Both the position numbers and the translations under genes were made by a program. A stretch of 64,000 nucleotides of DNA from Beverwykella pulmonaria. Its lineage: Eukaryota > Ascomycota > Dothideomycetes > Pleosporales > Melanommataceae. Position 1 is the stretch's first letter. Every line of letters starts with the position of its first letter. A model generated the notes under the pieces. That model was given only the letters and a program-made list of their open reading frames with translations. It was not told where the DNA came from and searched no databases. Where the stretch lies: positions 3,935,068 to 3,999,067 of the forward strand of contig BCHH01000001.1 of assembly GCA_001599595.1 (NCBI GenBank), given 5' to 3'. Shown piece after piece: positions 1-64,000 of this stretch.

Positions 1-75
1 GGTAGGAGAGAGAGAGGAAGGAAGGAAGGAGAGGGAGAAGAGGGAGAGGGAGAGAAGGAGAGAAGGGAGAGGGCA
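1..75. repeat. purine-rich microsatellite
   Basis: Irregular GGAGAGAG/GGAAGGAA tract on the plus strand, continuing to about position 75. Simple-sequence DNA with no coding potential. Confidence 0.8.
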
Positions 76-1136
76 GGGTTCAGGCATTCCTTTCGTCGTC
101 GTTACACCTTCGCTCCCACGTTGATAGTCCAGTTGAAGTTTAGAGGAAACATCTTGATAAAAACAGGAAGATGTTATATAAATATTAGAAGTTTAGCGCA
201 AGACTTAGTAGCGGCTCTGCATTTAGCACATTTACTATTATTGTCGGTATACCCGCCCGTGAAATGGGAAGGTACTCTGGACGCTGTTAATCGACTGCCC
301 GTGGGTTTCGCAGAACGCTAGTCCACGGCGGTGCAAGAGCGCAGGGTACGGTAGAAAGAGTATGGATTGCTTGTGACTACGAATCTTCTACGTAGCAAGG
401 GCTAGCAGCGACGTCGAAGTCCTCTGCTAGCTTGCCAATTGTAGGTTTTGATTCTCGGGTTCGTCCTCCTTCTAAATTGCCGGGGCCGTATATTTATGCC
501 TGTGCGGATCTCGCTCGCTTACCAGTAATCCACACAGTCCCCCTTCTGAGTCATCGTTATCTATAGAGCAATCCACCGTAATACCAACAATTATAGATGT
601 TTATTTTAAACTAGCTACAGTTATAGATGTGACAGATATCCATCTAAAGTTTGTCAAGTGCTGTGTAGAACTTGCAGATCTACACTATCAGCTTGAAGAG
701 TAACACCTCTCCCTGCGCGGAGAGAAAACCAAGGTAAATTATCAAGACCCACAAGAAAGATTGCTCGTAACATTCATAAAATAGCCCCTCAACCACTAGC
801 AAATATATTATAAGCCCGTCTATTAATAAAATTATGCAGGGGTCTTATTTGAACACCAAATGGTCGTTTCTCGTCCCTTTGCCTGCATAAATAGGCATTT
901 TGATGATATATTGGACGTAGCAACGGAATCAAATCTATTCTTTTACAGTTTTTACGCCCAATTATCATTTTCCTATACGTAATCATTCCTTACAATCATA
1001 CCAGCGTTAATTAAAAGCACGTTCTTGATATGCTCAGCCGTTAAAATGAATCAAAAGGAAATTTGGAAAATGAGTTGTCGCTCTATAGTCTAGTGTGGCC
1101 AGTTGAGAGATTTTCCTAAAGATACAGAATTGGAGC
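76..1136. other. gene-free, AT-rich stretch
   Basis: Only short random open frames full of stops. No domain, RNA gene or transposon end recognised. It resembles the RIP-decayed DNA that follows. Confidence 0.4.
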
Positions 1137-1570
1137 TGTTGGGAGTATATAGAACGTGATGATCACGTGGTGATGTCGTGATCACGTGACAATCATGTGA
1201 AACACTAGTGATACTTGGCGGCAGAGGAAGGATACGATCCTCCTGACCGCACCTCACATAGAGACAGACAATGAACAAGAACCACGTTTGAACCCCCATT
1301 GCAATTGCAATAGCCTTGTGTTACCAACAGGAGCACTTTCGTCTATAGGATGGGTCTCAAAAGCGACCTATCGGCCTGTGGGTCACATGATGAGTCACCT
1401 TGATGTTTGCTCATGTGACTCACCTCTATGTTTGCGATTCACTATCTTGACAGGCTCCTAGCGTGCTTGGTAAGACTATAGATATCTCTTTGGTAGCTCC
1501 TCGTCGATAGAATCAATGTCAATTATCTTTCTCTCTATCTACTTCGTCACATCACGACACGGCCTTTTCA
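1137..1570 (+). mobile_element. Copia-like LTR remnant, plus orientation
   Basis: Starts TGTTGGGAGTATATAG, a typical LTR start with an internal TATA motif. It has two blocks, about 1137-1315 and 1371-1568, both recurring as reverse complements at 12930-13095 and 13392-13588. The palindrome TTGCAATTGCAA lies in the first block and GGGTCACATGATGAGTCACC-like DNA in the second. Differences between copies are mostly C/T and G/A, as expected from RIP. No target duplication was identified, so the exact 3' end is uncertain. Confidence 0.5.
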
Positions 1571-2832
1571 AGCTATTCATAAACCTGCATCGGTTGGAAC
1601 TGTGTCGAGAGTGCCTAGGAGTAGCTCATAAAGAGCACTCCTGCCTCATGGCGCCTATCCAGAAGAATACCTTAGAGTTAATGGGCCACAATTCCCGACC
1701 TTATCTGCTTATGGACCTTGATATGAGAGGCGAACGGGCAGACTTGATACTGCCACTTCCCTAAAAAAGGCTCAGCTGCGTGCATTTACTGGGATTTTTG
1801 AGGGCTATCATCGTTGGGACATACTGAACGCCACGGACTCTGATAAGCAGGAGAAACTTTTGGAAATTGTTTCCAAAGCACAGGTGAAGGGGAATTGGTC
1901 ACGTTCTGACGGAGAAAATTGGAGGGTTGCAACTTCCAAGCTCCTGGCCTCCCTTTAGGAATCAGAATCCCTTTCTATTCACTGCAAAAAAAGAATAACT
2001 GCGAGGATGGAGCGATTGTAGTAAAGATGGTCTGTGGGAAGCACACATGCTGTAAAGGCTTTTTGAGACGGGAGGGACTAGGATGGGATCAATGCCCGTG
2101 TGGACAGATAAAGGAAGTTATAACGTTTAGCTAATTAGTCATAATGTTTTCTGTAACTTAGTCTTGCTACATTTATTTTGAATTCTAGGCAGGTGTGTGG
2201 GTATAAAGATATGTGTTGTGTGTATGTGTGTGTAGTGTAACGTCCCTCACTGCGGGTCAAGAAACATCCAGGGGCGAGAAATATGAGGGGTACTTCAACT
2301 TCAAGCAACTCTAAATCTGGGTACACGTTAATATTCACAATAACTCTCCGTGAGTTGTGTGCTGTAGCTATATCTAGACATTTAGGACCCCAGAAATAGC
2401 GGCTCGCTTCCTTTCACCTCCGCTAACACCTCTGATAAATCCGTTGCCGACTCGTATGTGGTGAGTGTGACTAATACCAAGCATGGTCATGATGAAGTCG
2501 CTAAGGTGCGAGGCGTACGCCTCCCTAGAGACACCTCTTGGAGTCTGGCTTACTTCCTGTGAGGTCGAACCTTCTTGTGGAATAAAAAGGGAAACTTAAG
2601 GCCAATCGATGAAGGCATCCAAATAAAGAGGGCCATCGGTTGCGCACAAGAGTTACAAAAAGATCAAGTTTGATTTGAAATACAGTGTATTCAAACTTCT
2701 AAGTCCTATAGTCTTACAGGACTTAAAACGAGTGGACGAGTCCCACCAGACTCAATACCTTCCTAGGTCCAGTTTCCGTTGCCATCATCCTCCAAAACAC
2801 CACTAGCTACCGCGCTGACACCCAACCCTGCT
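1571..2832. other. gene-free stretch with degraded repeats
   Basis: No intact gene. It holds one coding-like fragment (1762-1958), a TG-rich run near 2205-2240 and an AT-rich tail before the secreted-protein gene. A TGTAACGTCCC string near 2237 resembles an LTR start, but no partner end was found. Confidence 0.4.
1762..1958 (+). other. orphan coding-like fragment
   Basis: About 65 sense codons run without interruption and end in TAG, with no start codon. The composition looks protein-like (regular Lys/Glu/Leu/Trp, e.g. EGYHRWDILNATDSDKQEKL), unlike neighbouring frames. The family is not recognised. It may be an exon of a decayed gene or part of a transposon protein, or simply chance. Confidence 0.25.
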
Positions 2833-3305
2833 CTATTTGCCATAAATAGGAGGAATACCCGTCTTGCCAATGGTGCCGGCGCAACCAACCCTTTCAGCTA
2901 TATCACTCGTCTCAGCTATAACATCCTTGAAGTCAGAACAATACTTACGGTTACTCGAGGAGCTGTATAGGCAGTTGTCTTCACCAAAGTATGCATCACC
3001 CCAGTTCGTCGGCACAAAGGCGTCTAATTTACAGTTTGCATAGGTACCACTGTCTTCTTTAACGACGCAGGCATAGATCTCTGTGGCACCGTTGGTATTG
3101 ACAGTGTTGGCTCCGGCGCAGAGCCCCTGGCCGTTGACGAGGATGCAACCTTTGTTGGCGTGCTAGTAAAGTTAGTTGATAAACTACGAAATGGAGGGAA
3201 AAGGCAAATAGAGGGAATAAAGAACAAAGAAAGACGTACAATCTTAGTGGCTCTGGCAATGGAGATTGCAGAGAGCGCAGTGAGAAGGAACTTGGTAGTG
3301 AACAT
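2833..3305 (-). CDS. small secreted cysteine-rich protein (effector-like)
   Basis: Two exons, 3240-3305 and 2833-3162, flank a 77-nt intron (GTACGT...CTAG). Together they give exactly 131 codons plus stop. Residues 1-19 form a signal peptide (MFTTKFLLTALSAISIARA); the mature chain has seven cysteines. A second possible intron (GTAAGT...ATAG, 51 nt, containing the branch-like CTGAC) lies in frame inside exon 2; splicing it would give 114 residues and remove the one odd cysteine, leaving six. It is an isolated gene in transposon DNA with a TATA box about 118 nt upstream. Size, secretion, cysteines and location fit a fungal effector or antimicrobial protein. No family is recognised, so the function is inferred only. 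Confidence 0.72.
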
Positions 3306-3422
3306 TGTCGAGGTGGGTTGATGCGGTATAGATAGGTTAGAAGTGATGCGATAGGGCCGGTGTAGTGCAGGAGGTGATAGAGTGAGGTGAGGTGAGGAGG
3401 AGAGAGGAGGAGAACTAAGTCG

Positions 3423-3430
3423 TTTATATA
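3423..3430 (-). promoter_or_regulatory. TATA box of the secreted-protein gene
   Basis: TATATAAA on the minus strand, followed by a CT-rich leader (about 3330-3410) before the start codon at 3305. Spacing and CT-rich leader are typical of a highly expressed fungal promoter. Confidence 0.5.
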
Positions 3431-3652
3431 CTTTACTCGAAGTCTTCAGGATCAATCGGCGGTGAGCGTAGATGAATACCTCTACACGCATTCCACCCCA
3501 AAGTCCATGCACATGTACCCATTAACTAAATTCTATTCTTATTACCCAATCCTCTGGAATTGCCCTGCCGTATATTATCAAAGGAAAAGTCCAAATAAGA
3601 AGAAAATTATGACTGGCTTATGCTCACAACCAGAGTTGGCATCAAGTAAGCC

Positions 3653-3680
3653 AAGTAAGCTTCCTCTAGGAAGCTTACTT
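3653..3680. repeat. perfect 13-bp inverted repeat (hairpin)
   Basis: AAGTAAGCTTCCT, a 2-nt loop, then AGGAAGCTTACTT. CAAGTAAG/AAGCTTGC-type motifs recur to about 3770. It lies just beyond the 3' end of the hAT transposase relic, so it may be subterminal DNA of that element. Confidence 0.6.
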
Positions 3681-4078
3681 ACTTGGTAAAACACGTAGTT
3701 TGAAGCTTGATTGACTTACTTGATAGGCAAAATCAAGAAGCTTGCTTGCTAGGCTTGCAAGCGCTTGCACGTGATCTAATTACATGAAAAATTCACTCCA
3801 TGCTTCATCCTCGTCGTACAACGCTGCGCTCTCATTGGCCGGAGGGCCCCCTGGTGATGATTTTGAAATTTTCAAACCTAGGCGTTTCTAGCTCTGTAAG
3901 CTCTAGAGGTCTAAAAGGAGATTGGGCTTCATCTTCAAACGCCGCGTTTTAAGCAGGTCTCTAAGCTCTGAAAACGTGCGCTCGCAGTCAGCTGCTGCTG
4001 CAGGTATTAAGAGGATATTAAGGGCCATCCTTGAGAGAGTAGGGTATTGCTTGGCCTTAAAGATTTAAGCATGCTGGC

Positions 4079-4440
4079 TGTAACGATTCAAACAATCGTT
4101 CCATCACGTGACCGACGCGCTCCCTACCCAACCCCGATACAGGTCCTGTTCCTATCCGAACCTGTAGTGCTCGGGCTCCTGACCGGCCCCCCACTCAACT
4201 CCGATACAGGTCCTGTTCCGATCCGAACCTGTAGCGCCTCGGCTTAGCTATCTCATCCTTCTCACTGTATTTAAGTCAGTCTCCTCGTTAGTTAGATCAG
4301 GTAGCTTTTGAATATCCTTTCGTACCCGGCCTATAGGTGTCAATTCCATCTTGGGTATTCGTTATCACTCATGCACTCCCATATGCCTCAGTAGTGATTC
4401 GCACCCGAATCCGATAGTTCTGATATCCTGCGCTGTTACA
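4079..4440 (+). mobile_element. solo LTR, family TGTAACGATTC, TSD CTGGC
   Basis: Begins TGTAACGATTCAAAC and ends GCTGTTACA, flanked on both sides by CTGGC (4074-4078 and 4441-4445), a perfect 5-bp target duplication. Inside are two copies of a GATACAGGTCCTGTTC unit and a TATA-like TGTATTTAAG. It matches 8008-8434 and 8761-9169. It sits in the hAT relic, so it is younger than that element. Confidence 0.9.
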
Positions 4441-4732
4441 CTGGCCTAGTTTATAGTAGCCCTTATGTACTCTGCTTAGCTAGCAGAGGTAGAATAGCTA
4501 GTACAGGCTACCTTCTAGGGAGGCTCTAAGGAGGCTTTGGCTAGCGCAGACTTCTGCTTGTACTATTTGTAAGTAGCCTTAAAAGTAGCAGCGCTTGTAC
4601 GCAGCTAGCCTTTGCGGGGGTAAGGGCCCTTAGACCTCTTGTTGTAATCATCCAGGATTCGCCAGGCTAAATTAAGCGGCAATTTGTACCGGTAAGCTAG
4701 ATAGAGCTAGGTAGCTATGTAATACACGTAAG

Positions 4733-4896
4733 TGTAAGGGTTCAGTTCAGATCCACCGGATGATCGGCACGACTACATGCGCTAAACCACTGAGCCAAAA
4801 GGCATGCACAAGTTGAATCAGCACGATTCAGCTTGCGTAGTCGGTATTTATGCGTGTAACAAACACTTGCGCCATTGCGCCACACTCAAGCCCATC
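4733..4896 (-). mobile_element. tRNA-derived SINE-like insertion, TSD ACACGTAAG
   Basis: 164 bp flanked by the 9-bp direct repeat ACACGTAAG (4724-4732 and 4897-4905), inside the hAT relic. On the minus strand it has a box-A-like TGGCGCAATGG and box-B-like TGATTCAACTT, then a second A-like TGGCTCAGTGG with B-like GGATCTGAAC. This suggests two tRNA-like modules in tandem. The long duplication suggests target-primed insertion by LINE machinery. No standard tRNA cloverleaf is intact. Confidence 0.6.
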
Positions 4897-5433
4897 ACAC
4901 GTAAGCCAATAAAGCAAGCTTTGCGTAATACTCCTCTATCTTGTAGAGGGCTGCTTTGCAATTAATTAACACGTGGTCCTCTAGGGCGTTAGAATTGTTA
5001 AATTAGGCGCTCTTATGCCTCTTAATATAATTGCTAAGCTCTCCGATTAAATAGCGCCTAAGTTGCCAGCCTTGCCCCAGGCTTTAAGCAACTTTGTTGC
5101 CTCCTGAAAGGGTGCGAGGATCTAAATATAGTCTGTAATAGTGGCCCAGTCCTTAGCAGTAAGGCTGTTCTTAGTAATAAATAAGCAGGGCTTATTTAAA
5201 GCTGGGTCGCGCTTGCGGGCAGAGTCTCTGGCGTATTCACATGTTTTAATGCTAATATATTTATTAATAGGGTTACGTAAGACAGCAGCTCTCTTAAAGG
5301 CGTTGTATATTAGGGAAAGTTTTGTGCCAGGTTTCAGGACTTCAATCCCTGCCACACGCGTCCCACGGGCGTTCCACGCCCCTAACATTGCCAATGTGCC
5401 AATCCCAAGTCGCCTTATTGCAGGAGCACCCAA

Positions 5434-6135
5434 TGTGACGGTGCTGCTCGCCAGCTCGACCACACATCACATGAACACGTATCAGAGGTGAGGGCATCAG
5501 GCGGTGAGCTCAACCACGAGCATCCCAGGAACATGCATCGGATGCGATGGTGGCGCACGGTCAGCTCAACCACGTCGGACGACGTGGGCGCGCCATGTCA
5601 TACCACCCTTTCAGGACACGCACGGTCGGCCGCGGTCCGGACCGTTCCCTTCTGTATATAGGATCGTTCTCCCTGAGAACCTCTTCTCGCTCTATCTTAG
5701 TGTACTTGAAATAGAGCCAACTTACCCCTTTATTTGCGTTGCGCATCCACAATGGTGAAGACTGAGCTCGTCATTACATTATACTAAGATTACATTCACT
5801 CAGCCAGCGACAGCGGCATTAATATCTAGGTCAAACCGCACAATCAACCTGAGCGTTTAATTTGTCAAACGACCACCCCTAGGGATCTATCACACGACTA
5901 CAACAGACTGTTAGATCGTCAACCACATCGGGAGTTCGGTTAAAATTTCCCAAACCATGTACTGTACCCTCCAAACAACAAGCTTAACAAGTAACCACGC
6001 ATCACATAAGATGTGACAATAGCGCACGTTTAGCTCAACTCTTCTCTCTCTATAAATTATCCTGTTATTGCACCCACTGCATCCACAATAGTAATCACCA
6101 CGCTCATCATTACAGTACCCTCTAAACAACAAGCT
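5434..6135 (+). repeat. degraded LTR-like repeats
   Basis: A TG...CA unit at about 5434-5778 (TGTGACGGTGCTG...CGTCATTACA) contains TGTATATAGG. A decayed second copy lies near 6012-6114 (TGTGACAATAGCG...CATCATTACA). The segment GTACCCTCYAAACAACAAGC occurs at about 5958 and again at 6115. Flanks near 5330-5430 and 6510-6600 resemble each other in inverted orientation. No clean duplication was found, so this is tentative. Confidence 0.35.
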
Positions 6136-7006
6136 CGGCAACTAACTAACCTAACCTGGAATGTACACGAATCAGACACCTGACGCATGAATCAGACTAC
6201 TAATAGCCTCTTGTAGCAACACTAACAGGCAGGCGCGCAACAGGAGCATACTTAGGTTCCAGACACAGCAATTGTAGAGCACGTAAGTTAAGGAGACATA
6301 TTGTACTGTAAGAAAGAGTATAACACAGCTAATATACACAGCATGAGGTATCACACAGTGAACCTGAACGGACAGGAATTGCTAGGACGTTAATTCTGGG
6401 CGACTTGGGCAGCGACGCTACTATAGAATAGCAGCGTTGAACAGCAGGCATAATGGCTGTACGGCGGTTATGGCAGGCGTTGAGAACGTTGAGGACGTTA
6501 GGAGTATTTGGACAACATTAAGGGCATTAGGTGGCATATTGGCGTGGAAGGCTTGTGGCATGAGCGTAGCAGGGACTAAGGTGTTAAGACGTTGCACTAC
6601 ACCACAACGCCATGACAACCAAAAGGAACATGTGTATAGAACAATATATATATATTTGTGACACGAAGTCCTAAAACTATAATAATAAGTAAAGTTAACC
6701 TAAGTAATCAGGGTAACTAGATACTAGTATAGATTGCTCCTGGTAATCATAGCTAATCACGGTAATCGCGACCCGTCAAATGAGGCTCTCGTAATCTCAA
6801 TAACCGTGGTTAACCACAGTAACCAGATTCTAATTTACATTTTGCTGATGGAGATCGCCTAAAAAGCCTAGTTAGACTAGATGTGCACCTTGGGGAGCAC
6901 AACAACAGCTCAAGGAGCATCCTTAAACAAGCCCTGTGCTAGCAGTTAGCTAATAAAGCAGAGCTGCAGCCAAACTGACGTGTAGGGGGGGGTCTACTAG
7001 AGTTAA
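6136..7006. other. gene-free stretch
   Basis: AT-rich DNA with TATATATA near 6645 and many GGTAATC/GTTAACC-type repeats at 6690-6830. No coding sequence recognised. The right half may be 5' untranslated DNA of the gag-bearing element that follows. Confidence 0.35.
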
Positions 7007-7029
7007 CACCACCACCACCACCACCACCA
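7007..7029 (+). repeat. (ACC)n microsatellite
   Basis: Seven or so ACC/CCA triplets in the leader of the gag relic. Confidence 0.85.
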
Positions 7030-7177
7030 ACGACCACCTTTTCCCTGCTTGAGAACCCGACGACCATTGCAAGCTCCGCTAGCTCACTTTCTCCTTGCTA
7101 GAGAACCTAATCAACAGCTTCACTGCTAGCACTGCTCCACCAATAGGATTTAAGCAGGTTAGCTTGCTGAAATCTAA

Positions 7178-8716
7178 TTGGCCGACACTAATACACGTCG
7201 CCAACACACTGCTACGCTAGCAAACCCAAAGCCCCCCACACACAAGGATAAGGCTGGAACTATGGGCAAGCTCTCAACACTAGAAAAACAGGTTGACCCT
7301 AAGGCAACAGCCACGGACAAAGCCTACACGCCAGGCTACAAAGCCCTCGCATGCAACGCCACCTACTACCCTAACAGCGTAATTAGGGAAGACTATGCAA
7401 TCAAGAAGCTCCGCGCGCAGGCATAACACAATAGGAGGATTGTCACCATCACCACTAAGGAGATTACCTGGGGCGATGATACCTACCAGCCTTAGGAGAT
7501 AGCAGCTAAGCTCTCTAAACTCATGACCCTCGCGCCAGCAATTCTTGCTAACAAACTGGAACGCTACTGCATTAGACTGTCGGCATCCCGCGATCATTTA
7601 GACACGCTAGAAAAGACCCTCAACACCGCTGAATCAGAGCTCACCACAGCGAAAGACAAGCTATCTGAAACTAAAACTGAGCTTACTAAGCTGCTGCAGC
7701 TGCTCAATAGCACCCTAAAAGAGATAGGTAGGAAGGATAACAAAATTAAGGCTCTGAAAGCCCTGCTAAAAAAGCTTGCAATAGCTAGCCCTAGCTAATA
7801 CTCCTTCCTGTTAGATTAAGTTAGCGAGATTCTTGCATTATCGCCCGCATTGCAAACACCAAGGAAGCAACTGCGCTTTAAACCTCAGATGCCTTGGACG
7901 CCTTAGATGCCCTAAACACCTAGGATGTCTTAGTCACCTCAGCTACTAAATGCGACCTATCTAAGCCAAGGAGATGCTTTGTCACAATTCTTAGCTAAGG
8001 TAGCTAGTGTAACGATTCGAACAATCGTTCCATCACGTGACCGAACCACTCCCTGCCCGATCCCGATACAAATCCTATTCCCACCCGAACTGGTAGGACT
8101 TCGGTTCCCGACCTGCTCCCCACTCAACTCCGATACAGGCTCGATCCATATCCGAACCTGTATTACCTCGGCTCCTGACCAGCTCCTGATGCAACTCCGA
8201 TACGGGTCCTTATCCGAACCTATAGTACCTCGGCTTCGTTATTTCTCATCTCTCTTCGTGTATATAAACCAGTCGTTTCGTTAGTAAGATCAGGTAGCTT
8301 TTGATTATCCTTTCGTACCCGGCCTATAGGTGTCAATTCTATCTTGGGTATTCGTTATCACTCGTGCACTCCCACATGCTTTCGGTAGTGATTCGCACCC
8401 GAATCCGATCGTTCTGATATCCTGGGCTGTTACAGCTAGTCCGCCTAAGTTCTCTAGAGAAGGCAAAGACAACAACATTGAGCACTGGAAAGACCTGCTA
8501 CTAGGCAAGCTTTACTACAACGCTAATTACTTTCTTCTGCTAGAGGGCGAAGGCGATACCTACAAAGACAAATGCATCCACTATACCAAGTTAAAGATTA
8601 AAGGTAAAGCACTGCAATGGCTGCGACTACATATCAAAGCTATGGAAGAACATGTAAGAGGCTACAGACCTCAGGAATACTCGGTTGGTGAACCTCGAAA
8701 CCTTAGGTCGGGGTGA
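7178..8716 (+). pseudogene. LTR-retrotransposon gag relic, split by a solo LTR
   Basis: One reading frame can be followed from about 7178 through several stops (TAA 7424, TAG near 7494, TAA 7796) to 8007 and again from 8440 to about 8716. The segment at 7523-7795 is a heptad-rich coiled coil. The downstream part holds a gag-like stretch (IEHWKDLLLGKLYYN, then KGKALQWL). A solo LTR lies between them; LTR plus duplication is 432 nt, so the frame is unchanged across it. No protease or reverse transcriptase was found. Gag identity is inferred from the pattern. Confidence 0.6.
8008..8434 (+). mobile_element. solo LTR, family TGTAACGATTC, TSD GCTAG
   Basis: TGTAACGATTCGAAC...GGGCTGTTACA flanked by GCTAG on both sides (8003-8007 and 8435-8439). 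It has a TGTATATAAACC TATA motif and an extra GATACAGG-type internal unit compared with the copy at 4079. It interrupts the gag relic. Intact flanking duplications show LTR-LTR recombination after a full insertion. Confidence 0.9.
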
Positions 8717-8760
8717 CTAAGCACATTTCACGTATATAGCTGAGGTTCCGAACCTCTGAG

Positions 8761-9169
8761 TGTAACGATTCAAACAATCGTTCCATCACGTGACTGACCC
8801 GCTCCCTACCCAACCCCGATACAGGTCCTGTTCCTATCCAAACCTGTAGTACTCTGGTTCCTGACCGGCTCCCCACTCAACTCTAATACAGGTCCTGTTC
8901 CAATCCGAACCTGCTCCCGGCCTGCTCCGATACAGGTCCTATTCCTATCTGAATCTGTAGTACCTCGGCTTAGCTATCTCTCATCCCTCTTACTGTATAT
9001 AAGCCAGTCTTCTCGTTAGTTAGATCAGGTAGCTTTTCAATATCCTTTCGTACCCGGCCTATAGGTATCAATTCAATCTTGGGTATTCGTTATCACTCAT
9101 GCACTCCCATATGCCTTCGGTAGTGATTCGCACCCGAATCAGATAGTTCTGATAACCTGCGCCGTTACA
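8761..9169 (+). mobile_element. LTR, family TGTAACGATTC
   Basis: TGTAACGATTCAAAC...GCCGTTACA with TATA motif TGTATATAAGCC. Its right end abuts a truncated inverted copy of the same LTR. No matching 5-bp duplication was found at the outer edges. Confidence 0.8.
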
Positions 9170-9497
9170 ACCTATAGGCCTAGTACAAAAGGATATTGAA
9201 AAGCTACCTGATCTAACTAGCGAGAAGACTGGCTTATATATAGTAAGAGGGATGAGAGATGGCTAAGCTGAGGTACTACAGGTTTGGATAGAATAGGACC
9301 TGTATTGGAGTTGGGTAGGGAGCAGGTCGGGAGCCAAGGTACTACAGGTTCAGATAGGAATAGAACATGTATTGGAGTTGAGTGGGGAGCCGGTCAGGAA
9401 CCAGAGTACTACAGGTTTGGATAGGAACAGGACCTGTATCGGGGTTGGGTAGGGAGCAGGTCGGTCATGTGATGGAACGATTGTTTGAATCGTTACA
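9170..9497 (-). mobile_element. truncated inverted LTR, same family
   Basis: Reverse complement of the same LTR, ending GAATCGTTACA at 9497 (its 5' end) and truncated at ACCTATAGGCC next to 9169, so about 110 bp of its 3' end is missing. With the forward copy it forms a large inverted-repeat pair. Confidence 0.8.
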
Positions 9498-10373
9498 CTC
9501 TCTATCCTTTTCTTTCCCCCACTTCCCTCCTTCCCCTCTATCCTTCAACGCTTTCAACTCTACTATCTACTTTCCCTTAATCTCTCTTCCTTGATTTCCC
9601 CTATACATAGGGGCAAGTGTGACAGGACGGGCGGTCAATTGTTAAGGAAATAGCTGTATACGATCAAGAGCGTACTAACAGTATATAAGGTACACGAAGG
9701 GTTTTCCTTGTGGAGAGGTTTTTCCTTAGGCAAAAGTCTGCATGGCCCAAACCAGGGCCGGCACTAGACGGTAAATAGAATGAATAATAATAATGTATAA
9801 GTTGCAAAACATCACGATTGGGGAAATTGATGAAAGAACGCCGCTATGACCACTGTTTGCTCTAGACACAAATCCCCCGGTGCTCATCGTCCACGAGCCA
9901 AACTGGGCTCCTAGAGCCCCGCTAAATACTGTCACGTGTTGCACGCGTTCTGCCATATATCCTATTCTAGCTGGCTAGCTCACCATCATGGATATATATC
10001 GAGCAGTCAGCTCGTCACGGCTTTCACACTCCTTGTATATAAATCTACCCATCAGACGATTGATTGCCTCCACCCATCATGACAGTATCTATGTTAACGC
10101 GGCAAGTGGTCAGGAAAGGCTTGTTCCTAAGCGATGAGTCTGGACTCATTGGTGCCCTAACTGGAACTCCGAATAATGACAAGCCGTTAGACTTTCCATA
10201 TCTCCTACAGAATAACGCAGCAACTATCAGAGCTCCCACTATAATACACTTCCTCTTTTACCTCAAGCCTAGACCACTCACCCTGTGATATCCAAAACCT
10301 TTTCCATTTGCTTTCGGTGTGTTAGTAGTTTCATGTTCTTTTCAAATGCACATCCCCTACGAAACAGAAAAAC
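9498..10373. other. gene-free stretch with an LTR-like scrap
   Basis: Pyrimidine-rich at 9498-9600. The segment at 9617-9750 (TGTGACAGGACGGGCGGTCA..., with GTATATAAGG) resembles 19553-19735, suggesting another decayed LTR family. The remainder contains only short chance frames. Confidence 0.35.
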
Positions 10374-10832
10374 GTACCGAGTGTGCACTTGTCCAGGTAG
10401 TAGTAGATTCCCGTGTCCGAATCACCTGTAACCTGCCATTCGCAGTCCAAAAAGGATTTCCCGTTGTTTCGTAACTCATAATGAGCAATTTGACGAATAC
10501 TTTCAACACCTAAAAATGATCGATACAGTGTAAGAGCAATCTATAAACTTCGTAGCGGGAACAAAAGAGGTGAGGGATGGCATACCATGCACTTCATAGA
10601 AGTAGGAATAAAAATAGCCTGCCGAGTTTATGTACCAGTAATCTGTATACTGGCTTCCCGCTATTCCGCTACTCCAGCTTCCTTCCCCAGAGTCCATGTA
10701 AAGCAGTACTCCTACAAAAGACCAGTCAGCAACATTGCTAAGTGAGAAGTGTTCGGTTGCGAACGTACTAATGGCGAACTTTCCCTCCAGATAATAACAG
10801 AGTTGGTTTCGATTCGAATCGAATGTTGTCAT
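10374..10832 (-). CDS. orphan two-exon protein, partial model
   Basis: ATG at 10832; exon 1 10586-10832; intron 10510-10585 (GTATGC...TTTTTAG, 76 nt); exon 2 10378-10509 to a GTACGT donor followed by an ACTAAC branch-like site. The joined frame gives about 126 residues, rich in Tyr/Ser/Gly/Trp with DSGEGSWSSG and a later CEWQVTGDSD. The 3' end is uncertain: read-through gives a stop shortly after, and several weak acceptors lie near 10270-10310. An ATG at 10896 heads a short hydrophobic start in a different frame, so a signal peptide may have been lost by frameshift. Family not recognised; it could be a decaying secreted protein. Confidence 0.4.
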
Positions 10833-11154
10833 ATTGTGTGAAAGACGGCCTGACGGCTCGGTCACTAGCGGCTAAGCCTAGGGTTATGGGCTTCATATTT
10901 ATGTGGGGCAGTGCACGAAAATAAATGATTACAATTGGTAAGTCTCGCTCAACTCGCTTCAGAATTTACAGCCCCTACCAGGTTGTACGAAGGGTTTCCA
11001 TTATATGGAACCCTTCCCTTGAAACTGTACAGCACGGTTGTATGCGGCTATAGCCTTGGCATAGATTCTTACTTGGATGGAAAAAATGCTTAGGTTTGTA
11101 TCAGGCTACTATACAAACATACTATAATTTTCTTTTCTAATGCTGTGATCCACC

Positions 11155-11740
11155 ATGTTTAAAACACCAAATCTTCAACTGTCCTACGAGGAGCGCATCC
11201 AAATCTCTACACTTGCAAATGGTTAGATGGAAGCAGACAGCATATATTTAATCTATGCGAGAGCCCTAGGCAATTATTCAGGTCGCCCAAAGCTGAACCA
11301 AGTCGTACGAGAAGGATACTGAGCTAACTGAACTACTAATGACCCTAAAGCATCTGCAGGCACTCGCCACTGCTTGCATCCTAGATCTTAAGCGCCTGAT
11401 CGTACGATACCGACGCGAGCCGGGTCGAATCGCACGAAAAAACCATTAACCAAACGAAATCGCTATAGCCCTTAAGCGCCTATAGGTACTCGCCCCTGCT
11501 TGCATTCCAAACCATAACCTTGCAGTTGTTTGACGCCGACGCAAGCTAGGTCATGTCGTGCGAGAAGGCCACTGACTAAACCAAATTCTTACGGCCCTTA
11601 AGCGTCTGTAGGCACTCGCCCCTGCTTGCATTCCAAACCGTAACCGTGAAGTTATTCGACGCCGACGCAAGCTAGATCATGTCGTACGAGAAGGCTACTA
11701 ACCTAACTAAGACGCTATAGGTCTATAGAAAAACACTCTA
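11155..11740 (+). repeat. 126-bp tandem repeat next to a transposase-like scrap
   Basis: Three decayed copies of a 126-bp unit; equivalent points are about 11345, 11471 and 11597. The unit carries CTTAAGCG..CTGTAGGCACTCGCCCCTGCTTGC and ends CGTACGAGAAGG. 126 is divisible by three and the plus-strand frame repeats LKRL, LAPACIPN and VVREG, so it may once have encoded a 42-residue repeat. Just upstream (about 11155-11320) is a scrap, YEERIQISTLANG, resembling the DNA-binding start of Tc1/mariner transposases. Confidence 0.5.
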
Positions 11741-11749
11741 TTTTTTGTT

Positions 11750-11882
11750 ATGGAGGGTTGTCTATGTGTGTTGCACTAATAGGGTTGAGAGTATGTCTTC
11801 AGGGTGGATAAGAGTGTACTATAGGAGAGACGGATCGCTGCCAAACCACGTTGGCAGCGGGGGAACGCTAATAGGCTAAAGC
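11750..11882. repeat. dispersed ~130-bp repeat, copy 1
   Basis: GGGTTGTCTATG...CACTAATAGGGTTGAG...CGCTGCCAAACCACGTTGGCAGCGGGGGAACGCTAATAGGCTAAA. It recurs in the same orientation at 44408-44535. CTAATAG occurs near both ends, and GCTGCCAA..TTGGCAGC forms a small inverted repeat. Confidence 0.7.
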
Positions 11883-12039
11883 TCCACCCCCCAAAACAGT
11901 GCCCAATTTATCAGGCTTTTGCCGCTGACGAGACTCTCTCAAACTTCTTCCTTACCCCTCTGCCATATACAATTTTCTAGCGTTGCTAGCTCAACGCTTG
12001 CTGCTACACTTTCCCCTACACCATTAGTGTCAATTTTCT

Positions 12040-12440
12040 ATACCCAGGCGGCAGCACAGTGCCTAATCTAGTAACAATTACGTCCTAATAAATCTCCTCA
12101 TGTCACTCCCAGAGATTGATAGCACAGTGGCAATACCTCTAGCACTCCTTGTGGCCTTCGAACCGAGCATTTATAATATCTGCTAGCTCTAGAAGCACTC
12201 TAGCCTCGTTGTACGTCCAGCCCAACTTCCCTTAAAACAAGGTAAATGCCCTCCACTCCCTCTTGCAGCTATCTAATTTTAACTTGCACTTTGCAGAAGT
12301 CAAGATCTGCCCTACAGAAACAGCGTTGGTGGCTGAGCTGGCTGATTGCCACACAATGGGCTTGAAGGAGAGCTCCTGCTACATACTGCCTTAGATAGAG
12401 GTGTCGTACAATGTCTTCAAGAGGGCCTTTTCCATAGGTT
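12040..12440 (-). pseudogene. Myb/SANT-like DNA-binding domain relic
   Basis: One minus-strand frame with four stops reads MEKALLKTLYD, LSFKPIVWQSA, KLKLDSCKREWRAF and GWTYNEARVLLELADII. This is the layout of the fungal Myb/SANT-like domain (Myb_DNA-bind_3 type) often seen near transposons. The stops are TAA/TAG, consistent with RIP. No intact gene is possible. Confidence 0.45.
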
Positions 12441-12929
12441 CGCTGCACGCCAGGACGACGCGGGATGATATAGGCGCCGGTGTAGGAGAAGGCATGAAGG
12501 ATTGGGTAGTGGCAGGAGCGCTCATGATGAGGGTAGTGGGCAGTAAGTTGATGAATTTTGGTGTGTTGGCTGATGAGGCTGCAGAGACTTCCCGAATACC
12601 AAGGGGTAATAAAACAGCGGCCCCGCAGCTGACTAACATCTAATTCTGTACGCATAAGTGTGGAAGAAAGAATCTCAAGATGTGTATTCTGTGTGATGTA
12701 TGTGGATATCCACGTGACGGTATGGTGTCCTGGGCTTACAAATTTTTTACTGCCACCAGAAATACTATGGACGAACCGAACATCCTACTAGCTACTTAGC
12801 CGCTTTAGAAGGTGAAGATGGCAACCATTTACAAGCCCGGAAATGCAAGACGGCAGCTAGCTGCAGCAACTGGGGCTGTGAAACGGGTACCTTTCCCTGG
12901 ACCCTGATAGTATAAGAAGTGTTGGCATG

Positions 12930-13590
12930 ACAAGGTTATTGCAATTGCAATGGGGGGTTCCAAACGACTTGTTGGCTCATGTATATCTATATCAGAGGTG
13001 CTGCTGAGGGAATCATTCCACCTCACCAACTTCTACACTAGCCCAGTACGGCTAGTGTTCAACGTGATCACCACGTTCTATATACTCCCAACAAGAAGAT
13101 TGCGGATGTTGAATTTTAAATATAGGCACACGGCTAGCCCTGCGCTTCTATCTGAACATCTATGTCCACAGACATACTAGAAGTTTAACATCACATTTTT
13201 TTGCAACATGTACCTTGCTAATCAACTTAAAGAAGTCTAAGTTAGAAACGTGCAATCTATGTATGCTTTGTGCGGCCTTAATTTGTTTGTGGAAGTGGGC
13301 ATTTGAGTGCTATCAGAGGAAACTTGGAAGCAACAGCATTCCGTAAAATATTATAGACTAGTGCAGTACATGGGAGGACAAGATCATGTATGTGTGAAAA
13401 TTGTCGTGATGTAACGAAGTTGATTGAGAGAGGGATGATCGTTATATTGATTCTACAGAGGAGGAGCTACCGAAGAAATATCTATAGTCTTACCAAGCAC
13501 GCTAGGAGCCTGCCAAGATAGTGAACGCAAACATAGAGGTGAGTCACATGAGCAAGCATCAAGGTGACTCATCATATGACCCACGGGCCA
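12930..13590 (-). mobile_element. Copia-like LTR remnants, minus orientation
   Basis: Inverted counterparts of the LTR at 1137-1570: the A block (LTR start) at 12930-13095 and the B block at 13392-13588. Read on the minus strand, B precedes A, about 300 bp apart. That fits the end of one LTR, a shortened interior and the start of a second LTR. No coding sequence remains in the interior. Confidence 0.5.
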
Positions 13591-13800
13591 ACAAAATCAA
13601 TAACTAGTATCTTTTCCTGGCCTTTGTTTGGCCAAGTTGTAATTTCGTGGCTCAGGGGTGGTCACCTTCCGCCGCAATCCTGAGCTCCCCAACCGCGGCG
13701 TAAGTTACTTGTGAGAGGCTTCGTGCTGAATATATATTACGCGTCGGTGGCTATTAGGGTAGCGACGAAGGAGGCTGCGGGGAAGCTGCTGGGGAGGCGC

Positions 13801-14010
13801 GGTATCGTGTCACCATTGGAACAACGAACGCACTCCCGTAGCCTGCATTAAATGCAGAAGATTTAGGCATAAAGCAAGAGACTGTGTGCAACTAGAGACG
13901 TGCGACATGTGCAGCCGAGAAAGCCACATCTGATGTGAAACAGCCAACCTGCGCTGTGTGAACTGCCAGGGACCGCATTGGGCTTCGCACGCAGAAACGG
14001 AGGCCAATAA
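13801..14010 (+). pseudogene. LINE (Tad/I-type) ORF1 zinc-knuckle relic
   Basis: Plus-strand frame: ACIKCRRFRHKARDC, then CDMCSRESHI, one stop, and CVNCQGPHWASH. These are successive CCHC/CCHH knuckles in the spacing of ORF1 proteins of fungal Tad-type non-LTR retrotransposons. The stop stands where an amino acid (probably Trp) is expected. No endonuclease or reverse transcriptase follows. It is a possible remnant of the machinery class that mobilises SINEs such as the one at 4733-4896. Confidence 0.65.
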
Positions 14011-14721
14011 AATTCCACAAAATACTAGCTAAAGAATTATTTGCTCAGATCTCATTACTTTCCTTTTGTCTTCTAATAAAGTTGCACAACAGAATCTCCA
14101 TCGAAGCCCTAGATGGTGGACCGTGGCGAGCTGCACGACCAGCGCGCGCCACCGCACAGACGGAATTTGTATGGAAATAGGTTGATTTGTATGGAAGCGC
14201 ACGGACACGCGCTACAAACCCGCCCATGGGAGAGGTGGGTGTGCAGTAGGCTTGTAACCTAAAGGTGAGCAAAGCTGAAATGTGATTCGCCGCCCCAAAC
14301 ATCGGCATGAATCCCCACGTTTCCTCTCATGACCCGAGCCCTTCACATTTTCCCCTTGATGCAGTGTTCCTTTCAAGATGAGGGGACTTGCCGTGTTAAA
14401 ATGAAAACGCTACGCATACCGTAGCGTAGGTTTTTGGAATTCGCTTGCATCGCCTAGATTATGCTCTAGGCATGAAATTTTTGTATGTGACAGACCGGAT
14501 GTCAACCGGTGTAATTTCTAGCAAATGTAATGCGTTTGACTGAGCTGTTAAAATATTACTACTGGAGTTCTTCTTCATGGATAGTTAAGATCTCTTCAAA
14601 CTCTACCGCTCCTTTGTCATCTTTTTCTATTAGTTGAATATATTAAATTCTAGACGCGTAATCCTCTTAAACACTTTGAGCCAAGGACTCTCATCGCGTT
14701 TAACATTTCATTTGGTTTAAG
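14011..14721. other. gene-free stretch
   Basis: Contains a short minus-strand open frame (14045-14308) with no recognisable content and a small inverted repeat near 14400 (CTACGCATACCGTAGCGTAG). Probably the 5' flank of the SAT4-type gene. Confidence 0.35.
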
Positions 14722-15751
14722 ATGATACCAAATGGGGTCTTATCGGTCGTTTCTGGTCTAGTGCTGTCTTCTTTCTCCACTGTTGTTGTCTACGCCAGGT
14801 ACGCGACTCTTCTAGAAGCTCTAGCAGCTGCTTTCTGACCCCTAGAAGAATATATTGCCGAAGATGCCAGGTTGCAAGACTTTCTTTGTTCGACTATGTC
14901 ATGTTGCTAGCACTAGTGGGTATAATGTCCTCCATTGGATATCTCAGCTTATAGGTTCACCTAAGCTCGGAACATGGGGTATTACCGCCCTCAACTACTA
15001 TCAAGTATATGTTGCACCTGATCTGCCTCGGAGTACCAGTGATAACATTTCCGTAAGCCACCATCATCCAAACTAGACACAACTTCCTTACCAGAATTGC
15101 TTGCAGAATCATGAACAAGAAGGCAGCTTCAACGGCGTCCTAATAAGCTGGTATATCTATCGCCTCGCCTACCCCATCGCCCTTTTCCTCGTCAAATTCT
15201 CCATCCTCCTCTTCTACGTTCGCCTCGCCGAAGGCGCAAACACCACCTTCCGCCGCACGGTCTACGCTACAATTATCCTTCTCTGTATCTACACCATCAC
15301 TATCGTTAGTGTCAGCGTTTTCATTTGCGGAAAACCTTCCAGTGCCTACTCCATCCAGGCCTTTCTCACAATGTCCAAGAGCGGCTTACGCAGCACCACC
15401 TGCCTTAACGTTAATATCATTTGGTTCGCGCAATCGGGGTTCAATCTCTTGACCGACGTTGTCATACTCATTCTACCGATGCCGATATTGCTAAGACTCC
15501 ACATCTCGGTGCATAGGAAAATTGCTCTAATTGCGGTTTTTAGTGTTGGATCGATAGCTGTCACCGCGTCGTGTATTCGTGTCTGGCTTATTTCGGAGTG
15601 GAGCAAATCCATCAAGGCACAAGCTCAGTACGCGTATATCATGATTATTGGGGGACAGATTGAGCTTAATGCGGGCATCGTGTCAGCTTGTATCCCGTTC
15701 TTGAAACCGCTGTTTCGGTCGTTCGAAGACAGGGACAACGCAAAGGATTGA
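14722..15751 (+). pseudogene. SAT4/Pth11-like seven-helix membrane protein, frame broken
   Basis: Family: fungal rhodopsin-like integral membrane proteins, some implicated in surface sensing. ATG at 14722 starts helix 1; a 47-nt intron (14799-14845, branch CTGAC) leads to RRIYCRRC and helix 2. The frame then hits TAG at 14952 while the family pattern continues in another frame (LGTWGITALNYYQ). A probable intron from GTAAGC at 15053 leads into a clean 15095-15751 block with LVKFSILLFYVRL, NLLTDVVILILPMPIL and three later helices. It ends soon after the last helix, giving a short tail. The late exon is pristine and the early part broken, so it is a recent pseudogene or a single-base assembly error. 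Confidence 0.65.
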
Positions 15752-16079
15752 AAGTGAAGGATTTATTTTTAGGCGCTCTATTCACCCAGTTCACTACATT
15801 CGTGTGTGACTATTCAGGAGAAGTTTCTGGAAAGCTCTAAACATAGATTACACGACCTAAAGATTGCGGGATACAACTTTCAAGGACTGCGAATACATAG
15901 AGATTGCAGGGTACGGGCTTCGAAGACTGGCAATATATATAATAGTTTTTTTTTAACAATCTTCAGGTTACTACCCTAACTAGAACCGATTACCGCTGCA
16001 TCGCTGTCTGAACCATTACCAGAGTGTTGCATATCCCAAGCTCATCCAGAAAGCTAGGGTTCTGGGGTTTGGCCACTTC
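15752..16079. other. intergenic stretch
   Basis: AT-rich DNA between two broken genes, with imperfect repeats of CATAGATT..CGGG/GCAGGGTACG at 15840-15920. No gene seen. Confidence 0.3.
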
Positions 16080-17090
16080 CTACACTTTCCATATCCGTCG
16101 AGGTCTTGCTCTCAGACACCACACTTCACTTGGTAGCTCTTCTCCTGTTGAAGAGCAGACTACAAAGAGCGACCACCCAAGCGTGTCCATCGCGCCAATT
16201 ACTCCAGCGACAGCATTCGACATACCGGCCTTACCGGAAGGTTCGGCCACCTTTGTATCAATGCTATACCCGAGGCAGAAGTCCTCGGTGTTCGAGCACG
16301 CCTTGCACCAATTCTCGGTCGCTGCAATAGATATCTGACTAAGCTCGTCGGCGAACTCTGCCCACGGCATTGGTGACTCCGTCCGGCCAAAGAGTGGGAG
16401 CCTAGCGACTGGAACGTCTGATCCGTTTTGGAACAGAAACCGCACGTTAATATCCGCGATGTTGCTAGGAAACACAGTTGTGTTCGCTTCTGTGAAGAGC
16501 TCGAAGGCCATTGTCGACGCATAATCAGGCAGGCCGTAAAAGTCCAAATTGGCAAGGGTCAGATTTGAGAGGCCAAAGAAGGAGAGCAAGTTGTCGTAGC
16601 TACCAGCGAGAAGGCTGAGCTTTAAATGCCCCCTTGGAAGAGACGGTTTCGTTAAGCTTCAGAAGAATAGCTCCTGCGAGGGTCTGACCACCAATAGATC
16701 TGGCGGGCTGAGTTGCATTGTAACTGAAAGCCCACTCCGCGCCGTCAGCCAGTGTTCAGAGCTGGAACAGATCGCTCTCCGTCACATTAACGGCGCGAGA
16801 TGGCGCATTGTGGACTCTGGAAACCTTTACAAAGTCAAAGATTTCGAATGCGTTTGCGTAGGTCAGGTTCTCAGGCCGGTAGTCGTACACACTCTTCATA
16901 CCGTCCCAGAACTGCCTATAGAACGACTTGGTTGACTCGTATCGCGTCTTGTACTCCGTACTATCCTTGAAGGTGGCTTGGCCCTCAGAGAAATTAGGAC
17001 ATCCTTCGCCGCCTTTGACCCAGATAGTGTCGGGAGAGTTGACGTCTTCACCATGTACGGTTACATACCTGTATCCGCCAAGCGGCCTAG
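16080..17090 (-). pseudogene. histidine acid phosphatase, truncated and frameshifted
   Basis: Two minus-strand blocks match secreted/GPI fungal histidine acid phosphatases. Block 1 (about 17075-16640) contains YRYVTVHGEDVNSPDTIW, NLTYANAFEIFD and GGQTLAGAILL. Block 2 (16600-16080) contains LPDYASTMAFELFT, LFGRTESPMPW and the WCKAC...C pair. A TGA interrupts block 1 and a frameshift separates the blocks near 16625. The N-terminus with the catalytic RHG motif is missing: the homology stops at about 17090 beside an unrelated Myb relic. The C-terminal hydrophobic anchor is degraded. It cannot make an active enzyme. Confidence 0.75.
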
Positions 17091-17102
17091 GCTAGGAAGT
17101 CC

Positions 17103-17420
17103 ATGAGCAGTCCCCACTGTGATGCTGCCAGCCATGAAACGGACCACGCAGACGACAACTTAGACGAAGAGGACGAGAGCGGAGAGGAAGATGCAGGCGA
17201 ATACGAGCCTCTTGCCCCCAGCGCTAATCAAGGATTTAGTAGCTACCAATCAACAAATATACCATGGTCGAAGTCGGACGAACAGTGATTCCTTGCATAC
17301 CAACAGAGGATGGATATGGAGTGGGAGGACATATTTAAGCGCTTCACAAATAGGACGGATAGGGCAACAAAGACACGTTACTGCATTTTACGAAAGAAGG
17401 ACTGATGATGGTATAACGGT
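17103..17420 (+). pseudogene. Myb-like (SANT) domain gene relic
   Basis: ATG at 17103, an acidic tract rich in Asp/Glu, then PWSKSDEQ, a TGA at 17286-17288, and in the same frame FLAYQQRMDMEWEDIFKRF, NRT and TKTRY. The Trp spacing and 'RT..A...RY' pattern fit a Myb-like helix-turn-helix. TGA is one C-to-T change from an Arg codon (CGA), a RIP-type change. Two further stops follow near 17400. Confidence 0.5.
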
Positions 17421-17743
17421 GGATGCATTGGGCAATCCACCGAGTTCGCTCAGCGAGGATATCGGGGGGCCTGAGGTGAAATGGGACTTGGGTAGAACGG
17501 CTCCACAGCAGGGTCTAGGAAATAGAGCTACTAAAGCTAGATCCAGCCCCGAAAAGTGCGTGTATTAATTGACGTGGTTTACCGTCCTCGTAACCTATCT
17601 CTCAACGACGACCACAAGCACTCATAGCTAGGACCAAAGGCAAGATTCACTTTCACCTGAAGCCATACATCAGCAAGATGCAACGGCTCCTTGTTTAGGC
17701 CCATTGTTCCTCTTTTGCCATCTGTCGTGGTGAGGGACGGTTA

Positions 17744-18690
17744 CAGGGCTGCCAACCGGACGTAGTACGTACCCGTAGTACGTGAATTATACGGTCACGT
17801 GATACGTACGAACGTAATCGATTTGTGAGTCGTAGTTTTCGTTTCGTTTGGCATAAATCCTGTACGTACTACGCCTATAAGTTAGTAACTTTGGCGGCAG
17901 GTTTCGTGCCCATTAGAGGAGGTTGTTTACATGTTGGCATGAAGCATTTTGTTGCTAAAGTTGTGTTTTGTTGCAGCCACAAATCTCCTATAACTCGTGC
18001 AATAGGGGGATCGTCAGTGGCTTTAGGCATCTACCTCCTATACCTGCGTATTATTATGATGCAGCAATTTGTTCAATCTTCCCAGGCATCATCCGCGGCC
18101 TCATTAACGCCTTCCATCTCCCATCAAGCAGGTTCTTAATTTGGCAAGGCTCAGTGATAGGCGTCTAGCTCGCGCCTCAACGCTGGCGCGGTGCGACAAC
18201 AAGCTGCTATCGCGTGAAAACTAGCTCCGCGGTAATTAAACTGCCTCTCTACAATAAACAATCTAACGTCGCTTTAGATTGTTATTACCCCACCTATCTC
18301 ATCTTACGCTGTCGCAACAATCCTCAATCTAAAGCTCACAACAAGGCAGACAAGTTTGACGACTGGCGATCGCTCCTCTCACAAGAAAACTTGTTTCGCA
18401 ACGCTATCATCAATCCTGAGCATAGCTGTAGCATAGGAAAGAACTGGCTAAGCAGGGGAGTAGTCCAGAGCAAGTTAACTACTCTAGTAGCTCACATAAC
18501 AGCTACTACGCCCACGTAACTTCTCACTTTGAGGCGAAACGTACAAACGTAGCAGCAATTTCAAACGTTACTTTTACGCTGCGTACTTGGTTCTCAATTC
18601 ACCCTTTACGTACGAACGTACCAACAATCTGAGAAGTAGCAGGCACAAAAAGGGCGAGCCGTAACGTAGTACGTACGGTTGGCAGCCCTG
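17744..18690. mobile_element. hAT-type DNA transposon, probably non-autonomous
   Basis: 947 bp bounded by perfect 15-bp terminal inverted repeats CAGGGCTGCCAACCG and flanked by the 8-bp duplication GACGGTTA (17736-17743 and 18691-18698). The 8-bp duplication and CAGGG ends are hallmarks of hAT elements. Subterminal palindromic motifs (CGTAGTACGTAC, ACGTACGAACGTA) occur at both ends and may bind transposase. Internal frames (for example 17825-18139 and 18214-18519) do not resemble a transposase. It must have been mobilised in trans. Ends and duplication are perfect, so the insertion looks recent compared with the other relics. Confidence 0.9.
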
Positions 18691-18698
18691 GACGGTTA

Positions 18699-20063
18699 TA
18701 CGTGGACCGGAACAGTCGACCTTGCTAGTCGGTGAGTCGGTCGCGGATGACGGTTGATCTAACGCCAGGAACGGAACCGTGTGCGCCGTACAGTTCGTCA
18801 TGCCCTCGATCAGCAAGTCTCAAAGACCAAGGCTGCGAGGTTCGACCACCTCTGTCAACTTAGCGCCACGCAGTTAAAGACGGTGAAACAATGGCATCCG
18901 AAAAGGGAATGTTGACGTGCCCTAGATCGCCTCGCCATGTGGGTGTAGTGTGAACTTTCACACACCGCTCGCCAGCGTTCGAGGGCGGCATTGATGACTT
19001 ACGGAGGACCTTGGAGCATGATCTGGTGAGCTGGTGAAAAAAATTCACTCACCTCAACCAACCACGCCGTACGCACCCATAACAGTTGGAAAAGGTTAGC
19101 GAGCTTAAATATCTGCGGCAATTAAACACCACGCAGAAACAGACCCCGATTCTTCCCCGCCGCCCGCGCGCGGACGAAACAGCAACTTAGACACCTCTTA
19201 TCCCTGGGCTGGACAAACCTCTCACAACCCCTCGCCTCTACCAATATTGTAAGACGTAGACTTGTCACTCTCCTCTATAGATAGAACCTAGGATCGGGCC
19301 CCTAGGGTAACAACGCCTAAACAACCCAGCGGCACATGTCCCACTTTGTCTAGAGAAGGAGGGTCCCACGGGACGGGTAGTTATGTTGCAACAGCAACTA
19401 AGGCGTCATGTCGCAACGGTGAGCGTTGGGAGAACGGCAGGCGCGGATTCTACACCAACAGAGCGTGATGGGGGTAGCGGAAGCGGAGGGGACAAAGGAT
19501 AGACGGACAACTACAGGTACACAGGACTTCAACTTCTAGAGCAAGTGTGATGGAGCGGGCGGTCAGAGCAAGCGGACAGCAGCCATCTAGGTCGAGCCCT
19601 TGCTCACCTAGGTCGCGTGTGTATGGAACAACGGACGAAAGATGTTTTTCCCCAATACGAGTACTCGTATCAAGCCCAGTCTGGGGTTTTTTGTTCTTCT
19701 GGTGTAAATAGTGGCAATAGTCTGCGTGGCACTACACTAAGGTATTTGACCTATTAACTCTCTTTAATACGCAAGATCTTATAAGCAATCTAACTAGATA
19801 ACTATCGCATATGCGGGTCCAGGTGCGATACTTCCGAGGATCCTCATAACAAGTTCTCACGATGCATTGCCTCAAGGTAGGCGAATCAGAATGGGAGAAT
19901 GAACCGTGACTTACTGTCCGTTCTGTGGGTAGCATACTCTCATAGGCCCAAAAATTTCGCCAGATAAGCTATGTCGGAGTGGTGGCTCAAAGGAATTTTC
20001 TTGCAGATCGTCCGCAAGCGAACACTATCATTGGGGGAAAGTTGGAATGAGGAGCGTTGATTA
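18699..20063. other. gene-free stretch
   Basis: No coding region recognised. The segment at about 19553-19735 shares GCGGGCGGTCA and an AGTCTGCGTGGC end with 9617-9750. An inverted repeat CCCCAATACGAGTACTCGTATCAAGCCCAGTCTGGGG lies near 19650-19690. Confidence 0.35.
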
Positions 20064-20150
20064 ATTACGGCACAGAACCCTGCGGCACACAACTTTGCGG
20101 CACACAACTTTGCGGCACATAACTTTGCGGCACGGCACAGAACTTCGCAA
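20064..20150. repeat. 15-bp tandem repeat
   Basis: About five copies of AACTTTGCGGCACAC with small variations, some 220 bp upstream of the epoxide-hydrolase start codon. GCATGCATGCTAGCATGAATGTCAGCATGAATGTC follows. Confidence 0.8.
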
Positions 20151-20366
20151 CGGCATGCATGCTAGCATGAATGTCAGCATGAATGTCCAGCTGTGGGCGC
20201 TTCAAAGGAGATGGAATGCAAGGAACCTTAGGTTTGTGGCCGTGTTTTTTAAGGGGTTTATGGATACCCCTTGCTGCCTAAACCAATTCTCTCTTCTTTG
20301 TCTATCACCTTCATCTCACCCTCCAAACAAAATAGCGATATCACAACAGTCACGGCAGTTACCCAC

Positions 20367-21487
20367 ATGGCGCTTCAGCTGTTTCCCGACACGAGCAAGA
20401 GTATAGCTCTAGAAGATGGCACCATCTATGCGTACATCTTCATCCCACCGTCGAGTCCGATTCAACCCACTTTTCTCTTATTACACGGCTTTCCTAGCTC
20501 CAGCTTCGACTGGAGACGCGTGATTCCTCTACTTCAGGAAGATGGCTACGGCATCATTGCCCCAGATCTCCTTGGATACGGAGACACAGACAAGCCCACA
20601 GAGGTCTCGGCGTATTCTATGAAACGGATGGCCGATCATTTGGGCGAGCTCCTCCTAAAGGAACATATTCAGCAGGTGATCGGAGTAGGGCATGATACGT
20701 GAGTCATAAGTCATATTGGTTGTCTGAAAGTGGCCGGCCTTGGGACAGCGATGGTTGCTAATTACAACATTTCAGGGGCTCGGGGCTCTTGTCGTACGCC
20801 TCGTTGGCGCATCCGTCGTTGTTCGCAAGCATTGTATTTTCTTCAGTTGGATACGTTCCCCCAGGATCATTTGATGTAGACCAATTCAACACCATGACGG
20901 AACAAATCTTAGGCTACCCAACCTTTGGGTACTGGAAATTCTTCGACGAAGACGATTCTGGGAGCACACTTGATGCGAACTCGGATTCTTTTGTATCGCT
21001 TTTCTACCCACAGCATGCGGAGGATTGGAAAACGACCATGGGCCCTATAGGTGCGGCAAAATCATGGGTAACCAACTCCAAGGTGACGCCTTTGCCCACC
21101 TGGTTGAGCAAGGACGATGTACAGAAGCGCAATCAGATCTTCAAGAAAGGCGGGTACACGGCTCCACTGAATTGGTAAGGATTTCGTACTTAGCATTTCA
21201 CATATACTTACTTCTACAGGTACAAAGGAATCATGCGCAAGGTCGATGAGCCGTATGCTGCTACACTGGCGACGGAGGAGAGTAAGAGTATTGGGCTGCC
21301 AGCTTTGGTGATAGTGGGTGAGCATGACTACGTCTGTGTTCCAGACTTTCAGAGACCGACCGCTGATGCTTATCTCCGCAATTATCGTATTGAGCGTTTA
21401 CAATGCGGTCACTGGATTCCACTCGAAAAACCTGCCGAATTTGTCGCACTACTGAAGGAGTTCGCGAAATCATCAATTGTCGCTTGA
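20367..21487 (+). CDS. epoxide hydrolase-like alpha/beta hydrolase
   Basis: Three exons: 20367-20698, 20776-21174, 21220-21487; introns of 77 and 45 nt with GTGAGT/GTAAGG donors and CAG acceptors; 332 residues. HGFP (oxyanion hole) at 40-43; GHDTGSG with Asp nucleophile at about residue 110; the cap-domain motif GGYTAPLNWY; acid Asp about 280 in GEHD; catalytic His about 308 in CGHW. Asp rather than Ser as nucleophile points to epoxide hydrolysis instead of esterase activity. No signal peptide, so probably cytosolic or peroxisomal. An in-frame ATG at 20271 exists, but the 20367 start (context ACCCACATGG) fits family length better. Confidence 0.9.
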
Positions 21488-21689
21488 CGCTTCGTGCGCA
21501 CACTTCCAGTCTCTTAGCTAGGTGTGCAACAAGGCTCTTAGTTAACCCCTACCATCATAGATAAAGAGTCAATGCAGTTCCTCCAAAGCTTCCACTACCC
21601 GTGACACACATCATTGCCAATTACCACCAGTAGTTCGTTATTGATAAAAAATACAAAGGAATGATTCACACCGCCGTGTAGACTATAAT

Positions 21690-22050
21690 TAGCGATAGGG
21701 AGCATAGAGGCAACTCCAAATCGGATGTCTTTTCTCTTGCATGCGTCTTTCTTGAAATTTTAGATGCGCTTCACCCAAATTTGCTGCCGGACGCTTTACT
21801 CAAAGGGACATTTCACAAGACTTTGGATCAACTCTCTCCGAGGGAGCCACTGTCGGATATCCCAAAGAAACCATCTTATCGCCACATCCTGAAATTAGTA
21901 CAGGGCATATTAGCGTTCAATTCTGAGGAGCGCATGTCGGCAACGGATCTTACGGCATTTCTTCCAGTGCACCTGAACGATATGCGAGTTATTGTGGAGG
22001 AATGCAATGTCTTGAGCATACGAGGGAGCCGCGGGGGAGAGTCCAAATAG
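21690..22050 (+). pseudogene. protein kinase C-lobe fragment
   Basis: Plus-strand frame reads REHRGNSKSDVFSLACVFLEIL, then PSYRHILKLVQGIL and ERMSATDL. 'SDVFSLAC' is kinase subdomain IX and the rest follows the end of a kinase domain. The ATP loop, HRD and DFG are absent; a stop lies just upstream at about 21680. A fragment of a fungal Ser/Thr kinase-like gene. Confidence 0.55.
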
Positions 22051-22602
22051 GATAGAAGGGAGGCGGACAATCCAGAAGCAGAACGCCTGGCGTTTGAACA
22101 ACTTTATGTAATTGTGTAAGCCGCTAAAGTTTACAGTTCCTTCTTAATTTAGTTCATTGCAAAACAACTTTGCAACTACTATAACCGCTCTACTGTTAGA
22201 CTGCCACAAAAACCAAATCACATGCTCAAACCTAGCCATTTGGAACCTAATAAGCAACGTAGACGACTTTTTCCCTGTGCGATTGAGCAGGCGGAGAGTT
22301 GTCTCTTCACCACAGAACCACACAACTATGAGCCCACCAACTTTCAGGTGCTCCACGCTAACACGTGGTAAGAATAAATCTCTAATCTCTTTGTTAAGTT
22401 ACATCGGAACATCTACGAATAGCAATAATGTAGCTATAGCAGGTCAGTTATCCTCCCTACTCTCTTGTTTACCCCCTCTCTTTCTTCTTGCAACATATAA
22501 CCACTTTAAACCCATGAGTGTGACCCTAAGCGGCGAATAGAAAGATAGTAATAGCTAGTAGTATATGATGGACGAGAAGAGATCAAACGAGGGTATGGTC
22601 TA
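22051..22602. other. intergenic stretch
   Basis: AT-rich. A chance frame at 22157-22540 has no recognised content. Contains the 3' flank of the HET-ankyrin gene. Confidence 0.35.
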
Positions 22603-25058
22603 TTAAGAGTGCTTCATGTATAGCTGCAGCAGCTGAACTACCTCCTCATGCCCGTACCATTTTGCAAATTTTGAGGGTGTCAAACTGTGTACACTTGCGT
22701 TGGCTTTAGTGTTGACGTCGACCTTGCGTGTCTCCAGTAGCAGCTTGACTATTGCCTTATGGCCGTTCCCCGCCGCCAGTGATAGCGGTGTCCGTTCGTA
22801 TTCACCATCCTTTACGTCGACATCAACCTTGCAAGTCTCAAGCAGTAGCTTGACTATTGCCTCATGGCCATTCTGCGCTGCCCATGCTAGCGGCGTTCGT
22901 CTGTACTTACTATCCTTCACGTCGACATTAATCTTGCGTGTCTCGAGTAGTAACTTAACTATTGCCTCATGGCCATTCTGCGCCGCCCATAATAGCGGCG
23001 TTCGTCCACACTGGCTGTCCTTCATGTCGACGTCGACCTTGCGTGTCTCGAGTAGTAGCTTGACTATTGCCTCATGGCCGTTCTGCGCCGCCCATGATAG
23101 CGGCGTTCGACCACACTGACTGTCTTTCGCGTTGACGTCGACCTTGTTTGTTTCTAATAGTTGCTTGACTATCACCTTATGGCCTTTCCCCGCCGCCCAT
23201 GATAGCGGCGTCCGTCCACATTGACTATCTTCTAAGTCCGGATTAACGCCGCCTTTCGTAAGTAGGAAGTCTACTATTGCATCATACCCGTTCCCTGCAG
23301 CCCATGAAAGCGGTGTTAGACCATATTGGCAATTTAACATATGCGAACGTTCTTTTCTAAACACTATCTCATAGCCCTTGATTGCTTCTCGAAGCCTTTG
23401 TTCTGCCTGTACATAGTCTCCTGAGTCCCCTAATATTAGTCCAACATCCCATGTTCTGGTCGATTTGTTTAATAATCTTTCTAGTTCTGTCTTTTCTGAC
23501 TCTGTCTTCAATTGCCCTGGCAATTGGATGTGTGTTTCAATAGATGTTTCGTGTGGTCCTTTGTATTCCAAGTCCCCCGTGGAGTTTTCCCAGTCCCAGA
23601 CTAGGAGGAAGTCGCGGTTAGAGTGCTTTGTTGATTGTAGAAACTCTAGCCAGTCAATATCCCTGACCCCATTTTTTATATTCTCTGGTATTATTGCAAT
23701 CACAATGACAGCGAAGTAGTCTTTGTATGATCTGATGATAGTAGGTTTTGAAGTTCCTTGAAGGAGGCAGATAAGGTCACCGTCCTGTATTGGTTTTGCT
23801 GAGTTCTGGAGAGTCCAGTGAGCGTTCCATTCTCCCATGTTGTCCAGTTGGTTCGATGTGTTCATGAACTTGATATCCACCTTCTGTTTGTTACCCAAAG
23901 CAGAATTCTTCTTTGTTGAGACCTCCCCAAGGACACAGCCCTTGCTCTTGATAACTGCCATCTCCTTATCGCCCCAAGTTTCTACCCATACGTCCTTGTG
24001 GAGAAGGAACTTGGTAAGTTGCTGCAAGATTTTCTCCCATGGAAGTCCGTAGTTAGGCAAAAGGTCAGCTTTGCTTGGATCATCAGAGCACATGCCAAGC
24101 AAAGCGTACACCTTATCGTGCCGCCTAGTAGCCTTATGGGCATGATACATATCTATCAGCTCACCGAGTGGGCAAATACCTAGAGAGCGTCCACCGGCCG
24201 TACTTGTTGGGTAATTAGGCCGGAAGATCGCACCTCTTATTAGGTAGGCTACTGAATCAACCAAACCCTGCAAATCTGGACGAACCTTGTAGAAATCCGT
24301 TAATAAATCTAGACCTAAGCAGAAGGCGTATCCATCGATATTCATAGAACCACACTTAATTAGGACTTGACGAGCTGCGGCAACCTCCTGAAGTACCTAA
24401 CTCGACATATTAGTAACTTCTGTGAACATTTTCGAGCTTCTATTCTCACCCAGATGCGCCGAAACCAGGGTCGCTCAAGTAGCTTTAGCATCGCTTCCCG
24501 GCCCTTTTTTTTATTCGAAGAATATGTAGAGTTGTCTCGTGCGGCAACACGTATATCTTCAAGCGCTTCATCGCTATCATCTGCTCTTTTTCCAAGCCAA
24601 ACAATTACACGATTTGCTTGGCTATAAATCTTTGCCATAGACTGAATATGGTGTTCTTTCTCTTTATCGTCAGCCTGGTTGATGCAAATAGCGTCTATCC
24701 AGATAATCCGTTCGATGGAGCAATCTCGAAGTTGCCAGAGAGCCCCATGAAGATTTTCTGTAACATGGAAGCGATGCCCATTTAGTAAAATAGGAACCGT
24801 CTTGTCTGGATTTCCCCATACGTAAGATAAGGCTTCGTATAGGTGAGTTCCTTGGTTTGATTCTAGAGAGTGGTTGAAGAGTTGGCATCTGATAGTGGCG
24901 GACTCGTCGTTATTTGGCATCAGACGAAGTAGGCGAATGTCGTGGTCTGTTGGAATCGAAGAATAGCGGTAAGGGATTCCCTTCGCCCTCTGATATTTGA
25001 GCAAGGCTGCTAATGCAACGAAAATACCGAGGGTCAGCACCACCCACATCGAATTCAT
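22603..25058 (-). CDS. membrane-anchored HET domain-ankyrin protein
   Basis: Exon 1 24450-25058 and exon 2 22603-24396 flank a 53-nt intron (GTGAGA, branch TTACTAATA, GTTAG); 800 residues. Residues 4-21 are a hydrophobic N-terminal anchor. HET domain: YEALSYVWG (74-82), WIDAICINQ (120-128), VIVWLG (151-156), PWFRRIWVLQE across the splice site, and GLCSDDPSKADL-like DKVYALLGMCSDDP further on. Residues about 560-795 are seven ankyrin units of 34 residues, several nearly identical (TPLSWAAQNGHEAIVKLLLE). HET domains trigger cell death in fungal heterokaryon incompatibility; the ankyrin array would be the sensor. Membrane anchoring is unusual for this class. Same strand as the dynamin-like gene upstream. 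Confidence 0.88.
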
Positions 25059-25061
25059 CGT

Positions 25062-25758
25062 CCTTTAGCGTCAGTGAGGCAGGTATAAGATTTTTCTAGG
25101 TTTCGTGAACAGTAGGTATGCGGAATAACTAAGAGTGTGCAGTATGGCATGAAGGAGGGCAAAACAGCGGCTGGGCCTGTCTTGGTGGGGCCACATCTTA
25201 CCTCAGCGGGAGAGGTCTTGGCTTTTGGAGCTCTCCCTACCCACACCCTCCTCCCATATGTGGATTTGTAGCGCCTATTAGTACGAAATTATTGAAAATT
25301 CAACGTTCTTCTACATAATAAGTTAATTGAAAGCTAAGAAAATAGCCCACGCAATTAGTAAATGATAGCTGACGTTCTACCTACTTTTCTACTTGTGTAG
25401 TAGAGGAAAAGAAAAGGTAATATTATTAAAGTACTTCTCCATCTGATTAATCGATTTTAAACGTTGGAGGTTATGATAGAGGTGAAGGCTTTGCCATGTG
25501 TATAACACCCGATGAGCTCGAATGCATTTAGATCGTTCCAAAATAACGTAGACGGGATTAGCTCGCCGATCCAAAAGTGCACGTTTATTCTTTAAGGGAT
25601 TCCACTCTATAATGATGCCTGAATAAACTTAGTTTAAGATTGTAAAAGTATGATCACAAGCAAATTACGCCTCGGCAACAACTAGCAAGAAATAATTATC
25701 ACACCACGCAATGTCCACAAGACTAGCCATATAAGACAACTCAAATGTTCCGCCAAAC
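25062..25758. other. intergenic stretch
   Basis: Between the HET-ankyrin start and the dynamin stop: promoter of the former and 3' end of the latter. AT-rich. Short minus-strand frames are without recognisable content. Confidence 0.4.
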
Positions 25759-28244
25759 TTAGATATCTACTGCCCGCCTCCTGGCGGCGGCTCTCATCTT
25801 CTTTGATTTCTTAGAGGATGATATCTCCGCTTCCTGTTCTGCTAGCTCAGTATCAGGAGTTTCCAATGGAGTAAGGTCATAAGCATTCTCCAAATTACTG
25901 ATTGGTCTTTCAGGGAGTAGTTCTCTAGGACTAGGTGTGTCCTCTTGGTCGGAATCGTCGGATCCCTTGCCATATTCATATGAGTAATAATGAAGGTTTC
26001 CAAATCGCTGACTTATTTGAGTTGTATCGTCTTGTGCATCTGTTTATGATGTCAGTCGCAATGGGCAAGGACGTAATAAAGACTCCTTACCAATGTCTTT
26101 AATGACACTGAAGCGCCTACAGGTTTCAGATCCTTTTGTTAGAACATCCAGCTGTTTAGTCAACTTTTCTCGCTCGACTCGGCTCTCTTCAGATTCGCCA
26201 GCAATGACAGTTACTAGGTCAGCGGGCATGCAAATAACAGTTAGAGGAGAGAAAATGTCATAGAGTTTGGATACGAGTTTGACTTCAACGATTTCGACAG
26301 CGACATCGTCAATGAAACGTTTTAAGGCAATCTGTATGAGCAAGGACTTAGATAAGGCGGATTTTTTAATGTTGGGGAGTATAATACCTCATAATAGGCC
26401 TGCATGCAGTCCAAAGCCTCAGAACAGGCAAGACGCTTCACATCTAGCTCTTTGCGTTGTGAAAGAGCGGATACCAGTGGGCGTAGATCCTGATGTTGAA
26501 TGATACCTACGGAATCAAGTGACGCTACGTGAAAGAACTCTTGAAGGATTTTTGTATATTCCACCCTGGCCCGTTCGTTCCGGACTTTTTGGAGATTTTC
26601 GGTGAAACCCTGGTTGTACGTGATTGGATGGCCTGTTTTATGAGGCTTCAGGAGCTCTTTGGCCTTGTCCTTCATGGCACCTAATAGCTGATTTAATGAA
26701 GGCTCAAAAACGTTTTCCAACAGTGCCTTGGAGGTCGAAGCATTGGCGACATGGGTGAGTGTAAGGCTGAGGAATTTTGTAGCGGCCCTCCAAACCTCTT
26801 CGACGTGCTTTTGAGTAATGACTTCCCATAGGCTTGATTGCTCCACAAACAGATCTGCCACTACCATTGGGTTAAAAGTTCCTGGTAACTCTCGGCCCTT
26901 AGTCCTCTGGATCAGCTCCTGTATGTGGTCTAGATATTCGGTTCTCGTAATTGAAATCTGGTCTCTAGAGTCCCGAGCGCTATGTGGACGGTCGCTAAGC
27001 TTGCGTCGATGGCCTCGCATAGTAATCTCCTCTGCGAAACTTTGGTTGAGGTTCTGGATCCAAGCACGTATGCGCTTGTGATAGCCGGCTCCAGAAGTCG
27101 GGTCTTCGAAAAAGGTATCGTTATACGTGCCGTCTGCTGCCGCTTTCGCCAGAGACCGGAATGATTGACTTATGTGGAGAAGATAATGCTTCTGTTCTTC
27201 AATAGTCGTTCTAGGTTCCCCAAGACTCTTTATTCGATTGCGACATTCATCAGATTTCAAATCGATCTCGGAAATTAAGCTGGGCAGCTCGGTAGCAATC
27301 CGCCAGAGAAGAACTCTACTGAGCCTCTCGCGTAACTGACTGATGCCCAAGAGCGATCTAGCAAGTTCTTTCCATATTCCTTGAGAGAAGAATCGCTCTT
27401 CCTCAGCATCTCGAACTGTTAACGAGCACCGTCCCGCTTCGGAGTCCATATTTTTCAAAACATGCCACCCAAGTTGGAACTTGACTTCCTCATTTTTCGA
27501 AAGGGAGACATAAACGGTCTCACTCCGAGAACCAGCAGTCAATGTATCAGGTTTTGTGATGACACCCAGCGTACGGGTACCCGTTTTATCAGCATCGCGA
27601 GCAAGTCTTAGCACGATCTGATTGGCATAATCATTCTTCGCCGAGACTACTGCAAGAATGATGCTCCTGGGTTCTCTCATATAATCTCGAACGACATCTT
27701 GTATTAACTCGACATCGGAAGTGGATTGCTGCTTTGTTTCAGAGTGGATCAGACCAGGCAAGTCAACGATTGTCAGATGAGGTAGATCTGGACCAGAGAC
27801 CTCTACCCGAAGTAAGTCGTTTGAGAAGGTTCTACCGTTGGTGTGCGTTTCTATGACCACTTTTGCGCTTTTAATCAAATCTGGAAGTCCCTCAGAACCA
27901 TCTAAAATCCCGCCGAAGCTACTGAGGGCGCGTTGCTCTGACTTGCTGTGAGAATGATGTGGAACGATTGACACGCGTGCGTGAACGCTTGAATCTTTAC
28001 GGAGAACTAATTCGGTCGGAAATCGGGTGCAGAGATTGCTCTTGACAGGAAACGACACACCGGAAATCGCTTCCAGCACAGAACTCTTCCCAGAGGACTG
28101 GTCCCCACACACGACAATTTGTGGCAAGGAAACATAATGACTGATGCCTTGCGAACGGAGGGAGTCGATAGCATTCAACAACTCTAGTTGGTCTTTGGAA
28201 CGTAATCCATTTAACGCCTCTGTTTGGAAAGGCTCTAGCCCCAT
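25759..28244 (-). CDS. Mx/dynamin-like GTPase
   Basis: Three exons: 26388-28244, 26091-26331, 25759-26039; introns of 56 and 51 nt; 792 residues. Dynamin-type G domain: GDQSSGKSS (47-55), TRFPTE (73-78), DLPGL (161-165), TKPD (230-233). Middle/stalk region follows, then a GTPase effector domain spanning the first splice site (MQAYYE then IALKRFIDDVAVE, ending before RRF). An acidic then basic tail (KKSKKMRAAARRR) ends the protein. No PH or transmembrane segment, so it is closest to the Mx/fungal vacuolar-sorting-like dynamin group. The first ATG of the long frame is 28244; the longer frame upstream has no ATG. Function in this fungus is unknown; such GTPases remodel membranes or restrict viruses. 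Confidence 0.9.
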
Positions 28245-28599
28245 CTTTCGTTTGGTGTCAATGGGGATAATCGTGATATCAGCCAAACGAATGAGAACAA
28301 CAAATATGGAAGAAGCCAAAACGCCCAGAAGAAGCGACGATATACAAAGTGCAGTTTTGTGTGCGAAGTAGTAGCGTAATACAAGTTGGTGAACTCTAGG
28401 CACCAGTGCCAAGCATGAACCCTGAGAGCTGAAGAGCAACGAGATCAGTTCCAGGGGGTGAGGGGCGTGGTTCGATAATTTTAGAGCCTGGCTGCAGCTG
28501 CCTCAAACCAGGAGATGCAGTATGAGAACTGCCTGGGGTGATCTCCAGTGATCATCAGGCTACCTACCAATCAACGCAATGCGCCACAGATTCTAGCCT
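28245..28599. other. dynamin promoter region
   Basis: Upstream of the dynamin ATG. An open minus-strand frame enters it but has no ATG. The palindrome-like GATCTCCAGTGATCATCAGG lies at 28541-28560. No TATA box obvious. Confidence 0.35.
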
Positions 28600-29024
28600 C
28601 ACCTCGTGTCCTGCTTCTTCTGCATTGTGCCCACTATCTCGAACTGCCCGTCGACCTTTGACCTACCACAGTCGTAGTAGGCACAGGTGGGCTTCCCATC
28701 ACCGGGCTATCTAAGGTAGATGGCGTTAAGAGAATCCTTGGGGACGTCTAGATAGGGAATCCCGCCTCCGATCCCGCATGGATCCTGTTAAGCGCCCAAC
28801 ATTGACGTTGCCAGTCTCTCCCTCGGACAGGTCGCGACAACGACGGCATGGCCGTTGATCGAGCCGCAGATGTACGTGTTCTCGTCGTAGTGCATGTCGT
28901 ATGGCGGGGTGCAGTGCTCCTCGTTCAGCATCAGCCGTGCCAGCAGCAGTTCGACGTCCGCGACAGGGCATATCCATGCCATGTGATAGTCGGCGCAACG
29001 AAGCTGTCGGTTACTCGATACCAT
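28600..29024 (-). pseudogene. nucleoside-phosphorylase NLR N-terminus, deleted relic
   Basis: Starts with an intact ATG (29024) and reads YHMAWICPVADVELLLARLML, NTYICGSINGHAVVVA and LATSMLGA. This is the N-terminus of fungal NLR-like proteins that begin with a phosphorylase (PNP_UDP) domain. After a stop it resumes in another frame with GIGGGIP, the phosphorylase glycine motif, and later YYDCGRSKVDGQFEIVGTMQ. A stretch of roughly 20 residues between LGA and GIGGGIP is deleted, and the NACHT and repeat domains are absent. Confidence 0.7.
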
Positions 29025-29226
29025 CTTTTAGCGAATATAACGCCGAGGTTGGAGCTGCTAGTTTAGAGCGTTCTAGATAGAGCTAGGAATCCTGTAAGTA
29101 ATATTCCATGATAGGACAAAAAGATCCCTACCCTCCACCTAGGCATATTCCACGAGCATAATAGGTCTGTCGGTCGTTCGCCCCAAGCCTGGAGAACAGC
29201 GACGAAGTTCCAGTGCACAAGAGGAT

Positions 29227-29478
29227 TCATGTCCAACGGGCTTGCGCCACTCCATCTCCAGCAGGCATTGAAGATAGCGGTGGTTTCGATATATGGTAAA
29301 AGGTGCCAGCGTCGATTACTGCGGCTTGGACGCTGGAGTTTTCGGACAACCGGTTTGCTGGGACGAGTTCAGCAGTTCCACTACCAATGATGATATAGTC
29401 CAATGTGGCATCCTGCTGCTTCTGCTTCTCATCGCTAGGCACAGCAGATACAAGGGCAATTGATCTGAAGGAGATCAT
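29227..29478 (-). pseudogene. GMC oxidoreductase N-terminal fragment
   Basis: ATG at 29478; reads DYIIIGSGTAELVPANRLSE, then VIDAGTFYHISKPPLSS. This is the FAD-binding start of GMC (glucose-methanol-choline) oxidoreductases. Glu replaces the glycine in the expected GTAG motif. The frame stops after about 83 residues; family members have about 600. Fragment only. Confidence 0.65.
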
Positions 29479-29520
29479 AATTGAGTTTGATTTGTTGAGC
29501 TGGCGAGTATCGGTGGACAC

Positions 29521-30176
29521 ATATATTTATAGATAATTATGTCCTCTCGTCTTGCCAATGCATATCGCTATGCTGTTGGGATCGTGCTATCCCCTAGCGC
29601 TGGATAATGTCTAGGTGCATTTGAACGTTGGGCTATCAGCCAGTGGCTATCTAAATGAGCAAATGCGGGGAGCTACTATCCCAAGCGTTTCTGGTTTGAA
29701 ACCCCCGCTCCCTGTTTATCCTTCTAGAAGGCGGGCGTCAGACTCAGTATTGGAAGGCTAGCATGTGTCACTGTCTTCAACGCGACAATCGTTCTATGGT
29801 GACAAGAACCCATGCCAGACAAATGGATATCCTAACCGAAACTCTCTATACCAGAACGAAATTTGCATCACCAGAGATGAATATATAAACATAAAGCGAA
29901 TTATCATTATGGGGCGCGGTCTATCATCCAATGAGGTCGTCATCCCACCAGACGTAAAGGTCAATGCAGGGTATCCAATGCGTGTCGCTCAAAATATACA
30001 CCTAAAGTATTCCAATTCATCATGTAACCTTCTTTCTTTCCTCATCCTCTTTCTGCCCTGTTCCGGCAAAATAATTGTTCATTATCCTTCGTCATCTACG
30101 CTGAAATATCGTACAGAAGAAATAGTCTCGTCGCATCGTATCGGGAGTGGATGCCGCGCTAGGGTGGTTCGCGATC
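29521..30176. other. intergenic stretch
   Basis: A plus-strand frame at 29765-30211 has no recognised content and runs into the antisense of the wall-protein gene. A GGTTTGAAACCCC string near 29694 resembles a tRNA B box, but no cloverleaf could be built. Confidence 0.35.
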
Positions 30177-31021
30177 TCAAAGTACGAAGGCGACACCGAG
30201 AATGCCGATAACGGCACCAAAGATCTCTCGTCGGGGGACACGCGATGGGAGAGCACCGCCGGTGGACCCGGTGGTTTTTGTGGCTCCCTCTGCATTAGGA
30301 GCAATCGGTACGGACGGTGAGGACGTAACGCTAGCTCTAGCAGAAGTAGCGCTTGAGGGAAGCCCCGTGCTGAATGTCTCGCCGCTCGAATTGGTAGTAG
30401 AAGGAGCAACGGAAGCGGAGCTTGTCGCTGACTCGATCACACTGCTCGCCACGGTACTCGAAGGCTCCACAGACACGCTTGAAGAAGCCGGTTGATCGAG
30501 ATAAGTTACAATAATGCTAACCGGCTGGCACTGGGCGCCGATGTTAACACTGTATAGATTCGCAAACCCGCCGCTCATGCAGTGGTAGAAGGTGGTGTTG
30601 GGACCAATGGCCAAAGAGTTGTTTTTACATATCGACCAGCCGCCTGTGTAGATTGCGCCAGCCTGTGGAGGGCCATCGAACTGGAATTGGTAGTTTGCGA
30701 CAATGGAACCGGTCCAACCATGGCTGTCGTGTAAGATTCCATCGTGGAGCGAGCACTTGACAGCGTTTCCGGTGGCCTAGTGACTGTCAATACACTGTGC
30801 TATCTAGGCATGGGGCGTGCGTAGATTACCTCTTCTCCGCTTGCACTGCTCGCCCGCTTGCGCCTAGATGATATGATCAAGGTACCGAGTGTGAAATTGC
30901 CCGACACGGTGTCTTCGCAGCCTTCCGGAGAGGGCTCAGAGGGCGCGACGCCCTCGGGGGGTCCTTGTGCGAAAGAGATGGCAATCAAGGAGAGAGCCGC
31001 CAAAAAGCGCGAGACCTGCAT
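30177..31021 (-). CDS. Pir-type GPI-anchored cell-wall protein
   Basis: Exon 1 30830-31021, intron 30777-30829 (53 nt, GTAATC...CACTAG), exon 2 30177-30776; 263 residues. Signal peptide 1-19; a Lys-Arg site (RRKR, 53-56) as in Pir processing; then the four-cysteine Pir domain with [43 protein letters not shown] and QC. The Ser/Thr-rich stalk (about 145-240) and hydrophobic C-terminal end ([14 protein letters not shown]) suggest a GPI signal. Pir domains are covalently linked to wall glucan. The internal Gln-containing Pir repeats of yeast are absent. Confidence 0.85.
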
Positions 31022-32338
31022 AGTGAAAGACGCTGCGTGGCTAACGTGGTGATAGTGGATGTCGGGTAAGAGATGCTCTCGTTGTGGGCCGCCAAGTATA
31101 GGGTATGCGGCGAGCAATATCGGCGCGAGAGGGTGAGGTGGGGTGGAGGCGAAGAGGGAGGAGGAAGAAGTAGGAGGAGGAAGTAGGAGGTTGGGTGGAC
31201 TAAGCTGTTGGCGCAACTACGCGTTACAGCAAGGAACGTTGCCATTGCCAAAAAGTTGGCCGAGGCCCGTGCGTCTACGGGTTCCAGCTTGAAATCGAGG
31301 CGTCCAATAGGTAGCCTGCAAGTTTCTATCCCTTTCTGGTAGATACAGTATACCAGTTTCTGGAGAAGAGCTGTGCTCCACCTATTTCCCCTCGTTCTAG
31401 GGTCCCGTTGGCAGTGAACGGCAACGAGATCGCAGCTCGAGCATGAATTGCTGCATCGCTGGCGGTGGCGCCGTGGCTGCGGATCGAAGCCGAGGCTGGC
31501 AAGCGCACCGCACCACCCCTGACAACAAGGTGAAGCGGTGATCGTACCCGCGTCCATGCGCCGACCGTTGTGGGGCAAACGCACCGTGCACAGGGGAGCC
31601 ATCTTGATTGTCGAAACAAACAGGTCGGTGACATCACACAATCCCATGTTGTCGCACGGCTTCGCTGCATGGCTGGAGGCGCAGCGAATTCCAGCCACAG
31701 GTAACGAGGAGCAGGTCGCTGGTTTGCCACGACTCCGCTGTTTCGCGCGAGATGGAATGTTTCTCGACCATGACTCTAGGACTAGCAAATTCGTGCGCTG
31801 CTACTGCGGTGGCCGCGTCGATAACGCAGCGAAGTCCAGCCACAGGCAGGAGTATCGTACGAATGCACGTGTACGTCGCCTCGCCACCGGCTGTGCTGCA
31901 TTGATTAAGCGACAGGCAACTGAGCGCCCTCATCCATCTCCCTACGCTGTCCTCAAGATTTCAAACAAACCTAACATGGCTCCCGCTCATTCTTCGAACA
32001 TCTGCCGCCTTCCCACTCCCATTACAGCACCACCAAGCGTCGCAGTTCGAAGTGTGCTCGACATGCATCCTCCGACCACCATATGCAGGTCCCCGCCACC
32101 AGCGCTAGGGCTGCATACGCCAGCCTCGGGCAACACCGGGCCACGTCAACCCCGAAGGGACTGCATACTGCGCTGCCCCTATGTCTACTTCAACAAATAT
32201 ACCAACATGGTCTGGCAAGAGGACACAAGCTTTCAGGTATCTTGGCGAAATGATAGAGTATCTACCAGAAGAACGTTTCCGCAAAATATCTCAACCTTTA
32301 CTCTAAGTGACGAATTGCATTGCTCTATTAACTTAGCT
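31022..32338. other. intergenic stretch, higher GC
   Basis: Promoter of the wall-protein gene (tandem CTCC/AGGAGG-rich DNA at about 31130-31200) and the 3' flank of the Q/P-rich gene. Long frames occur on both strands (for example plus 31538-32593, minus 30985-31788), but they lack family signals, introns or codon regularity and are not called. Confidence 0.4.
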
Positions 32339-34655
32339 CTAGTATCTAGGCACGTACACATTCCCCGCCGCCATGGAAAAGCTCTGCCCTCCCGCTATCA
32401 TGTTCTGATTCGCCATATTGCTAATCTGCTGCTGAATCTTGAGCGATTGCATCTTCAATGCCACTTCCTGCTCCGTCAAGCCTCCGCCGGACGGCGCCGC
32501 GCCTCCGCCCTGCGCGGCTTGTATTGCTGCGGCAATTTCCTGGCACACTTGAGGAATAGCTGCGGTACGGATCGCCGTCGCTCTGGCGGTTAGAACCGGC
32601 GTTTCTGTCCTGTCGCGCTTCTGGAGATCGGGCTGGTTGAGCGTGTTGGGCTTGTACTCGTCGCCACAGAGAACTAGCATCGTCTTGTCCAGGGATTCAG
32701 GCTCGCTGATCAGCTCGAGGAAGAGAAATTTGTACCAACCCGCGCGGTTGAGAGCAGGTATGTAGGCTGGACGCGTCGCATTTTCAGGGAGAGGCTCGAC
32801 TGGAATTTTCATCTCTTGGGAGTCCAATTGCGCTTTGAAATTCCACGATGGAGTCAGCGAGGGTTGGTAGGGAACCAACACGTGCGGAATGCCCTCGATA
32901 CTCCACAATCTAGCAAAGGCGCTAAAGGAATCGTATGCGAAGATTTCTGGAACACGTGAGCCTTGGGGAGGGGCCATGCGGAATAGACAACTTACGGGCA
33001 ACCTGTTCATCAAGTTCCTGCAGTTTCCAGCTTTCCAGAAGCTTACTTGCCTCGAGCATACCTGTGTTCTGAGGCTCAAATCTCTTATCCAGCACATCAA
33101 ACATTAAATCTGCAATCATGTAGAATTCCCGAGTGGGAAGTTCCGTTGTTGGGTCTGCTATGCTCCACGGATCAGCCAAGGGCATACCAATCATACTGAC
33201 AGCTCGGCGAGGGATTGCAAAGCCTGGTGACGGATGTCGGCCTGCCGTTGGAGGCTGGTAGGCTTGATATGGGGAGGCCTGGGGAGGCGTATTGGAAGCG
33301 GATCGCTGGGGTTTTAAGTCTCCCAGATCACCCGGCAACTCAGCAACAAATTCAGTAGGCGCAGAGGGAACAACGGGTTTCTGGGCGGGAACAGTGGGCG
33401 GTTGCGGTTGCTGTTGCTGCAAAGCTTGGGGAGGCACACTTGGCGGTGCTGAAGGCTGGCTGATAGGCGTCTGCTGCAGCGGTGGACTGACCGCATGTGG
33501 TACTTGGTTAGGGGCCGGACCTTGCGGACTGGTAGGAGATATTGGTGCCCATTGCTGCGGTTGGTGCTGCTGTTGCTGTTGCTGATAGGGCGGTTGTGTT
33601 TGTTGCTGAGGTGAAGGTTGGTTAGGATGCACAGGGAGGGTAGGTGCTCCACTATACGGTTGAGGCGGAGGTGTGGGGGTAAAGGGTTGAGCATGTTGTG
33701 GGGCAGGGGAAGGGGCTGTCGGATTGATAGGATTTGCATTGCTAGGACTTTGGCTTGGAAGGGGTGGTGCCCAATGTGGTTGCGATTGTGTCTGCTGTTG
33801 CTGATTGGGCTGGGGAGGATAGTTAGGCGTAGATGCCGATTGATGGGGTGACGGTGAAGATCCAATGACCCCAGTTGTCTGCTGTTCAGAAAATTGGCCC
33901 AGCTGCGACCCAGGTTGTTGAAACTGCCCTGCTTGTTGGCCTTGATTGAATTGTCCCTGAGGCTGACCCTGATTGGGTTGCCCCTGTGGATATTGCCCTT
34001 GTCCTGGTTGTCCCTGCGGTGGTGTTCCCGCACCCGGGCTCTGGGGAAACTGGTTTGGGTTATACCCTGGGGCAGTCGGCTGTTGCTGGGGCGTTGATTG
34101 GGGGTTCGGTGATTGTGGGGTCTGCTGCTGAGGGAAGTAGTTGCTCTGCCCTGAGGCAGGCGTGGCATAGTTCGATTGTGGGAAAGGACTTGACTGCTGG
34201 GACGCGGGGTATGTATTCTGTGGCTGCTGCGCTTGTGGCTGCTGCCATTGCTGTTGTTGGGGTTGAGGGCTAGGCTGTTGGGCTTGCGGTGGCTGCTGGT
34301 AGCTTTGACCTTGGTTCTGTTGTTGTTGGTGGTTCTGGTAGTTCTGATAGCTTCCCGCGAGATACTGCGGAGTGGCCGGTCCAGACTGCTTGCCGCTGAG
34401 CTTGGAGCTAATCTGCTTGCTCAGCTTGTTAAACATGGGCTTTCCCGTTGTGACCGCCTGATTAAACATCCCCCCGAGCCCCTGGCTCTTGTGTAGGTGC
34501 TGAGGCGCACCATAGCTCGGCGCAGCGCCCTGCGATTGCTGCTGGTAGAACTGTTGTTGCGGGTTCAGGCCCGGCGCTTGAGGCGCGTGGGCGCCCTCGG
34601 TGGCAGCGGGTGGAACGTACGCCCCGGGCGGAGGAGCGGAGGGAAAATTCGACAT
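32339..34655 (-). CDS. Gln/Pro-rich low-complexity protein, conserved C-terminal region
   Basis: Exon 1 32996-34655 and exon 2 32339-32946, 49-nt intron (GTAAGT...CCAG); 755 residues. Residues about 1-490 are dominated by Gln, Pro, Asn, Gly and Tyr (runs such as NHQQQQNQGQSYQQPPQ), prion-like in composition. About residues 510-690 form an ordered region (TREFYMIADLMFDVLDKRF, WSIEGIPHVLVPYQP, GWYKFLFLELI), then a Gly-rich, Met/Gln-rich tail. Homologous-looking architecture occurs in Pezizomycotina (from memory), but no named domain is recognised. Possible roles in RNA-granule or transcription assemblies are inference from composition. Confidence 0.8.
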
Positions 34656-36086
34656 TCTAAAGCGTGAATCAGGCAAAAGCGATAAGGCGAGGGGTCGATG
34701 AATGATAGGTACGGACGACTTAAGCTTCAAAGTTGTGCAGCGGTTCTGGACCCCTTCGATCAGCCGCACGGATACGAGACTTGGCATTGTGGCTTTGTGG
34801 CTTGAGAAAGGAAAGCGATTTCCCTACGAAATCTCCTACGTCTCGTCTTCCGTCCTGTTGCCATGTTCCGTTTGTGCGTTTCCTACCCAGGCCTCAACCA
34901 CCTTCTGTCGAGAGGGTCATCGCTTCGATCGAGGCGTCGTTCTGTGTCCGCCATAATACATCCTAATAGGATCAAACCATCGTCAGAAGCGATCGGAGTA
35001 GTGGGAGAGTATCAGAAGTCGCTACTCATAGGATCGTGCTCAGGTCTTCGAGTCATAGTCTTAGAAGAAAGCCAAGATGTATACAACTCAATTGAAGAAG
35101 GGAGAGACCCTGAACCTTGGGTTGCTGGTCTTGGAAGTGCGGAATAAGCCCGCCGAGAGCTTATCGATAAGGCTCTCTGATCGGCAACCACGTGGCAACT
35201 CATCTCCAATCCGTTCCTATTTTTTTTCCAAGACTGAAACTGTCAATTTTTCATGGTTGCGATTGCCAGGCAAGACCTGAGTCCCATAATCGCCCCGACC
35301 ACAAACTGCTCGTTTCTCTCCTCTGAATGCCATCAGCGCAATTCTCGTCAAAAGACAAAAGGATTGATTTCACTCCGCATTGATGTTTCTTATTCTTCCA
35401 CAAGCAACTCTAGTGGCCGGAAATGAGCACTGCTCTGCTTTTTGTCAGTAGCAAGCCTAGTTCATGGATCATAGGATCAGATGTTGCGCCAAAAGCAATT
35501 GTTCAGTGGGGGTTGTCCTCTCACACCACTTCTGCCAAACAGTGTCCCTCCTTCGCAGCTATCTTCGCTGTCTCAACACTCGGTTTGTCTTTCCCATTCA
35601 TCCCTTTTGTGTACCATGCGGAAGTGTATTCATAGAACGGCCTACACCTGAACCAGTAACCCGAACTTTCACCACTATTTGATTGGCCGAACCAGCCCTC
35701 AACAAACCCCACCCCCGCAAAGCTTGACACAATACCATCCCGCATCGCCCTGGCTCTCACCATCCAGAACCACCCGCCACTGGCCGAAGGGACAACCTTC
35801 TATCCGGGATCAGAACACATCATGCGGTAAGCAAACCTTTTCCCTGGCTCGCGTGCCAGGAGCGCTCGTCAGCCTCAGCCTGATACCAATGTCTTCGGTG
35901 GTACCATCACCCCATTTCAAGCATTCAAAAGTCGCCTCTGCCTCGTATCTGAACCTCAACTGTTAACTCTGACTACCAATTTTGAGACTTACACGAGGAC
36001 TTCATGTCGGCAATCGAATCAGCGTTTGTGAATAGCGTCATTAGTGGAGAAAGTGACGGCGGATATACGTTGTTTGGAAATTCGCC
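34656..36086. other. intergenic stretch
   Basis: No gene supported. A plus-strand piece at about 35728-35826 (LDTIPSRIALALTIQNHPP then GTTFYPGSEHIMR before a GTAAGC donor-like site) looks coding-like but is unassigned; it may be an exon of another decayed gene. Confidence 0.35.
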
Positions 36087-36827
36087 ATGCACGCAGCAAG
36101 ATATTACGGAAAGGAAGATATTAGGATTGAAAATGTGGACGAGGAGAAGTGCGGCGAGGGGCAAGTCCGAGTAAGTCGATTTCCTTTTTTCCAAATCACA
36201 CCCGACCCACTTGCAGACGGGTAGAGCAAATTCAGGCAGTGGGTAAGCGGATCGATTAGCTGCCACTAGGTCCTACCTCTATCTGCCAGCAAAAGTTTTA
36301 CCGTCTTTTCAAGCTTCCACTCCTGCCCACTGCAGACAATATGTACTATGAAGCAGCGCTGATTCTTAATCGACAGATCGTCCCCACCTTCGTCGGAATC
36401 TGCCCAACCTTCGCCCCCATCTTCCCCCATCCCTTAACTCACGAAATGGTCCCCATAACCATCGGCCACGAATTCTCCAGCGTCATATCCGAAGTCAGAA
36501 AAGGATCCTCATTTTGCGTCGGCCAACGTGTTGTAATCCAGCCCACACGATACTGCGGAACATGCTACGCGTGCAAGGGTGGTGTAGAGAACGTATGCTG
36601 CGAAGGTGGCTTTATCGGGCTGAGTGGCGGAGGAGGGCGGGCTCAGTGACTCGGCCGTTGTGCCTGAGGGGACGGTGTTGAAGCTGCCAGAGAATATACC
36701 CCTTGATGTCGGGGCGCTAGTGGAACCACGGTCGGTAGCTCAAAGCATAGGGCTAAGCGGCGGTGACGGTCCAGACATCGTGTTCGATTGTGCAGGTGTC
36801 CCGGGGTATCAAGGCGTTAATCAATGA
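36087..36827 (+). pseudogene. zinc-dependent butanediol/sorbitol dehydrogenase, internally deleted
   Basis: ATG at 36087 (MHAARYYGKEDIRIENVDEE) ends at a GTAAGT donor; the next block has FVGIC, then jumps to TFAPIFPHP, HEMVPITIGHEFSSVISEV and CGTCYACKGGVENVC. The GTDLHEY part that carries zinc ligands is missing after GIC. The frame shifts at about 36640 (GGGGRAQ stop versus GGLSDSAVVPEGTVLKLPE). From EPRSVA it skips to GPDIVFDCAGVPG, losing the NAD-binding GxGxxG core. At least two deletions and a frameshift make it non-functional. Confidence 0.8.
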
Positions 36828-37002
36828 TAAGGAGAGCCGTGTTAAAATACTTGTCGAGATGGGTGGGAAATAGAGCAGGTTATGAACACATAATCACCTT
36901 CATCACATGCGCATGGATGGACTTAACTTCGCATTAGTAGTGTACAAAAATAGCGTAGACAAGAAAAGCAAGAAATCCTTCCTCTAATTTCTCGTTCAAT
37001 AC

Positions 37003-39812
37003 TCAAGGCGGCACAACAAACCCCGGGACCTCAAACTTACTCTCTCCACTACCCACTTCCTTTACCTCCGTGCTTCCTGGCAACGTAACCTGCGCCTTTG
37101 CGTTCGGCGGTACATTAACCGTCATCTTAAAGCCGTCGGTGACCTCCCACGTGACATTGACCCAGCCATACGCACTCATATATGCTGACTTCGCCGACGT
37201 AATCCCACCACCCGGCTCAGGTGCAACCTTGATCACTTTCCACCCGGGAGCTCCAGGCGCAAGCCCCCCGATCTTCTGGTGCATCCAGTCGGCCACACTG
37301 CCAAACGCATAGTGGTTGAAGCTCGTCATGGAGCCTGGGTTGACAGTGCCGTCAGGGAGAAGAGAGTCCCAGCGCTCCCAAGTGGTGGTCGCACCCATGG
37401 AGACGGAGTACAGCCACGAGGGGACGGTGGTGCTCATCAGCATCTTGTAGAAATGGCTCGTCGATCCCGTTTCTGTGAGTGCGAAGCCCAGCTGCTGTGT
37501 CCCAGCAAACCCAGTCCCTACCTGGAACTGGTTCTGCTCGATGATGCCGCGCAGCGTGTTCGAAGCCCCTGTCTTGCTTTCAGGGGTTGTGTAGATGCCG
37601 AAGCGCAGACTGAGCGCGAGCGCTGTCTGCGTCACGTTGGCGATGCCGCCAGCGTTCACGTACGGGTTTATCCATGCTTCCTGGAACGCGGGGATGAGCA
37701 CCTCCTCGCGCTGCTTGCGGTAGATTTCTTGCTGGTCTTTGTCTTCGAGGGCTTCGTTCATTTGCGAGAGGAAGTTCGTCATCTGGATGAGATATGCGTC
37801 GGCGACAAGGATGCTATGGGTAGTTGCTGCGCCAGCATTCTCAGGTGGAGCTTTCGGGTCTAACCAGTCTCCGAATTGGAAAGTGTCGCGTCGCCATAGC
37901 CCGGCTTCGTTGCGTGGAATGCCCTTGTCGATCCAGGCTTTTGCGCCGGGAAGCTGTTCTTTCAGCATGACTTTGTCACCGGTGGTTTGGTAGAGGGCCC
38001 AGGGGTTGCCAACGACGACGTCGCCCCAAACGGCTGTAGGCTGGCGCACGCGGCCGCGATCTGTGTCGTCCGGGTCATCGGTGGGGATCACGTAGGGTGG
38101 GACCATGTAGTCACCCCGAGACTGCTCAGACCAGCCGTCCTTGAGCCAGCCTCGCCAGAAGCCTGCGGCATCAAATAGGTAGTTCGCTGTTGGGATGAAG
38201 GCATGCGCATCGCCTGTCCATCCCAGTCGCTCATCACGTTGCGGGCAGTCGGTTGGCACACCGAGGACTAAGGGTGGGGGGGGCGAAGTCAGTGTAGTTC
38301 TTCAAAGTAGGGGAGAAGGTATTAGGGTACTTCAGCCATATCTTGCCTCTTGTCTAAGTAGATAACTCACCCCGAAGGGGCATTCAATCACTTCGTTATC
38401 TCATTAACTCTAAGGCAAGACATGAACTTGGCACCCCTGGGTTACGTACAGTTACCCTTCATGGACCAGATGACATTGTTGTGAAATTGGTTGAGCATAG
38501 AATTCGAGGTCTCGAAGTATCCTGTTCGCTCCATGTCGCTATGAACAACAAGGGCGGTGACTGCATCGCCGTTCAGAGGAGTTTCAGCTGGCCATCCCGT
38601 AATCTGGACATATCGAAATCCGTGGTACGTGAACTTGGGCTCCCAGGTGATAGGACCTTTGCCGTCGAGAGTAAGAGTATCCGTGGCTTTGGCGGAACGC
38701 AGGGGCCGAGTCGCAACTTCGCCATTCTCCATCACCTCAGTGTGAACCATGGTGATGACCGTGCCGTCAGGCCCATCGACGGTGAGCCTTAGCCACCCGA
38801 CGAGATTTTGGCCAAAATCTAGGACTGTCTTCCCAGATTGTGATTGAAAGACATTCACAGGTTTGACCTCTTCGTGTCTTTTGATCGGCGTTCCATCAGG
38901 AGGCGATGGTTTCCCCTGGGAGAAGTTCGTGATCTTAGTAGCAAGCCATGTGCTTGCGTCGAATCCAGGAGAAGACCACCCTTCTTGTCTCAGTGTGGCG
39001 TTGTACATCTCTCCATCATAGATCTCAGAGCTGATGATGGGGCCTGTGCTGGCCTTCCACGTAGCATCGCTAATTACGGTCTGCTTTTTGCCATCTTTAT
39101 CTGTAGTAACGAGCACAGCCAGCAGTCCGAGAGTATCTCCGTAGAGGTTCCGCTTCCGTGCTCCAAAACCGAAGCGTCCTGAGAACCAGCCTTCGCCGAC
39201 GGTGACGCCGATCGTGTTTTCTCCGGATGCGATAAGGTCTGTGACGTCGTAGGTATCGTATACGTGTCTATAGTTGTACGCCTGGTATCCAGGGGCGAGC
39301 ACATGGTCTCCGACGCGTTTTCCGTTGATCTCGGCTTCGTAGAGCCCGAGTGCCGTAATGTAAAGTCGGGCAGACGCAATCTCTCCGGCGGTGAAGTCCT
39401 TCCTGAACATAACAGGTTGTTTGGGTCCGTCGACTTCAGTGGGCCGATCTGCTGCAATAGTGATTGCTCCAGCCCAGTCGTCGGCGGTCAAAATCGAGGT
39501 CTCAACAGTATAAGTATCCGACCAATCTGTCGACGGCTGGCCGTCCTTTCCATGGGCTCGAGCTCGGACGGATGCTGCTTCTGCGCTGCCGAGTGGTTTG
39601 TCCGGCCATGGTATCAGTATAGAATCGGTAGAGTTAACGTTGAAAACGTTAGGTACGCCATCCGGGCCTCGTGTGATCTCGACGTCGTAAGCAGTTTGCT
39701 CCCAGTTGACTGCATCACCAGAGAACTTCCAGGATATGCGTGGTTCTGTCTCGGCGATGCCAAATGCTGGATGATGGTGTTCAAAAGAAATTTGATGGAG
39801 TAACACGGACAT
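37003..39812 (-). CDS. alpha-L-rhamnosidase (GH78), intracellular-type
   Basis: Exon 1 38450-39812 and exon 2 37003-38267 with a 182-nt intron (GTACGT...CTTAG); 875 residues. N-terminal beta-domains (VLLHQISFEHHHPAFGIAE; LYITALGLYEAEINGKRVGD; YNYRHVYDTYDVTD; GEGWFSGRFGFG), then the catalytic (alpha/alpha)6 region beginning GVPTDCPQRDERLGWTGDAHAF around residue 457-478. Its conserved acidic residues are candidates for substrate binding and catalysis. The C-terminal domain (SFNHYAFGSVADWMHQKIGGL, YGWVNVTWEV) completes the family layout. There is no signal peptide, so it probably acts inside the cell on rhamnosides taken up from plant flavonoids or pectin fragments. Confidence 0.93.
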
Positions 39813-42403
39813 GTTGATCTAGCGTACTCTTTCCCTCTCTGTGTGGAGAGAAATCAGTGTGGTTTTGAGGCTTCTGTGAGCAGTTCCATAGCCACAATTA
39901 ACGTTGTTATTCTTGTTTCATGCGAAGTGTAGATGCTGGCCTGAAATGGCTCAAATAGGAAGTACTCGGCTCAAGATGAGGCGAGCCATTTCGGAAACCT
40001 TGCCGGACTTAGTTGATCGCCAACGCTGAACACCGGAAGGGGCCTTATTAATCTTGGCGGTGAAAATCGATGCGCCGGGGAAATATAGGGAGGGGTTCTA
40101 TTGTTCTCGTGATACTTAGCTTAATTATGATGTGGCGAGTAGGTGAAATATGGCCCCGAACTTACATTGATGACCTTTGGTCTTCGTGGGCCATACGGAG
40201 AGGTGAAGAATTGAAAAAAAAAAAACTCACCCTTTTACATTTCATATTCAAGTGTCATATATTTGATCAGATTTAGCGGTTGTTTATTTAAATTGACGTG
40301 GGTCTTCTCTCAATCCCTGCCAAGAAGCGCTACGGGAAGCTCACTTATTGTTATATGATCGAGCGGGGTGTTGAAGGCCAACGGAGGATTAATAGGCCGA
40401 GCACGCAGTAGATATTCTCCTCATCATCAGAGGTTAAAGTTTGAACCCCTTACACCCACTTGCAGTTTGCGGAGGTCAATCGTAGTCCGGTCATCAGAAG
40501 TAGGGATGCTGTGTTTGACAAGGTACGAATCCTTGCATCATCTAACTTACTTTTAGCAGTGGCATCTTGTCTAAGCAGCTTTGCAATGCATGCCTAAACT
40601 GATTCCTTATAGGTATATTATCGCGCCATTTTGTACTTGAATAAACCTTTGAAGCTTCGGTTTGGAGACTTACTGGTATTCCACCCAGAGTTGAGAGGCT
40701 TAGTATCCTAGAGCAGTGGCGGATAGGTGGGTCCTTAGGCCCACCACAGTCCCGGTAATTAGATAAACTCTCCAGCCAACAGAATCCCGCTTTCCCTACT
40801 TACTACGCTTACCCTCGTCCTGCCTTAATTTCCTAACCCAACTCCGCCACTCTCGTGTGATATTTATGTATTGCAACGCTTGTCCTTAATTGGTGAACTG
40901 GTATTACGACTGCTGGTAACAAACCACTATGCGAACCGTTTCAACTGCAAACCATCCTACTAGGGGATGTATTTTCAGGCAGCTACAACTTTCCCTATAT
41001 GAGCTCTAGCTGTTGTTGTTCCATCATATTCATTTCCGCCTGAGATCTGCACTGTCAAAAGTTATTCTTGGACGAGAGACTGCCTCCTGATACATACACT
41101 GGAGAGGATTTCCAAATGAGGAGCGTATTCGCGCGACGATGAGACTCATTACTTCGAATATGCCATATTCCCTTGTTCGGTTCTACGATCATGTTAACCA
41201 TTAAGAGATTATCGTAGCCTCAAGAGCTCTCGTACTGGATAGCGCCCGGGTAGTCCAACTCATTTAGTATTTCGTACCCACCATGCGGGTTCGTACTCAA
41301 TAGAGAGGCAGACGGTTTGTAAATTCTGTATTGTGGACACGGCGACTAATCGCACTTAATCACCTTATCTGAAGCATCCCTTTCACTTCTCTGGTGTTTA
41401 TAAAAGATTTCAGTATTTTGAAGAGTGAATTGATATGGCCAAAAGAGTAAAATGGGCATGCGTCTGAGTATGTTCTTGCTTTCCGGGATGCGCTGTTTGT
41501 ATAGCTGCAACTGCATAGAATCACGGATCGAATGTCACCTGCAGAAACAAGACTGTAACGAACAAGAGAAGCAAAGATTGATAGTAAATTGTAAGATGTA
41601 TGCTATAGAAGAAATGATACAGCAAGTGGGAAACTTAAAAAGAACAAAAAGGAAGTGTCACTCCGTGACAGTCCGCTACTAGTCGAAGACAATCCTTAGA
41701 CTGGCCAAAATCTGGAACAATGGTCATCGCAGATTCCAGCCAAGCCCCTGGTTAGTGGCCTGCATTCGAACATTTGGGCTTATTAATATTTCTTTAAAAA
41801 CTGCTGGTAGCTGGACTTGGACAACAGTGTCATATTTAACCTACAGGCTAAATATACGTTACAGAACTAATTCCTAAATCTCCTCCCATGAAGCGAACCG
41901 CTTTGAGGGGGGCAGGCAGCGGCACGTGGCTTAGTCCTATATTTTCCCAAGCAGACAGTAGATTACATAGTGCGCCGTAGCGAAGAGCTACTTTGCTCGA
42001 ATCTACCTCAGGCACGGGTTGAAGACTTAAGTACATGGTGCAGGGAACGCTTCTTGGTTTCTCCGTCAGCTGCTTGCTTCGTCATCAATCAACGCGGCAT
42101 ATATATGTGCATCCGAACACCATGCCTATTCATGAAGAATCGAGCATCAACACAATCATCATCACCAGGGGTCGACAATCCAACCCCAACGAGATCACGA
42201 ATATTTCTTCTGTCTTTCATTGCACATCTCTCTTTCATTCGTTTGGTAGCTAGATACAGCGAAATTGAAACAGTCTACTACCAAACCTCCCTTGATGCTC
42301 CCCCTCTTTCAGTGCATTGCTGCTTCGGACATCACATGGCTGCGAGTCGCCTTCCACCCTTGTGATTTTTCTACATCACACCCTTTCCTCCACCGCAAGT
42401 CCC
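39813..42403. other. long gene-poor stretch
   Basis: The GH78 promoter lies at its left. The rest is AT-rich with only short frames (for example 41452-41682) lacking recognisable domains. Poly-A near 40216-40226. No RNA gene or clean repeat structure was seen. Some decayed coding DNA may be present near 41050-41380, but it could not be assigned. Confidence 0.35.
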
Positions 42404-43360
42404 TTACAAGTCTGTTGCACCACGATACTCGAAGACGCGAGACTGAGATTCCTCCTCCTTGTTCTTCTCAACAATGAAATCTACGATATTGTCCCGATAT
42501 CTCTCGACATATCCGAGATGAACGGGGATTGAATCTCCCCTATCGCAAAATAGATCATTTTCGTCACAGTATGACTGCCACATTTCACCTAGGCGTCCAC
42601 AAGCTGCAAACTGCTGGCGCGGAAATATCTAAAGCGATAGCTTCATTAGCTTCATTCTATACCGTATATAAGGGTGGATTTAGTTAACATACTCCTCCAT
42701 TCGTACTGTTCCCAGCATGCCATGGTAGATCTCTAACGTTCGTGGGGTCTCCAAGCTGGATAATAGCGCGGACTACGTTGAAGGTCAACTATGGTAATTT
42801 CTTGCGGGGAGGACGGCCAAGTTACGCTGAAATGTGGATCCGTAATTAACTGGATTAGACGGTGGGAATATAATGCTGCCACCTCCACAAATCCCGGTAC
42901 CTAGGACGTGGGCTCCCTGAAATTGGAATAGTCAGTGCCAGTGAGACCTGGAGTGATCCTAATCCAATCCACTTACCTGAGAATAGCCCATAATAACAAT
43001 TCCAGTGTCAGGACACTTGTCACTGAACGCCTCGAGCTCGGTTTTGAACTTGCTGACACCCTCCATCATCGAAGCTACGTATTCGGGGAAGTTGTACTTG
43101 GGTTGTCCATCAACAATGGTGATACCATTAGCTGGATAGTCGATTGCCATGGAGGTAGAGTCGGGTATTTTTTTCATGACTTTATCAACAATGTCTTTCA
43201 TGGCACCGAAACCTGGTTTCTCCAGGGTGCCACGCACGCCAATGATGTGCACACCTTTAGGGCAATCATCATCCGTCTCGAAGACGGACTGGCGATGATG
43301 TGGGCTGGCAGTAGTCTGTAGCACGAAAGGGAGCAACGCGACAAAGGCTCTGAGAAACAT
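42404..43360 (-). CDS. secreted cutinase family esterase (CE5)
   Basis: Four exons: 42977-43360, 42851-42916, 42693-42788, 42404-42628; introns of 60, 62 and 64 nt; 256 residues. Signal peptide 1-18; first Cys in CPKGVHIIGVRGT; nucleophile Ser127 in GYSQ|G, split by intron 1; ICGGG (exon 2); QLGDPTNV (exon 3); CDENDLFC with the probable catalytic Asp207 and His219 in VHLGY (exon 4). The acidic C-terminal extension is not typical. Introns 1 and 3 have good donors; intron 2 has a weak donor GTTAAT, and without that splice the frame ends early. CE5 enzymes cleave cutin or acetyl-xylan outside the cell. Confidence 0.82.
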
Positions 43361-44149
43361 GACTATCAGACTTGAGGTAACTTTGATAATTGTTTTGATG
43401 ACTGAGTAGACAAAGAATGTCTGATGGATTTCCTCGAGCAAACAGACGAGGGACAGGATTTTATAGTACACAAGCGTAGCCGGCGAGTTGATATCGGCTG
43501 AGGGGGAATAGTCTAAATCCCTGCTTTTGACCTCGACTTTCGGGAAGTAACGTATCCCTGTCATACATTTGCTCTCAAAAAGTAGCGTGGATGCAAGACT
43601 ATTGGGGGATTGGCACTAAACGATTTTATACCCAAAATGATAGTGTCCGGGAAGATCTTAGATCTGGAGCTTTGGCCATGCCGCAGTAAGTGCACGACGG
43701 AAATCCGATCCGAGGCTGCTGCGAATACAAGGAGGACTACCGACCAGGCTCTCCCCGTCGACACCACCAGAAAGTGCGCGTAAAAGTCAGAACAAGTCCC
43801 TTAGAACTCAGACTGTGTTTACAATTTTGGTGGCGTTGACAGGGAGAGGGCCCGTTTAGGAGACCGCCTGGTACGGTACAATGTAGTGTGTGTAGTTCTG
43901 AGCCGTACCGAGTTACCGAGCATTGGAGGACGATGTGGATCCCTTGGCCGATCAGCCGTAAAATCGTACCTTTAGCGGGGCACTAGCAAATTTCATTTTC
44001 AGCCACTACGGACGAAGATGAGATGTAGTCGGAGGACAAAAGTCTCCTAGCATGGATTTCTTGGCCGAAACCATAAAATCGACTCCTACACAACTGTGAA
44101 TAAATAAATCGCCCTGTATTATAAATATGCACAATTTTGCCCTGCGCAA
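43361..44149. other. cutinase promoter and repeat-like DNA
   Basis: Left part is the cutinase upstream region. Two diverged direct copies of GGAGGAC...TGGAT..CTTGGCCGA...TAAAATCG occur at about 43926 and 44032, perhaps the outer end of the Tc1-like relic. Confidence 0.35.
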
Positions 44150-45000
44150 TATAAATAAGGATATCCTAGAGCTTAATATTTGGTTTGCCAGCCTTTTGCT
44201 TTTCATACTGCGTCTAAACGCCTTGGCATGGACTCCATAAGCCTCTGAATCAGTAAATTGGGGGATCATCCTCTAGGCGTCCTTGATAGCGGCTTTCAAC
44301 GCATCCCAGTCAGATTGTGATTGACCCATTGTGATGAGCTCAGGGTGGAGCTTATGTACTAGCTTTTTAAGGGCCCACTATATGTGCTCAACTAGGTTGA
44401 GGTTGTAATGCGGGGTTGTCTGTATCGCACTAATAGGGTTGAGAGCAAGGTTTCGGGGTAGATAGGAGTATATTGTAGGGGAGACGAATCGCTGCCAAGC
44501 CACGTTAGCAGCGGGGGAACACTAATAGACTAAATCACATGACACCTGAGCCACAATGATGGGTATGAGTATCGCCTCCGCACAAGCCCGGTACTGGCCT
44601 TACAACATGTACATGTCAAAACCGGGCTTGCACTCTGTACCAATCTTTGGCGTAGCTTAAACATTTTGTATAATAGATCTCTTCTCCTGATTAGATAGTA
44701 TAAAAGGCCTTCCACTTCTAGGAAGTGACTTAAGTGTGTGGTGAAGTTTCCACCTGGTGTCGGTGATTGTGCTGCGATTGACGCGAAACACGCCCGCTAA
44801 CTCCTGCTGTTGCACACTAGCCTCCCATTGAGTAACAATAGAGCTGCGCGCTGCAATTGAAAGCTCTTCATTTGCGTCGCGGTTTCCGCTAATTTCTGAG
44901 CCAAATGAGCGTGGTGGCATTGAGTTGTGGAGGATTGAAAGGAAGTGTAAGTTTCGCGATTGTGTTGTTGGTGGTTGCCAAGAATCCATACTGGGAGACT
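44150..45000 (-). pseudogene. Tc1/mariner-like transposase relic with internal deletion
   Basis: Minus strand: an N-terminal helix-turn-helix part at about 44930-44660 (SIAARSSIVTQWEASVQQQELAGVF, RSGRPFILS). The C-terminal end of a Tc1 transposase follows at about 44405-44180 (HYNLNLVEHI, WALKKLVHKLHPELI, then MIPQFTDSEAYG). Most of the DDE catalytic core between them is missing, and the ~130-bp dispersed repeat (44408-44535) sits at the junction. Stops lie in both parts. Confidence 0.6.
44408..44535. repeat. dispersed ~130-bp repeat, copy 2
   Basis: Same orientation as the copy at 11750-11882 and some 32.7 kb away; both start near GGGTTGTCT and end CTAATAG(A/G)CTAAA. It lies inside the Tc1-like relic. 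Confidence 0.7.
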
Positions 45001-45407
45001 TTTGTAACCAAGTGCCACTATTTCTATGTGAGTACCCTACCACCCAACACCAAAATCAACCACATCGTAATACAGACTCTGACATATTTCTTTAATTGTG
45101 GCCTTCATCTAATACCCAAGAGTGTCTGGGGGAGACGCGAAATCCATTAAGGAACCGGTGGCGTTTGGGATGTTTTTCGAGCTGACGTCACAAGTGGGGT
45201 ATTGTATCAAAACAGTGGTAGATGGGAAATTATAAAGGGTGTGCGAGAGCTCGCGAGAAGCTCGGCTATCGCAAAACCCCCCCGAGAACCTCAGTTATTC
45301 AGCGCCCTGACCCCCCAATAACCCACCGTTATTAGAGAGCCCCCCCTGCCGCGATTATTCCTCAGTTATTCCTAAACCACCTAACCACGTGCAACCGCGT
45401 TGTGGCC
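45001..45407. other. left flank/leader of the Crypton-like element
   Basis: Contains GAGAGCTCGCGAGAAGCTCGGC and C-rich strings with repeated CAGTTATTC. The motif ATAACCCACCGTTATTA (about 45325) resembles ATAACCCATAATTATTA (about 47887) beyond the gene, perhaps short terminal direct repeats of the element. Confidence 0.3.
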
Positions 45408-47696
45408 ATGCCTTTGACCTCTCCCCTCTCCTCCACCCCCCCTCCCGCCATGGAAGCCTCGGGGACGGCCCCGCCAACGGCAGCGACGACGACCCTTACG
45501 ACCCTCACGGCCCCTCCCTTCCCTACCAGCGCTGCGGAGCGCCATGCGGCCCTTGACGTTGAGCTCTTCGCGCAGGGCGCGCGCGCGCTTGCGCAGGCGC
45601 GTACAACGCGGCCTAAGAACACAAACAAGACGTACGATCCAAAGCAGAAGGAGTAGCAGGAATTCTGCGCTGAGAAGGGATTTGAAGATGGCGAGCTCGT
45701 GCGCGAAAACAAGCTAATCTAGTTTCTAAATAAGCGCGTCCTAGACCAGGAGGTTCGGACCTCGCGGTACAAGAAGCAGGATCGCACAACTATAGACGGC
45801 GAACCAGTCCAGCAGACGCTAGGAGTCAGCGCGGTCAAGTTGTACGTAGCCACCATTGTTGACCTGTGGTCCTTCCAAAAGAGCAAGGGCATAAACCTGT
45901 ATCCAACCCCGCGCGGAGAGGGCCTAAACAGCCTGCTAAGGGCTCGCCAGCGCACTGAGCACAAGCAGCAGCAGCTTAAGTTTGCTGACAGGGCCGCGGG
46001 GACGCTGCAGGACAGCTACACTAAGGCGAAGATAATTAATGCCGTGCGGTTCTGCTGGGAGGGCTACCGCCAGGGGAAGCAGCGGCGGCAGCAGTCAAGG
46101 CAGTCAATAGAGCCGTACCTGCGCACCGCCACTAACTTCCTGCTCACCCACAACATGCTGCTGAGGAGCAAGGCGCGCCTAGAAGCTGAACTCCCTAACT
46201 TCTTTACAGTCCCGCTGGCAGACAAAGGCCCAACGCCCTGCTACCCAATAATTATAATTATAGACAACAGCAAGACAAACCTAATGGGGCGGCTAGAGTA
46301 CGGAGCTGTTATAAGGCACCAAAATCCGCTGCTCTGCACTATGGCTCACACCACTTTCTACCTCTTCTACCGCTGGAACGTTACAGGCGAGCCGCCTCCT
46401 AGCTTCTGTCAGCGCGAGCTGTGGTACAACCTGCACCTAGTCAAGGGGGAGCATGCAGCAAAGAAGATGGCGTATAACACGCAGCTAGACTAGATTAACA
46501 AGATGTTTGCTGGAGCAAACATTATGTCGCTAAAGAAAACACACGCAGGCCAATCGCAAGGGGCAAAGCACGCTAAGCTTAAGGGCGTTAGTGAGGGCCA
46601 GATCTGCCATGCGGGACAGTGGAATAGTAACGCCCTAACAAACTGCTATCTTACCTACCTCCCGCGCAAGTTTATGCGGAGCATGGCTGGCTTTAACCTG
46701 TCCGCGCAGGGTAACTTCTACCTGCCACAGGCAAAGGTGCTGCCTCCGCAATCACTTGAGCAGGCCATGTGGCCCTTTGTTGACAAATCACTGGCGTAGT
46801 TTAACTCGTACGCGGACGACAAGAAGCAGCAGAGTAATAAGGCAATAGAGGACCGCGAAGACCTTGCGGCTTAGGGCTTCCTACGTTTACTGCAGCAGCT
46901 CTGCATTATCCTCCTTCAAGACTCTGTAATTATAAGACAGGAGTTCCCTGCGCATCCAATCTGGGCTGACCCTATCTTCGCCCAAGCTAACTACCTAGCG
47001 TTTGCAAAGGACGTGGAGCTCTCACTACTAGACGTAGAGGAGCCTAAAGAAGTGCAGATTCAGAAGACGCTGCCTGCTATTGCTGAACGCCTTAGCATCC
47101 TGCACCAGAGCCTTGCGCGAGACGTCAGCAACTAGGGCGCGGAAACAAGAGAGCAGCTCAACAGCATTAACATACGGCTAGGAGACTTGCTTGAGGGCCG
47201 CATATCGCTGACTCTACATCCTACGCGCCGTACAATTATGGCGGCTTCTAGCTCTACCACGCCTGCTTCTGCTGCAACAGCGGTGAGGTCCTTCCACTCT
47301 GCATTAGCCTCCCCTTCTCCCGCGGCCACTCCCTCACTGCAGGAGCCGCCATCACCGCTATCACCACCACCACCGCCGCCGCCGCCGCTGTACGTCCTCT
47401 CCCGCGCAGTGGCAACCATCCCGCAGCTGTGGAGGGAGTGGACAGTAGGCCTAGCAGGCGGCCCGTCTGTGCAAGGACTAGAGGATCTGTACAGGCCGCG
47501 CTGGCGTCAGAAGCACAGCGAGCAGGTAATCTACAGACAGCAGAAGGTTATTATTGACGAGATTCAAAGACAGCAGGCACAGGGCATTAGTACAGGCGCG
47601 GCAGTGGAGGAAGTAGAGCTTGTTCGGCAGCAGGCTAAATTGTCGCTCTATCAGCTGTACAAGCTGCTTAATAGGCAGAAAAAGTGTACTTTGTAG
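45408..47696 (+). pseudogene. Crypton-like tyrosine recombinase, six amber stops
   Basis: One unbroken phase of 763 codons from ATG 45408 to TAG 47694, interrupted only by TAG at 45654, 45720, 46491, 46797, 46872 and 47133. Order: Ser/Thr/Pro-rich start; helical N-terminal domain; the recombinase core (LRSKARLEAELPNFF, KTNLMGRLEYGAV, NPLLCTMAHTTFYLFYRW, LKKTHAGQSQGAKHAKLKGV, ALTNCYLTYLPRKF); an acidic helical region; poly-Pro (about 47360-47395); and a GCR1-like C-terminal domain (GLEDLYRPRWR, KLSLYQLYKLLNRQ). This layout is that of fungal Crypton transposons. Gln stands where Arg is expected in the HxxR-like segment (HAGQW). The changes match RIP. Confidence 0.8.
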
Positions 47697-47986
47697 TTAA
47701 TGCTATAGCTATGCGCTCACGTATTGCCTGCATTTTTGCCCCTATTTTGCTTTACAAATAGTGTAAAAGTAGAAAAAAAGCGGCCCTCCGGGGGTGCCAA
47801 GACTTATGGTATACCAGAGGTTATCACGGAGGTTTGGTGTTCTCGCTTACTATCGCGCGTGATCTCGCTAATAAATCGACCCCCATATAACCCATAATTA
47901 TTATGCCAAGCAGTGGTATTGCCGTGGAAACATCTACAGACGGACACGTGCTGGGCTTATTTTAGTAGCCGAGCGTCTATGCTTTC

Positions 47987-48390
47987 TTGTTGTCAGCTGA
48001 CTCTCGTGCCTTTTCCTCGGATGTACCTAAAACATGGGCTGCCCTATCAGAGAGAGGCGATTTCGCTCTCACTACGCTCTATTATCGCACACACGGACGA
48101 CCGTCGTTTGAAGTAAAAGACCCAAGACTAGCAATACCTTACACCGGAGGAAGAGACAGTCTCGTTATATTTTTTTTATTAGTGTCCGATCTTGGGCATC
48201 TTATCCGAATAAAGTATATACCTTCGCCTTTGGCATCGCCCGCCAGCGCTCTATCGTTATGACGGAAAATCCAATCAAGCCTCCAAATAAGAACTGGCCT
48301 TGGGCTTTCGATACTTTCCCACAGGTGGAGAGAGGATTCAGAGGAGGAAACCTCCAAGATATAGCAAGGAACACTGGCAACGAGAAGTAA
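47987..48390 (+). pseudogene. Fot1/pogo-type transposase N-terminal relic
   Basis: Plus strand: FSSDVPKTWAALSERGDFALTTLYYRTHGRPSF, SDLGHLIRIKYIP, and after a break IKPPNKNWPWAF. These are successive parts of the DNA-binding half (psq and CENP-B-like) of fungal Fot1/pogo transposases. The DDE domain is absent. It abuts the Crypton-like element and precedes the next gene's promoter. Confidence 0.6.
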
Positions 48391-48725
48391 TGCTCGCGGG
48401 TGGGCCATGATTCCGAAAGTTGGCCTTACAAAGCACAGCACATCTAACAGCAAACACCTCCCAGTTTTTGGCACACTTGCTGTTTTGAAGCGCTTTTATA
48501 TCGATATGTGCGTGATGCGCGAGAACGTTGGAAATGCTCCTGAGATGTGCTCCCATGTTCGAAAGTCTTGGCAAATCCCAACACAGTTAGGCTACATCTA
48601 TCTCAACCTCAGCCCTGCTCATGCATCGCGCCTCAGCCTAGCAGGCAGCTAGATGGCCCTTTATGAGGGTACTACACTGCTTTCGCAGCTCTTGATCCTC
48701 TCGCTGACCACAGACAATACTCACA
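48391..48725. other. promoter of the next gene
   Basis: No coding sequence recognised; upstream region of the gene starting at 48726. Confidence 0.35.
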
Positions 48726-50168
48726 ATGCCTCGCAGACTCGCGAACGACCTACAGCGAATTGCCCTTGCGCACGCGATAGGTTTCCTCAGTTACCCCAGC
48801 AATTCAACGGCCGAACCCTACCTAAACTACATCACCAATCGACACATCGGCCGAGGAACGTTAGAAGAATACTTGGGCCTTTTCTTACGCATAATAGAGC
48901 ATTTCAAGCAAGACGGAGGTAGCGAGGGTCGACAACCCGCGTCGGACAGCATACAGGCGCTTCTCGATAAATTGGTTGCGTCGCAGGATGAGGAGCTATT
49001 CTCGGACACAAAGGCGGGGAGCAATATGAGGAAAGAAGACGTTGAGGACACTGTCATGTATATCATAGGAATCTGGACAATGCTACTGAGTTCGTTCGTC
49101 CAACTGCCCAACGGGATCCGAAAAGTAGTAACGGCATATACAATCCGAGCTCATAGCAGAGGTATTACAAAAGCTGCATGCGATGAAAATCTTGCGGGAT
49201 TGCTGAAGGGAAGTGGTCTGCTTCCAGCGCCTGTATGGGCTCAGACTCAAGTAGGTCAGCCCGAAGACGACATTGTACGAACAGCGAAGAAGTTGGTCGC
49301 ATTGCTCTCTGGCGAGAATGGCGAGAATCCACACTTGCATCTCGGAAGCTCTCTTGGCAATTCGCTATTTGAGAGCTTTGAAGCAAAGACACCTGGAACT
49401 CAAATATCATACAGCTCTTTGGATAACATGGACTCCCTTGAATCACTTTCGATAAAGGCAACGCGTCTGAACGCGTTTACCCTCTGTACTTTGGGTGCTG
49501 TGGAGATAGCCTGGACACACAACATCTCCCGGCATATGCAACTTTCTCGGCACGACGGACGATTTGTTCTCGATATTTTTGCACTTCCGTGTGTATTCGA
49601 CGCGACATCTTTGACCTCGCCTGCAGTCGGCATCTCCTCCGAACTTGCACAAGAGATCAAAGAATCCTACTGCATCCTTTTTAACGCCTGGCCTGATACC
49701 CCTCTACACGCCAAGATTGGTCGCTTTCTTGGAATTCGGAAGTTCTGTTGGTGCTGGGCTTGTTCCTCGTATCGATTCCGGAAGGATGTCCTCTCAAAGC
49801 TTCGAAAATCGACCTTACGGAGCACGAAAAGGAGTCGAGACGCAATTCGGAGGAGCGAGTTTGACCCACTGTTAGCTGAGCTCATGAATAATAATGAATC
49901 TTCCGATTGGACACATGACCTGTTTCCCTGTCTTTGGTCACGGATCACGATGTTGGAAGAGCATCTCGAAAAGGCGAAACCGTGGAGCATCTGGATTCTG
50001 TTCCGTGATCGTCGAGACACGTTGCAATTCTGGACTTTTTTGTAAGTTAACATTTGTGATTCATTTGTTCCCTTATTAACTAGTTCAAGATTTGCAACTG
50101 TCATGCTTGTGATGACACTTCTGCAAGTTGCACTCGGCATCCTCCAAGTCGCGGGCTCCTTTCGATGA
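48726..50168 (+). CDS. tail-anchored orphan-family protein
   Basis: Exon 1 48726-50041, intron 50042-50083 (42 nt, GTAAGT...CTAG), exon 2 50084-50168; 466 residues. Exon 2 adds a single hydrophobic C-terminal segment (RFATVMLVMTLLQVALGILQVAG). Recognisable blocks: HAIGFLSYPSN, NISRHMQLSRHDGRFVLDIFALPCVF, IKESYCILFNAW, a Cys-rich FCWCWACSS and RDRRDTLQFWTF before the anchor. I have the impression of a common Pezizomycotina family of unnamed proteins with this ending, but no function is known to me. Without the short intron the anchor is lost, so splicing could switch membrane targeting. It converges with the chimeric gene at 50470. Confidence 0.8.
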
Positions 50169-50469
50169 ACACCAAGTCAAAGTCTTGCTATCACTGTATC
50201 GAACCATACTACGAGGAGAGCTCGCATGAGTGTTGGGCCAGTTTAGGCAGAGGACAAGAGCATTGACTTGCTACTGAGTTCTACGATATCTGCCAATAGA
50301 GCTTAGCGTTTGCGTTCTTACTTTACCACACCTCAACACGAGGGGTATCATCGCTACAGCTACGATCGAAGTCCCCTAATATCAAGGAATATAATGCGAC
50401 CTCGAACTGTGGCAGAATCAAAGGTTGGTTTCAGAGCTTCTATTGTCAGAGACCTGCCTACCATGTCAT
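50169..50469. other. convergent intergenic gap
   Basis: About 300 bp between two converging genes; only 3' untranslated or terminator DNA expected. No repeats seen. Confidence 0.4.
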
Positions 50470-53400
50470 TCAACCCACTCCATACTCCCGTTTCAGAGCA
50501 TCTGGCACCTGAAATGCTCCATAAAAGGCAACTCTTCCCAGCTTCAATCTCTTTTCCAACGCACCACCCTCCATCTCAAAGTTCTGCACATGACCGCTCT
50601 TTTGCACAAAGCTCTGGAACCCTACAACACCTGGTCCCGTCGTCCCATCCTCGCGCACGCCATCCGCATAGAGTGCGATTCCACTATATCCGTTGGGAGG
50701 GTCGAAGTCTGGATAGACACGGTAAAGAAGGGCGCGCGAAACAAGATCCTTCCAGGTGGACACATCGTGGTCTTTGGTGGGTTTTGCGGATGCCATTTGA
50801 TTGAGAAAAATTCCTTCTCCAACAACCAGGACTTCCGACGGGCGATTTGTCTTTAGAGTTTTTGCTGCTCGATGGTTCTCCGTATCCCCAAGGATCTTGA
50901 CTGCGCTGCTTTGTTGTCGTAGGCTATTCCAGCTCTCTTTTGATAGCCACCCAAGATCGGGGATGGGGGATTGGATGTCCTTGGCTGACGATGTATTGGT
51001 CGGCTTGATGAGGGTGAGGTCGTACATGAAGCCGTTGGGGTAGATTTCGGCTTCGGGATCGAAGGACTTCTCAATCGTTCCAACCTAGTGAAGTAGTCAG
51101 AAACAGTTCTCCAGTAACTTTCATTTCATCCGCTCCGAGCGAATATTAGGCTATGCTGCATTTCGTAGAACAGGAGAGGAAAACAATATTACTCTCAGGT
51201 CAACAGTATCAAGCCAGCCTTGTAAAATGCTACTCTTTCCGCCTGAAGTAACTTTGCCTCATCGCAGCATTTCTGCAACATCCTCTTGTATCCACAAGAA
51301 GCATGTTTTCCTAGTTGCGGAAAACTCACATTCGCTTGAAGCCGACGGAATAAACTTACCTTTTCATTCCCCGCCCAAATCTCTACATGCTCATTCCAAT
51401 CCCCCTCCAACTTCTCCAACCCCTTCCTCCGCCCAAAAATGGCTGCACGATGACTCTTCGCTAGCACAGCTTCGGTAACCACATGCGACGACATGACTAA
51501 ATACGGCTCCCCATCTTTAATAACTTTCGCTCCAATCCTCCCCGCGAACTTCTCTTTCCTGTGTGAAGATTTGGCACGCGCTTCGATGAAGTCGTTGAGT
51601 TGCAATGGCGGAGTGAGGAGCGTGGTTGAATGGCGACTGGAGGAAGGGCGGAAAAATGACGTCGACGACGAAGGGGTGGAAAGGGAGGTTGGTGAGGATA
51701 GGACGGAGGACATCGATTTCATAGTCTCGGTTTTGCTTGCTAGTGTTCCTGCACTAGGGAACATTGTTGGTTCCATGTTCTGCGCTATGTAGCACACTTT
51801 CAGCCCGCCGTATTTGTGTGGCAGATGAGATGCCGCCCAGCCTGTATCGAATTCCTCTCCTACGATGATCTGTAGTACACCATTTACTAGCAAGTAGAAC
51901 CCGAGGCTTCCTGCGAACGTGAGAAACAGATCTCGGATTACCTCGAGAGGAACTTCGGCTGTGCAGTCTATTGGCGCAGAGGGTCGAGGGTCAGGAGGTG
52001 GATTTACACCAGCAAGGGGCGGCCATGTGTACTCTACGGGTAGGACGACAGGAGCTCTGGCGATAGTGAGCGGGAAGAATTTTGGTGTGTCAACGTCAAG
52101 TGGAGTGCAAGTCCAACAACTGCGAGGGGAAGAATTAGTATTTATTGGGATAGAGTGGTAATCGACGTCCCACATCCAAGACTCTGGGAGCTGGGTTTGG
52201 ATATCTTTCCAGTCTGTGGTATCCAGGTTGGTGTAGGTGGGAAAGAGGTGGGCGGGCTCGAGATCTTCGGATCCTGTTTCTAGGTCTTGAAATTCTGAGA
52301 GTAAGTCTAGATCGTTGGATGATTGGTCGGCTCTGTTTCCTTCGTCATCAGAAGCTTTTTCACCGCCCTGCTCCGATTCTGGGGGGGAAATTGGTTTAAT
52401 AGCAACATGTTCAACAACGACTGCGGCCATATCGCTCAGAATAGGGTACCGGAAGATGTCGGGAAGTGTGACGCGGAATCCACGTTGGCGAACTTGAGAG
52501 ACCAGGCTCAGCGCTGTAAAGGAGTTGCCGCCGAGGTGGATGAAGTTACTATTTTTGGTGATTGTATGATTATCTACCCCAAATACCCGGCTGAAAACTG
52601 TCTGTAACAGTTGTTCCTTGGCTGTTTGTGGCTCATCCTTTGAATTGGTTTCGTCTACGTCAGGATTCTTTGCGTTGGCTGTTATCGCTTGAAAGTTGTT
52701 TCTAATAATCATATCTTCGTCGTCTTCCAAATCGTCTTCCAAATTTGTTTCGATTACAAACGTCGCCCTTCTCTCTATAGAATCATCTTCACCTGATGAC
52801 TCTTCTGTCAATGCCGGCATATCGTTTGTGCGATCAACCCATCTCTTCTTCATGAGCTTTCTTGTCCGACCTTTGCCTTCGATATACTCCGTGTCGTCAG
52901 TGTCGCTGCCAATACTCGTCGCAACACTTGTGCCACTTCGATACGAGCCAGAGCTCCAGCTCTGCTTTGCTTGCCAGGACGAGGGCAGAGGCTCTGTGGC
53001 CGAGGTTGGGACTTGGTTGTCAGGTGCCGGAGTGTCGACAACTATTGCGGCTTGAGGAAGAGCTTCACGCATATTCTGCGTATCCCATGGGTCGTGGGAA
53101 GGCATAACTGGCGCTACATCGAGAGTGAAAGGATTTTCTTGACTGGTGCTGATATGAGGTTGGGCGAAGGGGTTGTCTTGGATGTAAGATAAGTGATGGC
53201 CTGTATATTGACCTCTTGTTGTTATCTGCCCGATAAGAGACTTTTCCTGTTCCAATGTAGACAGTGAATTTTTCTGCAAATCATCTTTCTGAGAAGAAGA
53301 GTTCACTTCTGTGAAAACCGCAGATGAATGATCCTGCGTCTCGCGTTCTGAGACAGCAACATAGAACGAGACCTGGTCGCCAATCATCAAGACGCCTGGC

Positions 53401-54653
53401 TCGAGCTCCACCACAGGAGGCTGGCTAGATCCTATGACAGATCCTGGGGAATCTTTTGCCCGATCTTCCTGATCTTTTGTGCTTAGGAGAGACGGTATAG
53501 GAGATGGCTGACACCACACCCTAGCATTGGCGCAACGGGAGCACGTTGGCTGGGATCTGTCGCATTTAATCTTTCTGCGTTTGCATCTTGCACAGGCAGA
53601 AGCCATCTGGGGCAGAGTACTATTCGATGGTTGGTTGTCCTGTTTTTTTGTCTCTGGGAGATGAAACGCAGAGAACTGTGGTTCCTTTCCTGGATACTGA
53701 CACATTCTATCCAATATGGCGCAAGTGGCGCATCTTGGGTAGGCTTGATCACATTTGATCCTTTTATATCTGCATTCAAAACAGGAGAACATACTCACGC
53801 GGCGGGTACTAGCGGGCTTTTTCGGAGCAGTTTCCTCAGTTGGGCGGCCAATAGCAGCGTCGAGTCGAGAAGTTGAAGGTAACTCGCCGATATCGTCTTT
53901 ATCAGCCTGAGAATGTATGGATTCAAGACTTAGCGAAGGTTTCGATATCGTGACTTTACCCGCGGCAAGAGTGGCCCCCGGTTGTTCCTCCTGCTGTTTA
54001 GAACCTTCAGGCCTTTGCATCTCCGCTTCGCTTCGCTTCGTTGTGGCTTGCATTTCGATTTCAGTCTCTGCCAAGTTTCTCTCCTTTTCTGGGGCCAGAC
54101 GCTGTTGCGTAATGGGAAGAGATTGTCGAACCCGATCGGTAGAGCTCTCATGTTTCCCATCAGCATCAAGTTTCAGGTCCCCTTGTACAACATCTTCCAT
54201 GATATCTTCAAGGGCGAATGAGGAGGAGTCCGGATGAAGTAGTGACGTATAACTAAATGTATCCAGTATACCCAAATGTTCCATCTGTTGATCCAGGTAA
54301 TCTAGCGTCTTATCATCTCGCAGCTCTTGCTCATCACCGCTGATACTTTGGGGTTGGGCAATCCGCTGGGCCAACTCTGCAGCATCAATTTTATACGACT
54401 CGCCCTCCGCATCCTCTTCTTCAGTTGACACTTCGCCAGCCCTCCTCTCCAGATCTTCGAGTCTCTTCTTCAATTTCATTCGATAGTTCCGTTGCGCAAT
54501 CCGATTCTCTATTCTCCGGCGCTCAGCCACATCGGTAATAGCCTGCCAATCTGTTTGAACCCAGTCGTTCTCAGAGGCTTGAACATGAAAATTATTATGT
54601 ATATCCTCACGGGTATCTCCGGTTTGTGAGTTCAAGCCGGTGGGATCTGCCAT
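50470..54653 (-). CDS. chimeric bZIP - two Zn2Cys6 - carrier domain - trypsin-like protein
   Basis: Exon 1 51360-54653 (1098 codons without a stop), 275-nt intron (GTAAGT...CACTAG), exon 2 50470-51084; 1302 residues. Residues 44-73 are a bZIP-like basic region (RRRIENRIAQRNYRMKLKKR). Two Zn2Cys6 clusters follow, each CX2CX6CX6CX2CX6C: Cys291-318 and Cys354-381. About 676-750 is a phosphopantetheine carrier domain (LGGNSFTALSL, Ser711). Residues about 905-931 are hydrophobic. The C-terminal part looks trypsin-like: His1057 in MSSHVV, Asp1120 in MYDLTLI, Ser1232 in GYSGIAL. Linkers are acidic and Ser/Thr-rich. No adenylation or condensation domain. The combination is unfamiliar to me; a gene-merger artefact is unlikely up to residue 1098 because there is no intron. 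Intron borders are less certain. Confidence 0.8.
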
Positions 54654-55403
54654 TCGGTCAAACTCTTTTCAGCTCAGACTTAGTCTGGTGATCGTTGCTG
54701 GTGCCTGGTGAGGAAGTGGCATGTATCGAGACCGGCTCTTTATGTCTATGTGGCTTGCATGCTTTGTAAGAATCGCTTGAACAAGATCAATCAAAATGAG
54801 ATTACAAACATGTTTCAAGATATGGAGGTAGGTGCCTAGAAAGAGGTCACAAGTGAGCGCTAATATAACCGAGATCATGTGACGTACTAGCCGTAGGGCT
54901 GAATACCTGAGGCGATCACGTGGCGATCCAAAATCCAAGCATCATCAACATTCGCAAGATACAACTTCTGTCACTTCTTGCGTACACACCGTCGAGGACC
55001 CAAATATCATGGTATCTGATCCGAGTTCTGAGATGAGACGTACAAGCTCGCTCAACTAGCTGCTTAGGGAGTAGTCATCGACCATCCATCTCAACTTCCT
55101 TCACAGAATTTAAGCCTCCATAAACGCTCGCTAGGTAGTTCTCGCACTCCCAAACCTTCCCTAGCCCATGAAGGCAAACTAGATATGACAGGGAAGAGGC
55201 TAATAAGCCAAAAGAAGATAACCTTGGGTAAAAATTGCTAACTGTACACTTTCGGAAGTGCATCACATGACTGCCTCACATACTTAGGCACATCAGCTAC
55301 CAGTGCAGTTCCCAATTGGTAGGCCATTGAGAGCACTTATTTAGTATGGTGAGAGTAATCGCACTCGTATATTATAACACCAGGTCCTGTATCAATCCGA
55401 TCC
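54654..55403. other. promoter of the chimeric gene
   Basis: Separates the two bZIP-type genes, both on the minus strand. Contains GATCATGTGACG and GATCACGTGGCGATC near 54873-54925; the latter holds CACGTG, a possible bZIP/bHLH site. No coding region. Confidence 0.4.
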
Positions 55404-55871
55404 TTACTCCTCCGTTTTGACGCCGTCTATGTCTGTCCCTCCTTCAAACTTGTCTTCCTCAGCCTTTCCATCAACACACCTCTTTTCCATCTCCAATTTC
55501 TCCTTCTCTTTCTCCTTCTCTTTCTCCTTTTCCTTCTCCTTCTCCAATGTTTCAGCTCTCCTTTTCAACTTCTTCCCTGTACCAAGCATGCATCAGCCTT
55601 CTATCTCAACTCTTCTCCACCCCAACCCATCCTATCCTTATGAATGTGGAAACTTACGATAATTCCTCTGCGCACGCCTGCACTGACATGCTCTTCTCGC
55701 TACCGAATCCTGGATCGTGGGGTCATTCTTTTGCTTCGCATTCGCATTCGCATCCGTAGGTGGCGTGGTTGAACGCGGCTCATTGCCGACACGTAAACCA
55801 ACATCGCCATAGCCATCTCTGACAATCCTCGAGGTCGGATTCGGCATTCCAGTATCGTATATATCGGCCAT
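55404..55871 (-). CDS. small bZIP protein with Lys-Glu tract
   Basis: Exon 1 55658-55871, intron 55577-55657 (81 nt, GTAAGT...ACAG), exon 2 55404-55576; 128 residues. The basic region spans the splice: RRACQCRRAQRNYR joined to KKLKRRAETLEK. A repetitive KE run (about residues 84-100) forms a charged helix in place of a standard leucine zipper; Leu heptads are not seen. The basic region resembles that of the chimeric protein next door (QRNYR-KLK-R). Nuclear DNA-binding is inferred. It could be a dominant partner or regulator lacking a proper zipper. Confidence 0.7.
55495..55550. repeat. (GAGAAG)n-type coding microsatellite
   Basis: TCTCCTTCTCTT repeats on the plus strand encode the Lys-Glu run of the small bZIP protein. 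Such tracts are prone to length change. Confidence 0.85.
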
Positions 55872-56748
55872 CTTCTCTTACCGCCCTTGATACAAAATGT
55901 TATAAAAGTACCAGAGGACGAAAACCGCACAGCGAAGAATAACGAAAGCACAATTTCCCTGCAGAAGATGAAGAAAGAACCGAACAGAATGGCGGGATGT
56001 GTCCCTCTAAATACCCTATTCTACCTGATGTAGTGCAGAATTGCAGTGCAATTTGCACTTTCTCATCGGCGTCCACCCTGCCCCTCCACTTTTGCACTGC
56101 CTCTTGCCGTATATATAAGAATCTCATAGAAGCTAATTGTGGGCTTTTCCAAGCGGTCGGATGGGTGTGCTAGGTTTGGTGGGTTGAAGTATGGCACACG
56201 TGCGAGTCTATGTGGGCGGCAACCTTGGTCAAAAAGAGTAGCGGTTCAAGCATACGGTTTAGGTGGAGAAGTCGCAGGACGGGCAAGCAGATGCAGGCAA
56301 ATGCAAAAGATCAGCTCTGCTTTCAAAACTGTACTGCATTTGCCAGCAGGGCTCTATTCATTGCCATAGATACGCCAGGAACGCACTTTTCATTCGCTTT
56401 GCATTCTCCTTGGAGGTGAACATGAAGTATGTCGCACATCAAAGGCAATATAGAGCTAATAATTGGACATGGAACTACCACGTATATTTTACGCCTTCCC
56501 ATTCTATCCGGGGTATAATCCATGCACGAGCCGAACAACTCCATGTGTATATGCACTAACCACGCCCACAGCTATCAGCCCTACCTCAAAATTTGCCATC
56601 CATCAGCGTAGAAAGGAGCCGGATTTGAAATAACACCCTAACGGGATCACATATCCACCCGTCTACTGTCACAAACCGGGACCAAACCGACACAAATCAC
56701 GCTTTGTATTTGCTCTGCTATCTATGCATGTAATCATGCCAGAAAGCA
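55872..56748. other. intergenic stretch
   Basis: Promoter of the small bZIP gene and 3' flank of the CCCH gene. A TATATATAAG at about 56109-56118 sits some 240 bp upstream of the bZIP ATG. No coding region supported. Confidence 0.4.
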
Positions 56749-58495
56749 TTAGCGGATTACCAAAGTGTTCATCACATTGCAGTCAATGTCATGTAACTCG
56801 GGCGGAAACTTGCACTGCTCGCCAAAGATGCAAGACTTGGTTCCTTTGACGCCGCGATCAGCTCGCAGGGCCGGGCAGCGATGACCATACATGCATTTTA
56901 TATCCTTGCACCCGCTTCCATTCTGGCAGGGAGCCATGCGAGCCACAAGACGTAGAGTAGAAATTTCGTCGTTCGTGGGCTTGTAGTTGTGCAGGTGCGT
57001 GCATTTAGAACCGTACGGGCATTCGTGGCGGAGAAAATGCACGTTGCACAGCTTGATCTTCTTGATCCGGTCCACCTCTGTCTTGTCGTAGTCGCGGCAT
57101 GGCGGGTCGACACGCTGGCCAGTGCGGTTGCGAGCGATAACTTCTTCACGGTTCGCAGGCTTGTACACATGCGATTCTGTAACTGGTGGTGCTGGGAGTG
57201 CAGCCTTTGCAGCGTAATTCATGACCGGTTTCGCAGCCATGGCCCCATCGGTTGAAGCAAACGAAGACGTCGATGGGGTACGTAGTAGATACGGAGTCAC
57301 TCTATCCTGAACTGGACTGTCCCATGAGAGGATTTCGCTAGTTGGTCGTACAGGCGGCGGAAACCGAGTCGGTAGGCCATTAATCATGTTATACGTCTTT
57401 GCAAGCGATGACGATCGTGGTCCTTCTTTCTCCATTGTGTTTGTAAAATGTGGCGATTTGTATCCTCCCCCATTGATTCCAGTCGCTTCTGGTGGCAAGA
57501 CTTGAATTTTCTCTTCGCGGAAAAGCCCTGGGATCTTCTTCGAGTTGTATGGAAGTGAAGCCAGCTCTTTTTCAAGGGGAACACCTTCTAGGAGGGTGAT
57601 CCTCCTCGGATATGATCCATCTTCCGCGTAATTCTCCAAGACTCTTGCATAACCATTATCGTGGGAACAGCCGAAAAAAATGTGGCGACAATGAATATCG
57701 GGGCTGAAGACCTTGAGAGTTTCTACGCATGTCAACCAATCCGTAGAACCCACTGCGACCATAAGGGCTACATACCGATAAGTTTTTCGTTGGCTCTGTC
57801 TTTTCCTGGCCCAACGTCGATAAAATCAAAGAGTGTCTCGCCACTAGTGAATCCACGCACAAATTCTTCAAAGGTTCCGATTTCCTGGACCACACCGATT
57901 CGGACGAGGACCTCAGCAAGGCCGCGAACATTGGCATAAATGCGGCAAATGATACGGGCATCGGCGGGAATGCTGTTCGATTCTCGCTCGATAAAATCGA
58001 CGACAGCAGTGTGGATCTGGGCGGCAGCTCGGCGTCCACCTTTGTCCCCTTCTCGGACAAGGTCGTCTTGGAACTGTTGATGTGAGTAGAGAGGCTGATG
58101 TTGGTGCTGCGGTGCCTACAATCATGCCATCGCCATCAATGAGGACGGCGACAAACGGGTTGCGGGCCTGTTACGCAGTTAGCACTGGGAATGGAATCTG
58201 CGCGCGTGGCCGTGGAATGTACCATCAACATCTGCATGGCGTTATAGCCCTCCTCGTACTTTTGCTTGTCACGCTGCCAACTGAGCATCTCCTCGTGCTC
58301 GCGTGCTCGCTCGTCGCACTGTCGCTGATATTCTTGGGCTAGGTAGTTGTATCGATACATTAGCTCCTTCAGCAAGTTTGTTTTCTCCTCGTCCTGCCGA
58401 ATTACCTGCTCCAGGCGGGCCCAGAGCAGCGTGGATGTCGTGTCGGATGGCGAAGAGGCCTTGCCACTGAGGGCAAGGGTGGTTGCGGGCGACAT
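56749..58495 (-). CDS. CCCH zinc-finger protein with DUF7923-type domain
   Basis: Four exons: 58223-58495, 58120-58167, 57776-58073, 56749-57722; introns of 55, 46 and 53 nt, each restoring phase; 530 residues. N-terminal coiled coil (about 25-85). The conserved domain begins FVAVLIDGDGMIF, then DDLVREGDKGGRRAA, RIICRIYANVRGL, FDFIDVGPGKDRANEKL and CRHIFFGCSHDNGYAR. The C-terminal zinc fingers are CNVHFLRHECPYGSKCTHLH (CX8CX5CX3H) and two Cys-rich segments (CQNGSGCKDIKC; CIFGEQCKFPPELH). The acidic IDGDG/DVG pattern resembles a nuclease-like fold. Likely RNA-binding, perhaps RNA-degrading. Confidence 0.88.
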
Positions 58496-59027
58496 ATTCG
58501 CGAAAGATTCTGCTGGTTGATACAGTGCGGTACAGCGTTGAGGTGCCGCGATCCTGTGGATGTCTCTGGATTTTTTCCCTAGAGGGCAGAAGGAAAGTGG
58601 ATGGTGGTTTGCAAGCTGCGGGAAGAGTGAGTGAGTGAGTGAAGAGTGTTAGTGGGGCGACCGGACAGTGCGCTGGTGGCTGCTTCTTTTTTTGAAGTCG
58701 AGCGCGTACTTGTGCGCGTGTTCCACAAACTTTTGGACACCTTGTCTGGTCGTGGGCCAAACAGTCGGACGGCCGGGATAGACAGCCGACTGTGCCCAGG
58801 AGGCAGAAGGATGCTCTAGGTACTACGTTGTTTCTACTGTATCGGCGAGCCTGGGCTATGCCTTGGGATGGAAGAGGATGCTCTTTGAGAAGTAGCAAGG
58901 TGCGGCCGTGCCAAGAAGTCCGGGCCCAGCAGAGAAGCCACGTTCATTCCTCCACCTCTCCACCTCCTCTCCTCTCCTCTTCCTTCATTCAATCACCAAC
59001 CCATCGCCTCTGCTGCCCATCTCCACC
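58496..59027. promoter_or_regulatory. divergent promoter, CCCH gene and TRAP-alpha gene
   Basis: 531 bp between two start codons on opposite strands. CT-rich tract at about 58945-58990 precedes the plus-strand ATG (context CCACCATGG); GAGTGAGTGAGTGAG at 58627-58641 lies on the other side. No TATA box seen. Confidence 0.55.
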
Positions 59028-60007
59028 ATGGTCGCCTGGAAGCTGTCTACGCTGCTTGTCCTCTCGCTGCGCGCTCTCAATGCCTTTGCCGACGTCCAGG
59101 TAAGGCTCCGCTTCGCATTGCATCATCGCCCGCAGAGGTACTAACGTGTTGTGCCAGGTCGAAAAGGTCGAAGAAGTGGTAGACGCCGAGCCCCAGACAG
59201 CCAGCCTCAAAGTCAAGGTCTCCGCCTCGTTCCCGGAGTCGGAGATCTTCGGCGTCAAGCTCATCAACGGCCATGCCACCAAAGCTGTTTTCTCCTTCAC
59301 CAACGAGGAGCCCGAGCCCGTCAGCGTCGCCATCATTGGCGGCTCGCTGATGCAAGATGCTACTCCCAATGCGCAGGTCCTGCGCAACCTCACCGCGAAG
59401 AAGTATACCATCGAGATCCCTGCGGGCACAGAGCAGACGGTTCCCTACAGCTTCAGCACCGAGATGCACCCCCAGGATGTGCGTCTGCAGCTCGTCGCGG
59501 TGCTCAAGGACCACAAGGGCGCCTTCTACACCGTCTCTGTGTACAACGAGACGGTCAGCATTGTGGAGGCGCCTACCAACATTTTCGACCCGCAAATGTA
59601 TGTACATGGCTGTTGGCTCCACTTCCCGCCTCATCTATTTCACACACCGCCGCTCCACGCGCAAACGCCATGCAATTGCTAATCTGCATGTTTCTAGCAT
59701 CTTCCTGTACATCGTCCTTCTTGGCGCCTTCGGCGGAACCGTGTACTTCATCTATACTACCTGGATCTCGACTCTATTTCCGCAGAAAAAGCGTGGCGGC
59801 AAGGGCGGCGAGCGAGCGAAGAGGTCGTCTCTCGGATCCAAGAAGGTCGACCCCGCTGATCAGGCTGCTGTTGTGGGCGCCGATGGACCCGCCGTTACGA
59901 GTGGCGCAAAGGCTTACGATGCGAACTGGATCCCCGCTGCGCATTTACAGCGCCCCGAGGCCAAGCGTGTGAGGAGCGGCACCCCCAAGTCCAAGGTCAA
60001 GAGCTAG
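59028..60007 (+). CDS. IRC22: TRAP-alpha/Irc22-like ER membrane protein
   Basis: Three exons: 59028-59099, 59158-59597, 59698-60007; introns of 58 nt (branch ACTAAC) and 100 nt; 273 residues. Signal peptide 1-22; lumenal beta-sandwich with SASFPESEIFGVKLINGHATKA, FSFTNEEPEPVSV, IGGSL and QDVRLQLVAVL; one transmembrane helix about 171-193 (FLYIVLLGAFGGTVYFIY); a basic cytosolic tail (KKRGGKGGERAKRSS). This is the layout of translocon-associated protein alpha, called Irc22 in yeasts, which assists secretory protein entry at the ER. Core housekeeping gene. Confidence 0.9.
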
Positions 60008-60396
60008 AGGTCGTCCACAGCCGAGATAAAATGGTCAGAGTAGCAAGGGTGGCGCATGATGTGTGGGAAACGACGGGAGGCATTGGCTTTGAAGTGGTGT
60101 AGGAGGAAGCTGAAGACGACGTGTAGGAATATATCTGGGCGTGGATCTGGGTTCAAAAGAGCACAGCAACGAACGGGACATTCTGCTATCTACCCGGTGT
60201 ACCCTGGAATGTTTGCTGCGACATGAGATGAGAAATATCTAGAAACCAAAATGTACTATCACGCAGCCGAAAATGTAACAGTTCCGTGTATCTAGCGGGC
60301 CTCTATCTTCGTGTGAGGTGCGCTTACTCTTGTTGATTCCTCCAAGTCGCCATGGAGGAGAATTCGCACGAAACCCAACAACAGTCCACCGTACTC
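60008..60396. other. convergent 3' flank
   Basis: Shared downstream region of the TRAP-alpha and aprataxin genes. No gene or strong terminator signal recognised. Confidence 0.4.
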
Positions 60397-61415
60397 TCAC
60401 TCCTTCTTCCACCGGTCAAACTCGTCATCCAGATGCGCCTTCAACTTCTTGAACTGATTCCTAAAATTCCGTCCACAGCGCCAGCAGGTCATATCCCAAT
60501 TCGGCCAGTCTCCCGGATGGTATCTCTTGGATCCTTCCTCGAGCGGGAATTCGTGCAATTGCACGAGAAACGAGGTGTTGAAGCTGAGATAATGCTTCTT
60601 ATGCTTCACCCATGGAGAATGCTGTTCTCGGGAGAAAATGTGGATGTGCAAATGGTTCATAGACGGATGTGTGTGCACGCCGGCGGCAACGTCTTTTCTC
60701 CAGTCGCGGCCAGGCGGAAGGAGAGCAGCACGGGCTTCGGGGGGCGGGGGATCGGGACCGCTCATCAGCTCTTCCAGGTCGGTTTGGTAGGGTGCGTCCA
60801 AGGCGCTGTGTGCGCCGTACTGCCGGCGCAGTTCCGTGGCTACTAGGTCCTTCAGGCGCTCAACGCGGGCCTTGACGGCTGAGAGGAAGGAGGCGTCGCT
60901 GGAGAGGAGTTCGAGCGGGTGCCGGAAGTACAGCGCTGGGTTGCGGGGAAGCAGGAGGAGGTGCACACTATTCACACACGGTCAGCTTACTTGTTCCGCA
61001 CATGGGCCTGCCTGATAACCCAGATCTGGCGGCAGGACATGTCGTACTTCCCTCCCGAAGGGGGTGTGGAGCCCTACCTTGCTTTCGGGAACTTATCCCT
61101 AATCACCACGAAATCGTCGTCGTACTCGACCACTCTGCCCTCCGGGTTTCGCTCCGGATGGTCAATGTACGCGATCAGCCCATCGCGGGGGTCGAAGATG
61201 CCCTTTACGGCCGCTTTGACTTTGTCTGCTCTGCCAGGCGGGGAGGGCGAGGAGCGGTGCTTCTTTGCGCGTGCGCTCATAAGCTCTGTGACTGGTGAGT
61301 TTAGGTTGCAGCTTTGCGGAAGGAGGGGAGGGTTCGTACAGGCGTTGGGCCGTTTTTGAGAGACAGGCGCTGTGGACGGTGCGTCCGCGGCGGCGATTGC
61401 GGCATTCTTGGGCAT
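60397..61415 (-). CDS. HNT3: aprataxin-like DNA adenylate hydrolase
   Basis: Exon 1 61078-61415 and exon 2 60397-60967; intron 110 nt (GTAGGG...AATAG); 302 residues. HIT domain: VVIRDKFPKAS-VHLLLLPR and the histidine triad HLHIHIF (His218, 220, 222). The C-terminal zinc finger is CWRC...H (Cys274, Cys277, His291) with an acidic end DEFDRW. Aprataxin removes AMP from abortive DNA ligation products. The Ala/Pro-rich start (about 1-60) is disordered. The first ATG in frame is 61415, although the frame is open further upstream. Confidence 0.93.
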
Positions 61416-61845
61416 CGTCGCGACGGCGTGTGGTCGCGCGAGATCTGTGGACAGACAATCTGAGTAAGAGGCCAAGAGGGATCGTGCTACCTTTGCAAGC
61501 GGCTGTTGTATCTACCAGAGGTGCTTTTGCTTTTCTGGCTGCAATTCGAGGAAGCCGCTAGGTATTGTGAAGGCTTGAGGCCACCAAGGGTAGCTGTTGC
61601 AGTCGCAAAGTGCTCATTCAGCTCCTGGAGGCAGCCGTGGATTTGGAACAACGAGCGGGTCCGAGCGACGCGTGGGAACGTGACGAACGCCAAGACCTAA
61701 ATTCTTAGAATTAGTCCCTCGATTCGACGGCATTTGGTCTCCAAAACCGCTCTGCATCTGCCAGAGATGGTTTTGCTGTGCCAGGTATTCTTTACCAGAC
61801 ACCACCTCCGTATTCTCCAGACCTAGCCCTTGCGATACCTGGAAA
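61416..61845. promoter_or_regulatory. divergent promoter, aprataxin and helicase genes
   Basis: 430 bp between divergent start codons. Short antisense frames occur but without content. Two inverted-like CTGCCAGAGATGG / TCTACCAGAGGTGC motifs lie at about 61512-61770. Confidence 0.45.
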
Positions 61846-64000
61846 ATGCCAAAGAATCCTCATCCACCGCGGGGTAGCTCCTCGAAAAAGCCCGCGCAGG
61901 CTGTCCCGCCCGCCGAGGACACAAGCTACATTGTTTTCGGAGACGGCCCCAAAAAGAGGAGGGGGGGAGATCATGCCAACAAACCGGGAGAGGACAGCAA
62001 GAGCAGCGCCAAACCCCCCGATGCGCAACCTGATGCGCCAAAGCCTCCCGATCCGAGGAAGCTCATCGGAGGGGCTTCTTGGACTGGCAAGCTCCCAGTG
62101 AATCTACTGTCGGAGCATTTTCAGAAGCAGAAATGGGCGAAGCCGGACTACCGAATGGTGAGGATTCCATGTGTGAAGATTCCATGTGTGAAGATAGGCT
62201 GCATGTTCTCTCACCTCCGAGAATGAATACAGGAGGTTCTATAGGGAGCACTAAAAGTACTGCTTGTCGATACCAGAGAACTTTGTGAGGCAGAGCGAAT
62301 CATGGTTCCTATGGCCTGCGTCTGTTTGACCACCCTACGACTTCAGGAATTCCCCTCCCCAGACGTGATAATAGGCAGCATCGAACAAAGCTGACTCGAC
62401 GAAGCACAGAGACGGCGATACGTACGCTGCCCACGTAGTCCTATCGAAAACGAACCCCAAGACCCGCGAAACCACCACGCTCCCGCCGTTCAAGATTCCC
62501 GCAGAACTCGCAGAACTCGCGCGCCAGCCATCCGCCGTCGAGGCCCGTAATTTCGCTGCCGCCTACACGCTCTTCCGCATCGCGAGCGCAAAGAACATGC
62601 ACATGATGCTGCCTCCCACGTATAGAGATCTCTGGAAGGGGCTATTCACCGATCTGAAAAAAGCCGATGAGAAGGAAGGCAAGGCCTGGATGTACGAGGC
62701 GGATCCCTTCTTTGGCTTTCAAGAGCGCGAGAAGGCGAGGGAGCTGGCAGCAAAACAGCGCGAGAGGAAGCAGAGAGAACTCGAACAGGCCCAGAAAGCC
62801 CAGAATCTCCAGCCTGGTATGCCCAACCCAGGCTCGAACAGCTCTTCTGGAGGACGGAATATTCTGAAAGGCTGGGAGCGAGTACCCAAAATTGAGCTCG
62901 GAAAGAGAACCAGGAAAGAAGTCGAGAGGCTGATCCGACGAGACGCCATCTGGAACCCACACCATGTGGAAATGGACCTAAATACCCGGCTAAGGGTCGA
63001 AGACGAACTTACAGATCTTGGCTTTCGCAGGAGTCATGTTGAGGAAGCTGCCGATATTTGCAAGGATCGGGAAGAGATACTGGAGTGGCTCCTTATCCAC
63101 GTCCCCGAAGACGATCTTCCGCCTTGGAGTCTTCCCGATGGCTACGTTGCGGGTATAAGCATGGCCAGTGGCAACCTCAAACGCGAGGGAGCCATTAAGC
63201 GCCTGGCCGCTGCTGGGTACGCCACTGAACTGTGTGAGGAAGCATACGACAACCAAGGAGGAGACGAAGCCAGGGCTGCAGCATTCCTCCAAGCACACCT
63301 ACTCCGACCTACCGATGATGAAAAGGACATTGCTCAAGAGTTGGCGGACCTTGTGCTTCAAGATTCGTCCAAAGAGGAGTGGGAAGATATGGATTCTTGG
63401 GATGAAGAGCTTTCTTCTTTGGAAGCCATATACGACAAGCTTTATGAGAGGCCATCGCCTGAAGTCTGCCGGATTCAGCTCGACATCAAACAAGAAGGGA
63501 AGCGTCTTGTTCTCCAAGTGAGGAAGCCCTTCGGACCCTACCCGTCGGTGCTTCCCATCCTCACATTCGAGGCAGCTATACCAGCCTACATTCGGCTCAG
63601 CATTGTTCGACAGGCTCTTATTCACGCCCAGGCTAATTGTCTCGGCATGCCAATGATATTCGACATCGTGGATTGGCTGCAACAAAATGCTGCGGCCATC
63701 TTCAAGAATCCTGGAAGATTGACCGACGTCTCGTCTGGTCTGTCTGCAGCTGATCACCAAACTACCAGCAAACAATCTTATGGTAGATCGACAAAGAAGC
63801 AATCTCGGAATCCAATCGATTGGACAACAGGAACACAAACCAGTCAGAGGATGTTGTCACAATGGGAATCAAAGCAAGCGTCACCAGCCCAGCAAAAGAT
63901 GATGAAAGCTCGTCAAAATCTACCTGCCTGGAGATTGCGAGAAGAAATAGTTCATACAGTCAACCGTAGCAAAGTTACCATTATTTCCGGCGAGACGGGT
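61846..64000 (+). CDS. DEAH-box RNA helicase (DHX57/YLR419W-like), 5' part, runs off window
   Basis: Exon 1 61846-62157 (104 codons), intron 62158-62374 (217 nt, GTGAGG...AATAG), then open to the window end (542 codons). N-terminus: GKLPVNLLSEHFQKQKWAKPDY; low-complexity helical region; UBA-like segment (LGFRRSHVEEAADICKD, LEWLLIHVPEDDLPPW); RWD-like domain with LSSLEAIYDKLY and VLPILTFEAAIPAYIRL; then the helicase start LPAWRLREEIVHTV and motif I beginning SGETG at the last bases. Order and spacing match DExH helicases with N-terminal UBA/RWD, which act in RNA metabolism or translation. A TGA-rich intron with poor acceptor context is the least certain part. Confidence 0.88.

Follow-up and report, generated by a model that had tools for sequence, protein, structure and literature searches.

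Gene structure and front of the window protein

The 64,000-nucleotide stretch of Beverwykella pulmonaria DNA analyzed here (the window) contains, on the minus strand at 54653-50470, a gene predicted to encode a sensor-protease of 1302 amino acids, hereafter the window protein. Exon 1 (51360..54653, minus strand) encodes residues 1-1098 in 1098 stop-free codons; it is followed by a single 275-nucleotide GT-AG intron (51085..51359) and by exon 2 (50470..51084), which encodes residues 1099-1302 and the stop codon. An earlier note on this DNA had described an open first exon of 1098 codons and one intron, and both were reproduced, with exon 1 at 54653..51360. The join between the exons is supported by alignment to relatives that run across the junction: among the 172 relatives listed (see below), the junction is gapless in 89 and gapped in 17, the gene call ends there in 43, and the remaining 23 fall into none of these groups.

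Pfam searches of the spliced protein identified several unlike parts in the region ahead of the protease-like module, which we call the front. Residues 44-80 (54414..54524, minus strand) form a bZIP-like basic region, for which bZIP_1 scored 19.4 bits against a cut-off of 27.6 and covered positions 7-43 of the 64 in the profile. The zipper is mostly absent, such that the pairing of basic region and leucine zipper typical of bZIP factors was not found; of the bZIP region described earlier, the basic part stands and the zipper does not. Two Zn2Cys6 clusters follow at residues 291-318 (53700..53783, minus strand) and 354-381 (53511..53594, minus strand), both previously claimed and both recovered by Zn_clus (45.3 bits versus a cut-off of 21, in two stretches), with the CX2CX6CX6CX2CX6C spacing of Zn2Cys6 regulators. 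The fungal-specific middle homology domain, frequent in such regulators and not universal, had no match in the window protein (Pfam, E up to 1).

Residues 484-536 (53046..53204, minus strand) resemble an unrelated host protein encoded on contig C9 (64% identity over 55 columns) and are probably a captured host fragment. A search for this fragment in the 172 relatives listed gave one short match (E 0.29) and nothing convincing. The last part of the front is a carrier domain at residues 682-745 (52419..52610, minus strand; PP-binding, 39.3 bits versus a cut-off of 20.8), in agreement with the carrier assignment made earlier around residue 711. The attachment serine, Ser711, is present (codon 52521-52523), and a six-frame search of the whole genome also recovered the domain at C1:3987486-3987677 (45.2 bits). 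Neither NACHT nor NB-ARC (Pfam, E up to 1) and neither an S8 nor a CHAT protease domain (Pfam) occurs in the window protein. A remnant matching NDC10_II lies a few kilobases from the protease gene.

A conserved C-terminal module with unlike fronts

In the C-terminal module of about 500 residues, a Ser/Thr-rich linker connects a front subdomain with a predicted chymotrypsin-fold domain. Its exon-1 part (51360..52253, minus strand; residues 801-1098) includes His1057 (codon 51483-51485), and its exon-2 part (50473..51084, minus strand) includes Asp1120 (codon 51019-51021) and Ser1232 (codon 50683-50685), giving the His-Asp-Ser order of the catalytic triad. Trypsin-type motifs had been placed entirely after the intron, which is correct for the aspartate and the serine, but not for the histidine. 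No Pfam family matched the protease part of the window protein (E up to 1); it was recognized through conservation in relatives and their predicted fold. Among the relatives listed that cover each position, the histidine is found in 163 of 165, the aspartate in 110 of 111 and the serine in 106 of 107. All three are seen in 97 of the 172, the rest being mostly records that end before Asp or Ser.

Predicted models of two relatives, P0014 and P0058, have the two-barrel fold, and the module is accordingly predicted, from these models, to be a chymotrypsin-fold (PA-clan) protease. The first fold model (pLDDT 58) ranked plant NARROW LEAF 1 (NAL1) first. With a better model, VIA-align did not set NAL1 apart from other proteases, and Foldseek returned low query-normalized TM-scores (0.20-0.29), with a complement convertase as the top match; we therefore do not claim NAL1 membership. 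PDB sequence profiles gave no match to the module (searches A3 and A5), such that the likeness to NAL1 is one of fold in predicted models of relatives; NCBIfam gave none for P0058, and no relatives of the module were confirmed in viral contigs. Membership of S64, the family of yeast Ssy5, was rejected, as PF08192 was unmatched in the spliced window protein (Pfam, E up to 1); an S64 profile search of the same genome was also empty, which is weak evidence, the controls being equally silent. The earlier proposal of a single protein with Zn2Cys6 clusters, a carrier domain and a trypsin-fold-like domain is thus borne out by Pfam, by conservation and by the fold predicted for relatives.

The module is present in at least 172 database proteins, the named ones from Dothideomycetes and Sordariomycetes. 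These comprise 53 proteins from a first search and a further 103 and 16 new ones; one of the searches matched 176 proteins, 120 of them among the matches listed, and counts over 172 refer to the proteins listed. Pfam was applied to 51 of the 53 (all except P0029 and P0045), 4 of the 103 and 15 of the 16 (all except P0171), with 25 of 34 families among the matches listed in one scan. The fronts in the relatives listed include bHLH, bZIP-like, GATA, Zn2Cys6, PHD-like, NDT80 and HET domains, as well as HeLo with WD40, TPR, ankyrin, EF-hands, kinase and tandem PH. The stronger view is that the module is the constant part and that a DNA-binding-like front is one kind among several. What appeared to be a one-off transcription factor is thus a member of a family with one conserved protease-like module and unlike fronts.

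In three relatives (P0035, P0038 and P0039) the start of the module occurs together with a bZIP-like region and two Zn2Cys6 clusters, and P0038 and P0039 have GATA in addition; the fusion is therefore no isolated accident. Their gene calls end at the intron, such that only the histidine of the triad is visible. The zinc-cluster cysteines are intact in all three and in the window protein, in regions 25-34% identical to the latter. Separate genes in all relatives, the case that would have spoken against a fusion, were not seen: among the 161 relatives with a locatable module start, 95 have at least 200 residues ahead of the module. A further 32 have fewer than 60, and for this reason the front may be dispensable. 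In the 53 first-search proteins the median front is 652 residues, in a search with a lower length limit of about 716 residues. The closest named relative among the matches listed, P0054, is 80% identical in a 551-residue model from which most of the front is absent.

Several of the members most suggestive of immunity are known from incomplete records. In P0169, which has TPR, and in P0170-P0172, which have HeLo and WD40, the module is visible only up to the histidine; the pair with TPR and ubiquitin and the EF-hand protein P0158 have no aligned serine; the histidine stretch is absent from the HET protein P0040; and the kinase protein P0167 has a lysine aligned at the serine position.

A convergent partner gene

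Convergent with the protease gene lies a second gene on the plus strand, with exon 1 at 48726..50041 and, after an inferred 42-nucleotide intron, exon 2 at 50084..50168, which encodes a C-terminal hydrophobic segment resembling a tail anchor. Copies of this partner on contigs C14 and C11 have a similar hydrophobic segment after the same motif. Three module genes were found in the genome, each near one of the only three partner copies found, and across these three pairs from one genome divergence among the module genes is matched by that among the partner genes. The members of the C14 pair are 16 kb apart, with other open reading frames in between. This pairing of module genes with a gene for a predicted membrane protein, known from one genome only, is new here.

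Partner exon 1 had no Pfam match over cut-off and no NCBIfam match, PDB profiles gave no match to the partner (search A6), and the partner motif was not found inside any of the 172 relatives listed. No partner relatives were confirmed in viral contigs. Open stretches upstream of the C11 copy had no Pfam match over cut-off, the weak RPW8 match scoring 18.2 bits versus 30.4.

Possible functions of the protein

The idea that 4'-phosphopantetheine on Ser711, perhaps acylated, controls the protein and ties it to secondary metabolism is highly improbable. The carrier domain is well above cut-off in the window protein, P0106 and P0112, with the GG[ND]S site intact. It also occurs in P0042, where the attachment serine is lost, and in P0108, where an insertion disrupts the motif, leaving two of five sites degenerate; only 4 of the 172 relatives listed match a family-derived carrier profile. 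This rarity and degeneracy make acylation, suggested earlier as a control, unlikely as the core mechanism. The window protein also has no adenylation or condensation domain by Pfam, as had been stated. Self-cleavage that frees the N-terminal part, the other suggestion of the earlier note, may occur, and a transcription factor released in this way might regulate genes, perhaps those of secondary metabolism. The zinc clusters that stay intact in four proteins despite 25-34% identity favor such a factor, as do fungal precedents in which a PA-clan protease is paired with a transcription factor in trans (Ssy5, SltB). We nevertheless consider it unlikely: no middle homology domain was matched, the bZIP region lacks most of its zipper, and the WD40, TPR, ankyrin, EF-hand and kinase fronts are not known DNA binders, for which reason release of a DNA-binding part is not a general job of the family.

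The front could instead place the protease on chromatin, where it would remove or process nuclear proteins in the manner of FAM111A, a human protein whose front differs from that of the window protein. FAM111A is a nuclear protein tied to DNA with a protease of trypsin fold, as the window protein may be. PDB sequence profiles gave no match to the module; fold matches at the Z obtained are common to many chymotrypsin-fold proteases, and cytosolic-type fronts and a membrane partner would be left unexplained, making this reading improbable. More doubtful still is that only the module matters and that the front is a neutral mosaic of gene fusion and fragment capture. P0112 is about 30% identical to the window protein in residues 556-780 versus 68% in the module, the front holds a host fragment absent from the relatives listed, the NDC10_II remnant lies nearby, and some relatives have almost no front. 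Against this, the zinc-cluster cysteines were kept while their flanks diverged, known domains turn up repeatedly as fronts, and long fronts are usual among the first-search proteins.

We tentatively favor, at a little short of an even chance, a modular sensor-protease with an exchangeable front and a membrane-anchored partner, acting in an allorecognition- or immunity-type response. Counting against it are the incomplete records among the immune-type members, the partner's lack of family or PDB profile matches, the pairing known from one genome, with 16 kb between the members of the C14 pair, and the relatives with almost no front. The C-terminal module would be the output, and the front (basic region, zinc clusters, captured host fragment and carrier domain) the input that sets where the protease is or what it senses, while holding it inactive. 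The front would detect a nuclear or host-protein disturbance, or would itself be lost, as in yeast Ssy5; either event would free the protease to cleave the convergent partner, its putative substrate or membrane-bound executor, and this cleavage would set off the response. The analysis shows the fusion, the conserved triad, the fold predicted for relatives, the unlike fronts and the gene pairing in this genome, and from these we infer catalytic activity, inhibition by the front, partner cleavage and the immune role; the nuclear-type domains common among the fronts would suit a role in chromatin or transcription too.

A narrower form of the favored sensor-protease, in which pieces of the fungus's own nuclear and metabolic proteins (DNA-binding domains, a carrier domain and a short host fragment) are integrated as baits before the chymotrypsin-fold protease, such that attack or mismatch is sensed and the membrane-anchored partner fired, is rather unlikely. 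If true, fungi would have something akin to the integrated decoys known from plant immune receptors, except that a protease would stand in for the NLR. A single puzzling architecture has in any case become a testable family with a repeated genomic partner and many kinds of front, several of them common to fungal cell-death and allorecognition proteins. Should the partner be the target, the two genes would form a concrete system testable in a laboratory fungus or yeast. A further question is whether nuclear proteins copied from the fungus itself serve it as sensors.

Comparison with known systems

None of the entries listed in searches of a largely open-access literature describes the module family. 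The HeLo, HET, WD40, TPR and ANK domains of fungal NLR and allorecognition proteins are common also to fronts of the family, whereas the window protein, unlike fungal NLRs, has no nucleotide-binding domain. The twelve N-terminal classes of fungal NLRs in Dyrka 2014 include S8 and no trypsin-type class (PMC4986451). Fungal gasdermin-associated protease sensors (HET-Q2-like; WD40, TPR or ANK with S8 or CHAT) are likewise multidomain fusions of sensor and protease, with the same kinds of front and a second gene nearby. The protease types named for them in two reviews are S8 and CHAT, with the remaining types left unnamed, whereas that of the module family is C-terminal and of predicted chymotrypsin fold, and the partner, which is predicted to end in a membrane helix, has no recognized relation to gasdermins by Pfam or NCBIfam (exon 1) or by PDB profile.

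Yeast Ssy5 (S64), as predicted also for the window protein, is a fungal protease of the PA clan behind a regulatory N-terminal part. Ssy5 cuts itself and, once its prodomain has been degraded, goes on to cleave Stp1 and Stp2 (PMC12958826); such proteases are described as single-domain (PMC5567314). SltB of Aspergillus nidulans, a pseudokinase and protease-like protein that signals to the factor SltA, differs from the module family in acting on that factor (PMC4557415). Compared by that description only, it shares with the family a long N-terminal part and a C-terminal protease-like domain, and its pseudokinase may be set beside the kinase front of some members.

Gene model and conserved module

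The protease gene lies on the minus strand as two exons, 54653..51360 (1098 codons) and 51084..50470 (204 codons plus stop), separated by a single intron with GT-AG ends (51359..51085). The long stop-free exon 1 reported in the earlier note was thereby recovered, and the splice is supported because the exon-exon junction runs continuously in 89 of 172 relatives; it is gapped in 17, coincides with the end of the gene call in 43, and was left unclassed in 23. Both Zn2Cys6 clusters (Pfam, 45.3 bits against a cut-off of 21) and the carrier domain (residues 682-745, 39.3 bits against 20.8) noticed from the sequence were borne out. The proposed bZIP region stood only for its basic region, which was covered with little zipper and at a Pfam score under cut-off. 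The predicted catalytic residues had all been placed 3' of the intron; Asp1120 and Ser1232 are indeed in exon 2, but His1057 is in exon 1. No Pfam model matched the protease part of the window protein.

Used as the query of a protein search, residues 380-1302 brought up 53 sequences, 726-1615 residues long, which align to all or part of residues ~790-1302 at 40-74% identity and match the front, N-terminal to this module, in short or weaker pieces only. A module profile matched 176 proteins, with 120 among the matches listed, and the paralogue on contig C14 as query returned 17, including proteins of Ilyonectria, Fusarium, Apiospora, Madurella and Diaporthe. Pooling the searches, including these 120 of 176 profile matches, gave the 172 distinct relatives; many are metagenome proteins, and the named members are from Dothideomycetes and Sordariomycetes. 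Where covered, His is kept in 163 of 165, Asp in 110 of 111 and Ser in 106 of 107, and the full triad is visible in 97 of the 172.

Variety and evolution of the fronts

Thirty-seven relatives scanned jointly against Pfam matched PHD_5 (12), bZIP_1 (9), HLH (7), PHD (6), Zn_clus, TPR and ubiquitin (2 each), and NDT80, GATA and Pkinase (1 each), counted at E up to 0.01 with some under cut-off and for the best 25 of 34 families. Other fronts comprise HET (102 bits), tandem PH_FT, GATA with Zn_clus, SH3, EF-hands, ankyrin repeats, kinase with FHA, Clr5, HeLo (175 bits) with WD40, and TPR with DUF7779. The full triad is present in the ankyrin (P0160), kinase (P0163, P0165), Clr5 (P0166), tandem PH (P0034) and partial-kinase (P0041) records. 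The HeLo+WD40 (P0170-P0172) and TPR (P0169) records end past the His part, no Ser aligns in the records with TPR+ubiquitin (P0051, P0052) or EF-hands (P0158), the His stretch is missing from the HET model P0040, and in P0167, a kinase protein, Lys aligns at the Ser position; these may be gene-model faults or real losses.

Besides the window protein, the carrier domain occurs in P0106 (41.3 bits), in P0112 (39.1) and, as a weak match, in P0108 (22.8), with a degenerate copy, serine absent, in P0042; a profile from these five domains found no additional one among the 172 relatives. The GG[ND]S site is intact in the window protein, P0106 and P0112; in P0108 the motif is disrupted and has an insertion. 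Judged from these matches, the domain is real and shared by few members, and its predicted modification site is not constant. Both zinc clusters are kept in P0035, P0038 and P0039 within stretches of 25-34% identity to the window protein, and are therefore probably under selection. Residues 484-536 (53046-53204) share 64% identity with a disordered, unrelated protein that the host encodes on contig C9. They had no convincing counterpart among the 172 relatives and look like a lineage-specific capture of a host fragment.

Elsewhere in the genome, splicing joins an EF-hand protein (EF-hand_1, 34.5 bits) in frame to the C14 module (positions 1876-5889 of stretch L024); the front of the module gene on contig C11 had no Pfam match over cut-off. 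Both copies have His, Asp and Ser. The architecture of the Ilyonectria protein P0158 resembles that of the C14 protein. Together the EF-hand members suggest a calcium-sensing branch.

A linked candidate partner gene

The partner gene (48726..50041 and 50084..50168, plus strand) is convergent with the protease gene and encodes 466 aa ending in a hydrophobic segment (Kyte-Doolittle 2.06 across 19 residues); its exon 1 gave no Pfam match over cut-off and no NCBIfam match. Relatives within its own genome were located on C11 and C14 only, and a degenerate pattern of the juxtamembrane motif occurs exactly three times in the genome (at most one mismatch; reversed control, 0). A CxCxxCSS cluster and, before the membrane segment, PWxxWxxFxDRRDxxxFWTF are invariant in the three copies.

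All three copies found sit near the three module genes, convergently at ~0.3 kb in the window and ~1 kb on C11, and at ~16 kb with other ORFs in between on C14. Under uniform random placement, a simple model, all three pairs fell within 21 kb in 0 of 2,000,000 trials and two or more in 40; given the window pair, the chance of the other two is ~1.7e-6. One duplicated block holding both genes would also explain this linkage. Module/partner identities across the three pairs (41.8/40.3, 33.4/32.3 and 34.1/32.8%) match as expected if both genes duplicated jointly, which for n=3 pairs is suggestive only.

Possible modes of action

We favour a predicted sensor-protease that would act with the putative membrane-anchored partner. 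HeLo, HET, WD40, TPR and ankyrin domains are typical of fungal NLR and allorecognition proteins (PMC4986451, PMC9815663), and fungal gasdermins are controlled largely by clustered multidomain proteases bearing WD40, ANK or TPR (PMC12881547, PMC10989679). Relative to the fungal sensor-proteases described in the literature consulted, the logic appears related, while the class of protease, the orientation, the fronts and the partner set this family apart. Ssy5 illustrates how a degradable N-terminal part can restrain such a protease (PMC12958826). The fronts of nuclear type also leave room for two less likely readings: a transcription factor that frees itself, and a protease tethered to DNA, resembling FAM111A (PMC9240642). 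No description of this family appeared among the papers listed in literature searches that took in few subscription papers.

Neighbouring features

An ORF piece at 45723-46490, which lies a few kb away from the pair, matches NDC10_II (102 bits) and possibly belongs to a Crypton-type element. Further off are a stop-free piece that partially matches cutinase (42962-43615, 49.4 bits) and an alpha-L-rhamnosidase piece (38445-39818, Bac_rhamnosid_N, 214 bits), which an open piece at 37006-38301 adjoins.
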